64,000 bases of DNA from Aureococcus anophagefferens (taxonomy: Eukaryota > Sar > Pelagophyceae > Pelagomonadales > Pelagomonadaceae). Location of the stretch: contig NW_008705585.1 in the NCBI RefSeq assembly GCF_000186865.1, positions 93,953 through 157,952 on the forward strand, written 5' to 3'. Under the pieces are notes generated by a model. It searched no databases. It was not told the origin of the DNA and saw only the letters and a program-made list of their open reading frames with translations. Position 1 is the stretch's first letter; each line of letters begins with the position of its first letter. The translations under genes and the position numbers were made by a program. Of the stretch, positions 1 through 64,000 are shown in pieces.

Positions 1-606
1 CGCTCGTCAGAGGGCCTCCGGCGTCGGTCATCGTCTCCCAGTGGACCTGGGCGGCGACGCTCCTCCAGTCGTCCAACGTCGCGTGGAACTTCGGCGTGTC
101 CGGCCCGTTCTGGTACGCGTCCGGCGCGACGATCCAGGTGCTCCTCTTCGGCATCCTCGCGATCGAGATCAAGCGCAAGTGCCCCACGGCCCACACCATG
201 GTCGAGATCGTCCGGTCCCGCTGGCCCGGCGCCCACTACACCTTCCTCTTCTTCGGCTTCTCCGCGAACCTCATCGTCACGTCGATGCTCATCCTCGGCG
301 GCGCGGCGACGATCAACGCGCTCTGCGGCATGCACACCATCATCGCGTCCTTCCTCATCCCCATCTCCGTGATCCCCTACACCATGTACGGCGGCCTCAA
401 GTCCACGTTCCTCGCGTCCTACATCCACACGTCGATCATCTTCGTCGTGCTCCTCATGATGATCTACACGATCTACGTGTCCAAGTTCTCCAGCGACCTC
501 ATCTGGGAGATGCTCAAGAAGACGACGTCCTACTCCGTGAGCGACTGCAAACACATCTTCTCCGAGGACTTCGACGGCTTCTCGTCGCCGAGCTTCAACC
601 CGGACG
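1..606 (+). CDS. DUR3: Urea/Na+ or H+ symporter (DUR3-type), 5'-partial and apparently broken
   Basis: Frame 3 is open from base 3 and encodes a middle part of a solute:sodium symporter family urea transporter, a plasma-membrane protein that takes up urea. Diagnostic stretches are [50 protein letters not shown] and [20 protein letters not shown], covering about five membrane segments of the family's fifteen. The 5' part lies outside the window; an AG at 9-10 could be a splice acceptor. After [12 protein letters not shown] the frame turns into Arg/Pro-rich filler and the conserved C-terminal half is absent. A different frame (601-831) stays open to a stop and ends [10 protein letters not shown], but it does not look like DUR3. 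The gene is either truncated, misassembled or continues elsewhere. Family assignment is secure; the 3' end given here is only where resemblance stops. Confidence 0.8.
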
Positions 607-831
607 CCGCCGATCCGCGCGTCCGAACCCCTCGTCGACGCGGCCTTGGCCTTCTTCGGCGGGGGCCAGATGATGCTCGGCGCGACGTTCGACTGCGTGT
701 ACGGCGAAACATACTTCGAGGTGGTCAAGGACCTCGACCAGAAGTACGTCCTCCTCGGCGGCTCCTCCGTGGACGGCCTGGTGAGCGCCGCGCTCGACGC
801 GGACCGCGCGGCGGGCCTGAAGCGTCGGTGA
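601..831 (+). other. Open frame of unknown nature after the DUR3 fragment
   Basis: Frame 1 reads through [20 protein letters not shown] and [20 protein letters not shown] to a TGA that overlaps the ATG of the next gene by one base. I do not recognise the protein. It could be the terminal exon of the DUR3 model, of an unrelated gene joined here by assembly, or non-coding. No convincing splice pair linking it to frame 3 was found. Confidence 0.3.
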
Positions 832-2246
832 TGTGGCGCCTCTTCCTCACAATCGCGGTCTCCGAGGGAACGTCCGCTCGCGCGCGCGAGGCGTACGACT
901 TCCCGGTGAAGCCCCTCTTCGACGACGAGCCCTGCCCGTCCGTCTACATCTACGACCACGCGGCCTTCTGGCCCGTGAACGCGTCGCTCGACGCCGTCGC
1001 GGCCCTGTCGGCGGACGACGTCTTCGGGCCGCGCTGCTCCGAGGCCATCCCCGAGGAGCGGCCGACGGGCCAGTACGAGATGGCGCACATCGTCGTCTGG
1101 CGCCTCACGCGGCCGCCGCGGCCCTCGCTCCACGCGTGCCGGCGGACGACGGATCCGGCGCTCGCGGACCTGTTCCTCGTGCCGACGTTCCCGGGCGGCA
1201 AGCACATTAGCGACTGGAAAAGCGCCTGCGCGGGCGAGACGGACGGGCTGGCGTCGTCGCTCACATACCTCGACGCGCGGACGGCGCACCGCCACGTCTT
1301 CCTCGTGTCCAGGGGCGCGCCCGAGGGCGCCGCGGAGGACGGCTGCGACCCCTGGTGGCGGAGGCCCGAGGGGCTCCTGCGGCGCGCGCTCCGCTTCGCC
1401 TACTCGGACGCCTACGACGCCGGCGGCCGCCCGGGCCTGCCGTTCTACGGGCCCTTCAGGCTCGACGACGACGAGGTCGCCGCGCGGCTCGCGCAGGACC
1501 CGCTCGACGACACCGCGGCGATCCCGCACCTGCACTCCGTGCCCTACCCGTCGTCGATCCACGCGTCGCGGTCCACGCGGACGCCGCCCTGGGCCGTCGG
1601 CGCGGGCGCCCACGGCGCGTCGCTCGCGTCCTTCGTCGGCGAAACGCGCGCCGCCAAACACCTCTACGCGCGGGTCCGGCCGAAGCTCATCGCGGACTGC
1701 GCGGCCGCGCCGAACGCCGCGTGTCGCGTCTACGGCCCGCACGCGGCGAACCGCCTCGGCGAGAGGGGCCCCTACGCGAAGGTGCGCGGCCGCCAGAAGT
1801 GGGGGCACTTCTGCGGCCTCGAGGAGACGTACGCGCGCGCGACCTTCTGCCTCGAGCCCGGCGGCGACTCGCCCTACCGCAAGGGCTTCTACGACGCGCT
1901 CGCGACGGGCTGCATCCCCGTCGTCTTCGGCGCCTTCAACGCGCGCGTCGCGCCCTGGTTCGTGCCGCGCGGCGTCGTCGTCGAGCTCAACGAGACGGCC
2001 TACCTCGCGGGCGACCTCGACGTCCTCGCCTTCCTCGCGGCCATGCCCGCGGACGAGGTCTCGCGGCGGCAAGAGTTGCTCGCGGCGGGCGCGGTGAAAG
2101 TGCAGTACGCGCTCGACGACGTCCCCGGCGACGCCGTCGAGACGCTCCTCCGCGGCGCGCGGCGCGCGGCGCTCGACCTCGAGCGGGCGCGCCCCACGCT
2201 CAAGACGTGGAACGGTTCGATTGCGCAGGCGCGCCCCGCCTCCTAA
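831..2246 (+). CDS. Exostosin-family glycosyltransferase (GT47-like)
   Basis: Predicted 471-residue protein, probably secretory or Golgi, with a short hydrophobic start ([11 protein letters not shown]). The exostosin domain fills most of the chain. CPSVYIYDH begins the N-terminal lobe, a middle region carries [19 protein letters not shown], and the sugar-nucleotide lobe carries [20 protein letters not shown] followed by [18 protein letters not shown], the typical exostosin signature. GT47 enzymes transfer glucuronosyl, galactosyl or arabinosyl units to extracellular polysaccharides; the substrate here is unknown. The start is placed at 831, immediately before the family resemblance begins. 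The same frame is open all the way back to base 3, so automated prediction could fuse it wrongly to the DUR3 fragment. The gene converges on the cyclophilin gene with two bases between stop codons. Confidence 0.8.
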
Positions 2247-2248
2247 TA

Positions 2249-2950
2249 CTATCGGACGAGCCTGCAGCGCTCGATGTGGCTCATCCGCGGGAACTCGCGC
2301 ATGAGCGCGTCGACGCCGCGGTTGTAGGCCTTGATCTGGCCCGTGCCCTCTTTGTAGCCCGTAAATATGGCATCGAAGACCTCCATCCCGGGGGGCGTGA
2401 CCTCGGCGAAGACGCCGCCCTCGCCTGCCAAATGTGTCGGTCACGATTCTTCATCGTTTCCCCACCCGAAATCTCTCGAAAATCGCCACGGCCACAGGAC
2501 GCCGCCCTCGCGGTCCAGGTGCTTGTTGTCCGCGAGGTTGACGAAGATCTGCGTCTTCGAGCTGCCCGCGAAGGCCGCGGTGCCGCGCCGGTTCCTCGCG
2601 TCCTCGCGGCGCTCGTCGCGGCCGACCTTGGGCCACGTCGTGCCGTTCCACGACGGGTGGAACCCGACCTGGGCGATGAAGTTCGGCACGACGCGGAAGA
2701 AGCGGAGGCCGTCGTAGAAGCCCGCGGCGACGCGCTCGCGGAACGCGGCGCACGCGAGCGGCGCCCAGTCCGCGCGGAGGACGAACGTCACGTCGCCGCG
2801 CGCGCCGCCGGGGTCGTCGGAGCCGATGCGGCAGCGCACCTCCTCGAACGCCGCGGGCGCCCGGGCGCTCGCGCGGAAGGCGCGCAGCGACTCCTCGTGC
2901 ACGTGGGCGACGGCGACGGCCGCGGCGCAGGCGACGGGGAGCAGGCGCAT
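2249..2950 (-). CDS. Secreted/ER cyclophilin-type peptidyl-prolyl isomerase, two exons
   Basis: Exon 1 is 2512-2950 and exon 2 is 2249-2424, together 204 residues. A signal peptide (MRLLPVACAAAVAVAHVHEE) precedes a cyclophilin fold. FYDGLRFFRVVPNFIAQVG contains the catalytic Arg region and the FxxQxG motif; SSKTQIFVNLADN matches the active-site strand; FAEVTPPGMEVFDAIFTGY is the C-terminal helix pattern. It catalyses proline cis-trans isomerisation, presumably in the secretory pathway. Without splicing, exon 1 would run into a non-homologous tail. Removing 2425-2511 joins HLDREGGV to FAEV exactly as in bacterial-type cyclophilins. The start is the ATG that begins the signal peptide. Confidence 0.85.
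2425..2511 (-). other. 87-bp GC-AG intron flanked by a 14-bp direct repeat
   Basis: In gene sense the intron starts GCGAGGGCGG and ends TTTGGCAG. The 14-mer GCGAGGGCGGCGTC occurs at the intron start (plus-strand 2498-2511) and directly after the 3' splice site (2411-2424), as if the exon sequence had been duplicated by an insertion and the first copy supplied the 5' splice site. The interior shares a core with the PFK intron at 20937-21000, including an ACGAT...ATCGT inverted repeat. This is probably a transposon-generated or otherwise duplicated intron. Confidence 0.75.
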
Positions 2951-3253
2951 GGCAGACGCGACGCACGCCGCCCTCGCGCAACGCGGTCCTTGCGCTGGCA
3001 GTGGCGACTGGAGTAGTGGGCACGGATCAAGGCTGAAATGGGCTGCCCATCGATGGCGGGCAAATTGATGGCAGCTTGTACTTCAGCTTGCAGTGCAATG
3101 CAAAGTTCGTGCGCGACCGACCGCACGGCAAGAGAAGAGCCGAAGCGCAATCATGGGTGTTTACATGGGAAGGTCCCCCCGGGCCGCCGCCGCGATCCGC
3201 GGTCGCCGGGGCCGGGGAGGGGTGGGGCGCGCGAGCGGGCTGCGCCGCGCCGC
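2951..3253. other. Spacer between two same-strand genes
   Basis: This 303-bp stretch holds the 5' region of the cyclophilin gene and the 3' region of the transhydrogenase gene, both on the minus strand. It is partly less GC-rich (around 3020-3160). I see no conserved open frame, RNA gene or repeat in it. Confidence 0.5.
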
Positions 3254-6200
3254 CTACTTGAGGGCCGCGCGGAGCTCGCCGAGGAGCGCCGCGGCCGTGT
3301 CCTTGGCGTCGCCGAGGAGCATGTCCGTGTTGTCCTTGAAGAAGGTCGGGTTCTGGACGCCCGCGTAGCCCGTCGAGCCCATGGACCGCTTGAAGGCGAT
3401 GGTCTTCTTCGCGTCCCAGACTTTGAGCACGGGCATGCCCGCGATGGGCGAGTTCGGGTCGTCGAGCGCGCCGCTGTTGACCGTGTCGCTCGCGCCGATG
3501 ACGACGGACACGTCCGTGGCCGCGAAGTCGTCGTTGATGTCCTCGAGCTCGTGGACGATGTCGTAGGACACGCCCGCCTCCGCGAGGAGGACGTTGAGCT
3601 GGCCGGGCATGCGCCCCGCGACGGGGTGGATGCCAAAGGCCACGGTCTTGCCCGCCTTCTCGAGCTCCTCGACGATCTCCGCGACGACGTACTGCGCCTT
3701 GGCGACGGCGAGGCCGTAGCCGGGGACGATGATGACCGACTCCGCGGCCGCGAGCGCGGCCGCGGCGCCCGCGGCGTCGACCTCCGAGTGGGCCCCGAGG
3801 TCGACCTGCTCGACGTCGCCCGTCGACGGCGCCGCGGCCTTGCCGCCGAGCACGACCTCGACGACGTCGCGATTCATCGCGTCGCACATGATTTTGGTCA
3901 GGATCGCGCCCGAGAAGCCGATGAGCGCGCCGACGGACGCCAGGGTCCCGTCCTTGAGGAGCACGCCCTCGGCGGCCAGCGCCCAGCCGCTGTAGGAGTT
4001 GAGCACCGTGATGACCACGGGCATGTCCGCGCCGCCGATGGACGACGTGAGCAGGTAGCCGAGCGCCGCCGACGTCAACCCCGCGCCCGTCAGCGCCGCC
4101 GCGCCCGCCGCCGACTGGCCCGACGCGACGGCGAAGGCGCCGAGGCCGAGCGACGCCGCGAGCAGACCGCCGTTGAGCGCGTCGTTCTTCGCGAGCGGCG
4201 ACGACGACAGCGCGCCCGAGAGCTTGAGGTACGCGACGATGCTACCCGTAAAGGTCACGCCGCCGACGAGCGTCGCGGCCACCGCCGCCGCGCCCCCGCC
4301 CAGCCCGAGCTCGTCGGCGTGGGCGACGAACTCGCCCAGCGCCGTCGCGACGGCCGCGACGCCGACGAGCGAGTGGAACGCGGCGACGGTCTGCGGGAGC
4401 TCCGCGGGGCCGACGCCGCCCGCGACGACCCAGCCGCCCGCGCCGCCCGCGGCCATCAACGCGCCTAGACCCAGGATCGCGTCCGGGTCGCCGTGGGCCG
4501 CCTGGAGGGCCTTGGCGAAGGTCGCGACGATGGCCAGCGACACGCCGGCCATGCCCGCGACGGTGCCGTAGCGCGCGGTCTGCTGCGTCGCGAGGCCGCC
4601 GATGCCCGCGACGCACGCCGTCGCCGCCGCCGCGGACACGACGTCCGGCAGCACGGACGCCTCGTTCGTCGCCGCCGTCGCGAGCGTCGCCGCGGCCGCC
4701 AAACCTACCGGCGCCGCGAACAAGCCCAGCGGCGCCACGGGGTCGCCCTTGCGCTGGAAGAGCTGGAGCATCGCGTCCGTGACGCGGAAGCCGCCGACGA
4801 TGTTGACCGTGGAGACGACGACGGCGAAGGCGCCGAGGAGCTCCGCGGGCGTCTGGGGCGCCAAGTGCGTCGGGTCGAGGAGCGCCGCGCCGCCTAACGC
4901 CGTCAGCCCGGAGATGGCGTTCGTCACGGCCATGAGGGGCGAGTGGAGCGCCGGCGCGACGCCCCAGACCGCCTGCTGGCCGGCGAACGACGCGAGGCAG
5001 AACGCCGCGAAGAGGCCCGCGTTGCCCGCGTCGCCGCCCGACGCCAAACCCACGGCGACGGTCGCGAGCGCCGCGACGGCCGCGACGGTGGCGTCTCCCT
5101 GCACTCGCGCGTCCAGCGCCTCCTGCGGGTCGACCTCGACGACCTCGGCGACGACGGGCGCGGGCGGCGGCGGCGGCGGCGCGTAGGGCGGCGCGGGCCA
5201 CGCGAGCGCGCCGTCTTCGACGACGAGCATGCCGCGCACGGCGGGATCCTCGCGGTCGATGGCGAAGACGCCGTCGACTTTTGTGGTCGTCGGGCCGACG
5301 GAGAGGAGGAAGTTGGCCTGGTTCTTGCCGAACAAGTTCGACGCCGCGGTGGGGAGCCGCGACGGCAGGTCCGAGTACCCGAGGATCGTCACGCCGTTGG
5401 GCGTCGCGGCCGCCTCGCCGTCGATCGTGCCGACGACGTTGCCGCCGTTGACGGACGCCATGTCGACGATGACGGAGCCGCGCTTCATGCCCTTGACCAT
5501 CGCTTCCGGAACCAGCACCGGCGCCTTGCAGCCGGGGATCAGCGCCGTCGTCACGAGGATATCAGCTTTGGCCACCTCGTCCCGGAGCATCTCCTGCTCC
5601 GCGGCCTTGTACTCGTCGGACATCTCCTTGGCGTAGCCGCCCGCGCCCGCGCCGTCCTCCTCGTAGGGCACTTTGAGGAATTTGCCGCCCATGGACTCGA
5701 CCTGCTCCTGGACGACGGGCCGCACGTCGTAGCCGTAGACGACGGCGCCCATGTTCTTGGCCGTCTGGATGGCCGCGAGGCCCGCGACGCCCGCGCCGAG
5801 CACGAGCACGCGGGCCGGGGCGAGCTTCCCCGCCGCGGTCATCGAGCCGGCGATCGTCCGGCCGTAGGCGTGGCTCGCCTCGACGACGGCGCGGAAGCCC
5901 GCGAGGTTCGCCTGGGAGCTCAGCGCGTCGAAGGCCTGGCCCCGCGATAGGAGGCGCGGGATGCAGTCCATGGCGAAGACCGTGGCTTTCTGCGCCTCGA
6001 GCTGCGCGACCAAGTCGCCGTTCTGCGCGGGCTGCACCATGGACAGGAGCGTGCGGTCGCCGAGCTTCGCCGCCTCGTCGAGCGTCGGCGGGTTCACCTT
6101 GGTGACGATGTCCGCGGCCCAGGCGTCGTCGACGACGGCCGCGCCGGCCGCGGCGTAGTCGGCGTCGGCGAAGCCCGCGGCCGCGCCCGCGCCGGCCTCG

Positions 6201-6454
6201 ACGACGACGGAGAAGCCGGCCTTGAGGAGCGCCGCGAGCGACTCGGGCGTCTGCGCGACGCGGTTCTCCGCCGGGTCGATTTCCTTGACGACGCCGATGG
6301 TCAGATCCTCGTAGGGCGTGCCCTTGATCTTTTCAGGCGTTTGGATCGCGTCGATCGTCGCGGCCGCGAGGCGGCCGTGGACGTGCCCGCGCGGCGGCGC
6401 GACGAGCGCATTGCCGGTGCTGAGCGCGAGAGCGATGAGCGCTTTGAGCAGCAT
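3254..6454 (-). CDS. NNT: Fused NAD(P) transhydrogenase (alpha plus beta), proton-translocating
   Basis: Membrane enzyme moving hydride between NADH and NADP+ coupled to proton flux. The single chain of about 1066 residues has the order of animal and algal NNT. An NAD-binding domain I carries [17 protein letters not shown] near the N terminus and the Rossmann motif [19 protein letters not shown] large Ala/Gly-rich domain II has many membrane helices. The NADP-binding domain III at the C terminus has [33 protein letters not shown] and the [14 protein letters not shown] loop. The chosen start gives the leader [20 protein letters not shown], which resembles a signal peptide plus a weak ASAFAP-like site; a second in-frame ATG lies at 6475. 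Whether it acts in plastid or mitochondrion cannot be decided here. Confidence 0.93.
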
Positions 6455-6671
6455 GCTGCCTGTGGGTTTGAGCATGTGACGAGGACAGATGCTGTGGACG
6501 CTCTGCGCCGGACTCGGAATTCCAAATTTGTGTTGCACACAGCTTGCACCGATGGTGAACCAAGGCGAAGCATGGCCATGCAGCCCTGGACATGGCAGCC
6601 CACCACCCATGATACATATAAACCTGCCGGCAGTTTATATGTATGACACATAAATCTGCAGCCCACCACCC
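6455..6671. promoter_or_regulatory. Divergent promoter region with palindrome and 17-bp direct repeats
   Basis: It separates the divergently transcribed transhydrogenase gene and the gene at 6672. It contains a near-perfect palindrome at 6614-6642 (ACATATAAACCTGCC paired with GGCAGTTTATATGT, one unpaired C). On either side is a 17-bp direct repeat, GCAGCCCACCACCCATG, at 6595-6611 and 6658-6674; the second copy contains the ATG of the downstream gene. The arrangement could be a regulatory site or the footprint of a small insertion. Confidence 0.6.
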
Positions 6672-7895
6672 ATGCTAGCAGCCCGCCGCATCTACGAGCG
6701 CCTCACGCGCGAGGTCGCCGTGGACCTCGCGCTCATGGCGGCGCTCTGCGTCGAGTACGCGCTCGCTCCAGCGCAGCGCAAACAGATCCGCGGCATCCTG
6801 GCAGCTGCCGCGGCCAACCTTGTCGCGCTCCTAAAACTACCGACACCCCCGCTCATCGGACCCTATGGCCTCGCGGGCTGGAACTGGCGGCATCGGGACT
6901 TCTGGGCGCCGCCGCGCGAGCGCCCCGCGGCCTGGCTGTCGGACGTCGCCGGCCCCGCGCCGCTGCGGAACGCGACGCTCCGCGTCGATGGCGGCCGCGC
7001 CTACCTGCTGGCCGGCGGCCACTTCGCGGCGCCGACGCGCGTGCTGCCGCCGACGGCGTTCACGCTGCCGCTCGACGCGAGGCCGCGGTCCCTCGCGGCG
7101 CTCCGAGACGTGCCGGACTCCGTCGTGCAGCGCATCGCGCGCGTGGACCTCGAGCCCTTCGGCTACGCGCCCGTGTCCGCCACCCAGCTCGCCTTCGCGC
7201 CGTCCCCCAAGCGCATCGAAACCCTGGCGGTGAAGTACGGCGTCGGCGCCGAGGACCTCCGCGTCTTCGACGGCCCGCGGGGCGAGACGCTCGTCCTCCA
7301 CGTCGACTACGACGCCTCGCGGCGCCGCGTGCGGCACTACCTCAGCGTTGTGGAAGACGACGAACTGGCAAACACCGTCGTGCTGGAACCGCCCGAAACC
7401 GTCGCCCAGCCCTGCGAGAAGAATTGGTGCGCGTTCGTCCACGGGTCCGACGTCTACTTCTCGCACGCGCTCGAGCCCCACGCCGTCCTGCGCCTCGGGG
7501 ACGGGGGCGCCTGCGAGCTCGCCCACGTCTCGGGGGCGCGAACCCCCCGCGCGCTCCGCGGCTCGTCGAACTTCCTCCGGTCGACGGCGGGTTACCTGGG
7601 CCTCGCGCACGAGCGGCGCGGGTCGTACCGGCACCGCTGGGTGCGCCTCGACGGCGAGCCGCCCTTCTCCGTGCTCGCGGTGTCGCCGCCCTTCCTCTTC
7701 TTCCCCGGCGGCGACGGCGCCGAGTTCGCGACGACGATCCAGGCCGCGCCCGGGAAGAAGCGGCCCGCGCTCCTCGTCTCCGTCGGCGTGCGGGACTCCC
7801 ACACGCGCTTCCTCAGGTGCGCCGCGGCCGCGGTCTGCGCGGCCGTCGGCGCCGAATGTCGGGACTTCGCCTGGCTCGATAAGAGACCACCTTAG
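6672..7895 (+). CDS. Putative beta-propeller carbohydrate-active protein
   Basis: A 407-residue protein I can only place tentatively. The N terminus has a hydrophobic stretch (LALMAALCVEYALAPA) that may be a membrane anchor. From about residue 70 it shows repeated blade-like segments ending with the pattern CEKNWCAFVHGSDVYFSHAL, GSSNFLRSTAGYLGLAHERR, then FATTIQ and ALLVSVGVRDSHTRFL. This succession (EKNW, GG/GS..., YLGxxH, SYGVxD) is typical of five-bladed propellers related to mannoside phosphorylases and glycosyltransferases of the GH130/GT108 kind. Substrate unknown. It is followed, in convergent orientation, by another glycosyltransferase-like gene, which fits a role in glycan metabolism but does not prove it. 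Confidence 0.5.
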   Translation: MLAARRIYERLTREVAVDLALMAALCVEYALAPAQRKQIRGILAAAAANLVALLKLPTPPLIGPYGLAGWNWRHRDFWAPPRERPAAWLSDVAGPAPLRNATLRVDGGRAYLLAGGHFAAPTRVLPPTAFTLPLDARPRSLAALRDVPDSVVQRIARVDLEPFGYAPVSATQLAFAPSPKRIETLAVKYGVGAEDLRVFDGPRGETLVLHVDYDASRRRVRHYLSVVEDDELANTVVLEPPETVAQPCEKNWCAFVHGSDVYFSHALEPHAVLRLGDGGACELAHVSGARTPRALRGSSNFLRSTAGYLGLAHERRGSYRHRWVRLDGEPPFSVLAVSPPFLFFPGGDGAEFATTIQAAPGKKRPALLVSVGVRDSHTRFLRCAAAAVCAAVGAECRDFAWLDKRPP

Positions 7896-7936
7896 CCGCT
7901 TTTTCGCATAACAGACCACCGTAGCCGCTCCTTCGC
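7881..7936. repeat. Imperfect tandem duplication at a gene end
   Basis: AGACCACCTTAGCCGCTTTT near 7881 and AGACCACCGTAGCCGCTCCT near 7913 repeat with a period of about 32 bases, each followed by TTCGC. The first copy includes the stop codon of the gene ending at 7895. The stretch lies between two convergent genes. Confidence 0.7.
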
Positions 7937-7967
7937 CGGACTCGATAACAACAGTCGATCACAACAG

Positions 7968-8909
7968 TTAGCCGCCCCGCCGCTTCTTCCGCGGCGCGCA
8001 GGTCTCGACGACCGCGGGCATCGCGACGCGCGCGAGGTGCGGGTAGTCGAGCCGCAGCTTCGCGTAGGCGTCCTCGTGGCGCGGCGCCCCGGCGCCGTCG
8101 AGGCGCACGAGCGTCGACCGGAACTCGCGGAGCGTCACGGCCTTGAGCTTCTCCGCGCGGAAGTGGCGCCACATCTCCCGCTCCGGGTACAACGCGCGCT
8201 GCGGGTTCCGCGCGATCTCGCGCGTCAGCGTGTCCGCGTAGGCGCGGGCGTACCGCGCCATGGCGTCCGGCCCGGCGACGGCGAACTGGTCGAAGACGAG
8301 CTGGTCCTCGGCGAAGGGCACGAGCACGACGTCCTCGTCCAGGACCGCGAGCGCCGCCGTCAGGTTCACCGACGAGCAAAAGTACGCGTCGGGCCGCAGC
8401 CGCAGCACCACGTCGTACGCGGCGCCGGCGCGCAGCGCCTCGGCGAGGGCGATGGACCGGAACATGGACGCGACGTTGATGGCCTTGCCCCGGGCCGTGC
8501 CGTTGCCCGCGGGCAGTTTCGCGAGATTCGGCAGCTCCCGCAGGACCGCGCGCCGCGCGTCGGCCGCGAGCTCGGCCTCGACGCGCTTCACGTTCGGGTG
8601 CGCGCCGAACTTCAAGGCCTGAAAGGCCGCCGCGTCGCCGCCGTCGCCCTCGAGCACCGCGTGCACGAAGTAGTCGAAGCGGAAGTCCGGGTTCTCGGCG
8701 ACGACGCGGTCGAAGAAGGAGCCGTTGCAGTGGAGGAACGTGCGCAGGCCGCCGCTCAGCACGACGGCGGCGGCGCGGCGCGGCGCCGCGCGCGGCGCCG
8801 GCCGGCGCCGGCGCCGGCCCTTGCGCTTCTCCTGCGCCGCGCTCAGCCAGACGGCGCCCGCGGCGCCGAGGAGGACGACGAGGGCCAGCGACTTGAGCCG
8901 GTGGCGCAT
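7968..8909 (-). CDS. Type II membrane glycosyltransferase-like protein
   Basis: With the start at 8909 the 313-residue product begins MRHRLKSLALVVLLGAAGAV, a short cytosolic tail plus one membrane helix, followed by a basic stalk and a lumenal domain. AVVLSGGLRTFLHCNGSF starts the domain; YDVVLRLRPDAYFCSSVN resembles the RxRPD motif of several eukaryotic glycosyltransferase-like families, and DQFAVAGPDAMARYARAY is the usual downstream element. Predicted N-glycosylation sites (NGS, NGT) support a lumenal location. An upstream ATG at 9056 would add 49 residues without family character, so the internal start is preferred. Activity is inferred only. Confidence 0.55.
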   Translation of the reverse strand: MRHRLKSLALVVLLGAAGAVWLSAAQEKRKGRRRRRPAPRAAPRRAAAVVLSGGLRTFLHCNGSFFDRVVAENPDFRFDYFVHAVLEGDGGDAAAFQALKFGAHPNVKRVEAELAADARRAVLRELPNLAKLPAGNGTARGKAINVASMFRSIALAEALRAGAAYDVVLRLRPDAYFCSSVNLTAALAVLDEDVVLVPFAEDQLVFDQFAVAGPDAMARYARAYADTLTREIARNPQRALYPEREMWRHFRAEKLKAVTLREFRSTLVRLDGAGAPRHEDAYAKLRLDYPHLARVAMPAVVETCAPRKKRRGG

Positions 8910-9112
8910 CGGGCGCTGCTTGCGGAGCTCGGCCCCGTCCAGCAAGCCGGCATCCGCCCGCGGCGAGCCCCTGCGACGCTGCGTCGTGCCAGCAGCCGTA
9001 GGCGGGGCGGCCGTGACTGGGCTGAGGCTGCAACCAAAGGGCGCGATAAACCTCATTTTGAGGATGCTGCCCTTGGGGTTTCATCAGCGCTGCGCCCGGC
9101 TCTTCAGTTCCG

Positions 9113-9799
9113 ATGGTCCGCGCCCTGGCGGTCCTGGGCCTGCTCGGCGCCGCCGGCGCCGCCGCGGCCCCGGCCTTCCCCGCGCGCCACGCGAGACAGC
9201 TCGACACGCAGTGCTTCTCGAAGGTCTTCGAGTTCGGCGAGGAGTGCTGGGACGTGACCTGCACCTTCTTCACGGAGGAGGCCGGCGGCGACACAACCTG
9301 CCGCGAGGACGGCGACACGCTCTGCTGCGCCGACGACAAGGACGACTGCTGCGTGCCCGACGCGACGGTCATCGGCGTCTTCTGCGCCGGCGGCGTCGTC
9401 TTCCTCCTCATCCTGGTCCTCGCGTGCTGCGCGTGCTGCGGCGCCTGCCCGCTCTACGGCCACCTCTGCTGCGCGCCGGACCGGGGCTGCTGCGTGCCCG
9501 GCGCGCCCGACGTCGAACGGGGCCTCAAGGTCCACGAGTCGGACCTGGGCATGCTCGTGATGGACGGCGCGATGTCAGGCGCGTCCGCGGTCAACGAGAA
9601 GGCCGTCCTCACGCCGCCGGCGTCGCCGGCGCCCGAGGTCCGCGGCGTCGACGCGCCCGGCGACCCGGAGCCCATCCCGGACCCGCCGGCGCCGCCCGGC
9701 GACGACGCGCCGCCGCCGCCGCCGGCCGACGTGTCGCCCGTCGCGGGCATGCTCTGCTGCAAGCAGAACGGCGACGGCCAACTCAACCTGTCCTGCTGA
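9113..9799 (+). CDS. Cys-rich single-pass membrane protein, unknown function
   Basis: 228 residues, not recognised. A signal peptide (MVRALAVLGLLGAAGAAAAP) precedes a short ectodomain with many cysteines (CWDVTC, DTLCCADDKDDCCVPD). One membrane helix follows (GVFCAGGVVFLLILVLACC), running into a second Cys cluster (CCACCGACPLYGHLCC) that could be palmitoylated. The cytosolic tail is Pro- and Ala-rich and ends CCKQNGDGQLNLSC. The layout suggests a small surface protein. The gene is divergent from the glycosyltransferase-like gene, with 203 bases between start codons. Confidence 0.6.
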   Translation: MVRALAVLGLLGAAGAAAAPAFPARHARQLDTQCFSKVFEFGEECWDVTCTFFTEEAGGDTTCREDGDTLCCADDKDDCCVPDATVIGVFCAGGVVFLLILVLACCACCGACPLYGHLCCAPDRGCCVPGAPDVERGLKVHESDLGMLVMDGAMSGASAVNEKAVLTPPASPAPEVRGVDAPGDPEPIPDPPAPPGDDAPPPPPADVSPVAGMLCCKQNGDGQLNLSC

Positions 9800-9892
9800 G
9801 AGTTCTGCTGAGCTTCTCCTTCTCTTCGTCCCGGCGCGCGCCCGGCCTGTCCATTACTGCCCTCTTAGAATCGGGGGCTCCTCCGCGGTCGC

Positions 9893-10588
9893 CTACGCGT
9901 CGGCGCTCGCGGCGATCGACTTGACCTCGAGGTGGAAGTTGCCCTCGGCGCCCTCGGCCCAGAGCTCCAGGGACGTGAGCGTCTTGAGGTAGGCCGCGGT
10001 CGGGCAGTACTTGTCGCCGTCCGCGCAGCAGTGGTGCTGCGCGCCCGTCGGATCCTTGGTGTCGCAGCGGCCCGTGAAGGGGCTCCAGTCCCAGGAGAAG
10101 GACGAGAAGGGCACGTAGATCTCCTCGAAGCCGTCGTCGCCGGCGAAGCCGGTCACGTTGAACGGCGCCTTGAACGTGCCCTGCGGCGTGTAGCGCGACG
10201 CCGACGGCACGTCCTTGGCGCCGAACGCGACCTTGAAGCCCGCGAACCACGGAGTTGTCGACCGCGCGACGAGCACGAGGCCGCCGGCCAGCGCCGCCGA
10301 CGCGTCGGGCCACGAGTCGCCGAAGAGCTTCTGCTTCGTCTGAGCGCTGCAGAAGCCCGGCGCGCTCAGCGACGGCACGATCGCGCACGTGCCGTTGAAG
10401 ACGCCGACGCCGCCCGCGATGCCGAAGGTCGCGACGGACTGGCCGCCCATGACGGGGTCGTTGAGCTCCTGCCACTCGTGCGCCGCCCGGCCGAAGTTCT
10501 CCAGCGTGATCTTTCCACCATCGCGCTCGGCGGCGGGGCTCGCGGCGGCGCCGACGGCCAGCAGGAGCAGCGCGGCGTTCCGCGCCAT
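9893..10588 (-). CDS. Secreted CIA30-domain protein
   Basis: 231 residues with a signal peptide (MARNAALLLLAVGAAASPAA). The mature part has the CIA30 hallmark WQELNDPVMGGQSVATF, a jelly-roll fold first known from the mitochondrial complex I assembly factor NDUFAF1 and also found in carbohydrate-binding and plastid proteins. EIYVPFSSFSWDW and SLELWAEGAEGNFHLEVKSI are the usual later strands. A Cys/His insertion (HHCCADGDKYC) is unusual. The signal peptide argues against mitochondrial complex I assembly and for a secretory or plastid role. The start at 10588 is preferred to 10687 because it begins the signal peptide. Confidence 0.75.
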   Translation of the reverse strand: MARNAALLLLAVGAAASPAAERDGGKITLENFGRAAHEWQELNDPVMGGQSVATFGIAGGVGVFNGTCAIVPSLSAPGFCSAQTKQKLFGDSWPDASAALAGGLVLVARSTTPWFAGFKVAFGAKDVPSASRYTPQGTFKAPFNVTGFAGDDGFEEIYVPFSSFSWDWSPFTGRCDTKDPTGAQHHCCADGDKYCPTAAYLKTLTSLELWAEGAEGNFHLEVKSIAASADA

Positions 10589-10599
10589 TGTTGGTTGCC

Positions 10600-10641
10600 G
10601 GTAATTACCGGGTAATTGCCGCAGAAGAAGGGTAATTACCC
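10600..10641. promoter_or_regulatory. Triple GGTAATTACC-type palindromic sites
   Basis: Perfect palindromes GGTAATTACC occur at 10600-10609 and 10631-10640 (extended to GGGTAATTACCC), with a variant GGTAATTGCC at 10611-10620. They lie just upstream of the CIA30 gene start, in the divergent spacer with the PUB-domain gene, in an otherwise GC-rich region. They look like binding sites for a dimeric regulator. Confidence 0.5.
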
Positions 10642-10775
10642 ACCGGGTGAGTGAGTGATTTAGTGTCGAGAGGTACGCTGCGCGCACGACGACGAAGCCA
10701 GCCTGGACACGTCGATGCGGCCGAAGCAGCTCGTGATCGGCACGGCGTGCTGGCTAAAGCTGAAGACAAGCTGAA

Positions 10776-11627
10776 GTGGTAGTGAAGCAGCCAGCCCGGA
10801 CGATGGCCACGATGGTGGAGGAGCCCCCGCGCGCCATGGAGCCGCCGACGCTGGAAGAACGGCTCCACGCCCTCGACGCCCTCCACCGCCACGAGCTGCG
10901 CGAGCTGGAGCCGACGGATAGCGAGCCCTACAAGTCCCACGCGCGAAAGCTCGTCGCCGCGTTGAAAGTGGAGATCGCGACGACGATCCCCGGCCCCGAC
11001 GCCACGGTGCTCCTCGGCGCCTGCGCGAAGACCGTGCTCCTCGTCGCGGCGAACGCGCGGCGGTCCCTGGACCTCCGGCGCATCAAGCGCGCGAACCGCG
11101 CCTTCGCCGGCAAGGTCGGCCGGTGGCGCGCGTCGGCGCCGATCCTCGCGTTCCTCGACTTCGAGGTCCGGGACGCCGTCGTGGCGCTGCCGACGCCCGC
11201 GGCGCACGACGTCCTCGAGGCCAAGACGGCGGCGCTCCGCGACGCCTTCGCCTTCTTCAACGCGAACGCGCCCGCGCCGCCGCCCGCGCCGGCCCCGGCG
11301 CCCTTCACGTCGGCGCAAGCCGACTCGCTGCGGCGCGCCCTCCGGGACCACGCGTCGGCGACGGCCGACGAGCGCGCGAGGGAGGCGGAAGGAGCGGCGG
11401 CCGCGCGCGCCGCGCGCGACCTCCGCGCGGAGCAGGACGCGGACTACGAGGCGTCGCTCGCCGCGGACCGGGCCAAGGCCCTGTCCCTCCAGGAGGAGGA
11501 GGAGGAGGAGGAGGAGGAGGAGGAGGAGGACGCGGCCATCGCGGAGATGCATCGCGAGACGCCCGCGGAGCGCCGGCGGCGCCTCGCGGACGCGTTCCAG
11601 CGGCGCTTCGCGGCCGACGACGGCTAA
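10776..11627 (+). CDS. PUB-domain protein with acidic coiled-coil tail (putative p97/Cdc48 cofactor)
   Basis: 283 residues. Residues of about 25-140 fit a PUB domain: a helical start (LHALDALHRHELREL), then SLDLRRIKRANRAFAGKVGR and ILAFLDFEVRDAV, the region that binds the C-terminal tail of p97/Cdc48. The rest is Pro/Ala linker, a charged helix with EQDADYEASLAADRAKAL, a pattern typical of UBX-domain adaptors, a run of glutamates encoded by repeated GAG, and a final basic helix. The UBX fold itself is missing, so the protein may be a shortened adaptor. A second possible start lies at 10803. The gene converges on the AAA ATPase gene with about 20 bases between stops. Confidence 0.6.
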   Translation: MVVKQPARTMATMVEEPPRAMEPPTLEERLHALDALHRHELRELEPTDSEPYKSHARKLVAALKVEIATTIPGPDATVLLGACAKTVLLVAANARRSLDLRRIKRANRAFAGKVGRWRASAPILAFLDFEVRDAVVALPTPAAHDVLEAKTAALRDAFAFFNANAPAPPPAPAPAPFTSAQADSLRRALRDHASATADERAREAEGAAAARAARDLRAEQDADYEASLAADRAKALSLQEEEEEEEEEEEEDAAIAEMHRETPAERRRRLADAFQRRFAADDG

Positions 11628-11648
11628 GAGTTACCGCGCTCGCCTAAT

Positions 11649-14600
11649 TTACAGGTAGAGGGAGCTCTGGGCGGCCTTGGTCCGCTTCTTGACCTCGCCG
11701 TACTGCGCGTTCCACTCGAGGACCTTGGCCATCTCCGGGCCCGAGTCCGCGACGGACGACGAGAGCTTCGCGATGGCCGCCTCGAAGTCGGCCGCGCGGG
11801 CCTCGCGGAGCTTCGGCGGGTCCAGCGCCGCGGCGCACTTGGCCTTGAGGTCGTCCGTCAAAGCGGTCGCTTCCAATTCGTCCGCGTGCTCGTGCGAGAT
11901 GCGGACCTGGGCAGCACAAGGGTGATTCAACGTCGCTTAAACGCGAGTGTTCCGCGCGCGCGCGTCACGAGAAAAACATCCACGCGTCGAGACCGTTCCG
12001 AGAGATGATCGCTCGTCCAAAAGTCAGCCGAAACGAGTGAAAAATGGCCGAGATCGGAGCCTTTGAAGTTGGGAATCTCGCTCTCTTGTGCTGCCCTGAT
12101 GCGGACGATGGCCTCGCGGCACACCTCCTTGCAGTCGCTGCCGCTGTAGCCCTCGAGCTTCGCGGCGACGCCGTCGAGGTCCACGGACGCATCCAGGCGG
12201 TTCCGCGCCAGCGTCACGTCGAGGATCGCGCGGCGCGACGCCTTGTCGGGGAGGTCGACCAAGACGCGCCGCGGCAGCCGCCGGAGCACGGCCTCGTCGA
12301 GGTCGTAGGGCCGGTTCGTCGAGCCGATCACCACGACGCGGTCCCGCGTCGTCTTGAGGCCGTCCCACTCCTGCATGAGCGTCGTCTTGACGGACGTCAA
12401 CGTGCCGTGGCTCGTGTCGTCGCCGCCTTCCCGCGACGACAGCACCGCGTCGATCTCGTCGAAGAAGACGACGCAGGGCGCGAGCTTCCGCGCCAGGGAA
12501 AACACGGCCTTGGCGTTCTTCTCCGACTCGCCGAGCCACTTGTTCTCGATGGCCGACGCGTCCACCGCGAGGAACGACGCGCCGCCCTCCGTCGCGACGG
12601 CCTTGGCGAGCATCGTCTTGCCCGTGCCCGGCGGGCCGAAGAGCAGCACGCCCTTGCAGGCCTCGCGCGCGACGCCCTCCTCGTAGAGCGCCGGGTACTT
12701 CAAGGGGTAGGTGATGGCCTCGCGGAGCGCGGTCTTGGCCGCGTCCAATCCTCCGATCATGTCGTACGTCACCGCGACCTGCGTGGATTCCAAATCTTCA
12801 ACCCGACTTCAATGCGCGCGTCATCGAACGGTTTGGACGAGACTCTTCGGCTGTGCTTCGAGAACTCGACGAGAGCGATCGATTCGTCCAAAAATCAGCC
12901 GAATCGACGTGGAAATGGCCGAGATAGAGAGTTCTGACGTTTGGTGGGGACCCCCCAAACCAGCGCTTGCAATCCACACCGACCGCGACGTCCGACGGCG
13001 CGACGACGTTGCCCAGCAGCGCCTTCTCGTGCTTGTCGAGCTCGCCCTCGGCGAGGCCGCCCGGCGCCTGGCCCCGGTCCCGCGCGGCCGCCAGCGCGTC
13101 GCCCAACGCGACGGCGACGGCCGCGGCGTCGATGGCCAGAGGCCCCGCGGTCCCGGCCCGCGGCGGCGCCGCGTCGCCGCGGCTCAGCTCGATCTTCAGC
13201 GCCGACAGCGCGACGCGGCGGCAGTCGTCGTCGCTCAGCGGCGCGGCGCAGAGCGCGTGGCCGATGGCGTCCAAATCCGTCGCCAGGCAGTTGGCCTCCA
13301 AGACGGCCGTGAGGCTCTCGCGGTTCCGCGACAGCGTGCCGCGGCGCTGCTCGTCGCGCGCCCACGTCTCCCAGTCGTGGCGCGCGAGGGCGTCCGCGGG
13401 CAGTGGGACGCGCACGTCGTCGACGGCCGCCGCGCACGCGGACACGGGGTCGCGCGGCGGCGGGTTCCGCTGCTTCGACGGCTCCTCGGCCTTCTTCTTC
13501 TTCGAGTGCAGGCCCATCCAGCGCATGAGCGACGCGGGCACGCGGAGCGGCGCGCCGCCGCCGCCCGGCGCGTCCTTGGCGCGGTCCAAAGTCGCCCGGA
13601 GCTTCGAGGGCGGCTCCTCCGGCGCCGCGTCGTCCGCGGGCGGCGCCTTGCCCACCGAGAGCGCGACGTGGACCATGACCGACGGGTCCCGCAGCATGGG
13701 GCCGCACTGGTCCGCGACGGCGCCCACGAGGCCCTCGTCGCCCAAAGCTTCCGCCAGCGCGGAGAGGTAGGCCTCGGACCGCGGGTCCCGTTCCTCGTCG
13801 GCCGCCTTCCGCGCCTCGGCCGCGACGCGCCGCGCGAGGTCCCGGAGCATGCTTTCGAAGGACCCGGACCGGTCGCTGTCGTCGGCGTCGCCGGCCTCGA
13901 TGCGGGGGAGGGGCGGCGGCGGCGGGCCCGCGGGCCGCGGCGGCGCCTCCGTCGACGCCGCGGGCGCGCCGTCGCCGTCCGCGAAGACGAGGAACGCGCG
14001 CGAGTCGTCGTCGTCGAGCTCGTCGAGCACGGCGGCGCAGGCGCCCTTGTGGCGGAGCACGCTCCGCGAGCCGTCGGCGAAGAAGACCACGGCCCTCTGG
14101 CCGTCGGCCGCGACGGCCGCGAAGAGCCCCCGCAGGAGCTTCTCCCTCGAGAGGCCCTTGCGCTTCTCGCCGCTGCCCGTGCCGCAGCCGAGGTCCAGGG
14201 CGAGGCGCCGCACGCGCCGCAGCGTGCCCTCCGTGATCTTCACGGTCGTCGCGCCGACGGCCGCGCCGAGCGCGGAGACCAAGGCCTCGTGGACGGCCGC
14301 GGGCGCTCCGGCCATCTCGAGCGCGACGCCGCGGCTCGCGCGGGGCAGCAGGGCGACGTGGGCCGCGTAGGCGCCGCGGTCGAAGGCGAGCTTCGCCTGG
14401 CCGACGAGGGCCGCCCGCGTCGACGGGGCCAGGAGCCGGTGCGCGTTCCGCGTCGCGTTCTCGGCCCCTTCCCTGAACTCGGATAAAAACCGCTCCCGCG
14501 ACTCGTGGCAGCCCGCGGCGATGCCCGAGCGCAGCAGCTCGCTCCGCCAGATGGCGAGGATGTGCTCGTTGTCGCCCGCGGGGTCCCCCTCGCTCGACGG

Positions 14601-14804
14601 GCCCGGGTCGGCGCCCGCCTCGACGACGTCCACGAGCTCCTCGAGGACGTCGAGGTCCGAGCCGCCGCGGACGCCCAGGCGCGATGCTTTCGGGTGCAGC
14701 GCGGTCGTCAGGAAGGGGAGGAGGAAGAAATACGCACACACCATCGATGAGACGCGCCGAAGGCCGCGCGTGCGCTCCATGACGCTGGAGCTAGTTTCCG
14801 CCAC
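11649..14804 (-). CDS. AAA-type ATPase (katanin/MSP1/plant DAA1-like clade), three exons with two introners
   Basis: Exons are 12990-14804, 12107-12778 and 11649-11906, all joined in phase 0, giving about 914 residues (894 if the ATG at 14744 is used, which starts a hydrophobic leader MVCAYFFLLPFLTTAL). The long N-terminal region is low-complexity and only partly conserved; it ends EKALLGNVVAPSDVAV, as in plant AAA proteins. The ATPase core has TYDMIGGLDAAK, Walker A GPPGTGKT, Walker B VVFFDEIDAVL, the arginine-finger region DEAVLRRLPRRVLVDLP and GYSGSDCKEVCREA. The C-terminal helix ends with WNAQYGE. Members remodel membrane or cytoskeletal protein complexes. Both introns interrupt conserved sequence, and removing them restores family alignment exactly. 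Confidence 0.85.
11907..12106 (-). mobile_element. Introner element as a 200-bp intron, third member
   Basis: The gene-sense intron starts with GTCCGCATC and ends with CCCAG; the same GTCCGCATC follows the 3' splice site (plus-strand copies 12098-12106 and 11898-11906), a target duplication of 8-9 bp whose GT serves as the 5' splice site. Just inside are terminal inverted repeats GGGCAGCACAAG and CTTGTGCTGCCC. The interior (about 12008-12060) resembles the elements at 12779 and 34493. Splicing yields CREAI joined to VRISHEHADEL, as expected for the AAA C-terminal domain. Confidence 0.88.
12779..12989 (-). mobile_element. Introner element: 203-bp insert plus 8-bp duplication forming a 211-bp intron
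   Basis: GTCGCGGT is present at both ends (plus-strand ACCGCGAC at 12982-12989 and 12771-12778). The first copy gives the GT splice donor; the element gives the CACGCAG acceptor. Terminal repeats are GGTGTGGATTGCAA and, inverted, GCGTGGATTCCAA. Splicing joins PSD to VAVTYDMIGG, matching plant homologues residue for residue. The sequence and length are shared with the element at 34493-34703 in an unrelated gene. Confidence 0.93.
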
Positions 14805-14879
14805 CGGTACCGGCGGCGGTCGACTGCTGTCCGAGGTTGATCAATCGGCGTACCAGCCGACGCGCGTAGACGACTTACC

Positions 14880-14891
14880 GGGGGGGGGGGG
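14880..14891. other. Run of twelve G in an intergenic spacer
   Basis: A homopolymer of 12 G lies in the 276-bp region between the AAA gene start and the Arb2 gene end, followed by GTCTGGTCCCC. Its length may be uncertain in the assembly. No gene is seen in the spacer. Confidence 0.6.
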
Positions 14892-15080
14892 TCTGGTCCC
14901 CAAGGGCCTCGCAAGTCGTCCATATGCGCCCCGCCGGGAGCCCGCAAAGTCCGCGCGCCCGGCGGCCACAAGCCTGCCAGGCCTCCTGCCGCACCGGTCG
15001 GCCCGCGACTCCGACCTGCGACACGCACGCCTGCAGCGCGGCGCAACATCCGAGTCAACTAGTACTTTAGCACGCACACG

Positions 15081-16052
15081 TTACGCGCCCTCGCCCTTCA
15101 GCTTCTCCGCGAGGAACGCGAAGACGGCCGTCGTCGCGGCGGCCGTCGTCGCCGGGTGCGCCGTGTGGCCCGCGGAGACCTGGTCGATGCCGCAGCCGCC
15201 CGCGACGGGCGTTCCCAGGGGCGCCTCGGACGCGACGAAGTTCCGCGCGACGGCGCGAAGCGCGGCCGCGGCCGCCGCGTCGGCCTCGAAGGCGCGCGGC
15301 GCGTGGGCGAGCACGGGCTTCATCTTCGCCGCCAGCTTGGGCACGGACTCGCCGGGCGGCAGCTCCCGGAGGATGCTCCCGCAGAGCGCGCAGCCGTCCG
15401 TGAACGCCACGGCTTTGGTCCGCGCGCGCGCGCGCGGCACGGCCTTGAAGAGGTAGGCCACGGCCGCCGCGCCGTAGGAGTGCGCCACGATGACGACGTC
15501 CCGCGTGGACGCGGCGGGAATCGCTAGATCCCAGAGCGTGCAGAGGTGGGTGTGCGCGCACTCGCTTCCCGGAATCTCCCTCCCGCGGTCCTCGGACACG
15601 TTCGGGTCCGCGACGACGACGTTGCCGCCGAGGTCCCGGGCGGCGCGCGCCACGTAGTCGAACATGGCGCCCTCGCCCAGCGTCGCGTTGACGCAGAGGC
15701 TGCGGCCCCAGACGCCCGCGGAGCCTCCGGGGTTCGACCCGCAGACGAGGAAGACCAAGGGCGCGGCCGGGCCCGCGTCGCCGGGCGACGCCCAGATCGT
15801 CGCCTCGCCCATGGCCACGGGCGCGAGCCGGCAGTAGACCTCGAGGCGCGACTTGCAGTAGGCGGCGCACGCGACGGCGACGCGGTCGTAGTCCGCCTGC
15901 CCCTTCCACTCGAAGCCCTTGGTTTTGTCCGCGAGCTGGTTCAGCGTGTAGTAGCGCTCGTCGCCGGCGCGGGCGTCATCGCGGGCCCCGTAGGCGTAGC
16001 CGAGGGCGGCGAGCGCGCGCGCGGCGGGGTCTGCCTGCTCCTGGGCGGCCAT
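15081..16052 (-). CDS. Arb2-domain (FAM172-like) alpha/beta-hydrolase-fold protein
   Basis: 323 residues beginning MAAQEQADPAARALAALGYA. The Arb2 domain is nearly complete: RYYTLNQLADKTKGFEWKGQ, ADYDRVAVACAAYCKSRLE, a central LVFLVCGSNPGGSAGVWGRS, NVVVADPNVSEDRG, and the nucleophile elbow VVIVAHSYGAAAVAYLF with Ser in HSYG. In fission yeast Arb2 binds Argonaute in heterochromatin assembly; in animals FAM172 proteins have chromatin or splicing roles. Whether this one is catalytic or a scaffold is unknown. An upstream in-frame extension crosses the N gap, so the true start could lie beyond it. Confidence 0.75.
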   Translation of the reverse strand: MAAQEQADPAARALAALGYAYGARDDARAGDERYYTLNQLADKTKGFEWKGQADYDRVAVACAAYCKSRLEVYCRLAPVAMGEATIWASPGDAGPAAPLVFLVCGSNPGGSAGVWGRSLCVNATLGEGAMFDYVARAARDLGGNVVVADPNVSEDRGREIPGSECAHTHLCTLWDLAIPAASTRDVVIVAHSYGAAAVAYLFKAVPRARARTKAVAFTDGCALCGSILRELPPGESVPKLAAKMKPVLAHAPRAFEADAAAAAALRAVARNFVASEAPLGTPVAGGCGIDQVSAGHTAHPATTAAATTAVFAFLAEKLKGEGA

Positions 16053-16066
16053 CGGCGAGGAGCACG

Positions 16067-16116
16067 NNNNNNNNNNNNNNNNNNNNNNNNNNNNNNNNNN
16101 NNNNNNNNNNNNNNNN
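16067..16116. other. Assembly gap (50 N)
   Basis: Fifty undetermined bases, immediately upstream of the Arb2-domain gene. The round number suggests a placeholder, so real distance is unknown and exons of either neighbour could be missing. Confidence 0.97.
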
Positions 16117-16567
16117 CCGACGGCGCGGAGGAGCAGGGGCTGCCCCGACGAGGGCAGGCGTGCGGTTTTGGGGCAGCTCGTGGCAGCCCCGCCCTCCACA
16201 CAGTCCAGTGCTGACGCCGCGGCGCTGCGCTGCGTCGCGTGGCGGCTTGCGGCCGCACCTGCACGTACAGGCCACAAAGGGCGGGACGCAACGCGCCGTG
16301 TTTCGGTGCGCGTCCATTGTGCGCTGGCTAGTGTCCGTCTCCGGTCCGTCCCCGGTCCGTCGCCACCTTCGCAGCCACTCGTTTTAAGTTTTGGCCTTGT
16401 ACTTTTTCTTGAAGTGTCCGTCCCCAGCGCGGGGACGGACCGTCCCGCGGCAGGGAAATACCGCCTCTCCCTGGACGAGGCGAAACCGCATCCTCGGCGC
16501 CGCAGCGAGGTCGCGCGAACAGCGCTCGACGCGTCCGGTGCACCGAAAGCCCCCGCCGCAGAAAGCG
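16117..16567. promoter_or_regulatory. Spacer with GTCCGTC repeats and a perfect stem-loop
   Basis: Upstream region of the RIIa-domain gene. Three GTCCGTC units lie between 16333 and 16363 (GTCCGTC TCCG GTCCGTC CCCG GTCCGTC). At 16416-16440 there is a perfect 10-bp inverted repeat, GTCCGTCCCC / GGGGACGGAC, with a 5-base loop, built from the same unit. It may be a transcription factor cluster or an RNA hairpin in the 5' UTR. No gene seen. Confidence 0.5.
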
Positions 16568-17014
16568 ATGGGTTTCCTCGAGCGGCTCGGCCGCATCGTC
16601 GCGCCGCTCCCCGAGGACCTGCCGCCGCCGACGCCGCCGTCCCAGACCTTCAGCGGCCGCTTCGCGCAGATGCTCGCGCCCGACGAGCAGGCGGCCCAGA
16701 AGGCGGACACGCTCGCCCTCGGCGTCGAGGAGTCCAAGGGCGCCGCGCCCATGGACGTCGAGCGGTCCGCGGCGCCGGCGGTCTCGGCCGCGCCGCCCGC
16801 GCCCGCGGCGGCCGCCCCGGCGGGCAAGACGCCCCTGAAGATCGGCATCCGGGTCTCCGGCGCCAACTGGGAGGCGTACAACGCCAAGCACAACGTCGAG
16901 CAGCTCATCGCGGAGATCACCGGCGCGATGATCCGCGCCGAGGCCGACAGCCCCGTCAAATTCATGCACGACTACCTCGCCAAGACCTACCCGGAGACCG
17001 TCGCGGCGAACTAG
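16568..17014 (+). CDS. RIIa/Dpy-30-like dimerisation-domain protein
   Basis: 148 residues. The N-terminal two thirds is Pro/Ala-rich and disordered (LPEDLPPPTPPSQTFSGRFA). The C terminus contains a helical docking motif: YNAKHNVEQLIAEITGAMIR and SPVKFMHDYLAKTYPE fit the RIIa pattern of PKA regulatory subunits, Dpy-30 and axonemal radial-spoke proteins, which dimerise and bind anchoring helices. No cyclic-nucleotide domain follows. Its role could be in a kinase-anchoring, chromatin or flagellar complex. The start is the first ATG of the open frame, followed by MGFLERLGRIV. Confidence 0.55.
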   Translation: MGFLERLGRIVAPLPEDLPPPTPPSQTFSGRFAQMLAPDEQAAQKADTLALGVEESKGAAPMDVERSAAPAVSAAPPAPAAAAPAGKTPLKIGIRVSGANWEAYNAKHNVEQLIAEITGAMIRAEADSPVKFMHDYLAKTYPETVAAN

Positions 17015-17212
17015 GGGGACTAAGCGGATGTCTGCTGCTGCCTTGTGTTTTTTTCGGTGATGGTCGCCGTAGTCTCGCGCGGTCGCGGTCCGGCCGCGGC
17101 GCGCGGCGCGGTTCCAGACGTCCTTTTTGTCCCGGTCGCGGCCCCAACGACCGAGGACGTCGGCGCCGGGCCTTTCGCCGCTTCTGTGGGCGCTTGGGGC
17201 GTCGCGGCGGCG

Positions 17213-17986
17213 ATGTTGAAGCCCGAGAAGTTGGCGTTGCCGCGCGAGTTGCCGAGCGCCGAGCTGCGTGAGCCTCTCGTCGAGCGCGACCGCACCCGCG
17301 CGCCGCCGCCCACGGCGATAATGGACTACCGCGAGATTCAAATGATGCAGCGCGCCCGCGCGGGCGAGGCGCGCGAGGCCCGGTCCGAGGCCCACGAGAA
17401 GCACCTCGCCGAGCTCGCGACCAACAGCGCCGGCGCGCTGGACTGCGGCGGCGACGGGACCTACCAGTGCCTCAAGGCGCCCCAGACGGCCCCCGCGCCC
17501 GGCGCCAAGCAGTGCGTGCCCGGCGACATCGCGCTCGTCCACTACACGGGCTGGCTCATCGACGCGCCGTCGGCATCGCCGCCGACGCTCGACGCCGCCG
17601 CGATCGCCGAGGCCACGGCCGGCGCGCCCTTCGACTCGTCGCGGGGCCGCGGCACGGAGTTCACGTTCCGCGTCGGCGCGCGCCACGTCATCCGCGGCTG
17701 GGACACGGGCGTCGCGACGATGAAAGTCGGCGAGCGCGCGTACCTGCTCCTCGCGCCGGACTACGGCTACGGCGCGGCAGGCGCCGCCGACGTCATCCCG
17801 CCGGGCTCCTGGCTCCTCTTCGACGTCGAGCTCTGCCGCATCCAGGACACCGCGGAGCCCGAGCACATCTTCACGACGCCGTCCCTCGTCGCGGGCATCG
17901 TCACCGTCCTCATCTGCGTCTACTACATGTTCATCTTCACGCCCAAAAACGCGAAGCTCGCCGCCACGGGCGAGGCCGAGCTGTGA
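17213..17986 (+). CDS. Membrane-anchored FKBP-type peptidyl-prolyl isomerase
   Basis: 257 residues from the ATG at 17213; an earlier in-frame ATG at 17045 would add 56 residues of no clear character and begin 30 bases after the previous gene. The FKBP domain shows DIALVHYTGWLID, an insertion, FDSSRGRGTEFTFRVG, RHVIRGWDTGVATMKVGERA, LLLAPDYGYGAAG and VIPPGSWLLFDVELC. Aromatic active-site residues are largely conserved. A single C-terminal helix (SLVAGIVTVLICVYYMF) would anchor it with the catalytic domain exposed to the cytosol or a lumen. Pro isomerase or chaperone activity is inferred. Confidence 0.82.
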   Translation: MLKPEKLALPRELPSAELREPLVERDRTRAPPPTAIMDYREIQMMQRARAGEAREARSEAHEKHLAELATNSAGALDCGGDGTYQCLKAPQTAPAPGAKQCVPGDIALVHYTGWLIDAPSASPPTLDAAAIAEATAGAPFDSSRGRGTEFTFRVGARHVIRGWDTGVATMKVGERAYLLLAPDYGYGAAGAADVIPPGSWLLFDVELCRIQDTAEPEHIFTTPSLVAGIVTVLICVYYMFIFTPKNAKLAATGEAEL

Positions 17987-18058
17987 TCGTTTGGAAAGCT
18001 AAAAAGTGCGTATATTGAGGTGTTCAACGTGAGCTGTGATTGGCCCATCTCACAGAGC

Positions 18059-19549
18059 ATGGCGGCGTCCTCCACTTCCACCACCATGGACGAGCTCCTG
18101 AAGCGCTCCACGGTCGCGCAGAGCCTCGTCCGCAATCCCATCCGCGTCGTCATGAACCGCGTCTTCGCGGATCCGTCGATCCTGTCGCTGGCCGGCGGCC
18201 GCCCGGTCGCCAGCGTCTTCCCGCTCGTGGGCCTCTCCCTGAAGCTCAAGGACAATTCGACGTTGACGACGGACCTCGTCGACAACGACCTGAACTACGG
18301 CGCCCTGAACGCCATCGGCACGCCGGCGCTGCGCGGCTGGCAGAAGGCCTTCGTGAAGGCGTTCCACGGCGTCGACGTCGAGGCGAGGGGCTACGACTGC
18401 GTCGTCACGCCGGGCAACAGCGACGGCATCTTCAAGAGCGTCCTCGCGCTGAGCGACCCCGGCGACATCATCTTCGCCGACGCCTACACCTACACGGGCA
18501 TCCTGGCCTGCGCGAGGCCGCTCGGGCGCCTCGTCGTCGGCGTCGACGGCGACGACGACGGCATGTCGCCCGACGCGCTCGTCGAGGCCTGCGCGCGCGC
18601 GCGCCGGGCGGGCAGGCGCTGCGCGATGCTCTACGTGATCCCCAACGGCCACAACCCGCTGGGGCTCACCATGCCGGAGAAGCGGCGGAAGGAGTTGTAC
18701 CTCGCGTGCCGCGCGGGCAACCTGGCCGTCGTCGAGGACGACTCCTACTCGCTGCTGCGCCTCCCGGCGCGGGGGAAGAAGGACTACGCGGGCCTGCGGG
18801 GCGCGCTGTCGCTGGAGCCGTCGTTCCTCGCCATCGACGCGCTCCCGGGCTTCGGCGACGGCCGCGTCGTCCGCCTCGACTCGTTCTCCAAGAGCCTCTG
18901 CCCGGGTCTGCGGTTCGGCTTCCTCACGGCGCCCAAGCCGCTCGTCGAGAAGCTCGGCACGCTCAACGAGGTCACGACCTGGAGCCTGAGCGGCGTCGCG
19001 CTCAAGGCCTACGAGATCCTTTTGAACGACCTCGCGAAGAAGAACTACGCGAAGCTGGAGAAGCAGGCCAAGGACGTGCAGCGGCTCTACGCGACGCGCC
19101 GCGATCTCCTCCTCGACGCGCTCGACAAGATCCTGAAGCCCCACGCGACGTACAACGCGCCCAAGAGCGGCATGTTCCTGCTCGTCAGGGCCGCGGATCC
19201 CGACGTCGACGTCGCCGCGCTCCTCGACGACCTCCTGGACGCCGGCGTCGCGGCGCTGCCCGCCGCGGGCTTCCGGCCCGACGGCGGGCCGTCGAACGCG
19301 TTCCGCGTGTCGTTCACGCAGGTCCACTCGCGCGAGGTCGCGGAGCGCGCGGCGACGAAACTCAAGGCCGTGCTGTCGGACGCGGCCAAGGTCGCGGCGG
19401 CGAAGAAGGGCTGGGCCGCGAAGCGCGCCGCGGCCGCGGCGCGCGTCGACGCGCTCTTCGCCGCGGAGCGGCCCCCCCTGGCCGTGCCCCTGCCCTACGT
19501 CGTCGCCGGAGTTTCCGTGCTCGTGGCCCTCCTCCTGCGCCGCAAGTGA
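18059..19549 (+). CDS. Aromatic/aminoadipate-type aminotransferase with C-terminal membrane anchor
   Basis: 496-residue fold-type I PLP enzyme of the ARO8/kynurenine aminotransferase II group. Motifs: LSLAGGRPVASVFPL near the N terminus, YGALNAIGTPALRGWQKAF, VTPGNSDGIFK, YVIPNGHNPLGLTM, VVEDDSYSLLR, and SFSKSLCPGLRFGFL with the PLP lysine near residue 278. Probable substrates are aromatic amino acids or 2-aminoadipate with 2-oxoglutarate. Unusually, the C terminus carries a basic Ala-rich helix and then one hydrophobic segment (YVVAGVSVLVALLL) ending RRK, a tail-anchor pattern. The ATG at 18020 is possible but adds nothing conserved. Confidence 0.85.
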   Translation: MAASSTSTTMDELLKRSTVAQSLVRNPIRVVMNRVFADPSILSLAGGRPVASVFPLVGLSLKLKDNSTLTTDLVDNDLNYGALNAIGTPALRGWQKAFVKAFHGVDVEARGYDCVVTPGNSDGIFKSVLALSDPGDIIFADAYTYTGILACARPLGRLVVGVDGDDDGMSPDALVEACARARRAGRRCAMLYVIPNGHNPLGLTMPEKRRKELYLACRAGNLAVVEDDSYSLLRLPARGKKDYAGLRGALSLEPSFLAIDALPGFGDGRVVRLDSFSKSLCPGLRFGFLTAPKPLVEKLGTLNEVTTWSLSGVALKAYEILLNDLAKKNYAKLEKQAKDVQRLYATRRDLLLDALDKILKPHATYNAPKSGMFLLVRAADPDVDVAALLDDLLDAGVAALPAAGFRPDGGPSNAFRVSFTQVHSREVAERAATKLKAVLSDAAKVAAAKKGWAAKRAAAAARVDALFAAERPPLAVPLPYVVAGVSVLVALLLRRK

Positions 19550-19631
19550 GCGCGCGTAAGGCGTCGTTTTTGAGCTTCACCTTGACGGCCCTCACCAACT
19601 CGAGAGTTCTTGCCGCAGCCATCCAAGCAGC

Positions 19632-21159
19632 ATGGCAGCGCGGATGATTCTCGCGCGGTGCGCGCGCCGCGTGCCCTACGGCGCGGCGGCCGTCGTGTCG
19701 ACGTCCTGCGCGCTCGCCGACGAGGGCCCGACGTTCAGCGTCGAGAAGGTGGACCTCAAGCGCGTCACGCACCTGCAGACGCTGGGCTTCCGGAGCAAGG
19801 GCGGGTCCAACGCCAAGTCCTTCGGCTACGCCAAGTTCATCTCCGACGACGACTGCGTGCTCGGCGACGTGTTGCTCAAGGCGCACGCCGGCCCGCGCGA
19901 GGTCACGGGCTACATGCGCGCGGGCCCGCGGAGCGAGCTCCACTTCGACCCGAAGGAGACGCGCGCGGCGATCGTCACCTGCGGCGGCCTCTGCCCGGGC
20001 CTCAACTCCATCGTCAAGAACCTGGTGACGATCCTCGAGGGCCACTACGGCATCCAGAAGATCTACGGGGTCTCCGGCGGCTACCGGGGCTTCACGTCCG
20101 TCGGCTGGGACGCGCCCGTCGAGCTGTCGAGCGACTACTGCGAGCGCATCCACCACGACGGCGGCACGGTGCTCGGCACGTCGCGCGGCGGCTTCGACGC
20201 CGAGAAGATCGTCGAGTGGCTCAAGGCCAAGCACGTGTCGCAGCTCTTCGTCGTCGGCGGCGACGGCACGCACCGCGGCGCGTACAAGCTCGCGGAGCTG
20301 TGCGTCGCCCGGGGCCTGAACGTGTCCGTCGCGGGCATCCCGAAGACCATCGACAACGACATTGGCATCATCGACCGGAGCTTCGGCTTCATGACCGCCG
20401 TCTCCGAGGCGACGCGCGCGATCGCCGCCGCGCGGACGGAAGCGGAGTGCAACATGCCGAACGGCATCGGCGTCGTCAAGCTCATGGGCCGGTCCGCGGG
20501 CTTCCTGGCCGCCTACGCGACGCTGGCGTCCCAGGACGTCGACTTGTGCCTCGTGCCGGAGGTGCCCATCGTCATGGAGGGCCCGCAGGGCGTGCTCCCG
20601 CACCTCGAGCGCGTCATCGACCGCAAGGGCCACGCCGTCGTCGTCGTCGCGGAGGGCGCCGGCGAGGAGCTCCTCGGCGCGTCCGCCGAGGTCGACGCGG
20701 GCGGCAACAAGAAGCTGCCGGCCATCGGCGAGTGGCTCGTGGCCGAGATCAAGAAACACTTCAAGGCCTCGGGCAAGGAGGCGACGCTCAAGTACATCGA
20801 CCCGTCCTACATGGTGCGCTCCGTCGCCGCGGACGCGGGCGACTCCTATTTGTGCATGCTCCTCGCCCACGCGGCGGCCCACGGCTCCATGGCGGGCTAC
20901 ACGGGCTTCACGGTGGGCCTCGTGAACAACCGCACGGTTCGCGGCCGGCGTTTTTCGAGAGATTCCGACGGGGAAAACGATGAAACATCGTGCTTGGTAG
21001 GTCATGATCCCCATCCCGGAGCTCGCGCGGACGTCGCCGCGGTCGATGAACGCCACGGGCCGCACCTGGGAGCGCGTCCTGTCCATCACGAGCCAGCCGG
21101 GCATCGCGCTCGCGCGCAAGAAGACCAAGGCCGGGTCGCCGGTCGACGAGGCGCCCTGA
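19632..21159 (+). CDS. PFK: Plant-type ATP-dependent 6-phosphofructokinase, two exons
   Basis: Exon 1 is 19632-20936 and exon 2 is 21001-21159, giving 487 residues. It phosphorylates fructose 6-phosphate in glycolysis. Motifs: TCGGLCPGLNSIVKNL (phosphate-binding loop), GVSGGYRGF, VVGGDGTHRGAYKLAE near residue 209, where GGDGT rather than GGDD points to ATP instead of pyrophosphate, and GIPKTIDNDIGIIDRSFGF. Exon 1 ends VGLVNNRT; exon 2 continues VMIPIPELAR and ends TWERVLSITSQPG, as in plant PFKs. The N terminus (MAARMILARCARRVPYGAAA) could be an organellar leader. The GT-AG intron at 20937-21000 is required. Confidence 0.92.
20937..21000 (+). other. 64-bp GT-AG intron sharing a core with the cyclophilin intron
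   Basis: It begins GTTCGCGGCC and ends TTGGTAG. Bases 20951-20991 match the interior of the cyclophilin intron (2425-2511) in the same orientation relative to the gene: TTTTCGAGAGATT, GGGGAAA and ACGATG...CATCGT are common to both. Two unrelated genes having such similar intron interiors suggests a mobile or duplicated origin. No target duplication remains here. Confidence 0.75.
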
Positions 21160-21222
21160 GCGGTCCATAAGAACGATCCCGCGGTCCCGACGAGGTCCGG
21201 GCGGGTCGAAGCGAGGTTACAT

Positions 21223-21275
21223 AAAAAAAACGTCGCCCCGGGCGCGAGAAGCGCTTTCGCGGGCCCGGGGCGACG
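21223..21275 (-). terminator. Strong stem-loop followed by T8 (on the minus strand)
   Basis: CGTCGCCCCGGG at 21231-21242 pairs perfectly with CCCGGGGCGACG at 21264-21275, and the loop is itself nearly palindromic. On the minus strand the hairpin is followed directly by eight T. It lies 60 bases past the stop of the minus-strand gene ending at 21338 and 72 bases past the PFK stop. Its form is that of a bacterial intrinsic terminator; in a nuclear genome it may act as a 3'-end or insulating signal. Confidence 0.5.
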
Positions 21276-21337
21276 CTGGCCGCCGCGCCGTGGACGGCGC
21301 GGCGTTGCGGGCGTCTGCCAATTGGGCGGGGCGCGTC

Positions 21338-21814
21338 CTACTGGGGATGGTCCGGCGGCGGCGGCGGCGCGGCCGCCGCGGCCGCCTTGGCGGTCGCCGC
21401 GCGGCCCACGAGCCCGTGGCGCATCTTCCACCACCAGTAGACGTGGAACTTGCGGATGGCGTCCTCGCGGATGTGCTTGGCGAGGGCCGTGCGCATGGTC
21501 CGCCAGCGCAGGCGGCTGCACGCGCGCCAGGACGTGATCGTCTCGATCAAACCCATGGCCGACGCGCACCGCTTGTTGACGAAGCTGTGCATCAGGAGCG
21601 CCCGCAGGCTCTTGTACTGGAAGCCCAATTCGATCTCGTTGCACATGCGCACGTTCAGCTCCCGTCTCGTGTACATCGACGTCGCGTTCCACTTGCCGTG
21701 AGCTGCAACAGCCACCTCGGCGTCGCGCACGAAGAGCACCTGGCCGCGCACCTTGACGACGGCGTCCCAGCGGAGCAGGGCCTCGTCGAAGGCGAGCGGC
21801 TTATTGGGGGACAT
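21338..21814 (-). CDS. Hypothetical protein, unknown
   Basis: About 158 residues from MSPNKPLAFDEALLRW. Not recognised. It is rich in Trp, Arg and Met (KFHVYWWWKMRHG, ITSWRACSRLRWRTMR), with several possible amphipathic helices and a final Ala/Pro tail. The frame is open upstream to an ATG at 22045, giving 235 residues, but that part (IESSCIFNEDLKFQPDYFG) comes from less GC-rich sequence that may be non-coding. TAGAATGCAGCAC occurs twice just upstream (21834 and 21884 region). Coding status is moderately likely because the frame resists stops in a Trp-rich rather than Arg/Pro-rich composition. Confidence 0.4.
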   Translation of the reverse strand: MSPNKPLAFDEALLRWDAVVKVRGQVLFVRDAEVAVAAHGKWNATSMYTRRELNVRMCNEIELGFQYKSLRALLMHSFVNKRCASAMGLIETITSWRACSRLRWRTMRTALAKHIREDAIRKFHVYWWWKMRHGLVGRAATAKAAAAAAPPPPPDHPQ

Positions 21815-22057
21815 GTCACTCGCGCATCCCAAGATAGAATGCAGCACTATGCAGCCCACATCACTCGACGGAACCTGTGAAAGTAGAATGCAGCACGAGA
21901 CAAAGGTGCCGAGACCATTGACCCCGAAATAATCGGGCTGAAACTTCAGGTCTTCGTTGAAGATGCAGGAAGACTCGATGCGAATGCTCTCGCGGCCGGA
22001 ACCATGCCCGCCTACGCCCCCCTCCGCGCCGCGGGCAACAAGCACAAAACGGCCCTG

Positions 22058-25000
22058 TTAGTCGTCGAAGACCTTCGTCTCGAGGTCGCGGTAGAGCCAG
22101 CGGCCCTCCTCGACGCCGCCCGCGGCCGCGCGGAGCGCCGCGTCGTCGACGCGCTGGCCCGACGTCACGCCCCGGCGGCTGTTGCCCACGTTGAAGAGCG
22201 CGTTGGGCTGGAGCTCGTGGGCCTTGGCCGTCATCCGCGCCGCGAAGAGCCGCCGGCTCTCGAGCGTGCTCCGGATGTAGCGGCGGTGCAGGTCCGCGTA
22301 GAGCGCGACGGCGGCGTCGCGCGCGTCGAGGTCGCAGAGGAGGCGCGCCGTGTTCGCGAGGGCGCGCTCCAAATCCCGGTTCTCCATGGTCACGGTGCCG
22401 TCGCCCGGCCCGATGACGCGCAGGTGCGTCGCGAGCGACCGCTTCCGCAGGAAGAGCGCGACGTGGGGCCGGTCCCGCGCCTCCTCGAGGTCCGCGAGCA
22501 CGCGCTCCGTGCGGCTGCTCAGGATCGCCAGCGCGTCCTTCTCGCGCTTCTTGGGCTTCCGCGCGGCCGCGTCGTCCTCCGCGGAGGCGGCGCGCGCGAC
22601 GCGGCTCAACCGCTTGAAGTCGGCCTTCTGCTTCGACAGGAGCCGCCGCAGCGTGCCGCTCGCCTCCGTGAAGCGCCCGCGCTTCACCATGTAGTGCGCG
22701 TACTCGAGCTCCGGCGCCTGGGGCAGGTAGTTGTCGGAGTTGGTCGCGTCGACGGCGTCGCGGAGGTGCTCGAGCTTCGCGCGCCACGCGTCGATGTCGA
22801 TGCCCGGCGCCTTCTGGGTCGCCGGCGCGGCGAAGGGCGCCGCCTCCGCGTAGGCCGACGCGAACTTGTTCGCGCGGCGCCGCTGCAACGCCCGCTGGAA
22901 GAGCGCCGCGTGGCGCCGTTCCACCTTCCCGAGCTCCTCGGCGTCCTCGTTGCCGTCGTCCGAGTCCGAGTCGTCGTCCTGCGCCGTGCCCCCGAGGCTC
23001 GACGCCTCGTCGAGGTCGTGGTCCTTGTGGTTCAACGGCACGGCGCCGTCGTCGCCGTCGAGGAACCGCTGCAGCACGTCGTCGACGAGGTACGCGTACG
23101 ACGACCCCGTCGAAGCGTCGTCGTCGTCGAGGAGCGTCTCGTCGATGTCCTCGTCCTCGACGACCGGCGGCGCCGGCGCCGGCCCGGAGCTCTCCGGCTC
23201 GGGGAAGTCGAAGTCCTCGTCGTCGACGACGGGCGGCGCCTCGGCCTCGTCGTCGTCGTCGCCGCCGCGGCTCGACGAGTCCGGCGACTCGATGCCAGCG
23301 CCCGCGTAGGCCTCGTGGGACGCGAGGCCCGCCTCCCTGTACTCGCCCTTGACCATGTGGCCGTAGGACGCGACGCCGTAGCGGCTCCGGTAGAGGTCCT
23401 TGAGCGTGATCACGGGGTCCCTTAACGTCTGCAGGTACACGGACGCGGCCGCGGCCGCGTCGCGCGCGTCCTCGCGGTCCTTCTTCCGCGCCGCCGCGAG
23501 GCGCTCCTCCTGCTCGAGCAGCGTGCCCTCGTGGCGCTTCTTCTTCTTCTTCTTCGGCGACGCGGGCGACCTCTTCGGCGACGACCCCCGCGACCCGCGC
23601 GACGACCCGCGCGACGACGGCCGCGCGACGAGCGCCGCGGAGTCGTCGTCGTCGTCGTCGTCGTCGCGCTCGCGGCTGTAGAGGCCGCGGCTCGGCGTCG
23701 AGGGCCCGCCGGCCGTGTAGGACACCGCGACCTCGCGCGGCGGGAGCCGCCACTGCCACGACGTGTCGCGGTCCGCCTTCACGGGGTCGTTGCGCGCCTC
23801 GTCCTCGTCGAGGGCCAGGGGCGCCGGCGCGTGCTTCTCCCGCGCGGCCTTGAGCTTGTTCTTCCTCTCGTCGCGCTCGCGCTGCAGCTCCTTCGTAAGT
23901 CGCGCGCGGCCCGGTAGGCCTCGCGCGCGTCGTGGCAGTCGACGGCGACCCGACCCCCCTGCTCCCGCGCCGCGAGCAAAATCTGCGCGAGCTCCGTGCC
24001 CGGGCCCGCGTCGCGCTTGACGCCGAAGACCGCGGCCTGGTGCGAGTTGACGTCGCGCGCGGCCGCGTCCGCGCCGCCCCTCAACAACGCGAGCACGCAC
24101 TCGAGCTGGTTCGCGTCCGCCGCGGCCATGAGCGCCGTGCGCAGGTTGCGGTTCGCGTAGTTGACGTCGCAGCCCGCGGTGACGAGATTCTCCAGGAGCT
24201 TGTGGTCGCCCTTGTGCGCGGCGACGAAGAGCGCCGTCGTGCCCGTGCGCGTCTCCTGGTCCGGCGCGACGTCGCCGTTGCGGATGACGTGGAGCGCCGT
24301 CTTCGTCACGTCGACCTCGGCCTTGGCGTCGAGCTCGCCGCCGGACTCGATGGCCCGCTCGAGGCGCGCGAACTGGAGCAGCGCGCAGCGGTCGAGCTCC
24401 TGGTCCTTGCGGCTCGACACGAGCTCGCGGCCGACGCGGCGCACGCGCCGCAGGTAGTCGCCGAGCTTCTGCTGCTGGAGCTGGAGCGCGAGCTCGCCGG
24501 GGCTCGTGCCGCGCGCGTCGCCGAGGTCCGTGCGCGCGCCCTTTTTTACCAAGTGGATGCACGTCCGCAGGTCCCGGCGCCGCACGGCGACGTGGAGCGC
24601 CGTCAGATTGTCGGGCCCGAAGTTCTGGTCCACGAGCCGCGTCACGGTCTCCGGCCCGCCTAAACGCTCCGTCTCCTCGACGAGCACGTCGATGGTCATG
24701 AGCTGGCCCGCGGACGCCGCGGCGACGATGGGCGGCACGACGTAGTGGCGGCCCTTCGTCAGCGCCGGGTCCTCGCCGGGGAAGAGGTCCGTGTCGCCCG
24801 TGTTCGACATGCCCGCGGAGCCCACCTTCTTGTACTTGAACGGCATCGCCGACGACGCGCCGAGGTCCAGCAGGTGGTGGACCATGACCGCGTCGCCGCG
24901 CTTCGCCGCGAGCGCCATCGCGGACAGGCCCGTGACGCGCGACGGGTAGTCCACGGACGCGCCGGCCTCGACCAACGCCGACGTCGCGTGGCGGTCCTGG

Positions 25001-26772
25001 CTCAGGATCGCCGCCATCAGCGCCGTGACGCCCGCCTTCGTCTCCATGTTGACGTCGCACGCGCCGTGGCGCGCGAGGCTCACGGCGGCCTTCAATTCGC
25101 GGTTCGCGATGGCGCGCAACAAGCCGCCCTTGGACTCCTTCGTCGCCGCGGTCTTGATGAGCACCTGCTTCGACGCCTTCCGGCCGTCGCGGAACGCGAT
25201 GGACGCGCGCGCCTCCGCCGCGACCGCGTACTTGCGGTGCTCGACGGCGATCTGCTCGCCGAGCACGGACGCGCGGTCCACGACGGCCAAATTCGGCCCC
25301 CGCAGGGGCTCGCTCAGGAACGGCGACTCCCGGACCCACTCGGGCGCGCCGAAGGTGCCCGTCACCGTCGGCGCGCCGACGCGCGCGGCGCCGCGGCGCG
25401 CCTCGACGAGCCCGCGGTACGTCGTCTCGAGCTGGACGACGTGGCGGCTCGGCAGGGACGCGTCCGAGAGCCAGTGGCTGTGGTTCCGCCCGCCGTCGAG
25501 GATCTGGCGCCGCCGGTTGCACTGGTCGCTCTCCCACTTGTCGCACTCGGACCGCATCTTGAACGCGCGGCCCGTCCAGGCCGCGTAGGCCTCCCGGAGC
25601 ACGACGCAGACCGCCGCCTGCTCGTCGCGCGCCGCGCGCCAGGCCTCCTTCTCCGCGGACGGCGCGGACCGCTTGCGGTGCTCCACCCTTTCGTGGAGCC
25701 AGTCGTGCGCGACGTGCTCGCGCTCCACGGCCTGCTCGTAGCACTTCGCGACGCCCTCCCAGGCCGTCGTCTTGCCCGTCTTGTCGTCGATGTCCTTGTA
25801 TAAGGCGAAGCCCCCGAGGCCCGGCAAGGCGTAGTACGACGCGAACGCCTTGTAGATGCCCGGGCCGACGCGCTCGTGGGACCCGTGCTCGCAGCGCGGC
25901 TCCGCTAACGCCGCGTCGAGGAGCGCGTGGGTCTTCTCCGCGCTGCGCAGGAGCTCCATGTCGTCGAGCGCCGCCTTGAGCGTCACGGGCCTCGCGTTCG
26001 GCGGCGCGCCCGGCGGGACGACGACGAGGGGCTCCTGGCAGCCCCGCCGCGAGTTGCAGAGCGCGCAGATGGGCTTGCCGCCGATGGCCGTGCGCGGGAA
26101 GCCCGGCGGCGGCCGCCCGGGGAGCCGCGGGATCACGAGCGCGGGGCGGATGGAGTAGAGCTTGCGGATGAACCGCACCTTGGCCTCGCCGTGGCCGAGG
26201 CCCAGGAGCTTGTGCCAGGGGAACCAGAGGCTCCGGCTCCGCGGGTCGTGGGGCTGGGGCTCGTCGCAGTCGCCGTGCGTCGCCTGGAGCCAGAGCGCGC
26301 GGACCTCCGCGACGCGGTGCGGCGGCCGCTGGGTGAATTCCCGCCAGTTCCGCCCGCAGGCCTCGAAGAGCTCGTCGCGCGTCTCGACGTCGTTGAGCGC
26401 GGCGCCGATCTTCGGCGCGAGGCCGAAGCGCATCGTCCCGTCGTAGGGCGACGGCACGTGGTTCCGGAAGGCCTCCTCGGCCATGGCCGTCGCGGCCTCG
26501 CGCCGCGACTCGCGGAGCAGCGCGAAGACCGCGGCCTCGCCGCCGAAGCTCCGCGCCTCCTCCGTGCCCACGGCGACCATGCCCGCGCTCGGCCGGCCCT
26601 CGGGGCCGAAGTCGTCGACGCGGGCGACCTTGAAGCCGCTGCGCCCCGCCGCGGGGAAGGCCACCTGGCCATGCGTCGGATCCGACCGCAGGAGCGCCGG
26701 GCCCCGGTCCTCGGGCACGACGCGCTCCGTGGCGCCGAAGACGACGTCCGGCTGCGTCAAGATGACGGACAT
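22058..26772 (-). CDS. Large ankyrin-repeat protein, interrupted by an apparent one-base frameshift
   Basis: About 1570 residues if the break near 23896-23902 is bridged. The N-terminal third is unrecognised, with a CxxC pair in ICALCNSRRGC. Ankyrin repeats follow: VTALMAAILSQDRHATSALV, LSAMALAAKRGDAVMVHHLL, LTALHVAVRRRDLRTCIHLV, TTALFVAAHKGDHKLLENLV and RTALMAAADANQLECVLALL. The frame ends EAYRAARD, and a different frame continues TKELQRERDERKNKLKAARE, a charged helix. Further on lie an Asp-run, Ser/Arg linkers, a Lys-run and a conserved-looking C-terminal region that ends LYRDLETKVFDD. The ankyrin repeats indicate a scaffold; partner unknown. Confidence 0.65.
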
Positions 26773-26916
26773 GGTCGGGCGTGTTCTGGGGGCAGCCTAC
26801 GACGCCGCCCCGGGCGCACCCCAGACTGTGAGCGCTGGCGCGCGGCACCTTGAACTACCCGTTGCACGGCCGTAACGGACCTCGCACCGTTACGGGCGCG
26901 ACGTTCGCGGCGGTCC

Positions 26917-27948
26917 CTAGAGCTGGAGGCTGGTCTGGAGGTCCTCGTAGGCCTTGGTCTGGGCGTTCTGCGTCGCCTTGAGGCGCTCCATGAGGCGGTG
27001 CTCGTGGAGGGTCATCTCCTGGATGAGGCGCTCGGCCTCGACGGCGCGCGTGGACTCGAGCTGGATCTGCTTGGCGTACTCCTCCTTGCGGCGGCGGTCC
27101 TCGGCGGCCCGGAGCTCGTCGCGCTTCGCCTTGGCGTCGGCTCGCCGCGCGAGGGCCTGGGCGTTGAGGCCCTTGTTCTTCTGCACGAGGCCGGCCATCT
27201 CGCGCTCGTGGAAGCTGTTGAGCTCGGCCATCTTCGACTTCATGCGCATGGCGTGGTCCCGGCGCTGCTGGGCGACGCCGGCGCGCGACTCGCGCACGTG
27301 TCGTCGCGTCGTCTGGCGCGTGAGCGTCACGGCCTTGCGCGTCGCGGAGATGGAGAGCTCGCGCTCCGTGTGCAATTTCTGCTTCGACGACTGGTACTCG
27401 AGGTTGCGCTGCTTCAGGTGCACGATCTCCGACGTCCGCGCCTTGGTCTCGGCGATCTTCTTCTTCGCGCGGTCCTCGGCGACCTGGAGGTGCTGGAGCC
27501 GGTTTGCCAATAACTTCATGTCCGCCTCCGCGCGGATGCGGTGGTTCTTCGCGTCGCACATGAGGGACACGCCCGACGCCTCGGGCCAGACGTGGCGCGC
27601 GCTGCTGTTCATGAGGTCCGACTCCTGGCGCGAGCTCAGCGCCACGGACGCCTGCTTCGCGTCGGCCTCGGTCGCCTTCGCGTCGGCGGCGGACGCGGCG
27701 TCGTCGGGGCCCGCGGTCTTCACCTCGACGGACATGGACGGCGCCGCGTCCTTGGCCTCGGAGCCGCCCTTGGCCTCGGCGGCGCTCGCCGGCGCGTCGG
27801 CGAAGAGCACGCCGCGGGCGTCGTCCTTGCTCTGCGACGTCTCTGCGGGCAGCTCCTCGTCGGTCAGGATCGTCGGCGCGGCCTTGGCGCCCTCCAGCGC
27901 CGCGCCGGCCTCGGCCGCCGCCTTCATGTCCACGTCGGCGTCGCCCAT
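26917..27948 (-). CDS. Coiled-coil protein, unknown function
   Basis: 343 residues from MGDADVDMKAAAEAG. The first 110 residues are Ala/Asp/Glu-rich and disordered. The remainder is an almost continuous coiled coil: MKLLANRLQHLQVAEDRAKK, LKQRNLEYQSSKQKLHTERE, RTRRDHAM-like basic stretches, and a C terminus RLIQEMTLHEHRLMERLKAT ending LQTSLQL. Proteins of this length and composition are common in flagellar and basal-body proteomes, but no diagnostic domain is visible. An upstream ATG at 28071 would overlap the promoter of the divergent glycosyltransferase gene, so 27948 is preferred. Confidence 0.65.
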   Translation of the reverse strand: MGDADVDMKAAAEAGAALEGAKAAPTILTDEELPAETSQSKDDARGVLFADAPASAAEAKGGSEAKDAAPSMSVEVKTAGPDDAASAADAKATEADAKQASVALSSRQESDLMNSSARHVWPEASGVSLMCDAKNHRIRAEADMKLLANRLQHLQVAEDRAKKKIAETKARTSEIVHLKQRNLEYQSSKQKLHTERELSISATRKAVTLTRQTTRRHVRESRAGVAQQRRDHAMRMKSKMAELNSFHEREMAGLVQKNKGLNAQALARRADAKAKRDELRAAEDRRRKEEYAKQIQLESTRAVEAERLIQEMTLHEHRLMERLKATQNAQTKAYEDLQTSLQL

Positions 27949-28088
27949 GGGTCGAGACGTACCGGGCACCGACGCCGGCCGCGGCGCCTCGATCGAAGTC
28001 CGGGCAGCGTTGGGCGGGCTGCGGGCGCGGATACGTGAAAGTTCAAGAGCTCGCGTTGAAGAAGTAAACACATCACGATGGCTCTGCC

Positions 28089-29300
28089 GTGAGGCAGGCC
28101 CAAGCGATGCGCCTGCGCAACCAGTTCATCTGGCTCGTTGCCGCGGGCGGCGCCGTCGTCGGCGTCCGATGGCTGCTGGAGCGGCCGGTGCGCTGCGGCG
28201 CGAGCGCGCTCGTGCCGGAGGCTGCTCTGGAGGCTGCTCTGGAGGCTGCGCCGCTGCCCGCCGCGCCTCCGGCCGCAGCAGCGCCGCCCGCGACGCCGCG
28301 CCGCCGCCGCGCGGGCATCCTCTACCTGCGCATCACGAGCGCCACGGAGGCGACGCGGGCCGGCACGTCGCCCTGGCCCCAGTGGCTGCCGGCCGTCGAG
28401 GCGTCGGCCGCGGCGAACGCGGACGAGGTGGCCTACTACTTCGCGGGCCCGGCGACGAACTTCTCCTGCCCGAACTGCGTCTCCATCCCGACGGACCTCG
28501 ACGCGCTCCTCGGCCGCGTCGAGGCGCACCTCGGCGTCGACCGGGCCAAAGTGTCGGTGAAATCCCTCAAGCACAAGATCTGCGACCTCAAGCCCATGTG
28601 GCCCACGCTGTTCCCCGAGGTCGCGGCGGCCCACGAGTTCGTCGGCTACGCGGACCTCGACGTCATCTTCGGCGACCTCGCGGCGGAGGTCCGCGCGCTC
28701 CGGGACGGCGACGATCTGTTGGTCCCGAGCTCGTGGTACCCGGCGCCGCTCGCGAACGGCAACTTCCTGCTCTTCCGGTCCGAGCGGCGCGTCCTGGACA
28801 TCTTCCGGCGCCACGCGGGCTGGCGGGAGGCGCTCACGACGCCGGGCTACGACGTCTACGACGAGTGGCACGGGAAGGCGCCCGAGCGGACGTTCATGCA
28901 CGCGCTCCTCGAGGAGCACCTCAACGGGCGGCTCCGGCCGCGGCCGACGGCGCGCCTCTTCCTCCAGGACGTCGTCGGCCCGCGGAACCTCTGGGACCGG
29001 CCCGCGAGCGTCCGCGTGCGCTGGGAGCGCGGCGCGCTGACCGCGGCGTACGACGGGCCGTGCGTCTGCGCCAAGGACATGGTCCCCCAGTTCTCCATCG
29101 CCCAGTGCGCCCAGTGCGTGCGGCGGCCCGGGGAGAAGCTCGAAGACGTCGTCGTGACGCGCGAGCTCGAGGTGCTGGCCTACCACATGCTCTCCGCGAA
29201 GTTCCACGTCCGCGACGTCGAGCCGCGGCTCGCGAACTGCTCCCGCTTCGACCTCACGAAGGCCGACGACAGCCTCAAGCACACGTTCGCCTGCCGATGA
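28089..29300 (+). CDS. DUF6625-like type II glycosyltransferase
   Basis: 403 residues. A short N terminus and signal anchor (NQFIWLVAAGGAVVGVRWLL) precede an Ala/Pro stalk and a catalytic-type domain. FVGYADLDVIFGDLAAEVRA contains the DLD metal-binding motif, preceded by KICDLKPMWPTLFPE; together these are the signature of DUF6625/DUF6625-like glycosyltransferases. ANGNFLLFRSERRVLDIFRR and DEWHGKAPERTFMHAL follow. The protein is probably Golgi, with several NxS/T sites and Cys pairs in the lumenal part. Donor and acceptor unknown. Its 3' end overlaps the convergent gene at 29275 by 26 bases. Confidence 0.7.
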   Translation: MRQAQAMRLRNQFIWLVAAGGAVVGVRWLLERPVRCGASALVPEAALEAALEAAPLPAAPPAAAAPPATPRRRRAGILYLRITSATEATRAGTSPWPQWLPAVEASAAANADEVAYYFAGPATNFSCPNCVSIPTDLDALLGRVEAHLGVDRAKVSVKSLKHKICDLKPMWPTLFPEVAAAHEFVGYADLDVIFGDLAAEVRALRDGDDLLVPSSWYPAPLANGNFLLFRSERRVLDIFRRHAGWREALTTPGYDVYDEWHGKAPERTFMHALLEEHLNGRLRPRPTARLFLQDVVGPRNLWDRPASVRVRWERGALTAAYDGPCVCAKDMVPQFSIAQCAQCVRRPGEKLEDVVVTRELEVLAYHMLSAKFHVRDVEPRLANCSRFDLTKADDSLKHTFACR

Positions 29301-30270
29301 CACAAGAAGCAGCACTTAAGTAGTCGTCGGGATCCGTGAACGCGTCGTCGGAGTCGGACGCGAAGTCGTCGGAGTCGTCGAAGTCGGACATGCTGAAGTG
29401 GTCCTCCTCGACGTCGCCGCCGAGGTCGTCGTCGTCGCCGTCGTCGCGGCGGCTCGCTGACTTGGCGAGGATGCGGTCCAGGGGGAAGTGGTAGTCCACG
29501 CGCTCGCCCTGGTGGATCAAATCGTCGTCGTCGTCGTCCGCGACCCACGTCCGCCGGAGGCCCGGGCAGAGCAGGTCCACGACCGCCGAGTCGTCCAGCT
29601 CCGAAATGGCCCAGAGCCGCGCGTCGACGACGCGGCCCCGGCCCAGGTCCACGCGCACGAGGTCGCCCTCGACGGGGAAGACCGGCAGCAGCCGCTCGAC
29701 GGAGACGTGGCGCGGCGCCGCGTCGCTGACCTCGGCCCACTCGAAGCGGTCGTTGACGACGCGCGTCGTCACGACGCGCACGCGGCCCGACGGCAGGAAG
29801 CCCAGCAGCTTCGCGACGACGTCCGCGGACAGGGAGGCTAAACCGCGGTGCCGAGCGGCGCCGGCGGACGCGAGGCCGCGGTGCCGCGCGCGGCAGAGGC
29901 ACAGGGTCCGCGCCGCGCGCTTCGTCGCGCCGCCGCAGGACGCGTGGATGCGCGGCGCCCAGGGCTCCGCGCGGCGGAAGGGCCGCTCGACGCGGACGCG
30001 CGTCGCGCTGAGGCCCTCGACGTGCGCCTCCGCGCCGTCGACGCACCACGTCGCGTCGATGTGGCGCAGGCGCCGCCGGCTCTCGGCCTTGCGCCGCAGG
30101 AGCCACTGCCACGTGTTCGCCGCGAAGTCGCCCTCGGACGCGTCGTCGGAGCCGTCGTCGGCCGCGCTCGGCGCCTGGAGCGGCGCTTCCTGGCGTCGGC
30201 GCCAGATCTGCCGCCGCCTCCGCGCCCGCGCGTAGGCCGCGCGCATGCGCTTCCGCGAGGCGCGGACCAT
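29275..30270 (-). CDS. Hypothetical protein with acidic C terminus
   Basis: 331 residues, not recognised. The N terminus is strongly basic (KRMRAAYARARRRRQIWRRR). The middle shows a duplicated segment (RHRGLASAGAARHRGLASLS) and a beta-rich part with VRVVTTRVVNDRFEWAEVSD, LVRVDLGRGRVVDARLWAIS, which resembles small Tudor/SH3-like barrels but is not diagnostic. The C terminus is Asp-rich (DDGDDDDLGGDVEEDHFSM). The basic/acidic layout suggests a nuclear protein. It overlaps the glycosyltransferase gene tail-to-tail. Confidence 0.5.
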   Translation of the reverse strand: MVRASRKRMRAAYARARRRRQIWRRRQEAPLQAPSAADDGSDDASEGDFAANTWQWLLRRKAESRRRLRHIDATWCVDGAEAHVEGLSATRVRVERPFRRAEPWAPRIHASCGGATKRAARTLCLCRARHRGLASAGAARHRGLASLSADVVAKLLGFLPSGRVRVVTTRVVNDRFEWAEVSDAAPRHVSVERLLPVFPVEGDLVRVDLGRGRVVDARLWAISELDDSAVVDLLCPGLRRTWVADDDDDDLIHQGERVDYHFPLDRILAKSASRRDDGDDDDLGGDVEEDHFSMSDFDDSDDFASDSDDAFTDPDDYLSAASCVIGRRTCA

Positions 30271-30409
30271 AGCGGCGCTCTGGCCGTAGCGAGTCCCGAG
30301 GGCTCAGAATTCAGGCCCGAGCCATCGTTGAAGGAGGGCGCGGCCCATCGTGCCGCCGCACCTCTCCCGGCCGCCCATGAGCATGTTGGCAATGTTGCCG
30401 CCCATGAGC

Positions 30410-30465
30410 GCGCCGCCGTGAGCCGTGCGAGCTCAAATTGTGGCGCCGCCGTGAGCCGTGCGAGC
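30410..30465. repeat. Two 23-bp direct repeats in a divergent promoter
   Basis: GCGCCGCCGTGAGCCGTGCG plus AGC is repeated exactly at 30410-30432 and 30443-30465, with a 33-bp period. Just before it, CCGCCCATGAGC also occurs twice (30371 and 30398 regions). The repeats sit 34-90 bases upstream of the ATG at 30499, so they could be promoter elements or a recent tandem duplication. Confidence 0.7.
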
Positions 30466-30498
30466 GCGCGCGCGCCGCCAAAGACCTCACACATCGCC

Positions 30499-31974
30499 AT
30501 GTTCGTTGATTTCGACAACCTGGGCATGCTGCCGCTGGACATGGACGACGAGTTGCGGCCGCGCGCGCCGCCGTCGGCGTCGTCGTCGCAGGACTCCCGG
30601 GAGGACTTTGAGATCGTCGCGGAGCGGTGCGACGACGACGCGCCGGCCGCGGAGATGCGCGGCTTCGCCGGCTGGTGCGACCGCGGCACCGTCGCGCGCG
30701 CGCGGCGCGGCGCGTTCGAGGGCGCGGTGCACGAGCACGATCCAGCCGACAAGTTCTGGAACCTGCGGCGCTGGGCGCTGCGGCCCGCCGTGCTTTTGTA
30801 CGGCTACGAGCCGCACCGCGGGGACGCGCCCGTGTCGGTGACGGACCTCGGCGGCTTCGAGGCATTGGCGGAGGGCCCCGCGGAGCTCCGGTTCGCGCCG
30901 CGCGCGGCCGGCGAGCCGGACGTGCGCGCGCGGTTCACGACGAGCGACGACGTCGACCGCTTCCGCGCGAGCCTCGCGGATCTGGATGTTGTGGCCCAGG
31001 GCGACGCGCGGCGCCGCGCCGAGGCCGCGGTCGAGGCCGCGGAGTCGGAGCTCGGGGATTTGCGGGCGCGCGTCCGGGACCTCGAGGCGGAGGCGGCGGC
31101 GCGGGACCGCGACGCGCGGCTCGGCGAGGAGCGCGCGGAGGCTTTGGCGGCCGCGCTGCACGCCGTGCGCGGCGCCGCGGAGGGCCACCGGTCGACGCTC
31201 GCGTCGACGGTTTCGCGGCCGCGCGAGGTCTCGGAGGCCGTTCTGCGGGAGCTCGCGCGGCTCCGCGACGCCGGCGCGGCGTCCGCCGCCGCCGCGGCGG
31301 CCCTCGCGCGCGAGCGCGACGCCGCGGCGGCGGCCGCCGCGCGGCGCGTCGAGGCCGCGGCCGCGGACGCCGCCGCCGCGCGCCGCGACCGCGACGCCGC
31401 GCGGCGCGCCCTCGACGCGGACCGCTGCGACGCGGAGCTGCAGACGGCCTCGCGCCAGGCCGCGGACCGCGCCGAGGCGAAGCGGCGGCGGCAGGAGAAG
31501 AAGCTCCTCGTCGACGCCGTGCGGGACCTCCGGCGGCGGCTCCGGCGCCTGTCGGACGCGGAGCGGCACCGCGACTCCGTGGCGCAGTTCTGGGGGCCCG
31601 ACGGCGCGCCCGACGGCGGCGTGCCGCCGCCGCCGCCGGAGGAGGAGGAGGAGGACGGCGACGCCGACGACTGGCTCGGGGCCTACCTCCGCGCGGCGGA
31701 CGACGCGCCCGACTCGGAGGAGGAGGAGGAGAAGCCCGCTCTCCGGGTCCGGGACCTCGCCGAGGGCACGGTGCAGCCGGGGCGGCCCCCGAGCATCCCG
31801 CCCGCGCCGGCGCCGGCGCCCGCGAAGAAGCGCAGGGACCGCCGCTCCCAGGCGTCGAAGGACTTCTCCAAGGCCCTCGACCTCGTCAAGGCGAAGGCCG
31901 TCCGCGCGCGCGCGACGCTCGCGCAGGCCGCCGCGCGCCCCGCGCCCGACCCCGACGAGGTGGAGGCGATCTAA
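30499..31974 (+). CDS. Coiled-coil protein with PH-like N-terminal domain
   Basis: 491 residues. Residues of about 55-165 look like a pleckstrin-homology fold: KFWNLRRWALRPAVLLYGYE, VSVTDLGGFEALAEG and VRARFTTSDDVDRFRASLAD. A long Ala/Arg/Glu coiled coil follows (AESELGDLRARVRDLEAEAA through KLLVDAVRDLRRRLRRLSDA), then acidic Pro-rich linkers and a basic C-terminal helix. The design suggests a lipid- or protein-binding scaffold. The PH assignment is by pattern only. The start MFVDFDNLGMLPLDMDDEL is the first ATG after the repeated promoter region. Confidence 0.5.
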   Translation: MFVDFDNLGMLPLDMDDELRPRAPPSASSSQDSREDFEIVAERCDDDAPAAEMRGFAGWCDRGTVARARRGAFEGAVHEHDPADKFWNLRRWALRPAVLLYGYEPHRGDAPVSVTDLGGFEALAEGPAELRFAPRAAGEPDVRARFTTSDDVDRFRASLADLDVVAQGDARRRAEAAVEAAESELGDLRARVRDLEAEAAARDRDARLGEERAEALAAALHAVRGAAEGHRSTLASTVSRPREVSEAVLRELARLRDAGAASAAAAAALARERDAAAAAAARRVEAAAADAAAARRDRDAARRALDADRCDAELQTASRQAADRAEAKRRRQEKKLLVDAVRDLRRRLRRLSDAERHRDSVAQFWGPDGAPDGGVPPPPPEEEEEDGDADDWLGAYLRAADDAPDSEEEEEKPALRVRDLAEGTVQPGRPPSIPPAPAPAPAKKRRDRRSQASKDFSKALDLVKAKAVRARATLAQAAARPAPDPDEVEAI

Positions 31975-31983
31975 TACGAAGAC

Positions 31984-32422
31984 TTACTTGAGCCGTCGCA
32001 CCTCCGCGAAGCACCTGCGCGGCGCGCGGAGATCAAGCGACTGTATATGCCGTTCCACCACGCGAAAGAACGGTTGCGGACGAACTGGAGAGCGGCTCGT
32101 CTCCACTCGGCGGTTTCGGCGCAAGACACCCGGCGGTTTCGGCGCGGCGCCGCGCTTCTTCATTGCGGCGAATTCCCGCGCGCACGCGTCGCGCTCGAGC
32201 GCGCCGTCGGCGATCTTCTCGCGGACGCAGGCGCCGTAGGCGGCGACCTGTCGAGGGTTGACGTGTCTTTTGGCAGTTAGCGGGCGCGGCGCTCACCGTC
32301 TTGGGACATCGGCCCATCATCTTCGCAAAGGCGGCGCCGAGCCTGCGCGGCGGCGGCTGTTTTGCTTTCCGCGGCGTTGCTGCGGCACAAGCGCACCTCC
32401 TGCCTTCCGTTTTGCTCGTCAT
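31984..32422 (-). CDS. Twin-CX9C mitochondrial protein, NDUFAF8-like, three exons
   Basis: Exon 1 is 32297-32422, exon 2 is 32156-32247 and exon 3 is 31984-32014, giving 82 residues. Spliced, the core reads AAFAKMMGRCPKT + VAAYGACVREKIADGALE + RDACAREFAAMKK + CFAEVRRLK. Each half has Cys-x9-Cys, the signature of intermembrane-space proteins folded by MIA40, and AAYGxCV...CAREFxxxxxCF matches the complex I assembly factor NDUFAF8. Intron 1 (32248-32296, GTGAGC...CGACAG, 49 bp) has an internal CTAAC branch-point candidate. Intron 2 (32015-32155, 141 bp) must be GC-AG to keep CX9C spacing. The gene is too fragmented to appear as one open frame. The first-exon start is the least certain part. Confidence 0.72.
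32015..32155 (-). other. 141-bp GC-AG intron with inverted-repeat ends
   Basis: In sense it starts GCGCGGCGCC and ends GCCGCGCAG; the reverse complement of the end, CTGCGCGGCGC, matches the start, so the termini are inverted repeats as in the introners nearby. Inside, CGGCGGTTTCGGCGC is repeated at 32108-32122 and 32131-32145. No clean target duplication is visible. Boundaries are fixed by the CX9C spacing of the encoded protein. Confidence 0.6.
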
Positions 32423-32546
32423 CTGTGCAGCGTCCGCGCAGCGATGGATGGCAAAAGCTCCAGCTCACTGCCTCATGCCCTTGTGGCAGAGACGGTGTCG
32501 CCAACGTCGGCTCGACCGCCGCCGCGAGCTCGAGCGCCGTCGCGCC

Positions 32547-33098
32547 ATGGACCACCTCATGGCCGCCTACGGGTCCGAGAGCGAGGCCGGCGGCGACACG
32601 CCGCTGGCCGTCACCACCGGCGACGGCGAGGAGGCCGCCTACGACCCCTTCGCCGTCGCGGAGGACGCGCCCGACGGCGACGACGGCGACGAGGCCGGCT
32701 CGAGCTCCGCGGCGCCGGACGCTTCCGACGCCCAGCCCCCGGCGGCGAAGAAGCCGAGATACACCCGCCTCGAGTGCCCGCCGGGCGAGCTGCCGCCGCC
32801 GCCGCCCGGCGACTGCGACCCGGAGCTCGAGGCGAGGCTCGCCGGCTACCGCGCGAAGAACCTCAACCCGACGCAGCAGATCCGGGCGAACCGCGACTTC
32901 AACAACCCCATGCTCCTCCAGAAGATCGTCGACTACTACGGCATCGACGACGTCGCGTCGAACTACCCGACGTCGGTCTTCGACCCGGCGGCGATCGTCG
33001 CGCGGCGGTCCCGGGACAAGTCGAAGAAGGACGAGCCGGCGCCGGCGGCGTCGCGGTCGAACTCGCCGCGGCCCGACGAGCCCGGCGCGAAGGACTGA
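32547..33098 (+). CDS. HCNGP/SAP30BP-like nuclear protein
   Basis: 183 residues. It starts MDHLMAAYGSESEAGG, the usual short acidic AYGS/DSE opening of the HCNGP family. After an acidic disordered linker comes the conserved block: CPPGELPPPPPGDCDPELEA, RLAGYRAKNLNPTQQIRANR, DFNNPMLLQKIVDYYGIDDV and SNYPTSVFDPAAI, matching HCNGP (NYPxxxFDP). Human SAP30BP is linked to transcriptional regulation and to splicing of short introns. The frame extends upstream to 32301, but that part overlaps the promoter and first exon of the divergent NDUFAF8-like gene and lacks family character. Confidence 0.85.
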   Translation: MDHLMAAYGSESEAGGDTPLAVTTGDGEEAAYDPFAVAEDAPDGDDGDEAGSSSAAPDASDAQPPAAKKPRYTRLECPPGELPPPPPGDCDPELEARLAGYRAKNLNPTQQIRANRDFNNPMLLQKIVDYYGIDDVASNYPTSVFDPAAIVARRSRDKSKKDEPAPAASRSNSPRPDEPGAKD

Positions 33099-33137
33099 GT
33101 CGTAACGGCGGGGGGATGGGAAAATCGTGCGGCGGTC

Positions 33138-36100
33138 CTAGAAGCGCTCCATGGGGTCGATGGAGCCGACGAAGGCCTTGTAGTCGAAGAAGTCCTTGCC
33201 GACGGGGTGGAGGCCCTCGGGCACCTTGAACGCCTTGAAGAGCAGGTCGTTGTCCGTCGCCGTCGTCTTGAGCTGCATCTTGTCCATGACGGCCGCGAGC
33301 TGCTCCTTGCTGCAGCAGAGCCGGTTGTGCTTGTCGTAGTCCTGGAAGGAGGGTTTGAGGTGGAGGCGCCGCTCGGCGATGATGGTCCGGAGCTTGCCGA
33401 GCAGGGTCAGCAGCTGGGGGTCGCTCTCGCAGTGGTTCGCGCTCTCGATGGACGCGGGCGTGTGCTCGACGGGCCCCGCGTAGTGCGAGTTCTCCAAGGC
33501 CGTCACGAACGCGCGCCAGTTGATGCAGTCGCTGTGCTTCGAGGACTGGAAGCGCTTCGTCAGCGCCACGAGCGTCGCCTCGGTGAGCGTCAGGCCCGCG
33601 CGGCCCAGCGCGGACTTGAACCGCGCGATGGAGATCTCGCCGGATCGGAGCTTGTCGCCGTCCGTGAGGAAGTCCTGGAGCCGCGCGCGCCGCGCGGCGA
33701 GCTGGGACACCAGGTCGTCGATGACCGCGACGACGTCGACGACGGGCAAAGCGACGGACTTCTTGAGCCGCTTGCCCGTGGGGAACTCCTTCTGCTTGTC
33801 GCTGTGCGTGCCCGAGAAGCCGTGGGATCCCACGGACCCGATCAACGACAAAAACTTGTCGTAGTTGATGTCCGCGCTGCTCAGCGTGTCCCGCGAGTGG
33901 GACGCGACCGCCGCGAGGGAGAAGGGCGGCTTGTCGACGCACGACGCGACCAGCGCCGCGAGCTCGTCCGCGGACATCTCGCCTAGCAAGCCGACCATGG
34001 ACAGCACGCGGCGGAAGTGGGTCTCGCGCACGCGGCCCGAGTTCGCCTTGTCGAAGTCCTCGAAGAAGGGCTGCATCTCCAGGCCCTGGACCTTGACGAT
34101 GTGCGACAGCCGCGCGATCGCCGGCTGCGCGGCGTCCAATACGTCGTCCGTCGCGCCCGCGGTCAGCGACATGACCGTGGCGTCGTTCAGATCCTCGCCC
34201 GCGCGCGCCGCCGCCGTCTCCGCGGCGACGTCGGCCATGGGCCGCTTCTCCAGGCCCTCCGGCACGAAGACGCGGTCGACGTCCGTCACGAACTCGACCC
34301 ATTTCACGAACGGCATGCCGTGCGTGTCCAGCGCGCCGCCGACGGCCGTGTAGGCGTCGCTCAACACCTCCGCCTCCTCGGCGGACACGATGCCGTCGAC
34401 GGCGGCGCGCAGGCCCCGGTAGAACTGGGACCGCGTGACGACGCCGCGGTGCAACGGGTCGTCGTCGCGGAAGAACTCCTTGAGGCGCACGCCTGTGTGG
34501 AAATCAAATCTTCAACCCGACTTCAATGCGCGCGTAATCGACCGTTTCGACGCGAGGCTTTCTGCTGTGCTTCGAGAACTCGACGGGAGCAATCGATCCG
34601 TCCAAAAATCAGCCGAATCGACTTCGATTTGACGGAGCTAGAGAGTTCTGAAGTTTGGTGGGGACCCCCCAAACCAGTGGTTGATTTCCACACAGGCGGA
34701 CGCGGTTCTGGAGCACCTTCTGGCGCACGTGCTGGAGGAGCACGGGCGCCGGGCGCAGCGGCGGCACGTCCATCTCGCCCGTGGTTGATGTCGTGAGCGA
34801 CGGCAGCGACGCGGACATGGCCCTGGGGAAGCCCGTGGACCCGGGCGCGTCCGCGAGCGGGCTCGGCGCGGCCTCGTCCGCGGGGCCCAGGGGCTTGTCC
34901 GTGACGTCGCCGAGGAAGCTCCGGTAGTTGACGTAGTGGTCCGCCGGGTGGCGGCCGTCCTGCGCCGCGTACGCGGCGAGCAAAGCCTTGAGCTTCGCGC
35001 GCGTGTCCGGCAGGAGGCCAAACTGCGCGAGCACGCGCTCGAACTGGTCTCGGGTGACGTGCTCGTTGCGCCGCGGGTCGAAGTCCTGGAACGTGGGCAC
35101 GAGGAGCACGCGGCGCTTCTTGATCTTGTCGCGGATCTCGAAGAGGATGGCCTCGAGGCCCGACGAGGGCTTCGCGCACCAGCGCACGCTCGACGCCTCC
35201 TTCTCCGGGCCGCACAGGTCTGCCATGATGCCCTCGATGGCGTCCACGAAGGACCGCCAGGAGACGACGTCCGGCGCCGCGCGGTACTTCTCCGCGAGCG
35301 CGCCGACGGCCGCCGGCGACAGCTTCGTCGTGAACGTCCGCCGGAGGCCCTGGACGAACTTGGGCTCGGGGCACGTGCCGTGGCGCAGGGGGTCGAAATC
35401 CAGGAAGAACTCGGCGAGGCGGATGCGCCGCTCCGACACCTGGAGCGCGAGCTTGCGCTCCAGCCCCGCGAGCTCGCCGTCGCGGTCCTCGGCCCAGACC
35501 CTATAATCCTCCGCGTTCGCGTTCAGCCGTCCGGAAATGGACTTGGCGCGCCCGACCTCGCCGGCCTTGGGCGTGCCGATGTTGAAGGTCGACACGTGGC
35601 CCACGCCCAAAGCCTCGACGTCGGCCTGGAGCGCGCGGAAGTGGACGCCCTGGGGGACGGCGTAGGCGGACGCGAGCTGCTCCGCGGTCGTGTTCGTCAT
35701 GCGCCGGTGGAGCCGGTGGACGTTGCGCATGAACTCCGCCCGCGTGATGCAGCCGTCGTTGTTGTGGTCGAAGTCGACGAAGAAGTCCTTGATGACGACG
35801 CCCGACGCGGAGACCGACCGGCCCAGAGCCAGCAGCGTCTGCCGCAGCGCCGCGATGGCCGCGTCGTCGAGGCGCGGGTGGCGCAGGCCGATGCGCGAGT
35901 AGTAGATGGGCTCGTCGTCGAGCGCGAGCTTCACGGGGCTCAGGGGCGTCTTCTGGAGGCCCTTGATCGTGAAGACCTCGTCGACGTCGTCGCAGAAATC
36001 CGCGTAGCGCACCTTGCCCGGGTCCGAGGCGCTCGTGTAGTCGCCGACGAGGGCGTAGAGCTCGTCCTCGCCCACCGTCGCCATCTCCCGCGTCACGCCG

Positions 36101-36249
36101 CTCATGTCGAGCGCCCGCCGGAACTGGGCCGGCGTGCAGTGCTTCTTGCCCGTCGAGTCGAAGCTCAGGAAGAACTCGATGAGCCGCACGCGCCGCTGGC
36201 GCACGATGAGCCGGATTTTGTCCACGACCGCGCCGCTCGACAGCGCCAT
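33138..36249 (-). CDS. EF-hand repeat protein, two exons joined across an introner
   Basis: Exon 1 is 34704-36249 and exon 2 is 33138-34492, giving 966 residues. The protein is built of about six degenerate EF-hand pair modules, each with a helix such as RVRLIEFFLSFD, RIRLAEFFLDFD, RVRLKEFFRDDD or RARLQDFLTDGD and a loop. One canonical calcium loop is clear, DFDHNNDGCITRAEF; others have lost acidic residues. The pattern resembles EFCAB6/EFHB-type proteins found in cilia and in calcium-responsive complexes. The fourth module is split by the intron 34493-34703, and splicing rebuilds QNRVRLKEFF exactly like its sister modules. The first exon begins MALSSGAVVDKIRLIVRQRR. Confidence 0.8.
34493..34703 (-). 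mobile_element. Introner element: 203-bp insert plus 8-bp duplication, GC-AG intron
   Basis: In gene sense the first target copy GCGTCCGC (plus 34696-34703) starts the intron and the second, GCGTGCGC (34485-34492), follows the acceptor CCACACAG; they differ by one base. Terminal inverted repeats are CTGTGTGGAAATCAA at both ends. Length and sequence match the element at 12779-12989, including long identical blocks such as AATCTTCAACCCGACTTCAA and GTTTGGTGGGGACCCCCCAA as seen on the plus strand. The frame requires GC as 5' splice site, supplied by the duplicated exon sequence. Confidence 0.93.
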
Positions 36250-36386
36250 CGTCCCTGGTGGTGCGCCGGACGCGCGCGGGCAGCCGACGCTCTCCCTAGC
36301 AGCCCGAGCCCGTCGCGTTAAAGCGTGGGTGGGTGCGGATGCTGCGTATCCGCATGCTGCCGTTCAATGTCTGCTCGGGCAGCACT

Positions 36387-37745
36387 ATGGTCGAGCTGGA
36401 AGCGGAGCCGGGCAAGGAGCTGAGCGAGGCGCAAAAGATCCAGCATCTCGAGAATCTCCGTAAGAACCTTGTAGCCCAGGCGGAGGAGAAGCGCCTCGCA
36501 TCAGTGAAGGCGGCACTGGATGAGCACCAAGCGGCGGAACAGGAGCGCCGTCTTGATCTACAGCGCAGGCTTGGGCACGCGGTCACAAAGGGTCTGTTTT
36601 GGTTAGCCAAGGAAGCTCTTGACGAAGGAGCCGACCCAAATCTCGGGCCGCAGCGTGACGACGAAGAAGATGTCGCGTTCGAAACCTTACCGCTGCACGT
36701 CGCGTCCACCGAGGAGCATTTGAAGGTGCTCGAGCTCCTTCTCGAGAGAGGCGCCGACGCCGAGACCGTCCCGAGCCACCTCACGTTCGCGTTGCATCGT
36801 ATGCTGGAAAAGGTTCGCCCGCCAGCTTCGTTCGCTCCGAAGAAAGCGAAGTGTCGCACTCGGATCGTGATGCTGCTCATCGCTCACGGTGCGGACGCGA
36901 ACAGGGTGGGAATGGATCCCGGATTTGGCTTTGAGATGGCTACCGGTCTCGAGATGTGCGCGCGCCGCGGACGGGTCGACGCGGTCAAATTCCTCCTCGT
37001 GAACGGAGCCCGCGCCGACGACAGACTGAACGGGCCGAAAGCTCTCGTCGCGTGTATGTACGCACTCTCGGCGCCGCCAAATTTGAACAAGTATTTCTGG
37101 GAAGATCCGTTTACATGTCGTGCCGACCACATGGGCGTCGCGCGGCTGCTTCTCGCGCACGGCTGCGATCCGACGCGCGTCGTCGACAAGAAAGTTGACA
37201 CGCTGCGGCACCCCCCCACCTTCATCGACACGTCGCGCGACAGCGGTTCGACCGTGCGCTGCATCGCGAGGTCGCGGGGAGACTTTCAGGAGTTCGCGGA
37301 ACTCTTCGACGAGCACCCGCGCGTGCAGAAAAAGCTCGCGCGGCGCCGGTGTGGAAATTGTCAGGGCGAGGCACCGCTCGTCGTCTCGCCGTTCCAGCTC
37401 TGCGCCGGGTGCGAATCTGTTAGCTATTGCTCTCGCGACTGCCAGAAAGCCCATTGGCGTCGGACTCATCGGTTGACCTGTAGATTCTTTCGAAAGGCGA
37501 AGAGCGTCGATCGAAAATTTCTCGGTTTGGCAAAGGCAGTTGATGACTTCGCGATCTTAAATCCACAGATTCCCGGAGTGGAGCTGAATTTCACCAACAG
37601 CCAAACTGGGGAAGTGGCGATCGCCCATCGAGATTATATGAACCCTGAGAGCACCCGCGACGCGATCACGGCGTTCATGGCGAGCTGGGCGACTGGCGCC
37701 GGGTACGCGGGTAGCTTCGTCAGGGAGCCTAACGGTGATGTGTAG
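36387..37745 (+). CDS. Ankyrin-repeat protein with C-terminal MYND zinc finger
   Basis: 452 residues from MVELEAEPGKELSEAQK (the frame opens at 36333). A charged helix precedes ankyrin repeats: GLFWLAKEALDEGADPNL, LPLHVASTEEHLKVLELLLE, RIVMLLIAHGADANRVG, ATGLEMCARRGRVDAVKFLL and MGVARLLLAHGCDPTRVV. The MYND finger is complete: CGNCQGEAPLVV, CAGCESVSYCSRDCQKAHW, HRLTCRFF. MYND domains bind Pro-rich peptides in transcriptional or degradation complexes. Base composition is visibly less GC-rich and codon use less biased than in neighbours, so the gene may be a recent arrival or a member of a mobile family. Its stop lies four bases from the HECT gene's stop. Confidence 0.85.
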   Translation: MVELEAEPGKELSEAQKIQHLENLRKNLVAQAEEKRLASVKAALDEHQAAEQERRLDLQRRLGHAVTKGLFWLAKEALDEGADPNLGPQRDDEEDVAFETLPLHVASTEEHLKVLELLLERGADAETVPSHLTFALHRMLEKVRPPASFAPKKAKCRTRIVMLLIAHGADANRVGMDPGFGFEMATGLEMCARRGRVDAVKFLLVNGARADDRLNGPKALVACMYALSAPPNLNKYFWEDPFTCRADHMGVARLLLAHGCDPTRVVDKKVDTLRHPPTFIDTSRDSGSTVRCIARSRGDFQEFAELFDEHPRVQKKLARRRCGNCQGEAPLVVSPFQLCAGCESVSYCSRDCQKAHWRRTHRLTCRFFRKAKSVDRKFLGLAKAVDDFAILNPQIPGVELNFTNSQTGEVAIAHRDYMNPESTRDAITAFMASWATGAGYAGSFVREPNGDV

Positions 37746-37749
37746 TGGA

Positions 37750-39708
37750 TTAGTCCCCCGAGAAGCCGAGGACGTCCCCCTCGAGGATGGCCGACAGGAT
37801 CCGCGCGAGGACCGCGACGTCCGAGTAGGCCGGCAGGTCGAGGCGGTTGAAGCACGTGTGGGCCACGGGGAAGGCCTTGTCGCCGCCGGGCCGGCGGCGC
37901 AGCTCGAAGCCCTTCGTGACGCCGTCGCGGCCCTGGAGGTTCGCGAAGCCGCCCGCGGGCAACCGGCTCGTGCCCGTGACGAACTGGAGGAGCTTCGCGC
38001 GCTTCTCGTCGGGCAGGCCCGCGACAAAACTCCAAAAATTCGCCACGGCCGGGTCGTCGTCGTCGTAGCCCTGGGAGTACTCCGTGTGCGCGCGCCAGTC
38101 GCCGACGTCGACGTCGTCCAAGCCCGCGATCGCGAGTTCTAAATCCCCCGGGTCGAAGGCCGCCGCGTTGAGCGCCGCCAGGGGCAGCACCTCGTAGAAG
38201 CCCTTGAGGAACTTGCCCAACGGCTTGGAGACGACGTCGAGCATGGCGAACTTGAAGAGCCGCGCGACGTACTCGTCCTTGTTCGACGCGTCGACGTCGC
38301 GGTCCGCGCCGCCCGGCCCCAGGTCCACGGCCCTGGCGCAGTCGCGGTCCCGGTAGGAGAACGTGAGGCACAGCGCCTCGGCGTCGGACGAGTCGGCGAC
38401 GTGGCGGCAGGAGCGGTAGAGCAGCGCGTCGACGTACTCGAGGTCGGAGAACGTCACGGGCATGGCCAGCAGATGCTTGAGCATGGGCCGGTTGAGGTGC
38501 GCGGGGATGGTCTGGCCGTCGAACAGAGCCTTGGCGACGAGGCGCCCGGCGACCCGATAGTGCTTGGCGTCCTCGGGCGAAAAGGCCGCCGGGTCGCGCG
38601 GCGGCCGGATCTGGAGCGTCACGTTATCCGTCGCCGCGAAGCGCCAGTACTTGGACTCGGGGTCCAAGACGCCCGCGGCGATGAGCGCCCAGCACTCGCG
38701 CGCCAGACCCCCGGCGTCCATGCCCGGCTCATCCGCAATGTCGAAGCGCCACGTCTTCCAGAAGTCGCGCGCCGGCAGCGCCGCCGCCAAATCCAGCGCG
38801 TCCCGCGCCGCCGTCTCCCGCCGCAAGATCACCTGGATGTGGCCGTCCTCCCAGGGCACGGCCAGGCTCTGGCAGGCCGCCTTGAGCACGCCGAGCTTCG
38901 ACGACAGCGGCACGCGCGGCGCGCGGCGCGGCCTGTCCGGCGACGTCGCCGCGGGCGCCACGAGCACGCGCCGCCGGCCGCCCTCGTCGCGGAAGCGCTG
39001 CACCAACCCTTCCACGTCGCCCGCGGCCGTCGCGACGCGCACGGCGACCATGGGCGCTTCCTCGTCCGCCGGCGGCCGCCCGAGGAACGCGTCGCCGACC
39101 TGCAACCGCGGCGCGCCGGCCGCGGGCCGGCCCGCGTCGTCCGGCCGGAAGACGCCGAGGCCGAACTTGCCGCAGCTCAGCACGGCGTAGGGCACCCAGC
39201 CATCCTCTCCTGGCGGCGCGAGCTCCGTCCCGTCCCACTGCACGCGGCCGCGCGACGTCAGGTTCCGCAAAAAGCTCAACCGCCGGACGTCGTTCTTCAG
39301 CAGCGCCTCGCCGCCGTCGGCGGCGACGTCGCCGTCGGAGGAGTCGTCGTCGCTCGCCGACGTGAGGTCGTCGTGGGCCGACGCCACCAAACTGCCGGAC
39401 CGCGGCCGCGCGCCCTCGAAGACCGGGTGCTCGCGGCGGATCGACACCTCGACCTCGTCTCCGGTCAGCGGCGCGTCGTCGAAGCCCAGGATCTCGCGCC
39501 ACGTGTTGCGCACGGCGTCGAGCGCGAGCTCGCCGTCCACGACGCGCTGGCGCGTCTCCGCGCCGCCGCGCCGGTCCAGCATGCCCAGCCGCACGGCCTC
39601 GGCCAACAAGGCCTCGAGCTCGGCCATGGGCGCCAGGTCCGGCAGCGGCGGCGGCTCGCTCGGGGCGTCGCGGGCCGCCTCGACGTCGCGCGACCGGCCG
39701 CAGCCCAT
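37750..39708 (-). CDS. HECT-type E3 ubiquitin ligase with predicted N-myristoylation
   Basis: 652 residues. The C-terminal 350 residues are a HECT domain: FDIADEPGMDAGGLARECWA, LQIRPPRDPAAFSPEDAKHYRV-like helix region, GRLVAKALFDGQTIPAHLNR, KPLGKFLKGFYEVLP, and the catalytic segment FPVAHTCFNRLDLP with Cys near residue 619. It accepts ubiquitin from an E2 as a thioester and passes it to substrates. The N-terminal half is unlike known substrate-binding modules except for a short acidic region. With the ATG at 39708 the protein starts MGCGRSRD, a strong N-myristoylation and palmitoylation signal, suggesting membrane association. Earlier in-frame ATGs give no recognisable sequence. Confidence 0.88.
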   Translation of the reverse strand: MGCGRSRDVEAARDAPSEPPPLPDLAPMAELEALLAEAVRLGMLDRRGGAETRQRVVDGELALDAVRNTWREILGFDDAPLTGDEVEVSIRREHPVFEGARPRSGSLVASAHDDLTSASDDDSSDGDVAADGGEALLKNDVRRLSFLRNLTSRGRVQWDGTELAPPGEDGWVPYAVLSCGKFGLGVFRPDDAGRPAAGAPRLQVGDAFLGRPPADEEAPMVAVRVATAAGDVEGLVQRFRDEGGRRRVLVAPAATSPDRPRRAPRVPLSSKLGVLKAACQSLAVPWEDGHIQVILRRETAARDALDLAAALPARDFWKTWRFDIADEPGMDAGGLARECWALIAAGVLDPESKYWRFAATDNVTLQIRPPRDPAAFSPEDAKHYRVAGRLVAKALFDGQTIPAHLNRPMLKHLLAMPVTFSDLEYVDALLYRSCRHVADSSDAEALCLTFSYRDRDCARAVDLGPGGADRDVDASNKDEYVARLFKFAMLDVVSKPLGKFLKGFYEVLPLAALNAAAFDPGDLELAIAGLDDVDVGDWRAHTEYSQGYDDDDPAVANFWSFVAGLPDEKRAKLLQFVTGTSRLPAGGFANLQGRDGVTKGFELRRRPGGDKAFPVAHTCFNRLDLPAYSDVAVLARILSAILEGDVLGFSGD

Positions 39709-39852
39709 CTCCTTTGGGGTTGCCTTACGAGTTGCTCCTGGTGATGTCCATCGAGGCCGAGGTGACTCTCCCACGAAGGTTGACCTTGTGGAGAAAGTTG
39801 TGGTAAAATCGCTCAAATTGAGGTCGACATAGCCTGCCAAGAGCCACGCACG

Positions 39853-42800
39853 ATGGCCGCGCCGCCGGCGGACCTCCTCGCCGTCTTCGAGACATGGGTC
39901 GCGCAGAAGCCGACGGCGCTCGTCCACACCTTTCTCGAGGGCGACGGCAGCGAGAGCGACAGCTACACCATGGGCCAGCTCAATCAGGCCACGAACGGCG
40001 TCGCGGCGCTGATCGCGGCCAAGGTCAAGCCCGGCGAGCGCGCGCTGCTCTGCTACCCGCCGGGCCTCGACTTCTTAGTCGCCTTCTACGGCTGCCTCAA
40101 GGCCGGCGTCGTCGCCGTGCCCGTCTTCCCGCCGGACCCGCGGAAACTCGGAGGCCCCGAGGCCGACGCGTTCGCGTCGATCCGGACGTCGAGCGGCGCC
40201 GCCGTCGCGCTGAGCACGCTGTCCTACATCAAGAACAAGGGTCTGGCGCGCTCCCTGCGCGGCTTCAAGAGCCTCCAGCAGGACGTCGCGAAGTGCGCGG
40301 ATCTGGACGAGGCGTGCGAGTGGGTCGCGACGGATTCGGCCCCGGGCGCCGCGGTGCCGCCCATGGTCAAGGCCGGCGACCTCGCCTTCCTCCAGTACAC
40401 GTCCGGGTCCACGAGCGAGCCCAAGGGCGTCATGATCGCGCGGGCGAACCTCGCGCACAACCTGCGCGGCATCACCGACGCGCTGCGATCCGACGAGACG
40501 ACGGTCTGCGTCTCGTGGCTGCCCCAGTACCACGACATGGGCCTCATCGGCTCCTACCTCGGCACGCTCTACTGCGGCGGCAAGGGCTACCACTCGTCGC
40601 CGTTGGACTTTGTGCGCGACCCGACGCGCTGGGTCCGGGACATGACCAAATACGGCGCGACGCACGTCCAAGCGCCGTCGTTCGCCTACGGCCTCGTCGC
40701 GCGCAAGTTCCTCGAGAGCGACAAGAAGCCGAAGGTGGACCTGAGCGCCCTCGTCCACGCCATCAACGCCGCGGAGCCCGTGCGAGCCTGCGACGTGGAC
40801 GCGTTCAGAGCGGCCTTCGCGGACCACGGTTTAAAGCCCGGAGTCATCTTCCCGACGTACGGCCTCGCGGAGCACACGGTCTTCGTCTGCACGAACGGCA
40901 CGCAGCGCGTCGACTTTGACGCCGACGCTCTCGAGCACGGCCGGGCGGCCGTCGGCGGCGCGCGGACGACGACGCTCTTCGGCTGCGGCGCGCCGCCGGG
41001 CGAGGTCGCGATCGTCGAGGACGGCGGCGCGGCCGCGGCCGACGGCGCCGTCGGCGAGATCTGGCTCCGGAGCCCGTCGCGGGCGCGGGGCTACTGGAAG
41101 TGCCCGGAGAAGTCGGCCGCGGATTTCGGCGCGTCGCGGCCGGGCGACGCCGCGGCGACGTTCGTGCCCGGGCGCGCGCGCTTCGGCGACGTCGAACCCG
41201 CGGGCTGGCTGCGCACGGGCGACCTCGGCTTCTTCCACGAGGGGGAGCTCTTCGTGTGCGGGCGCCTGAAGGACCTGCTCATCGTGCGCGGCAAGAACCA
41301 CTACCCGCAGGACCTGGAAAAGACGTGGGAGGACGCGGCGCGCGGCGCGTTCCGCCCGGGCTGCAGCGCGGCCGTGGCCTGCGCCGGCGACGACGGCGCC
41401 GAGGGCATCCAATTCTTGTGCGAGACGTCCGGCCGGGGCGACGCCGCCGCGGCGGCGGCGGACGCCGCGCGCGCGGTCGCGGACCGCCACGGCGTCGAGG
41501 TGACCCGCGCGACGGTCGTCGCCGCGCGGACCGCGCCGAAGACGACGTCGGGCAAGATCGCGCGCAAGTGGTGCGCCAAGGCCCTCGCCGGCGGCGACCT
41601 GGACGTCGTGTACGTCTTCAACGGCGGCGGAAAGGCGCCGCTGCCAAAGCGGAAAGGCGACGCGAAGGCGACGGACTGCATCAAGACGATGAGCCCGGAG
41701 GTCCGCGCGGAGAAGCTCGCGGCGTTGGCGGCCATGGCCGACGGCGATTTGCTGAACTCCGTCGTCGCGCTGGCCGCGGGCGTCATGAAGGTCCAGCCGG
41801 GCGACCTCGACGTCGACGGGCCCGTCGCGGCGCTCGGGCTCGGGTCCATGGAGGGCCTCCACCTCCTGACGGTCATCGAGGAGGCCCACGGCTGCGCGCC
41901 GGACGCGGAGCTGCTCGCGGACGTCGACATGACGCTGCGGACCCTGTGCAGCGTGCTGAAGCGCGGGGGCAAGGCGGGGCCGCGCGCGAAGATCGTCGAC
42001 GGCGCGAAGCTGGCCAAGGAGCTGGAGGAGGCGGACCTCGCCTTCGCCGGCGCGGCGAAGCGCATCGCGTCGAAGCGCAAGGACCGGGACCGGCGCTGCA
42101 CGCTCGCCCGGGCCCACCTCGCGACGGGGGCGTTGGCGTGCAAGCCCGCGGCGCCGGGCGGGCGCCTCGCCGCGTTGGTCGACAAGGGCCCCGCGGCCGT
42201 CCTCGTCGCCTTCGCGGCGTCCGTCGTCCTTGTGCTCGCGTTCCTGGCTTGTTGCGCCGTCGGCCCCGCGGCGACGATGGGCATTTTGCTGGCGACGCCG
42301 GTCTGGCTCACGACGCGCGGCGCCAAAATCGCCGGCGCGTCGCCGAACATCGACAAGAAGCGGCGGGCCTTCAAGCACCGCTTCCTCGCGTCCATCCACG
42401 CGAAGCGGCGCACGCGTGTGTACGTCGCGGACCCCGAGGCGCTGCTCAAGGCGACGACCGCGCTCGTCGTCGTCCGGGCCCACGCGGAGCCGTCGCGGCT
42501 CGACCAGCGCGCGTTCCACCTCGCGACGGCGGCGCTGCTGCCGGACGTGCTCGGCGCGCCCGTCGCCGCCCTCGCGGACCGGGACTACCTCGGCGCCGCG
42601 GCGCTCCACTTCCTCTTCGACGCCGCGCGCGCGCCCGCGCAGCCCGACGCCGCCGCGCAGCTCCTCTTCGCGAAGAAGCACGCGGCCATCGTCCTCGACG
42701 ACGCGCGCGCGCCGCTCAAGGACCTGTGCACGCTCGCGGCGACGGCGGGGGCGGCGCTCGTGCCCGCGGCGTCGGCGCTGTCGGCGACGGGCGGCGCGGC

Positions 42801-42903
42801 CGTCGCGCTGGGGGCGCCCCTCGCCGGCGACCGGGACGCGATCCTCGCCGGCGCGACGGCGGCCCTCGGCGAGCTCGGCGAGACCGCCGCCGGGATGCTC
42901 TAA
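39853..42903 (+). CDS. Fatty acyl-AMP ligase / acyl carrier protein fusion with C-terminal membrane and acyltransferase-like region
   Basis: 1016 residues. Residues 1-590 are a fatty acyl-AMP ligase: FLQYTSGSTSEPKGVMIARA (P-loop), VSWLPQYHDMGLIGSYLGTL, FPTYGLAEHTVFVCTNG, WLRTGDLGFFHEGELFVCGR and LKDLLIVRGKNHYPQDLE. Residues of about 620-710 form a carrier domain with GLGSMEG, Ser665 being the phosphopantetheine site. A basic linker leads to one or two membrane segments (VLVAFAASVVLVLAFLACC). The last 200 residues have the rhythm of a PlsC-type acyltransferase (VVVRAHAEPSRLDQRAFHLA, HAAIVLDDARAPLKDL, GAPLAGDRDAIL) but lack a clean HX4D. It probably loads a fatty acid onto its own carrier for lipid or polyketide synthesis. 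No other pathway gene is adjacent. Confidence 0.88.
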   Translation: MAAPPADLLAVFETWVAQKPTALVHTFLEGDGSESDSYTMGQLNQATNGVAALIAAKVKPGERALLCYPPGLDFLVAFYGCLKAGVVAVPVFPPDPRKLGGPEADAFASIRTSSGAAVALSTLSYIKNKGLARSLRGFKSLQQDVAKCADLDEACEWVATDSAPGAAVPPMVKAGDLAFLQYTSGSTSEPKGVMIARANLAHNLRGITDALRSDETTVCVSWLPQYHDMGLIGSYLGTLYCGGKGYHSSPLDFVRDPTRWVRDMTKYGATHVQAPSFAYGLVARKFLESDKKPKVDLSALVHAINAAEPVRACDVDAFRAAFADHGLKPGVIFPTYGLAEHTVFVCTNGTQRVDFDADALEHGRAAVGGARTTTLFGCGAPPGEVAIVEDGGAAAADGAVGEIWLRSPSRARGYWKCPEKSAADFGASRPGDAAATFVPGRARFGDVEPAGWLRTGDLGFFHEGELFVCGRLKDLLIVRGKNHYPQDLEKTWEDAARGAFRPGCSAAVACAGDDGAEGIQFLCETSGRGDAAAAAADAARAVADRHGVEVTRATVVAARTAPKTTSGKIARKWCAKALAGGDLDVVYVFNGGGKAPLPKRKGDAKATDCIKTMSPEVRAEKLAALAAMADGDLLNSVVALAAGVMKVQPGDLDVDGPVAALGLGSMEGLHLLTVIEEAHGCAPDAELLADVDMTLRTLCSVLKRGGKAGPRAKIVDGAKLAKELEEADLAFAGAAKRIASKRKDRDRRCTLARAHLATGALACKPAAPGGRLAALVDKGPAAVLVAFAASVVLVLAFLACCAVGPAATMGILLATPVWLTTRGAKIAGASPNIDKKRRAFKHRFLASIHAKRRTRVYVADPEALLKATTALVVVRAHAEPSRLDQRAFHLATAALLPDVLGAPVAALADRDYLGAAALHFLFDAARAPAQPDAAAQLLFAKKHAAIVLDDARAPLKDLCTLAATAGAALVPAASALSATGGAAVALGAPLAGDRDAILAGATAALGELGETAAGML

Positions 42904-42971
42904 GTTTTGCTGTTTTTTTTTCCATGCGGTCTCACTCCCACGGCATGCCCCACCGTGATCTCTAGGATTCG

Positions 42972-43463
42972 TTAGTGGTATCGGCGGTTCGCGCTCCGCA
43001 CCGACGCCGCGCGGAACTCGAGGTCGCGCCGCGACGCCGACTCCGAGAGCGACTCGATGGTCTGGCGCAGGACACGCTGGGCCTCGGCGTCGTCGAGGTC
43101 GCCATCCGCCTCGTCGAGGGCGACGGCCGTCTGCCGCTTGAGCACGAGCGGCCGGAGCCGCCGGCCCTCGGCGACGGCGGCCGCGAAGAAGCCGGCCCGG
43201 GCGCCGCCGCGGGACAGCGACGGGGGCTCGCTGCGCGCCGTCGCCGGCGCCTCGCCGTCGTCCATGGGCGCCGAGGACGCCGCGTCGGCCGGTTCGCCGA
43301 AATCCTTGCGCGGGGCTGCCGCAGCGCCGGCGACGGGGCCGCTGCCGGAGGCGCGCAGGCGCTTGGCCGCGGCGCTGTCGATGGCGTTGGCCGGGAAGGT
43401 CCTGAACGCCCGTTTGCGGCCGCCGCGGTAGAAGAAGGTCGTTTGCGTGGAGCGCGGCGACAT
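42972..43463 (-). CDS. Small hypothetical protein
   Basis: 163 residues, not recognised. It starts MSPRSTQTTFFYRGGRKRAF, followed by a disordered Ala/Gly/Pro part and a C-terminal helix (LDDAEAQRVLRQTIESLSES) ending SVRSANRRYH. The basic, aromatic N terminus and regular helix make it more likely coding than chance. It is convergent with the acyl-AMP ligase gene, 68 bases away. Confidence 0.45.
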   Translation of the reverse strand: MSPRSTQTTFFYRGGRKRAFRTFPANAIDSAAAKRLRASGSGPVAGAAAAPRKDFGEPADAASSAPMDDGEAPATARSEPPSLSRGGARAGFFAAAVAEGRRLRPLVLKRQTAVALDEADGDLDDAEAQRVLRQTIESLSESASRRDLEFRAASVRSANRRYH

Positions 43464-43760
43464 TACACGTTGCGCGGCTCTCCGTTTCTACGCGCGGAAG
43501 CCGCGCCAACAGACAGAGCCGCTGGAGGGGCAGCATCGCAGCCATATCAACCCGTGCTTGCCGCCGTGGCCGGATTGAGGATCGGCATTACGTCTGCCCC
43601 GTGCCCCCCGCGTCGCCTTCAGTTCGCCGTTCTGGACGCCCACTTCGTCAATCGAGACCATCGAAGCCTTCGTGCCATGCTTGCCGAGGATGTCGCGCGA
43701 AAAAATTGCGGGCGCGCGCGTCGCCGAATCGCTGCTCACCGCTTCGCCGCTTCGCAGGCA
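43464..43760. other. Divergent spacer
   Basis: 297 bases between the small hypothetical gene and the plastid-targeted candidate. It is somewhat less GC-rich. No motif, RNA gene or convincing open frame is seen. Confidence 0.4.
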
Positions 43761-44251
43761 ATGAAGCTCTCGCTCTTCGCTCTCTTCGCCGGATCCGCCG
43801 CGGCTTTTGCGCCGCAGCGCGCCGCGCCCCGATCCGTCGCCATGCGGTCGGATCTCGAGGGCCGCATCGACAAGATCGCCGCTGACGCGAAGACGATGTT
43901 GGCGCGTCCGCCGCGTCCGCCGATCGCGCCGCCGCGGCCGCCCTCGGCCCCGCGCGCGCGGCGCGCGCCGGGGCGACGCCGCGCGCCGTCGTGTGCCGGT
44001 CGCGCGGCGCGCCGCCCGCCGCGAAGAAGCCGCATCCGCGCGCGGCGGGATCGCTCGACGCCGCCGCCGAACCGCGCGCCCCTCCGCAGGACGACAAGAT
44101 CAAGTCGACCGGCGGCGCCGGCGCCCCGAGCGCCGCGGGCACGCCCGTGGCCGCGGCCGGCGGCGCGGGCGTCGACGAGCTCGTCAAGAACCTCAAGGAC
44201 AAGTCCGAGCAGCTCGCCAAGGAGATCAAGGCCGAGATCGGCAAGAACTAG
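43761..44251 (+). CDS. Small protein with plastid-type bipartite leader, probably two exons
   Basis: It begins MKLSLFALFAGSAAAFAPQR, a signal peptide ending in the AFAP motif that directs proteins through the stramenopile plastid envelope. The leader continues SDLEGRIDKIAADAKTML. The C-terminal part is in another frame and ends GVDELVKNLKDKSEQLAKEI then KAEIGKN. A plausible acceptor is CTCCGCAG at 44082-44089, making exon 2 start with DDKIKSTGG; the donor must be in phase 0 near 43890-43905, possibly a GC site. The middle, if translated, is Pro/Arg-rich filler, which supports an intron. Function unknown; length would be about 100 residues. Confidence 0.45.
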
Positions 44252-44333
44252 GCCGCCCCACCGCTCGCGCGCGCTAATTCGTGCATCGTCAGAGTGTCGC
44301 GCATCGCGCGGTGTCGCCTTATCGGGGACGCCT

Positions 44334-45164
44334 CTAGGCGGCGTCGTCGTCCTCGAGGCGGGCGACGAGCTCCGCCTTTTTGCCGCCGACCTTGAGGCCG
44401 CGCTCCTTGAGGACGGCCTTGAGCTCGGCGACTTTCATGTCGGCGTAGTTCGCGGCGGTCGCCGCTGGTGCGGGGGCGGGGGCGGGGGCGGGCGTCGGCT
44501 CGGCGCCGGCCTCGGGCTCCGCCTCGGGCTCCGCCTTGGGCTCGGCGGCGGCCGTCGGCTTCGGCTTCGGCGCGGGCGCCGGCGCGGGCGCGGGCGCGGG
44601 CGCGGCCTTCGGCGCGGCGGCGGCCTTGGGCTTCGGCGCGGGCGCCGGCGCGGGCGCGGCGGCGCCGTCGATCGCCTTCGCGAGCTGGCTGGCGACGTCC
44701 GCGGGCGCGGCGCCCGCGACGGAGAGCTCGAGCACGCAGCATTTGTCCGGGCCGAGGATGTCGGCGACGGCCTCGGCCGCCGTGCGGCCCGGCGGCGCGC
44801 CGGCGCCCGCGGCGGCCGCGCAGCACCACCGCTCGAGGTGGTCGCCGGCGGCCTCGAGGAACAGCGGCGACACGTCGTCGCTCGAGACGCTCGCCGCGTC
44901 GACGACGTGCGTCACGGGCGGCTGCGCCGGCAGGCACGCGCGCACGGCCGCGCGGCTCGACGTGTCCGCGACGATCGTCGCCACGGCGCCCTCGCCGTCG
45001 GCGAGCGCCGCGGCGAGCGCCTTCGCCATGTCCATGGCGCACGGGCCGCTGGACGCCGGCGCGATGACGACGTGCTTTTGGAGCGGCTTTGCCATCGGCC
45101 GCAGCGCGCTGGCTGCGCAGGCGAGCAGGAGCGCGCAGCACGTGTGCCGTCGTGAGTACGCCAT
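44334..45164 (-). CDS. SAP-domain protein with signal-like N terminus
   Basis: 276 residues. The leader MAYSRRHTCCALLLACAASA is followed by LRPMAKP, reminiscent of a plastid-targeting junction with Leu instead of Phe. A middle domain contains HVVIAPASSGPCAMDMAKAL and THVVDAASVSSDD, a weak Rossmann-like pattern. A long Ala-Pro-Lys linker follows (APAPAPKPKAAAAPKAA), and the C terminus is a SAP motif: YADMKVAELKAVLKERGLKV then GGKKAELVARL, which binds AT-rich DNA or RNA. The combination suggests an organellar nucleoid or RNA-associated protein. Function of the middle domain is not clear. Confidence 0.6.
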   Translation of the reverse strand: MAYSRRHTCCALLLACAASALRPMAKPLQKHVVIAPASSGPCAMDMAKALAAALADGEGAVATIVADTSSRAAVRACLPAQPPVTHVVDAASVSSDDVSPLFLEAAGDHLERWCCAAAAGAGAPPGRTAAEAVADILGPDKCCVLELSVAGAAPADVASQLAKAIDGAAAPAPAPAPKPKAAAAPKAAPAPAPAPAPAPKPKPTAAAEPKAEPEAEPEAGAEPTPAPAPAPAPAATAANYADMKVAELKAVLKERGLKVGGKKAELVARLEDDDAA

Positions 45165-45735
45165 AGCTTGCAGCAGATCGCGCTCTCGCACAATTCAGCC
45201 CCGGCCAACCAGCCGGGCGCGACGCGCGCGCAGGTAGACCTCCGCAGATTGCGGCGTTGGCATCTGCTGCTTGTGCTGTTGGGGAAATGCGACATGCGCC
45301 GGATGTCTCGCGACGGGTGGCTCTCGCAAGCGCCGCGCCGCGCGGCCGCGGACGAGCCGCGACGCCGGGCTGCCGTCGCTCGCCATCGTCGAGCCGCCGC
45401 GACCGGCGCACCCTGGCTGGGCTCGCGTACGCCAGTTGGCATATAAGTCGACGCTCGCGCCTCGCCTCTTCAACAAAACTTCAACAAAACGGAGAGTTGC
45501 CGCAAGCAAAGGCAATTGCGGCCTCGGTGACCGACCCAGCGTGTGTGCCGGGCATTGACGGCAGATTTTTGACGTCCCGCGACCGCCAGCGCCGCGCCGC
45601 CGCCGCCCGCCCGGGCCCCCGACCCGCGCCGCGATCACCCACGAAAGATCCCGAGAAAAAACGCCGCGTTTCACGGGCGGCCGTCGCTGATTCGCGCCGC
45701 GCGAATCCATACCGAAAAATAGAAGCTTTTCCACG
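45165..45735. promoter_or_regulatory. 571-bp divergent spacer
   Basis: It separates the SAP-domain gene and the RING/Tubby gene. It contains a TATA-like CATATAAG at 45440-45447 and an 11-bp tandem repeat TTCAACAAAAC at 45469-45479 and 45480-45490. The same TTCAACAAAA also occurs upstream of DNAAF5 (48740). Open frames in it look like GC-rich background. Confidence 0.45.
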
Positions 45736-47103
45736 ATGATCGACCCGCCCGGGGACGCGAGCGAGGGCGACACGCCGAAGAGCCTGGACTCCCAGAGCAC
45801 CCTGGGCGACCCGCCGGCCTACGCGGGCGGCGGCCCCGTGATCGTGCGAACGGAGACGGAGACGACGTTCGTCGAGGAGCTAAGCGAGGCGTCCGGCGAG
45901 GACCCCGACGACCCCTACGGGTCCGACGGGGACCACGACCCGCTCCTCGAGTCGGGCCTCGACGAGGTGCCCGTGCTCCTCGACTCGCCCGCGCCCGAGG
46001 CGCCCGCGCCGGAGAAGGAGTTCGCGCTCGAGCGCCAGTGCGTCATCTGCCTCGAGGGCCTCGACGGCGACGACGCGGAGGCGGCCGTCGCCGTGCCCTG
46101 CGCCTGCCAGAGCCGCCTCGACGCGCCGACGCTCGTCCACGAGGGCTGCCTGCGCCACTGGGTCGGCGCGTGCGCGCAGCGCGCGGCGCGCGGCGGCGGC
46201 CCGCCGCCGCCGCCGGGCCCAACGGACGGCGGCTTCTCGCGCCACGCGGCGCGGCCCCCGGCCCACCCGGCCAACGAGGCGCGGGGCGTCGAGGCGGCGG
46301 CGGCCCCGGACGCGCCGTCGTCGACGACCTGCCCGCTCTGCCGCGCGCCGCTCTCGAAGGCCGTCGTCCTCGGGCTCATGCTCCCGTCGGCCGCGCGCGG
46401 CGCGCTCGAGCGCGACCCGCGGTCCTTCGCGACGGCGCCGCTGGGCGCCGGCGAGCCGACGCTGCGCTGCGTCGTCTCGGTCCTGGACCGGCGCCGCCGC
46501 GGGGGCTCCCGCGGCGGGCCCCTGCTCGCTTTACGGGTCCAGGGCTACGGCGCGGGGCCCCTGCTCCTCGCCGCGGCCAAGCGCGCGTCCTCCCGCATGG
46601 CGCCGACGTCCCGCCTCGCGCGGCGCTTCGACATCTCCTGCGTCGACGCCGACGGGTCCCTCGAGTCGCCGGGCGCCGTCGTCGCGTCCGTGAACCGGAA
46701 CGTGCTCGGAACGCGCTGGACGGTCTGCGCGAAGAAAACCGGAAAAACCGGCGCGGTCGTCGACTACGCCGTGAACCGCCTCGCGAACCGGCCCCGGTCC
46801 ATGCTCGTGCGCGTCGACGACCTCGAGCTGCGGTCGCGCGCGCCGGAGTACAACCCGCGGCTCCAGGGCTTCTGCCTCGACTTCTTCGGCCGCGCGCGCC
46901 TCGCGTCCGTGCGCAACTTCCAGCTCGTCGACGGCAACGCCCCGCCCGTGCCCAACGACCCGGACGCCGAAGCCAAGTGCAAGCTCCTCTTCGGCCGCTG
47001 GTCCGACGACGAGTTCCACCTCGACGTCAAGCACCCGTTCTCGCCCGCGGACGCGTTCGCCGTCGCCGTCTCCTCCTTCGCGACGAAGCTCGCGACGATC
47101 TGA
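45736..47103 (+). CDS. RING-CH (MARCH-type) zinc finger fused to a Tubby C-terminal domain
   Basis: 455 residues. After an acidic disordered start, a C4HC3 RING-CH finger spans about residues 102-202: CVICLEG, a CAC pair, HEGCLRHW and, after a Pro-rich insertion, CPLCRAPL. Such fingers recruit E2 enzymes. From about residue 295 to the end is a Tubby-like beta-barrel: RRFDISCVDADG, VVASVNRNVLGTRWTVCAKK, VVDYAVNRLANRPRSMLVRV, SVRNFQLVDG, LLFGRWSDDEFHLDVKHPFS and AFAVAVSSFATKLA. Tubby domains bind phosphoinositides. The fusion predicts a membrane-recruited E3 ligase. Tubby assignment is by motif order and is strong (RSN..GT, PRSM, VKNFQL, FGR..D.F..D..PLS...AFAI). Confidence 0.82.
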   Translation: MIDPPGDASEGDTPKSLDSQSTLGDPPAYAGGGPVIVRTETETTFVEELSEASGEDPDDPYGSDGDHDPLLESGLDEVPVLLDSPAPEAPAPEKEFALERQCVICLEGLDGDDAEAAVAVPCACQSRLDAPTLVHEGCLRHWVGACAQRAARGGGPPPPPGPTDGGFSRHAARPPAHPANEARGVEAAAAPDAPSSTTCPLCRAPLSKAVVLGLMLPSAARGALERDPRSFATAPLGAGEPTLRCVVSVLDRRRRGGSRGGPLLALRVQGYGAGPLLLAAAKRASSRMAPTSRLARRFDISCVDADGSLESPGAVVASVNRNVLGTRWTVCAKKTGKTGAVVDYAVNRLANRPRSMLVRVDDLELRSRAPEYNPRLQGFCLDFFGRARLASVRNFQLVDGNAPPVPNDPDAEAKCKLLFGRWSDDEFHLDVKHPFSPADAFAVAVSSFATKLATI

Positions 47104-47158
47104 GGCACATCCCACGACCCAAGCACCCATGTGAACTCCGTTAAACCTGTATGCATAG

Positions 47159-47209
47159 CGTGGGTCGTCCATCATGCTAGCGTGGTCGTCGTGGGTCACT
47201 TCGTGGGTC
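47159..47209. repeat. Three CGTGGGTC units at a convergent gene end
   Basis: CGTGGGTC occurs at 47159-47166, 47190-47197 and 47202-47209, and the complementary ACGACCCA lies at 47114 against TGGGTCGT at 47161. The array lies between the RING/Tubby and PHD genes and could form 3'-UTR secondary structure. Confidence 0.5.
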
Positions 47210-47246
47210 TTAGTACTTTTTCGCGCGTCTTCTTGCTTGCTTCTAT

Positions 47247-48530
47247 CTACATGTTGCGGAGGTCGAGGTGGATGCGGTCCACGTCGACGTCCGGGTGGGC
47301 CTTCTCCAGGACCCGCGCGATGATCTCGACGCAGGCCACGGAGCGGATCTTGCCCAGGAGGTCGCCGTAGGCCAGCGTGAGCACCTCGCCGGGCGACGCC
47401 TCGGCCGCGTCCACGGCCGCGTCGACGAGCGCCTCGAAGTGGTCGTCCTTGACCACGGCGTCGCGCACGACCGCGTCGCGGCCGTCGAGGTCGAGGTCGC
47501 CCGCCTCGTCGCGCGAGTCCTCGAGGAACGCGAACTTGCGCGCGACGCGGCGCTCGCCCTTGCGCTGCTCCGCGCGCCGGTCCGCGTCGCGCCGCGAGCT
47601 ACCGAGCGTCGACCGGCGCCGCTTCGCCCGCGACTTGGCCTGCTTGACGTCGTCGTCGTCCCAGCCGTCGACGAAGGGGCGGCTCGGCGGCACGGTCCGG
47701 AGCATGCCGCAGCGGACGGCGCCGGCCGCGGACACCGCGGGGTGCTGGAGGCACCGCGCGTCGAAGACCTTGAAGGCGTCGGGCTCGTAGCCCTTGCGCT
47801 TCTGGTAGGCGAAGGACACGAGGCGGATGCGGCGGAGCTGGGGCTTGGCGGCGACCGCGGCCGCCGCGCGGTGCGCGGCGTGCGTCGCCTCCCGGGCCGC
47901 GAGCCACGCGAGCGCCGCGCCGCGGCGGCTCCCGCCGTCCTGCGCGGCCTCGGCGCGCGCCAGAGCCTTCGACGCCTGCTCGCGGGCGGCCTTGCCCGCC
48001 GCGCCGCCGGGCGTCGCGGGCGGCGCCGCGTCGGCGACTTCGCGGTCGCGCTCGTAGTCCTCGCAGCTCTCGCAGAGCCAGTCGCCGTCGGGCACCTCGT
48101 CGAGGCCCGCGCAGGCGAGGTGGAAGGCGCGGCCGCAGCCCAGCGCGTGCACGGAGTTGCCCTCCTCGCCGCAGATGACGTGGTCGCCCGCGGCCAGCGG
48201 GCCTTTGTCGCAGCCGCCGCAGACGTCCTTCATGCACGACTGGCAGTAGAAGTCGTCCTCGGGGATGCCGGCGACGCCCGCGCAGGCCGGGTGGAGCACG
48301 GCGGGGCACCCGTCGCAGCAGATGAGCGTGCCGCCGTCGCCGCAGAGTCCGCATAACGCTTCCCAGCCGTCCTGCTCCCACGGGCTCAGATCGTCGCCGC
48401 TGTAGTAGCCCATGGGCGCGCTCATGGAGCTGCTCGGCGACCGGTCGCGCTTCCGGCCCGCGCGGCGGCGCGCGGCGACCACGGGCGACTTGGCGAGGCG
48501 CGACGACCGCCGCTCGTTGCGGCGCGACAT
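47247..48530 (-). CDS. Double PHD-finger protein
   Basis: 427 residues. A basic nuclear N terminus (SRRNERRSSRLAKS, RRRAGRKRDRS) precedes two zinc fingers at about residues 60-170: LCGLCGDGGTLICCDGCPAV, LHPACAGVAGIPEDDFYCQS, then CGGCDKGPLAAGDHVICGEE, RAFHLACAGLDEVPDGDWLC and ESCEDYERD. Both have the Cys4-His-Cys3 PHD form. The rest is charged and helical, with SRAKRRRSTLGSSRRDADRR. PHD fingers read histone H3 tail methylation state, so the protein is probably a chromatin reader. The C-terminal 120 residues (HFEALVDAAVDAAEASPGEV) look folded but unrecognised. Confidence 0.85.
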   Translation of the reverse strand: MSRRNERRSSRLAKSPVVAARRRAGRKRDRSPSSSMSAPMGYYSGDDLSPWEQDGWEALCGLCGDGGTLICCDGCPAVLHPACAGVAGIPEDDFYCQSCMKDVCGGCDKGPLAAGDHVICGEEGNSVHALGCGRAFHLACAGLDEVPDGDWLCESCEDYERDREVADAAPPATPGGAAGKAAREQASKALARAEAAQDGGSRRGAALAWLAAREATHAAHRAAAAVAAKPQLRRIRLVSFAYQKRKGYEPDAFKVFDARCLQHPAVSAAGAVRCGMLRTVPPSRPFVDGWDDDDVKQAKSRAKRRRSTLGSSRRDADRRAEQRKGERRVARKFAFLEDSRDEAGDLDLDGRDAVVRDAVVKDDHFEALVDAAVDAAEASPGEVLTLAYGDLLGKIRSVACVEIIARVLEKAHPDVDVDRIHLDLRNM

Positions 48531-48863
48531 GGCGGTTTCGTGTTCTTGTTTGGGTGTTTGAAAGGTTGTGTGGGTCGTTTCGGTGTGTGTGTTCGACGAG
48601 GCGGGTCGAGGCCTTGGAGGAACGACTCGAAGGCTTGGCGAGAGCGTCTGAGCGCGCGCGGGGACGACGCACCACGGTGCTCTCCGCGAGGGCTCAGACG
48701 CCGTCGAGCCTGATCAAAATGAGCGTCAACTGCGATTGGTTCAACAAAATTTGTTGAACGATGTCGCCGCTCGCCACAGCGGCGCAGCGGCATCGCGTCG
48801 AAGCGCTGCCGGTCGCACGCGGCAAGACAGCCACCGCCGACGACCTCCTCCCTTCCTTCAGCG
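48531..48863. promoter_or_regulatory. Divergent spacer with a 21-bp palindrome
   Basis: It separates the PHD and DNAAF5 genes. At 48739-48759 there is a perfect inverted repeat, GTTCAACAAA-A-TTTGTTGAAC, preceded by GCGATTGG, an inverted CCAAT-like box. A similar CTGTGATTGG lies upstream of the aminotransferase gene (18034). No coding sequence is evident. Confidence 0.5.
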
Positions 48864-51800
48864 ATGGCCGACGCTGCCTGGGCCGAGCTCTGCAGCGGCG
48901 AGTCGGCGGCGAAGCAGGCGGCGGTGACCAAGCTCCTGCGCAAGCAGGAGAAGGCCAAGGTCGTCGAGAAGAAGCGCAACGCCGTCCTGAAGAAGAAGAA
49001 GAAGGAGAAGAAGGCGCCGGCCCCCGAGGTCGAGGTGCCCGCGCCGGAGCCGGAACCACCAAAACCGCCGCCGCCGCCGGAGACCGCGGTCGCGCTCCTG
49101 CGGCGCCTCGCGCGCGCGATCCAGCAGCTCGGCGACGAGCGGAGCGAGACGCGGACGCAGGGGTTGGAGACGATCGCGCGCGTCGTCGACGCGCCGCTGC
49201 CCGAGGCGACGCTCGAGGAGCTGCTCCACGCGCTCGCGCGGCCGCTGCTGCTGCGCTTCGAGGACCCCGTGGAGAAGCACCGCGAGCGGGCGATCCGCGT
49301 CTTGAACGGGCTCTGCGGCCGCGTGCGGGACCTGACGCCCCACATGCCCTACGTCTTCCCCATGCTCCACGGCCGCGGGTCGCCCGCCGTCGGGCTGGAC
49401 GTGGAGGCGGGCATCTTCGTCTTCGATCTCGAGGATCACGCGGCGTTCAAACGAGGCAAGGCCCAGGCGCGGCCGGACCTCGCGTGCGCCTTCGAGCGCG
49501 AGCGCACGCTGCGGACGCGGGAGCCGAGCGAGGAGTTGCGTTTATTATTGTGCGAACTATTGATCACGTGCACCGCGGGCCGCGCGGCGTCCGTCGTCAA
49601 CGCGTACCTGCACGAAGCCATGTTACTCCTCGCGGGCTTCTGCCGCGACACCTTCGGCGAGTTGGCCTTAAAAGCCATGGAGGGCGTGAAAACCATCTGC
49701 GCCACGGAGGACCTGCAGGACCCCCTCGTGCCCTACGCGGCCGCGCTCGCGCGCGTGTCCATGCCGAACCTGCGCCACCGCCACGCCAGGGTCCGCCGCG
49801 GCGCCGTCGACGCGGTGCGCCGCGCGGTCGCCGTCAAGCACGTCGCCAAGTGGCGCGCCGCCGGCTCCGACGCCATCGCGGACCTCGTCGGCTTCCGCGA
49901 GGACAACGTCATCCCGACCGCGTCGTTCTACGGCCGCGAGGTCCGCTACAACTACGTCGCCGAACTCACGCGCGACAACAACGTCGCGGTGCGCCAGGCG
50001 CTCGTGGACTGCTTCGCCGAGTGGTTCACGCAGACGTTGGACCGCCGCGACTCCCAGCCGCGGCTCCTGGCCTACATGCTGAACTTCGCCATCGACCGCG
50101 ACGAGCGCGTTCGGAAATCAGCTTTGGACGGCCTCGCCGCCGCGGGCCGCGAGATGATGGAGGAGTCGCAGTCGCGCGAGAACAACATCGAGAAGATCCA
50201 GTACGGCGTCGACGGCGACCCGCGCTGCAACCACGAGCCCGCGGGCCTGCCCTGGCCCCTCGAGAAGCGGCCGTCGCTGGGCGCGCGGACCATCGTCCGC
50301 GCGTTCACGCACCGCGTGATCCAGCCGACGATGGACGAGCTCTGCAGCTGGAACGAGGAGGCGCGGACCCAGAGCGCCGTGTTACTGCAGTCCATGTTCG
50401 TCTACTGCGAGGAGCACCTCACGGAGAAGCTCTCGAAGATCGTCCTAGCGCTGTGCAAGGCTTTATCGAGGTGCCGCTGCGAGGACTTTGGCGAGGCCCA
50501 CCGCCAGCGCATCCTCGAGTGCGGCCGCGTCTTGGGCCGCTACGTCGTGCCCGAGTCCTTCGTGACCTTTTTGGCGCCGCGCGTCGTCGGCGATCTGGAG
50601 GTCATCCCGGGAGGCGTCGACGCGAGGAGCCGCGGAGACGTCGTCGACGTGCTCGAGGCCATGCTGCGGGGCTGCAAGCCCGCGGCGGCGCTGCCCCAGG
50701 TCTGCGCGCTCGTCGACGTGCTCACGCACGGCTCCCTCGTGGAGACGCGGGACCCGGGCCTACGGGCGTCGGCCGCGCGCGCCGTCGCCACGCTTCTAGA
50801 GCTCTGCAACGGGCGCGGCACCGCGGCCATCGAGGCGGCCTTCGTGGCGACGGGCCGCGTCGAGTCCCTAGACCGCGCGACGGGCGCGCTCTGCTTCGCG
50901 CTCCTGGCCTGGCGCGGCGGCGGGGAACACGTGGACGACGCGCTGGCGGCGCTCGCGGTGCTGGACCGGTCGGCGAACGCGGCGCTGCGCCACGCGCCCA
51001 AGCTCTTCGCGGGCGCGGCCCTCGACGACGCCGAGGCCGTCGACGCCCTCGCGCTTTTTGAAGCTTTGACGCTCGCCGCCGGCGCGGACCGGCCCGCGCT
51101 GCTCGCGGTGTTGGACATCGCAACGGACGCGGCCTGCCGCGACGTCGAAAGGGCCGTGCTCAAGCAGCTCGGCGTCGACGACGACGATTTCGGGGATGCG
51201 CCGGCGGCGGCCGGCGACGCCGCGGGCCCGCCGGCGGCGCCCGTCGCCGCGGCCATCGCGACGCGCGTCGGCGTCGCGCTGGAGGCGCTCGCGGCGCGCG
51301 AGTCCGACGACCGGTCGGCCGAGCGCGCCCTCGCGGGCCGCCTCTTCGCCGACGTCGCCCTCGCGCCGGCGGCGGCCTGGGAACACGCGAGCGCCGAGCG
51401 CGTCGTGCTCCTCGAGGCGCTTCTGGCGCGCGACGCGTGGCTCGACCGGAACGCGCTCCGCGCGCGCTCCGACGCCGTCGTCGCGGCGCTCCTCGAGCCC
51501 TGCGCGAGCTTCAAGTCCACGGACCGCGCCAAGAAGGAGAACGCATTATCGTGCCTCGCCTCCGTCGCGGCCGTCGTGCGCGCCTGCGTCGTCGACGCGG
51601 GCGACGAGGGCAAGCGGCGGCGCCTCGTCCCGTTTTCCAAGCGCGCCGGCCCGCTCTTCCCGGAAGGCTCGCCCGTCGCCAAAGCCGCGGCGGCGGCCTT
51701 CGACACGGCGGACCGCCTGCTGAACCGCGACGACGAGCGCACGAAGCGCGCGGCGCTCGACGTGCTCTGGGAGGTGCTCTACTGTTTGGACGCGAAGCTC

Positions 51801-52028
51801 GCCCTCGAGAAGTTCCTCGACGCGCTGCTCCCGCACCTGCCGGAGGACTACCCGGAGGACTACCGCGACGACGCGGAGACGCAGGTCGACGCGCTCCTCC
51901 GCGCGGCGGCCGTCCTCGACGTCGACGCGTTCCTCAAGGCCGTCCAGGACGCGAGCGCGGCGCAGCGCACGAACGTCCTCTGCTCCCTCGAGGACCACGT
52001 CGGCATGATCTCCATGATGCACCGCTGA
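48864..52028 (+). CDS. DNAAF5: Dynein axonemal assembly factor 5 (HEATR2-like), HEAT-repeat protein
   Basis: 1054 residues, longer than the roughly 850 of animals. A Lys-rich then Pro-rich N terminus leads into HEAT repeats. Family-typical segments are RLARAIQQLGDERSETRTQG, PLLLRFEDPVEKHRERAIRV, MPYVFPMLHGRGS, REPSEELRLLLCELL, CRDTFGELALKAMEGVKTIC, VRQALVDCFAEWFTQTLDRR and CSWNEEARTQSAVLLQSMFV with YCEEHLTEKLSKIVLALCKA. DNAAF5 is a cytoplasmic co-chaperone required to preassemble dynein arms before import into flagella. Its presence argues for a flagellated stage or recent loss. The gene is intronless and the start MADAAWAEL lies just before the first helix. Confidence 0.85.
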   Translation: MADAAWAELCSGESAAKQAAVTKLLRKQEKAKVVEKKRNAVLKKKKKEKKAPAPEVEVPAPEPEPPKPPPPPETAVALLRRLARAIQQLGDERSETRTQGLETIARVVDAPLPEATLEELLHALARPLLLRFEDPVEKHRERAIRVLNGLCGRVRDLTPHMPYVFPMLHGRGSPAVGLDVEAGIFVFDLEDHAAFKRGKAQARPDLACAFERERTLRTREPSEELRLLLCELLITCTAGRAASVVNAYLHEAMLLLAGFCRDTFGELALKAMEGVKTICATEDLQDPLVPYAAALARVSMPNLRHRHARVRRGAVDAVRRAVAVKHVAKWRAAGSDAIADLVGFREDNVIPTASFYGREVRYNYVAELTRDNNVAVRQALVDCFAEWFTQTLDRRDSQPRLLAYMLNFAIDRDERVRKSALDGLAAAGREMMEESQSRENNIEKIQYGVDGDPRCNHEPAGLPWPLEKRPSLGARTIVRAFTHRVIQPTMDELCSWNEEARTQSAVLLQSMFVYCEEHLTEKLSKIVLALCKALSRCRCEDFGEAHRQRILECGRVLGRYVVPESFVTFLAPRVVGDLEVIPGGVDARSRGDVVDVLEAMLRGCKPAAALPQVCALVDVLTHGSLVETRDPGLRASAARAVATLLELCNGRGTAAIEAAFVATGRVESLDRATGALCFALLAWRGGGEHVDDALAALAVLDRSANAALRHAPKLFAGAALDDAEAVDALALFEALTLAAGADRPALLAVLDIATDAACRDVERAVLKQLGVDDDDFGDAPAAAGDAAGPPAAPVAAAIATRVGVALEALAARESDDRSAERALAGRLFADVALAPAAAWEHASAERVVLLEALLARDAWLDRNALRARSDAVVAALLEPCASFKSTDRAKKENALSCLASVAAVVRACVVDAGDEGKRRRLVPFSKRAGPLFPEGSPVAKAAAAAFDTADRLLNRDDERTKRAALDVLWEVLYCLDAKLALEKFLDALLPHLPEDYPEDYRDDAETQVDALLRAAAVLDVDAFLKAVQDASAAQRTNVLCSLEDHVGMISMMHR

Positions 52029-52075
52029 GGGTCCGTCGTCTTTTGGCCCACTGTCTTTTTTAGCGAGCACTAACA

Positions 52076-53233
52076 CTAGTCCATCTTGGCGGTGGTGCTA
52101 GAGGTGGTGCCGTCCTTGCCCGCGACGGCCGCCGCCTTGCCGCGGCGCCTCGCGATCTTGTCCTGCTGGGCCTTGGGCATCTTCCCGCCGTTGGCCTTGA
52201 AGTCCTTGTAGTCGACCCATGTCCCGAACATCTTGTCGAAGTCCACGGGGAACGGCACGCCGTAGTTGCACTCGAACTTGGCATGGTGCAAGTAGTGGAA
52301 GTCGCCGTTGCAGCTCGGCTCGTCGAAGCCGTCGTGGCCGCCGATGGGCGAGATGTCCGCGTGGTACTTGGCGTAGAGGAAGTGCAGCGGGTGGACCGTG
52401 AAAACGAGAGGTAAGAGCCAGGCGCACGAATAGTACAGAAAGTGCTCGACGGGATGCATCGACAACCCGCTCCAGGGGCCCGGGTTGTGGCTCTTGTGGT
52501 GCAGCGAGTGCGCCCACCGGTACAGAAACGCGCCGACGTCGCCCTGCCGCAGGCCGTTGCGCATGTCCCACCAGGGATGAATGCCGCGGTGGCACCAGTA
52601 AAAATGGATCTCGCGCCAGTACGTGATCAGGTGGAGCCCGAGAAGGTTCGGCCATAGGCGACTCGCGAAGTCCGGCGCCACGGGGAGCGCGCCGGAGGCC
52701 CAGGCCCAGGTCATGAGGCACTGCCAGCAGCCGCTCTGGAGCCAGCCGAGCGTGTTGTAGAAGATCTCGCGCTGGAGGTGGCCCGTACTACTCGAGAGCA
52801 CGCCGACGCGCGCGCCGTCCTCCTCGTACGCGTCGGGCTCGTACTGATGCCGCGCGTTGAACTTGAACGGCTGGAGGCCCTTGGCGGCGCTGGACACGTA
52901 GGTAAAATAGTGCCAGCCGCCGACGAACGTGGCCTCGCAGCAGAGGTGGAACGCGAGGACCTTGAGGACCCACGGCGCCCGAAACGTCGCGCACTCCGTC
53001 GCCCACGTGCCGTCGCTGAAGAAGAGCCAGTAGGCGAACAGCGCGACGAGCGCCTCCGTGCTGTGGCCGACGTGGCAGCCGATGGCATAAACATAAAAAT
53101 CGTTGAGCGTCCAGCTCCCAACGAGCTTCTTCTCGCCCCAGGTCTTGCCAAACAGCGGCAGCTTCGTGCCGAGGAAGCCCTCGCGCGTCTCGCGCGTGAT
53201 GACGCCGACGATGTGGCGGATGGAGTAGGTCAT
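52076..53233 (-). CDS. Sterol desaturase / fatty acid hydroxylase family membrane di-iron enzyme
   Basis: 385 residues from MTYSIRHIVGVITRETREG. Several membrane segments are visible. The histidine clusters of the family are present: HFYWCHRGIH, then HSLHHKSHNPGPWSGLSMHP with HxxHH, and FHYLHHAKFECNYGVPF with the third HxxHH. These bind two iron ions for oxygen-dependent desaturation or hydroxylation of sterols, sphingolipids or alkanes in the ER. Substrate cannot be read from sequence. The C terminus is Lys-rich (KIARRRGKAAAVAGKDG). The upstream open frame lacks homology and overlaps the divergent promoter. Confidence 0.87.
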   Translation of the reverse strand: MTYSIRHIVGVITRETREGFLGTKLPLFGKTWGEKKLVGSWTLNDFYVYAIGCHVGHSTEALVALFAYWLFFSDGTWATECATFRAPWVLKVLAFHLCCEATFVGGWHYFTYVSSAAKGLQPFKFNARHQYEPDAYEEDGARVGVLSSSTGHLQREIFYNTLGWLQSGCWQCLMTWAWASGALPVAPDFASRLWPNLLGLHLITYWREIHFYWCHRGIHPWWDMRNGLRQGDVGAFLYRWAHSLHHKSHNPGPWSGLSMHPVEHFLYYSCAWLLPLVFTVHPLHFLYAKYHADISPIGGHDGFDEPSCNGDFHYLHHAKFECNYGVPFPVDFDKMFGTWVDYKDFKANGGKMPKAQQDKIARRRGKAAAVAGKDGTTSSTTAKMD

Positions 53234-53458
53234 CGCTGGCTGGCGTCGCGGCGAGGTGCTCGACGCTGCCGCCGCCGGCGACGGCTGCGATGGTGCTTGA
53301 GCTGCACTGTGGCAGAACTGCGCCTGCGCCAAAAACCTTGTCGTTTGGGCAGCCCTCGAAGGCGGCGCTGGTCGGCGGCATCGAACCGGCCCGTCGGCGT
53401 CGGCGTCGGACCGCTTCGTCGCGCGCTGCGCTCGATTCCGTAGCGCTGCGCGGCGGCC

Positions 53459-54013
53459 ATGGCGTCGGAGGCGGCGCCGCCGCCGGAGCTGCCGGCGGAG
53501 CTGCACGAGATCGAGGGCATGGACATCAGCGCCATCGTCAACGACACGGTGGCCGAGGCGACGAAGGACGTGCTCGGCGAGCCCGACCTCGAGGCCGGCG
53601 AGGACGACGAGGAGCTCAAGCCCAAGGGCCCGCGGCCGCTGACCGAAATGTCGGCCATGGAGCTGCTCCTGCGAGACACGCGCGCGTTCGTGCAGCAGCA
53701 GAAGCGCGACCGCGAGATGTACCGGAAGTTCCGCTGCGCCGCGGCCTGCGGCTACGGCCTCGCGTTCCTCATGATCCTAGCCCTGACGCCCTGGTACGTC
53801 GCGACGAAGATCTACCGCTTCGTCGCCTGGCTCGCGCCCGCGGCGCCGAAGCGCGACGCGCCCGTGCAGCCCCAGTTCTGGGACCCGGCGAAGGCCATCA
53901 AGCCCAAGGCGAAGATGGGCGCCGTCGTCGACAAGGCGTCCCAGCGCGACAAGAAGCGCAAGCACAAGGCGCCGCCGAAGAGCGGCCGGTCCGCGTCCGA
54001 GGTCGTAAGGTGA
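53459..54013 (+). CDS. Small single-pass membrane protein, unknown
   Basis: 184 residues. An acidic N terminus (LPAELHEIEGMDISAIVNDT) and a charged helix (RDTRAFVQQQKRDREMYRKF) precede one membrane segment (GYGLAFLMILALTPWYVATK). A basic Lys-rich C terminus follows (QRDKKRKHKAPPKSGRS). Not recognised. It may be an ER or organelle membrane adaptor. Its stop is two bases from the stop of the RBM19 gene, and its start lies 225 bases from that of the sterol-desaturase gene. Confidence 0.6.
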   Translation: MASEAAPPPELPAELHEIEGMDISAIVNDTVAEATKDVLGEPDLEAGEDDEELKPKGPRPLTEMSAMELLLRDTRAFVQQQKRDREMYRKFRCAAACGYGLAFLMILALTPWYVATKIYRFVAWLAPAAPKRDAPVQPQFWDPAKAIKPKAKMGAVVDKASQRDKKRKHKAPPKSGRSASEVVR

Positions 54014-54015
54014 CG

Positions 54016-56136
54016 TTACTCCACGGCGGGGTCCGGGTCGGCCCAGTCGATGACGAGGTGGCGGCCGTAGAGGTGGGCGCTCTTGAGCGAACTCCGCGCC
54101 GCCGCCGCGTCGCGCGGGTTGGTGAACTCGACGAACGCGAAGCCGCGGTGCCGCCCGTCGAACCGCTTCGGCAGGCGCACCTTCTTGAGGGCGCCGAAGG
54201 CCTCGAAGAGCTGCTTGACGTCGTTGACCACGACGGCGAAGGCGAGGTTGCGCACGACGAGCTTCGTCTTGGACGTTTTTTTGGCGTCGGGCGCGCGCGC
54301 GATCTTGCGCTTCGAGAGCTCCAAACCCAACGCGTGGCCGTCGAGCGGCCGCGTCGTCGCGATGGCGGCCCTCGCGTCGTCGGCGCCGTCGAACTCGAGG
54401 AAGCCGTAGCCCCGGTTGTTGCGCTCGCCGTCGGCCGCCGGCAGGGAGCACGCGCGGACGCCGAAGGCGGAGAAGTGCGCGCGGAGCGCCGCCGCCGTCG
54501 TCTTGAAGTTGAGGTTCTTGACGAAGACCGTCGCGCCCTCGTGGACCTCCTCGTCGTCGTCGGCGGCGGCGGCGTCCGGCACCGTCGACGACGGCGCCGC
54601 GGGCGCCGCGTCGGACTTCTCCGGCGCCCAGCCGAGGTAGAGGGGCACGTGGCGGAAGCGCCGGTACGCCAACTTCTTGAAGGCCGCGCGCGCCTCGCTG
54701 GGCTCCTCGAACTCGACGACGGCCGTCGTCCGCGACGGCGCCAGGAGCACGTCGTGGACGACGCCGTGGGGCGCGAACATCTTGCGGAGCTCGGCCGCGG
54801 ACGCGTCCGCGGGCAGATTCTTCACGAGGACGCTCCGCCGGCTCCTCGCGTCCGCGTCGAGGTCGTAGCCCCGGTCCCGGAAGTAGGCCAGCGTCTCCGC
54901 CTGCACCGTCGCCTCCGCGAGCGCCAGGTTGACGGCCGTGCCGGAGCCCGAGGCCTTGAAGAGCTCGGCCTTGGACGCGCCGAGCTGCGCCGCGGCCGCG
55001 GCCGCGACGGCGTCGCTCCGCACGTGGCCCCGGAGCTCGCCGTGGCTCGCGGCCAGGGCCTTCTTCTTCCGCTCCTGCTCGCGGCGCTCGCTGAAGGTCC
55101 GCGGCGCGCGGTCGTCGGCGCTCGACTTCCGCTGCTTCTCGGCGGCCGCGACCGAGAGCGCGCGGCCGCGGAACGACGCGCCGTCGAGGCTCGCCGTCGC
55201 GGCCTCGGCGGCCGTCGGCAGGACGAAGGTCACGAAGGCGAAGCCCAGGGGCGCGCGCGTCTCCTTGCTCAGGGGCTGGTGCACCTCGGAGACGGTGCCG
55301 TGCGGCGAGAAGTACGCGAGGATCTCCTCCTCCGACGCGTCGTAGGGCAGGTTCGCCACGTAGAGCCGCGCGCCGGCGTCGTCGTCCTCGTCCTCGGAGT
55401 CGTCCTTGCCATCTTTTTCTTCCTCGTCGTCGTCGTCGTCGTCGTCGCTCGCCTCCTCCGCCTCCGGCGCTTCTTCGACGTCCTCCTCCTCCTCCTCCTC
55501 GACCGCCGTCTGCTTGGAGCGCAGGTAGGCGAGGTCGTCGAGGCCGTCGTCGAAGGCCGCGGCGCTCTTCGCGACGACGGGCGCCGCCGGCGCGGCGAGG
55601 TCCGCGACGTCCACCGCGGAGTCGTCGTCCGAGTCGTCGGCGGCCGCGTCGTCGTCGTCCTCCGCGTCCTCCTCCTCGGGCGCCGCGAGGTCCTCGACGC
55701 CGCCGCCGGGCCCGCCGCCCATGAGCTCGAAGAAGCGCTCGCGGCGCGTCTGCTTCGCGTCCGACGGCTTCGGCGCCTCCGTCTTCGGCTTCTTCGCGGG
55801 CGGCGCCTCGGGCTCCTCGGGCGCCGCGGGCGCCGCGGCCGCGGGTGCCGCGCGCTTGCGCTGCTCCGCGCGCGACACGCGCAACTTCGACGTGCGCCAG
55901 TAGGCCTTGTCCAGCGTCTTGATCGCCGCCGCCGCGTCGTCGGCGCTGCGGAAGCCGACGAAGGCGATGCCGCGGCTGCCGGCGCGGGCGCCCTTCTTCT
56001 TCGGGATCTGCACGTCCGTCACGTCGTAGTCGCCGAAGTGTTTTTTGAGGTCGTCGACGCCGCAGCCGGGCGGCAGGTTCTGCACGAAGACGCGCGTCGA
56101 CGCCGGGGCGGCGGCCATTGTTCGCGTCGTCGCCAA
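54016..56136 (-). CDS. RBM19/Mrd1-like protein with five RRMs, pre-rRNA processing
   Basis: 706 residues. Five RNA-recognition motifs are visible. RRM1: RVFVQNLPPGCGVDDLKKHF and GIAFVGFRS. RRM2: RLYVANLPYDASEEEILAYF and GFAFVTFV. RRM3: SVLVKNLPADASAAELRKMF and AVVEFEEPSEARAAFKKLAY. RRM4: TVFVKNLNFKTTAAALRAHF and GYGFLEFDG. RRM5: KLVVRNLAFAVVVNDVKQLF and GFAFVEFTNPRDAAAA. Acidic linkers separate RRM1 and RRM2. The final GRHLVIDWADPD is typical of Mrd1 C termini. Mrd1/RBM19 binds pre-rRNA in the nucleolus and is needed for 18S rRNA maturation; animal forms have six RRMs, yeast five. One exon. Confidence 0.88.
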   Translation of the reverse strand: MATTRTMAAAPASTRVFVQNLPPGCGVDDLKKHFGDYDVTDVQIPKKKGARAGSRGIAFVGFRSADDAAAAIKTLDKAYWRTSKLRVSRAEQRKRAAPAAAAPAAPEEPEAPPAKKPKTEAPKPSDAKQTRRERFFELMGGGPGGGVEDLAAPEEEDAEDDDDAAADDSDDDSAVDVADLAAPAAPVVAKSAAAFDDGLDDLAYLRSKQTAVEEEEEEDVEEAPEAEEASDDDDDDDEEEKDGKDDSEDEDDDAGARLYVANLPYDASEEEILAYFSPHGTVSEVHQPLSKETRAPLGFAFVTFVLPTAAEAATASLDGASFRGRALSVAAAEKQRKSSADDRAPRTFSERREQERKKKALAASHGELRGHVRSDAVAAAAAAQLGASKAELFKASGSGTAVNLALAEATVQAETLAYFRDRGYDLDADARSRRSVLVKNLPADASAAELRKMFAPHGVVHDVLLAPSRTTAVVEFEEPSEARAAFKKLAYRRFRHVPLYLGWAPEKSDAAPAAPSSTVPDAAAADDDEEVHEGATVFVKNLNFKTTAAALRAHFSAFGVRACSLPAADGERNNRGYGFLEFDGADDARAAIATTRPLDGHALGLELSKRKIARAPDAKKTSKTKLVVRNLAFAVVVNDVKQLFEAFGALKKVRLPKRFDGRHRGFAFVEFTNPRDAAAARSSLKSAHLYGRHLVIDWADPDPAVE

Positions 56137-56342
56137 GTCTCTCGGATCAGTTCACCCAAAGTTGTTGCCGTCATGTTCTCCGCGCGCGCCTCGCCTCCGG
56201 CGGCGCCATTTGATCCGCAATCGACGCGTAATTTGCGGCGCGGCCGCGCCGGCGTGCTTGTCTTTGTTCCGGTCGGTGTCGTGGGAGAGCTACGCGCGCG
56301 CGCATGTAGCGCGCCGCGTGCTGCTAGCACGTGAGGCTAGCC

Positions 56343-56757
56343 TCAGGCTGAGTAATCTCGCGGTCGCGGACGTGGCGTGCGAGGCCCGTCTTCCACGCGC
56401 ACTTCGACTCGCAGCCCGCGACGCCGCAGGAGCCGTCGCAGACGGCGCGCCAGAGCTCCTGTGGAGGCTCCGCGACGTGAGGTGGAGCGCCTGCGCGGCG
56501 TCGACGGCCCAGAGGTCGCACGAGGCTCTCCGGGAGCTGAATCGTCATCGCCGCCCAGCTCAGCAAGAAGAGCGTCGCGGGGATGCAGCGCGGGGTTTCC
56601 TCCGGACGACGACGACGACGACGCCTGGGCCGTGTGGTACGGCATCCCCTACGGCATCATCATTCCTCCGCCGGTTTATTGGCGGCCGCTGCTACCGCGA
56701 CGTCACCTGCTGGGCCTGCTGGGGCTGCTGCTGTAGCTGATGCTGATCCTCCGACAT
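56343..56757 (-). CDS. Possible small two-exon gene, Gln-rich start
   Basis: Low-confidence model: exon 1 is 56707-56757 (MSEDQHQLQQQPQQAQQ), a GT-AG intron is 56625-56706 and exon 2 is 56343-56624 (ASSSSSGGNPALHPRDALLA ... RDYSA), about 110 residues, with phase 0 on both sides. The Gln-rich first exon has a strong ATG context and a good donor, CAG/GTGACG. Exon 2 is Arg-rich and could be background. An alternative frame through exon 2 ends with a zinc-finger-like CESKCAWKTGLARH. Without transcripts the call cannot be settled. Confidence 0.3.
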
Positions 56758-57176
56758 CGTCGCGCCGGGCGGCACGTTCCTCACGTTCGCGACGATCGTC
56801 GCGCGCCTCGTCGCCGCCGCGGCGACCGCGCCGCGATCGCGCGGAAGCTCGCCGTCGCCATCTTCGCGATGGAGCGCGGCGCCGAGCGCGGAGCTCCAGG
56901 GCATGAGCTTCGACGACTGGAAGTTGACCCTTCCGCGGCGCTTCCACAGCATCATCTCCCAGCGCGCGCCGCGCGCCGCGTCCACAAAGGACGAGCGGCT
57001 CGCCGGGGGTCTCCGAGCCTCGCCTCGAGGCTGAGACGAGATCGAGCTGAGGCGCCGGCGAGTCGAGCTGTCCATCTTCTCCGACGCGCCGACGCGCGCG
57101 CGCGGGTTTGCGGACACCCCGAGCACCGCAGCCGTTCCGCGTTGACGCCCGCGAACCCTAGAACTCGCGCGGCTCC
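56758..57176. other. Spacer upstream of PRP8
   Basis: About 420 bases between the possible small minus-strand gene and PRP8. Open frames here are Arg/Ala-rich background on both strands. No repeat or RNA gene is evident. It presumably contains the PRP8 promoter. Confidence 0.4.
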
Positions 57177-59771
57177 ATGGCCCAGCCGCCGCGCGGCCCC
57201 CCGCCGGGCATGGGCCCGCCTCCCGGCATGCGCCCCCCGCCGGGCATGATGGCGGCGATGCCCCCGCCGGGCATGGCGGGCTTCGGCGGCGCGCCGCCGC
57301 CGCCGCCGCCGCCGCCCGCGGGGGCCCCGGCCCGGCGGCGGCGCAAGGACCCGCTCAGCGAGAAGGCGCGCAAGTGGGCGAACCTGCAGAGCAAGCGCTT
57401 CGGCCAGCGGCGCAAGTTCGGCTTCGTCGACACGTACAAGGAGGACATGCCCGCGGAGCACGTGCGCAAGATCATCAAGGACCACGGCGACATGTCCTCC
57501 AAAAAATTCAAGCACGACAAGCGCGTCTACCTCGGCGCGCTCAAGTACGTGCCGCACGCGGTCTACAAGCTCCTCGAGAACCTGCCCATGCCCTGGGAGC
57601 AGGTGCGCAACGTGTCCGTGCTCTACCACGTCACGGGCGCCATCTCCTTCGTCAACGAGATCCCCCGCGTCGTCGAGCCCATCTACGCGGCCCAGTGGGG
57701 CACGATGTGGATCATGATGCGCCGCGAGAAGCGGGACCGGCGCCACTTCAAGCGCATGCGCTTCCCGCCCTTCGACGACGAGGAGCCGCCCCTGGACTAC
57801 GGCGACAACATTCTGGACGTGGAGCCCCTGGAGCCCATCGCCATGGAGCTCGACGCGGACGACGACGAGGCCGTCGCCGACTGGTTCTACGACGCGAAGC
57901 CCTTAGAGCTCGAGCCCGAGTACGTCAACGGCACGTCCTACCGCAAGTGGACGCTCACCGTGCCCATCATGACGACGCTCTACCGCCTCGCGGGCCAGCT
58001 CGTGTCCGACCTCCTCGACCCGAACTACTTCCACCTCTTCGACAAGCGGTCGTTCTTCACCGCGAAAGCTTTAAACTGCGCGATCCCCGGCGGGCCCAAG
58101 TTCGAGCCCCTCTTCCGCGACGCCGACGTCGACGAGGACGACTGGAACGAGTTCAACGACATCAACAAGATCATCATCCGCCACCAGATCCGCACCGAGT
58201 ACAAGGTCCAGTACCCGTACCTCTACACGTCGCGGCCCCGCGCGGTCAAGCTCGCGCCCTACCACCACCCGCCGCTCTACTACGTCAAGCCCGACGACCC
58301 GGACCTGCCGGCCTTCTACTTCGACCCCGTCGTCAACCCCATCTCCGCGTTCCGGAGCCGCGCGCGCGCGGCCGACGACGACGACGGCGGCGGCGGCGAC
58401 GACGACGGCGACGACGGCTTCTGCCTGCCCGAGGACGTCGGTCCTCTACTCGCCGACGAGCCCCTCTACACCGACGCGACGGCCGGCGGCATCTCGCTCT
58501 ACTGGGCGCCGCGGCCCTTCAACCTCCGGCGCGGCCGGACGCGGCGCGCGTTCGACGTGCCCCTCGTCAACGCCTGGTTCAAGGAGCGCTGCCCGCCGGA
58601 CCACCCTGTCAAGGTGCGCGTCTCCTACCAGAAACTCTTGAAGTGCTGGGTCCTCAACGAGCTCCACCGGAAGCGGTCGAAGCCGTTGAACCGGAAGCAC
58701 CTCTTCCGGTCGCTCAAGGCCACGAAATTCTTCCAGTCCACGGAGCTCGACTGGGTCGAGGTCGGGCTCCAGGTCTGCCGCCAGGGCTACAACATGCTCA
58801 ACCTCCTCATCCACCGCAAGAACCTGAACTACCTCCACCTCGACTACAACTTCAACCTCAAGCCCGTCAAAACTTTGACGACGAAGGAGCGCAAGAAGAG
58901 CCGCTTCGGCAACGCCTTCCACCTCACGCGCGAGATCCTGCGCCTGACGAAGCTCGTCGTCGACTCCGTCGTCCAGTACCGCCTCGGCAACGTCGACGCG
59001 TTCCAGCTCGCGGACGGGCTGCAGTACATCTTCGCGCACGTGGGCCAGCTGACGGGCATGTACCGCTACAAGTACCGCCTCATGCGCCAGGTGCGCATGT
59101 GCAAGGACCTGAAGCACCTCATCTACTACCGCTTCAACACGGGCCCCGTGGGCAAGGGCCCGGGCTGCGGCTTCTGGGCGCCCGGGTGGCGCGTCTGGCT
59201 GTTCTTCATGCGCGGCATCGTGCCGCTCTTGGAGCGCTGGCTCGGCAATTTGCTCGCGCGCCAGTTCGAGGGGCGCCACACGAAGGGCATCGCGAAGACG
59301 GTGACGAAGCAGCGCGTCGAGTCCCACTTCGACCTCGAGCTCCGGGCCGCGGTCATGCACGACATCCTCGACATGATGCCCGAGGGCGTGAAAGCCAACA
59401 AGTCGCGGACGATCCTCCAGCACTTGTCCGAGGCCTGGCGCTGCTGGAAGGCGAACATCCCCTGGAAGGTCCCCGGCCTCCCCGCGCCCATCGAGAACAT
59501 GATTCTACGGTACGTGAAAGCGAAGGCCGACTGGTGGACGAACATCGCGCACTACAACCGCGAGCGCATCAAGCGCGGCGCGACGGTCGACAAGACGGTC
59601 TGCAAGAAGAACCTGGGCCGCCTGACGCGCCTCTGGCTCAAGGCGGAGCAGGAGCGGCAGCACAACTACCTGAAGGACGGGCCCTACGTGTCCGCGGAGG
59701 AGGCCGTGGCCATCTATACGACGACGGTGCACTGGCTCGAGAGCCGCAAGTTCTCGCCGATCCCCTTCCCG

Positions 59772-59803
<32 letters not shown>

Positions 59804-61811
59804 CATTTTGGCGCTGGAGCGCCTCAAGGAGAACTACGGCATCAACTCGCGGTTGAACCAGAACCAGCGCGAGGAGCTGGGGCTCATCGAGCAGGCCTAC
59901 GACAACCCGCACGAGGCGCTGTCGCGCGTGAAGCGCCACCTGCTGACGCAGCGCGCGTTCAAGGAGGTGGGCATCCAGTTCATGGACTTGTACAGCCACC
60001 TCATCCCCGTCTACGAGGTCGAGCCGCTGGAGAAGATCACGGACGCCTACCTGGACCAGTACCTGTGGTACGAGGCGGACAAGCGCCACCTCTTCCCGAA
60101 CTGGATCAAGCCCGCGGACTCGGAGCCGCCGCCGCTGCTCTGCTACAAGTGGTGCCAGGGCGTCAACAACCTCGACAAGGTCTGGGACACGGACGCCGGC
60201 GAGTGCGTCGTCATGATGGAGACGAAGCTCGAGAAGGTCTACGAGAAGATCGATTTGACGCTGCTGAACCGCTTATTACGCCTCATCGTCGACCACAACA
60301 TCGCGGACTACATGACGGCGAAGAACAACGTGACCGTGGCCTACAAGGACATGATGCACACGAACTCCTACGGCCTGGTCCGGGGCCTCCAGTTCGCGTC
60401 CTTTGTGTTCCAGTACTACGGCCTCGTGCTCGATTTGCTCGTGCTGGGCCTGACGCGCGCGTCGGAGATCGCGGGGCCGCCCCAGGTGCCCAACGAGTAC
60501 CTCTCCTACAAGGACGTGTCCACGGAGACGCGCCACCCCATCCGCCTCTACACGCGCTACGTCGACCAGGTCTTCTTCTTATTGCGTTTCGACGCGGACG
60601 ACGCGCGCGACCTCATCCAGCGCTATTTGACGGAGCACCCGGACCCGAACAACGAGAACGTCGTCGGCTACAACAACAAGAAGTGCTGGCCGCGCGACCA
60701 GCGCATGCGCCTCATGAAGCACGACGTCAACCTGGGCCGCGCCACGTTCTGGGACGTGAAGAACCGCCTGCCGCGGTCCGTGACGACGATCGACTGGGAG
60801 AACTCGTTCGTGTCCGTCTACTCCAAGGACAACCCGAACTTGCTGTTCAACATGTGCGGCTTCGAGGTGCGCGTCAAGCCCAAGTGCCGCATGCACCTGG
60901 AAGCTCTCGCCCACCGCGACGGCGTCTGGAACCTGCAGAACGACGCGACGAAGGAGATGACGGCGCAGGCGTTCCTGCGCGTCGACGAGCAGTCGCTCCG
61001 GACCTTCGAGAACCGCGTGCGCCAGGTCCTGATGTCGTCCGGGTCGACGACCTTTACGAAGATCGCCAACAAGTGGAACACGGCGCTCATCGGTCTGATG
61101 ACCTACTTTCGGGAGGCCGTCGTGAACACGCAGGAGATGCTCGACCTATTGGTGAAATGCGAGAACAAGATCCAGACGCGCATCAAGATCGGCCTCAATT
61201 CCAAGATGCCGTCGCGCTTCCCGCCCGTCGTCTTCTACACGCCCAAGGAGCTCGGGGGGCTGGGCATGCTGTCCATGGGCCACGTGCTCATCCCGCAGAG
61301 CGATTTGCGGTATTCGAAGCAGACGGACCAGGGCGTGACGCACTTCCGGAGCGGCATGTCCCACGAGGAGGACCAGATCATCCCGAACCTGTTCCGCTAC
61401 ATGCAGCCCTGGGAGAGCGAGTTCGTCGACTCGCAGCGCGTCTGGGCCGAGTACGCGCTGAAGCGCCAGGAGGCGAACGCGCAGAACCGGCGGCTCACGC
61501 TCGAGGACCTCGAGGACTCCTGGGACCGGGGCATCCCGCGCATCAACACGCTCTTCCAGAAGGACCGGCACACGCTGGCCTACGACAAGGGCTGGCGCGC
61601 GCGGACGGACTTCAAGCAGTACCAGGTGCTCCGCCAGAACCCGTTCTGGTGGACGCACCAGCGCCACGACGGCAAGCTCTGGAACCTCAACAACTACCGC
61701 ACGGACATGATCCAGGCGCTGGGCGGCGTCGAGGGCATTTTGGAGCACACGCTCTTCAAGGGCACCTACTTCCCCACGTGGGAGGGCCTCTTCTGGGAGA
61801 AGGCGTCGGGC

Positions 61812-61843
<32 letters not shown>

Positions 61844-64000
61844 GAACGCGCAGCGGTCCGGCCTGAACCAGATCCCGAACCGGCGCTTCACGCTGTGGTG
61901 GTCGCCGACGATCAACCGCGCCAACGTCTACGTCGGCTTCCAGGTGCAGCTCGACCTCACGGGCATCTTCATGCACGGCAAGATCCCGACGCTCAAGATC
62001 TCGCTCATCCAGATCTTCCGGGCCCACCTCTGGCAGAAGATCCACGAGTCCGTGACCATGGACCTGTGCCAGGTCTTCGACCAGGAGCTCGACGCGCTGG
62101 AGATCGAGAACGTGCAGAAGGAGACGATCCACCCGCGGAAGTCCTACAAGATGAACTCGTCGTGCGCGGACATTCTGCTCTTCGCGGCCTACAAGTGGCA
62201 GGTCGCCAAGCCGAGCCTGCTCCACGACACGAAGGACGCCTACGACGGCGCGACGTCGTCCAAGTACTGGATCGACGTCCAGCTCCGCTGGGGCGACTTC
62301 GACAGCCACGACGTCGAGCGGTACGCGCGCGCCAAGTTCCTCGACTACACGACGGACAACATGTCCATCTACCCGTCGCCGACGGGCGCCCTCATCGCCA
62401 TCGACCTGGCCTACAACCTCTACAGCGGCTACGGCGCCTGGTTCCCGGGCTGCAAGCCGCTGATCCAGCAGGCGATGGCGAAGATCATCAAGGCGAACCC
62501 CGCGCTCTACGTGCTCCGCGAGCGCATCCGCAAGGGTTTACAGTTGTATTCGTCGGAACCTACCGAGCCCTACCTCTCGTCCCAAAATTACGGCGAGCTC
62601 TTCTCCAACCAGATCATCTGGTTCGTCGACGACACGAACGTCTACCGCGTGACGATCCACAAGACGTTCGAGGGCAACCTGACGACGAAGCCCATCAACG
62701 GCGCGATCTTCATCTTCAACCCGCGCACGGGCCAGCTCTTCCTGAAGATCATCCACACGTCCGTCTGGGCGGGCCAGAAGCGCCTGGGCCAGCTGGCCAA
62801 GTGGAAGACCGCGGAGGAGGTCGCGGCGTTGATCCGGTCTTTGCCCGTCGAGGAGCAGCCGAAGCAGATCATCGTGACGCGCAAGGGCATGCTCGACCCG
62901 CTGGAAGTGCACCTCCTCGACTTCCCGAACATCGTCATCAAGGGGTCGGAGCTGCAGCTGCCCTTCCAGGCCTGCCTCAAGGTCGAGAAGTTCGGCGATC
63001 TCATCCTCAAGGCGACGGAGCCGCAGATGGTGCTCTTCAACATCTACGACGACTGGCTCAAGACCATCTCGTCCTACACGGCCTTCAGCCGCCTGATCCT
63101 CGTGCTGCGCGCGCTCCACGTCGCCCAGGACCGGACGAAGGTCGTGTTGCGGCCCGACAAGACCGTCGTCACGGAGCCGCACCACGTCTGGCCGACGCTC
63201 TCCGACGAGCAGTGGGTCAAGGTCGAGGTCGCCCTGAAGGATCTGATCCTGGCGGACTACGGCAAGAAGAACAACGTCAACGTGGCGTCGCTGACGCAGA
63301 GCGAGATCCGCGACGTCATCCTCGGAATGGAGATCGCGCCGCCGTCGTTGCAGCGGCAGCAGGTCGCGGAGATCGAGAAGCAGGCGCGCGAGCAGAGCCA
63401 GCTGACGGCGGTGACCACCAAAACCACCAACGTCCACGGCGAGGACATGGTCGTCACGACGACGTCCCAGTACGAGCAGCAGTCCTTCTCGTCGAAGACG
63501 GACTGGCGCGTCCGCGCGATCTCCGCGACGAACTTGCACCTCCGCACGCACCACATCTACGTCAACTCCGACGACGCCGGCGACGGCGGTTATACCTACG
63601 TGCTCCCGAAGAACGCGCTGGCCAAGTTCATCACGATCGCCGATTTACGGACGCAGGTCGCGGGCTACCTCTACGGCGTGTCGCCGCCGGACAACGCGCG
63701 CGTCAAGGAGATCCGGTGTATTGTGGTGGTGCCCCAGGTCGGCAACCACCAGCAGGTGACGCTGCCCCACCACCTGCCGAAGCACGACTATTTGGAGGAT
63801 CTGGAACCGCTGGGCTGGCTCCACACGCAGCCGAACGAGCTGCCGCAATTGGCGCCGCAGGACGTCATCGCGCACGCGGCCGTCATGGCCCGCGACGAGT
63901 CCTGGGACGGCGAGAAGACGGCGGTGGTGACCTGCGCCTTCACGCCCGGGTCCTGCTCGCTGACGGCCTACAAGCTCACGCCCGCGGGCTTCGAGTGGGG
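57177..64000 (+). CDS. PRP8: Pre-mRNA-splicing factor 8 (PRP8), 3'-partial
   Basis: Core U5 snRNP protein that cradles the spliceosome active site. The frame is open for 2274 codons from an N-terminal Pro/Gly-rich tail ([15 protein letters not shown]) to the window end, about 80 residues short of the normal C terminus; no intron interrupts it. Landmarks: [80 protein letters not shown] (start of the reverse-transcriptase-like part), [21 protein letters not shown] thumb, [40 protein letters not shown], the RNase H-like [20 protein letters not shown], and the Jab1/MPN segment [20 protein letters not shown] to [14 protein letters not shown]. An Asp/Gly-rich insertion near residue 400 is lineage-specific. 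Confidence 0.98.

Follow-up and report, generated by a model that had tools for sequence, protein, structure and literature searches.

Introner elements of Aureococcus anophagefferens were reportedly described by Huff, Zilberman and Roy in 2016 (Nature 538:533). Their findings are said to include insertion in both orientations and the co-option of splice sites (PMC10228655), and the elements of this species are described as having direct repeats and terminal inverted repeats (TIRs) of constant length (PMC7789003). A nucleosome-linker preference is also counted among the traits of these introners. Introner types have been classed by the source of their splice sites (PMC9860276), and two of the systems treated there are close to the present case. 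In Symbiodinium microadriaticum (Gozashti et al. 2022, PMC9860276), introners carry the 3′ splice site, take the 5′ splice site from the target duplication and have TIRs; their duplication is 4 bp, versus 8 bp here, a comparison of descriptions. Family 4 of Aureococcus sp. (PMC9860276) shares the genus and the 8-bp duplication, but is described as carrying both splice sites and adding 12 bp to the transcript, whereas the element reported here would take its donor from the duplication and add nothing. In a related alga, Pelagomonas calceolata, intron lengths peak near 210 bp according to PMC9481584, a likeness in length only.

We analyzed a stretch of 64,000 nucleotides of A. anophagefferens DNA, referred to below as the window, together with a genome of 49.05 Mb in 86 contigs. 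The sequence at 12779-12981 of the window is almost certainly a copy of an A. anophagefferens introner, i.e. a non-autonomous transposon that would be excised as an intron along with one copy of its target duplication. The system is thus already known in kind, as the introners of Huff et al. 2016 from the same species. In the available descriptions, these share with the present copies the species, a length near 200-211, direct repeats with constant-length TIRs, splice-site co-option and both insertion orientations. No difference between the two emerges: PMC7789003 mentions canonical splicing motifs, and the preponderance of GC over GT donors in the present copies agrees with the share of GC-AG introns reported for the species (PMC3033335).

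The window element, its target duplication and the predicted intron

The first-pass annotation had proposed that a DNA-transposon-like element with an exact 8-bp target duplication acts here as an intron. The duplication is borne out: identical 8-mers (ACCGCGAC, or GTCGCGGT on the minus strand) flank a 203-bp copy of a dispersed repeat and mark its ends. As a random control, identical 8-mers 211 bases apart were found at 69 of 500,000 window positions. Read on the minus strand, the layout is ...GCCGTCGGAC, followed by GTCGCGGT and the 203-bp element with the last bases CACGCAG, and then GTCGCGGTGACG... The range originally annotated, 12779-12989, is exactly the predicted intron, namely the element proper (12779-12981) plus the upstream duplicate. 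The TIRs claimed for the element are present, but in this copy they are imperfect, with 11 of 14 terminal bases matching.

The GT donor lies in the duplicate and the AG acceptor in the element, as had been proposed, and the predicted splice (junction 12990/12778, GGAC|GTCGCGGTG) is in frame as PSD|VAVTYD. The interrupted gene encodes an AAA ATPase and contains two introners with different termini, giving predicted introns of 211 and 200 nt. Predicted splicing that removes both yields an AAA ATPase of 906 residues with PSD|VAVTYD at the first junction. Exact removal of the second introner also produces a Pfam AAA_lid_3 match (residues 795-831) that extends across the second junction (residue 821), while the deposited gene model of this protein, P0121, has no AAA_lid_3 match at E<=0.001. 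The window holds a B-type copy and a family A copy in the ATPase gene and a further family B copy, whose ends are symmetric, at 34493-34695 (families are defined below).

Features of the window discussed in the text (minus-strand features; positions are those of the window)
Feature	Position	Strand	Remarks
Introner, family B type, 203 bp	12779..12981	(-)	Bears the AG acceptor at the 3′ end as read on the minus strand
Target duplication copy 1, GTCGCGGT	12982..12989	(-)	Intronic; source of the GT donor
Target duplication copy 2, GTCGCGGT	12771..12778	(-)	Exonic; opens the downstream exon (VAV)
Predicted intron, 211 nt, GT-AG	12779..12989	(-)	Element plus upstream duplicate
19-bp core, TCGGCTGATTTTTGGACGA	12884..12902	(-)	Y-containing pattern, 1959 genome matches
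Coding exon 1, AAA ATPase gene	12990..14780	(-)	Same first ATG as the deposited model
Coding exon 2, AAA ATPase domain	12107..12778	(-)	
Coding exon 3 with stop codon	11649..11906	(-)	
Second introner, family A+, 192 bp, CAGGGCAGCACAAG...CTTGTGCTGCCCAG	11907..12098	(-)	Same ATPase gene
Target duplication of second introner, copy 1, GTCCGCAT	12099..12106	(-)	Donor
Target duplication of second introner, copy 2, GTCCGCAT	11899..11906	(-)	Exonic
Third introner of the window, family B, CTGTGTGGAAATCAAC...TTTGATTTCCACACAG	34493..34695	(-)	Flanks GCGCACGC/GCGGACGC, 7/8 matching (plus-strand reading)

Copies in the genome fall into two families

The 19-bp core has 1959 exact matches genome-wide (985 + 974), while the reversed pattern, used as a control, has none. 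A similarity search with the window element returned at least 42 matches, namely: itself; at least 39 near full-length relatives, with 197-211 bases aligned at 87-91% identity; and two shorter fragments with 81% identity. The 30 loci taken from this search are biased towards the window copy and were excluded from the family counts. These counts come instead from a table of the first 100 listed of the 1959 cores, all on contig C1, in which both ends are readable in 93 copies; the remaining 7, with unreadable or mismatched ends, were dropped. Such a genome search with tabulated flanking 8-mers had been suggested with the original annotation, and it shows termini that are common to the copies.

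Among the 93 readable copies, the flanking 8-mers match at 8/8 positions in 72, at 7/8 in 11 and at fewer in 10. The 83 copies with at least 7/8 compare with 1.4 on average, and never more than 6 of the 93, in 1000 shuffles of the right flanks. Two lengths dominate, 192 bp (42 copies) and 203 bp (29 copies), and there are two bodies that have the core in common and are internally about 55-56% identical. Family A (CWGGGCAGSAMAAG, mostly 192 bp) accounts for 57 of the 93 copies, and family B (CTGTGTGGAAATCAA and variants, mostly 203 bp) for 36. With respect to the direction of predicted splicing, the body is found either way round.

Individual loci show further arrangements. At L067:626-890, two family A copies of the A- class (see below) lie about 245 bases apart, each with an exact 8-bp duplication of its own. 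L053:1818 is a family B copy shortened to 147 bp whose ends are intact and whose duplication is exact; copies with internal deletions of this kind may still be mobile.

Removal of the copies leaves coding sequence in phase

In family A, the duplication on the donor side starts with GT or GC in 52 of 55 copies (31 GC, 21 GT), versus 18 of 55 on the other side. For family B, where either end may serve and the test is therefore weaker, GT/GC together with AG is present on one strand or both in all 36 copies. For the coding phase, 180 bases on each side of a copy were estimated separately, using stop codons and the G+C content at third versus second positions. Of the 93 copies, 83 have a single usable orientation, 4 have two and 6 have none. 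After removal, 78 of the 83 with a single usable orientation are in phase; none of the 5 that are out of phase has a strong signal on both sides. Where the signal is strong on both sides, 73 of 73 copies are in phase after removal, versus a chance expectation of one third, and retention would leave 2 of 73 in phase; the test would equally accept a donor displaced by 3 or 6 nt.

A MAP-kinase-like gene at L061:3794-5167 contains three introners, in both orientations. When the middle one is removed (intronic duplicate GTCGCGCT, exonic duplicate GTCATGCT), the junction reads ...RAPEV|MLGFHHYG, which we take to be a kinase motif.

A donor matrix was built from 81 introner donors, selected for GT or GC at +1/+2, of which 56% are GC and 44% GT. 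At positions +3 to +8 there is little signal over a background rich in G+C (G is at 46% in +3 and in +6), and position -1 is C in 57%. The matrix, like the tally of TIR mismatches given below, derives from a 97-copy set de-duplicated on the central 99 bases, a step that leaves out three separate insertions, two of them from the A+/A- pairs described below. In PMC3033335, the GC-AG share of A. anophagefferens introns is reported as 39.6% and its information deficit as the largest, so that a weak donor is already known for this species.

Homologs and gene models across the junctions

Homologs were sought with the downstream exon as query, and the 120 listed (P0001-P0120) of 5372 above threshold were compared at the junctions. 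Among these 120, the first junction is gapless in 51 of 51 alignments that span it and the second in 106 of 106, in agreement with the proposed restoration of PSD|VAVTYD. In a full-length search with 11 homologs listed, the alignment is gapless in 6 of 9 cases at the first junction and in 1 of 7 at the second; the gapped alignments are those of P0121 itself and of ATPases of 35-37% identity.

Aligned to P0121, 'ATP binding protein [Aureococcus anophagefferens]', the protein predicted after splicing matches at 851 of 851 aligned residues; differences between the gene models account for 57 gap positions (49, 2 and 6). The host is thus A. anophagefferens by protein identity, and the match to its introners amounts to membership, more than analogy. 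The assignment to introners made by the first-pass annotation is accordingly supported by the host as well as by the copies, which have the same termini, 8-bp duplications and GT/GC plus AG.

Three relatives bear on the history of the two sites. The metagenomic protein P0122 (95% identical over 65% of the query) runs from PSDVAV directly into an introner, and the insertion at the first site is therefore common to P0122 and the window gene. P0001 (88% identical) is uninterrupted at the first site and, by our own reading, ends in introner-like sequence at or near the second; with such an end, its open reading frame was probably called without splicing. P0123 (56% identical) is uninterrupted at both sites, with the limit that this protein could come from a spliced model. 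The pattern fits either acquisition of the first introner since the separation from P0001 or its loss in P0001.

Position of the acceptor and covariation between the TIR arms

In family A, none of the 57 copies has the same base at position 2 of both TIR arms (the column make-up would predict 21.0, and 0 of 5000 shuffles are as low; the copies being related, neither this nor the class shuffle below gives a true probability). Exactly one arm reads CAG outward, i.e. as an acceptor, in 55 of the 57, and the other 2 are damaged. The acceptor lies at one end of the body in 34 copies (A+) and at the other end in 21 (A-). The nearest neighbour by internal sequence belongs to the same class in 45 of 55 copies (shuffle mean 28.6, maximum 40), and mean internal identity is 0.930 within A+, 0.924 within A- and 0.915 between them, with one column strongly different. 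In family B, both arms carry the acceptor in 24 of 36 copies, and the usable GY plus AG strand is core-antisense in 18, sense in 14 and both in 4.

Two A+/A- pairs have identical central 99 bases, namely: L040/L060 and L039/L067. Within the first of them, L040:1500 and L060:1500 have the same centre but different arms and acceptor ends, hinting that ends were exchanged between copies. With the classes partly separated and such pairs sharing a centre, the acceptor may have switched ends more than once, or ends may have been exchanged.

At other positions the arms covary. Family A arms agree at position 9 in 51 of 57 copies (29.1 expected), at position 11 in 50 (29.0 expected) and at position 15 in 32 (24.4 expected), while agreement at positions 7, 12 and 13 is as expected. 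Family B arms agree above expectation at positions 4, 6, 7, 8, 10, 11 and 12, and not at position 2. An RNA stem was considered as the cause and is unsupported: G-U and A-C mismatches between the TIRs are equally frequent in the 97-copy set (19 vs. 18), and the lack of a G-U excess argues against a stem and for a cause at the DNA level. The whole predicted window intron likewise folds no better than shuffled sequences (z 0.58). The covarying positions suggest a DNA-level process that keeps the arms alike while splicing keeps position 2 different.

We tentatively read these classes, with slightly less than even confidence, as one transposon body that serves as an intron-maker in two mirror-image forms, each spliced only in the direction dictated by its acceptor. 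An ancestral CAG...CTG element would need one base change, at either of its ends, to gain the acceptor, and this would also fix the gene orientation in which the insertion is harmless. No description of acceptor-end classes or covarying arms was found in the portions of the introner literature available to us, where Huff et al. 2016 is represented through citing papers, and the pattern is possibly a new detail.

Transposase, autonomous partner and viral carriage

Profile searches of the genome with PF05699 (hAT) and PF18758 (KDZ) gave no match; neither did those of the control genomes, so these results are little informative. PF10551 (MULE) and PF12762 (IS1595/Merlin-like) gave none in the genome either, with matches in 3 and 1 of 14 control genomes, respectively, and with the limit that intron-split genes could be missed.

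On contig C6, two ends that face inward over 1.37 kb were considered as a candidate autonomous partner and rejected, as they belong to a MAP-kinase-like gene with three separate introners and not to a single long element. Termini patterns that are not followed by the usual body gave 22 matches (reversed control 6) and 12 matches (control 0). Five of the 22 were examined, and comprise three introner variants, L131 and L132, the last being a terminus with no recognisable body. At L131:193-420, a family-A-type terminus stands on a different, internally repetitive body, which is possibly another element family or a chance match. Carriage by a virus was likewise rejected: one viral contig has a core match, yet no introner ends surround this core and its open reading frames look, by our own reading, like phage structural genes, so that we take the match to be due to chance.

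Discussion

MITEs of the hAT superfamily have 8-bp target duplications and termini that start with CAG/CTG. The window family has both, from which we infer a hAT-like class of transposase and a possible hAT origin. The events at the ATPase gene would then be as follows. A short non-autonomous cut-and-paste DNA transposon (MITE-like) would have landed in the coding sequence, with duplication of GTCGCGGT. Of the two copies of this 8-mer, the upstream one would provide the 5′ splice site, GT here and GT or GC in other copies, and the last bases of the element would supply CAG. The spliceosome would then remove exactly one duplicate together with the element, leaving the coding sequence unchanged. 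Both the splicing of 12779-12989 and the cut-and-paste movement are here deduced from DNA.

Transposons do insert into introns, and a single copy alone would be compatible with an old spliceosomal intron in which a MITE landed later. In the window, however, the predicted intron equals the element plus one duplicate to the base, the introns of the family defined in this way are in phase in all 73 copies with a strong signal on both sides, and P0001, by our reading, is uninterrupted at the first site, all of which makes a pre-existing intron highly improbable. It is also very unlikely that the introner is an RNA-level element spread by the reverse splicing of an intron. Such spread would likewise yield many near-identical introns, and it has been proposed for fungal introners that lack TIRs and duplications (PMC9860276), but most readable copies here have 8-bp duplications and inverted termini, their bodies lie either way round with respect to the direction of predicted splicing, and the tally of TIR mismatches gives no sign of a conserved paired RNA. 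That the insertion is simply retained and translated can be put close to zero: the upstream frame does stay open for 63 codons past PSD, but it then meets a stop, the intron lengths of 211 and 200 are not divisible by 3, and retention would cost the gene its downstream ATPase frame.

A less drastic alternative keeps the introner and places the true donor 6 nt further in (GTCGGT), which adds two residues (PSDVAVAVTYD). This donor is the one used by P0121, and by the general eukaryotic donor consensus GTCGGT looks better than GTCGCG. Nevertheless, all 51 homologs spanning the junction (among the 120 listed of 5372) score higher with PSDVAVTYD than with PSDVAVAVTYD, and the 81-donor matrix gives the inner donor 1.4 bits versus 4.9 for the first GT, a comparison that is partly circular because the 81 donors were defined at that place. 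Furthermore, P0121 lacks 6 residues at the second junction as well as 49 elsewhere, and is thus unreliable here. We therefore consider the inner donor unlikely, at a small but appreciable probability, and retain the introner with its donor at the first GT of the duplicate.

It is documented that introners can give rise to thousands of introns quickly, and the ATPase locus offers a clean worked example of this, with two introners of different termini in one conserved gene, a relative in which the first site is uninterrupted and a splicing rule that can be read from the DNA. The example also illustrates that a deposited model can misplace introner junctions, as in P0121, which is without six residues and without the lid-domain match. 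Finally, the acceptor-end classes, if indeed undescribed, would give a direct view of how selection for splicing shapes the ends of a transposon.
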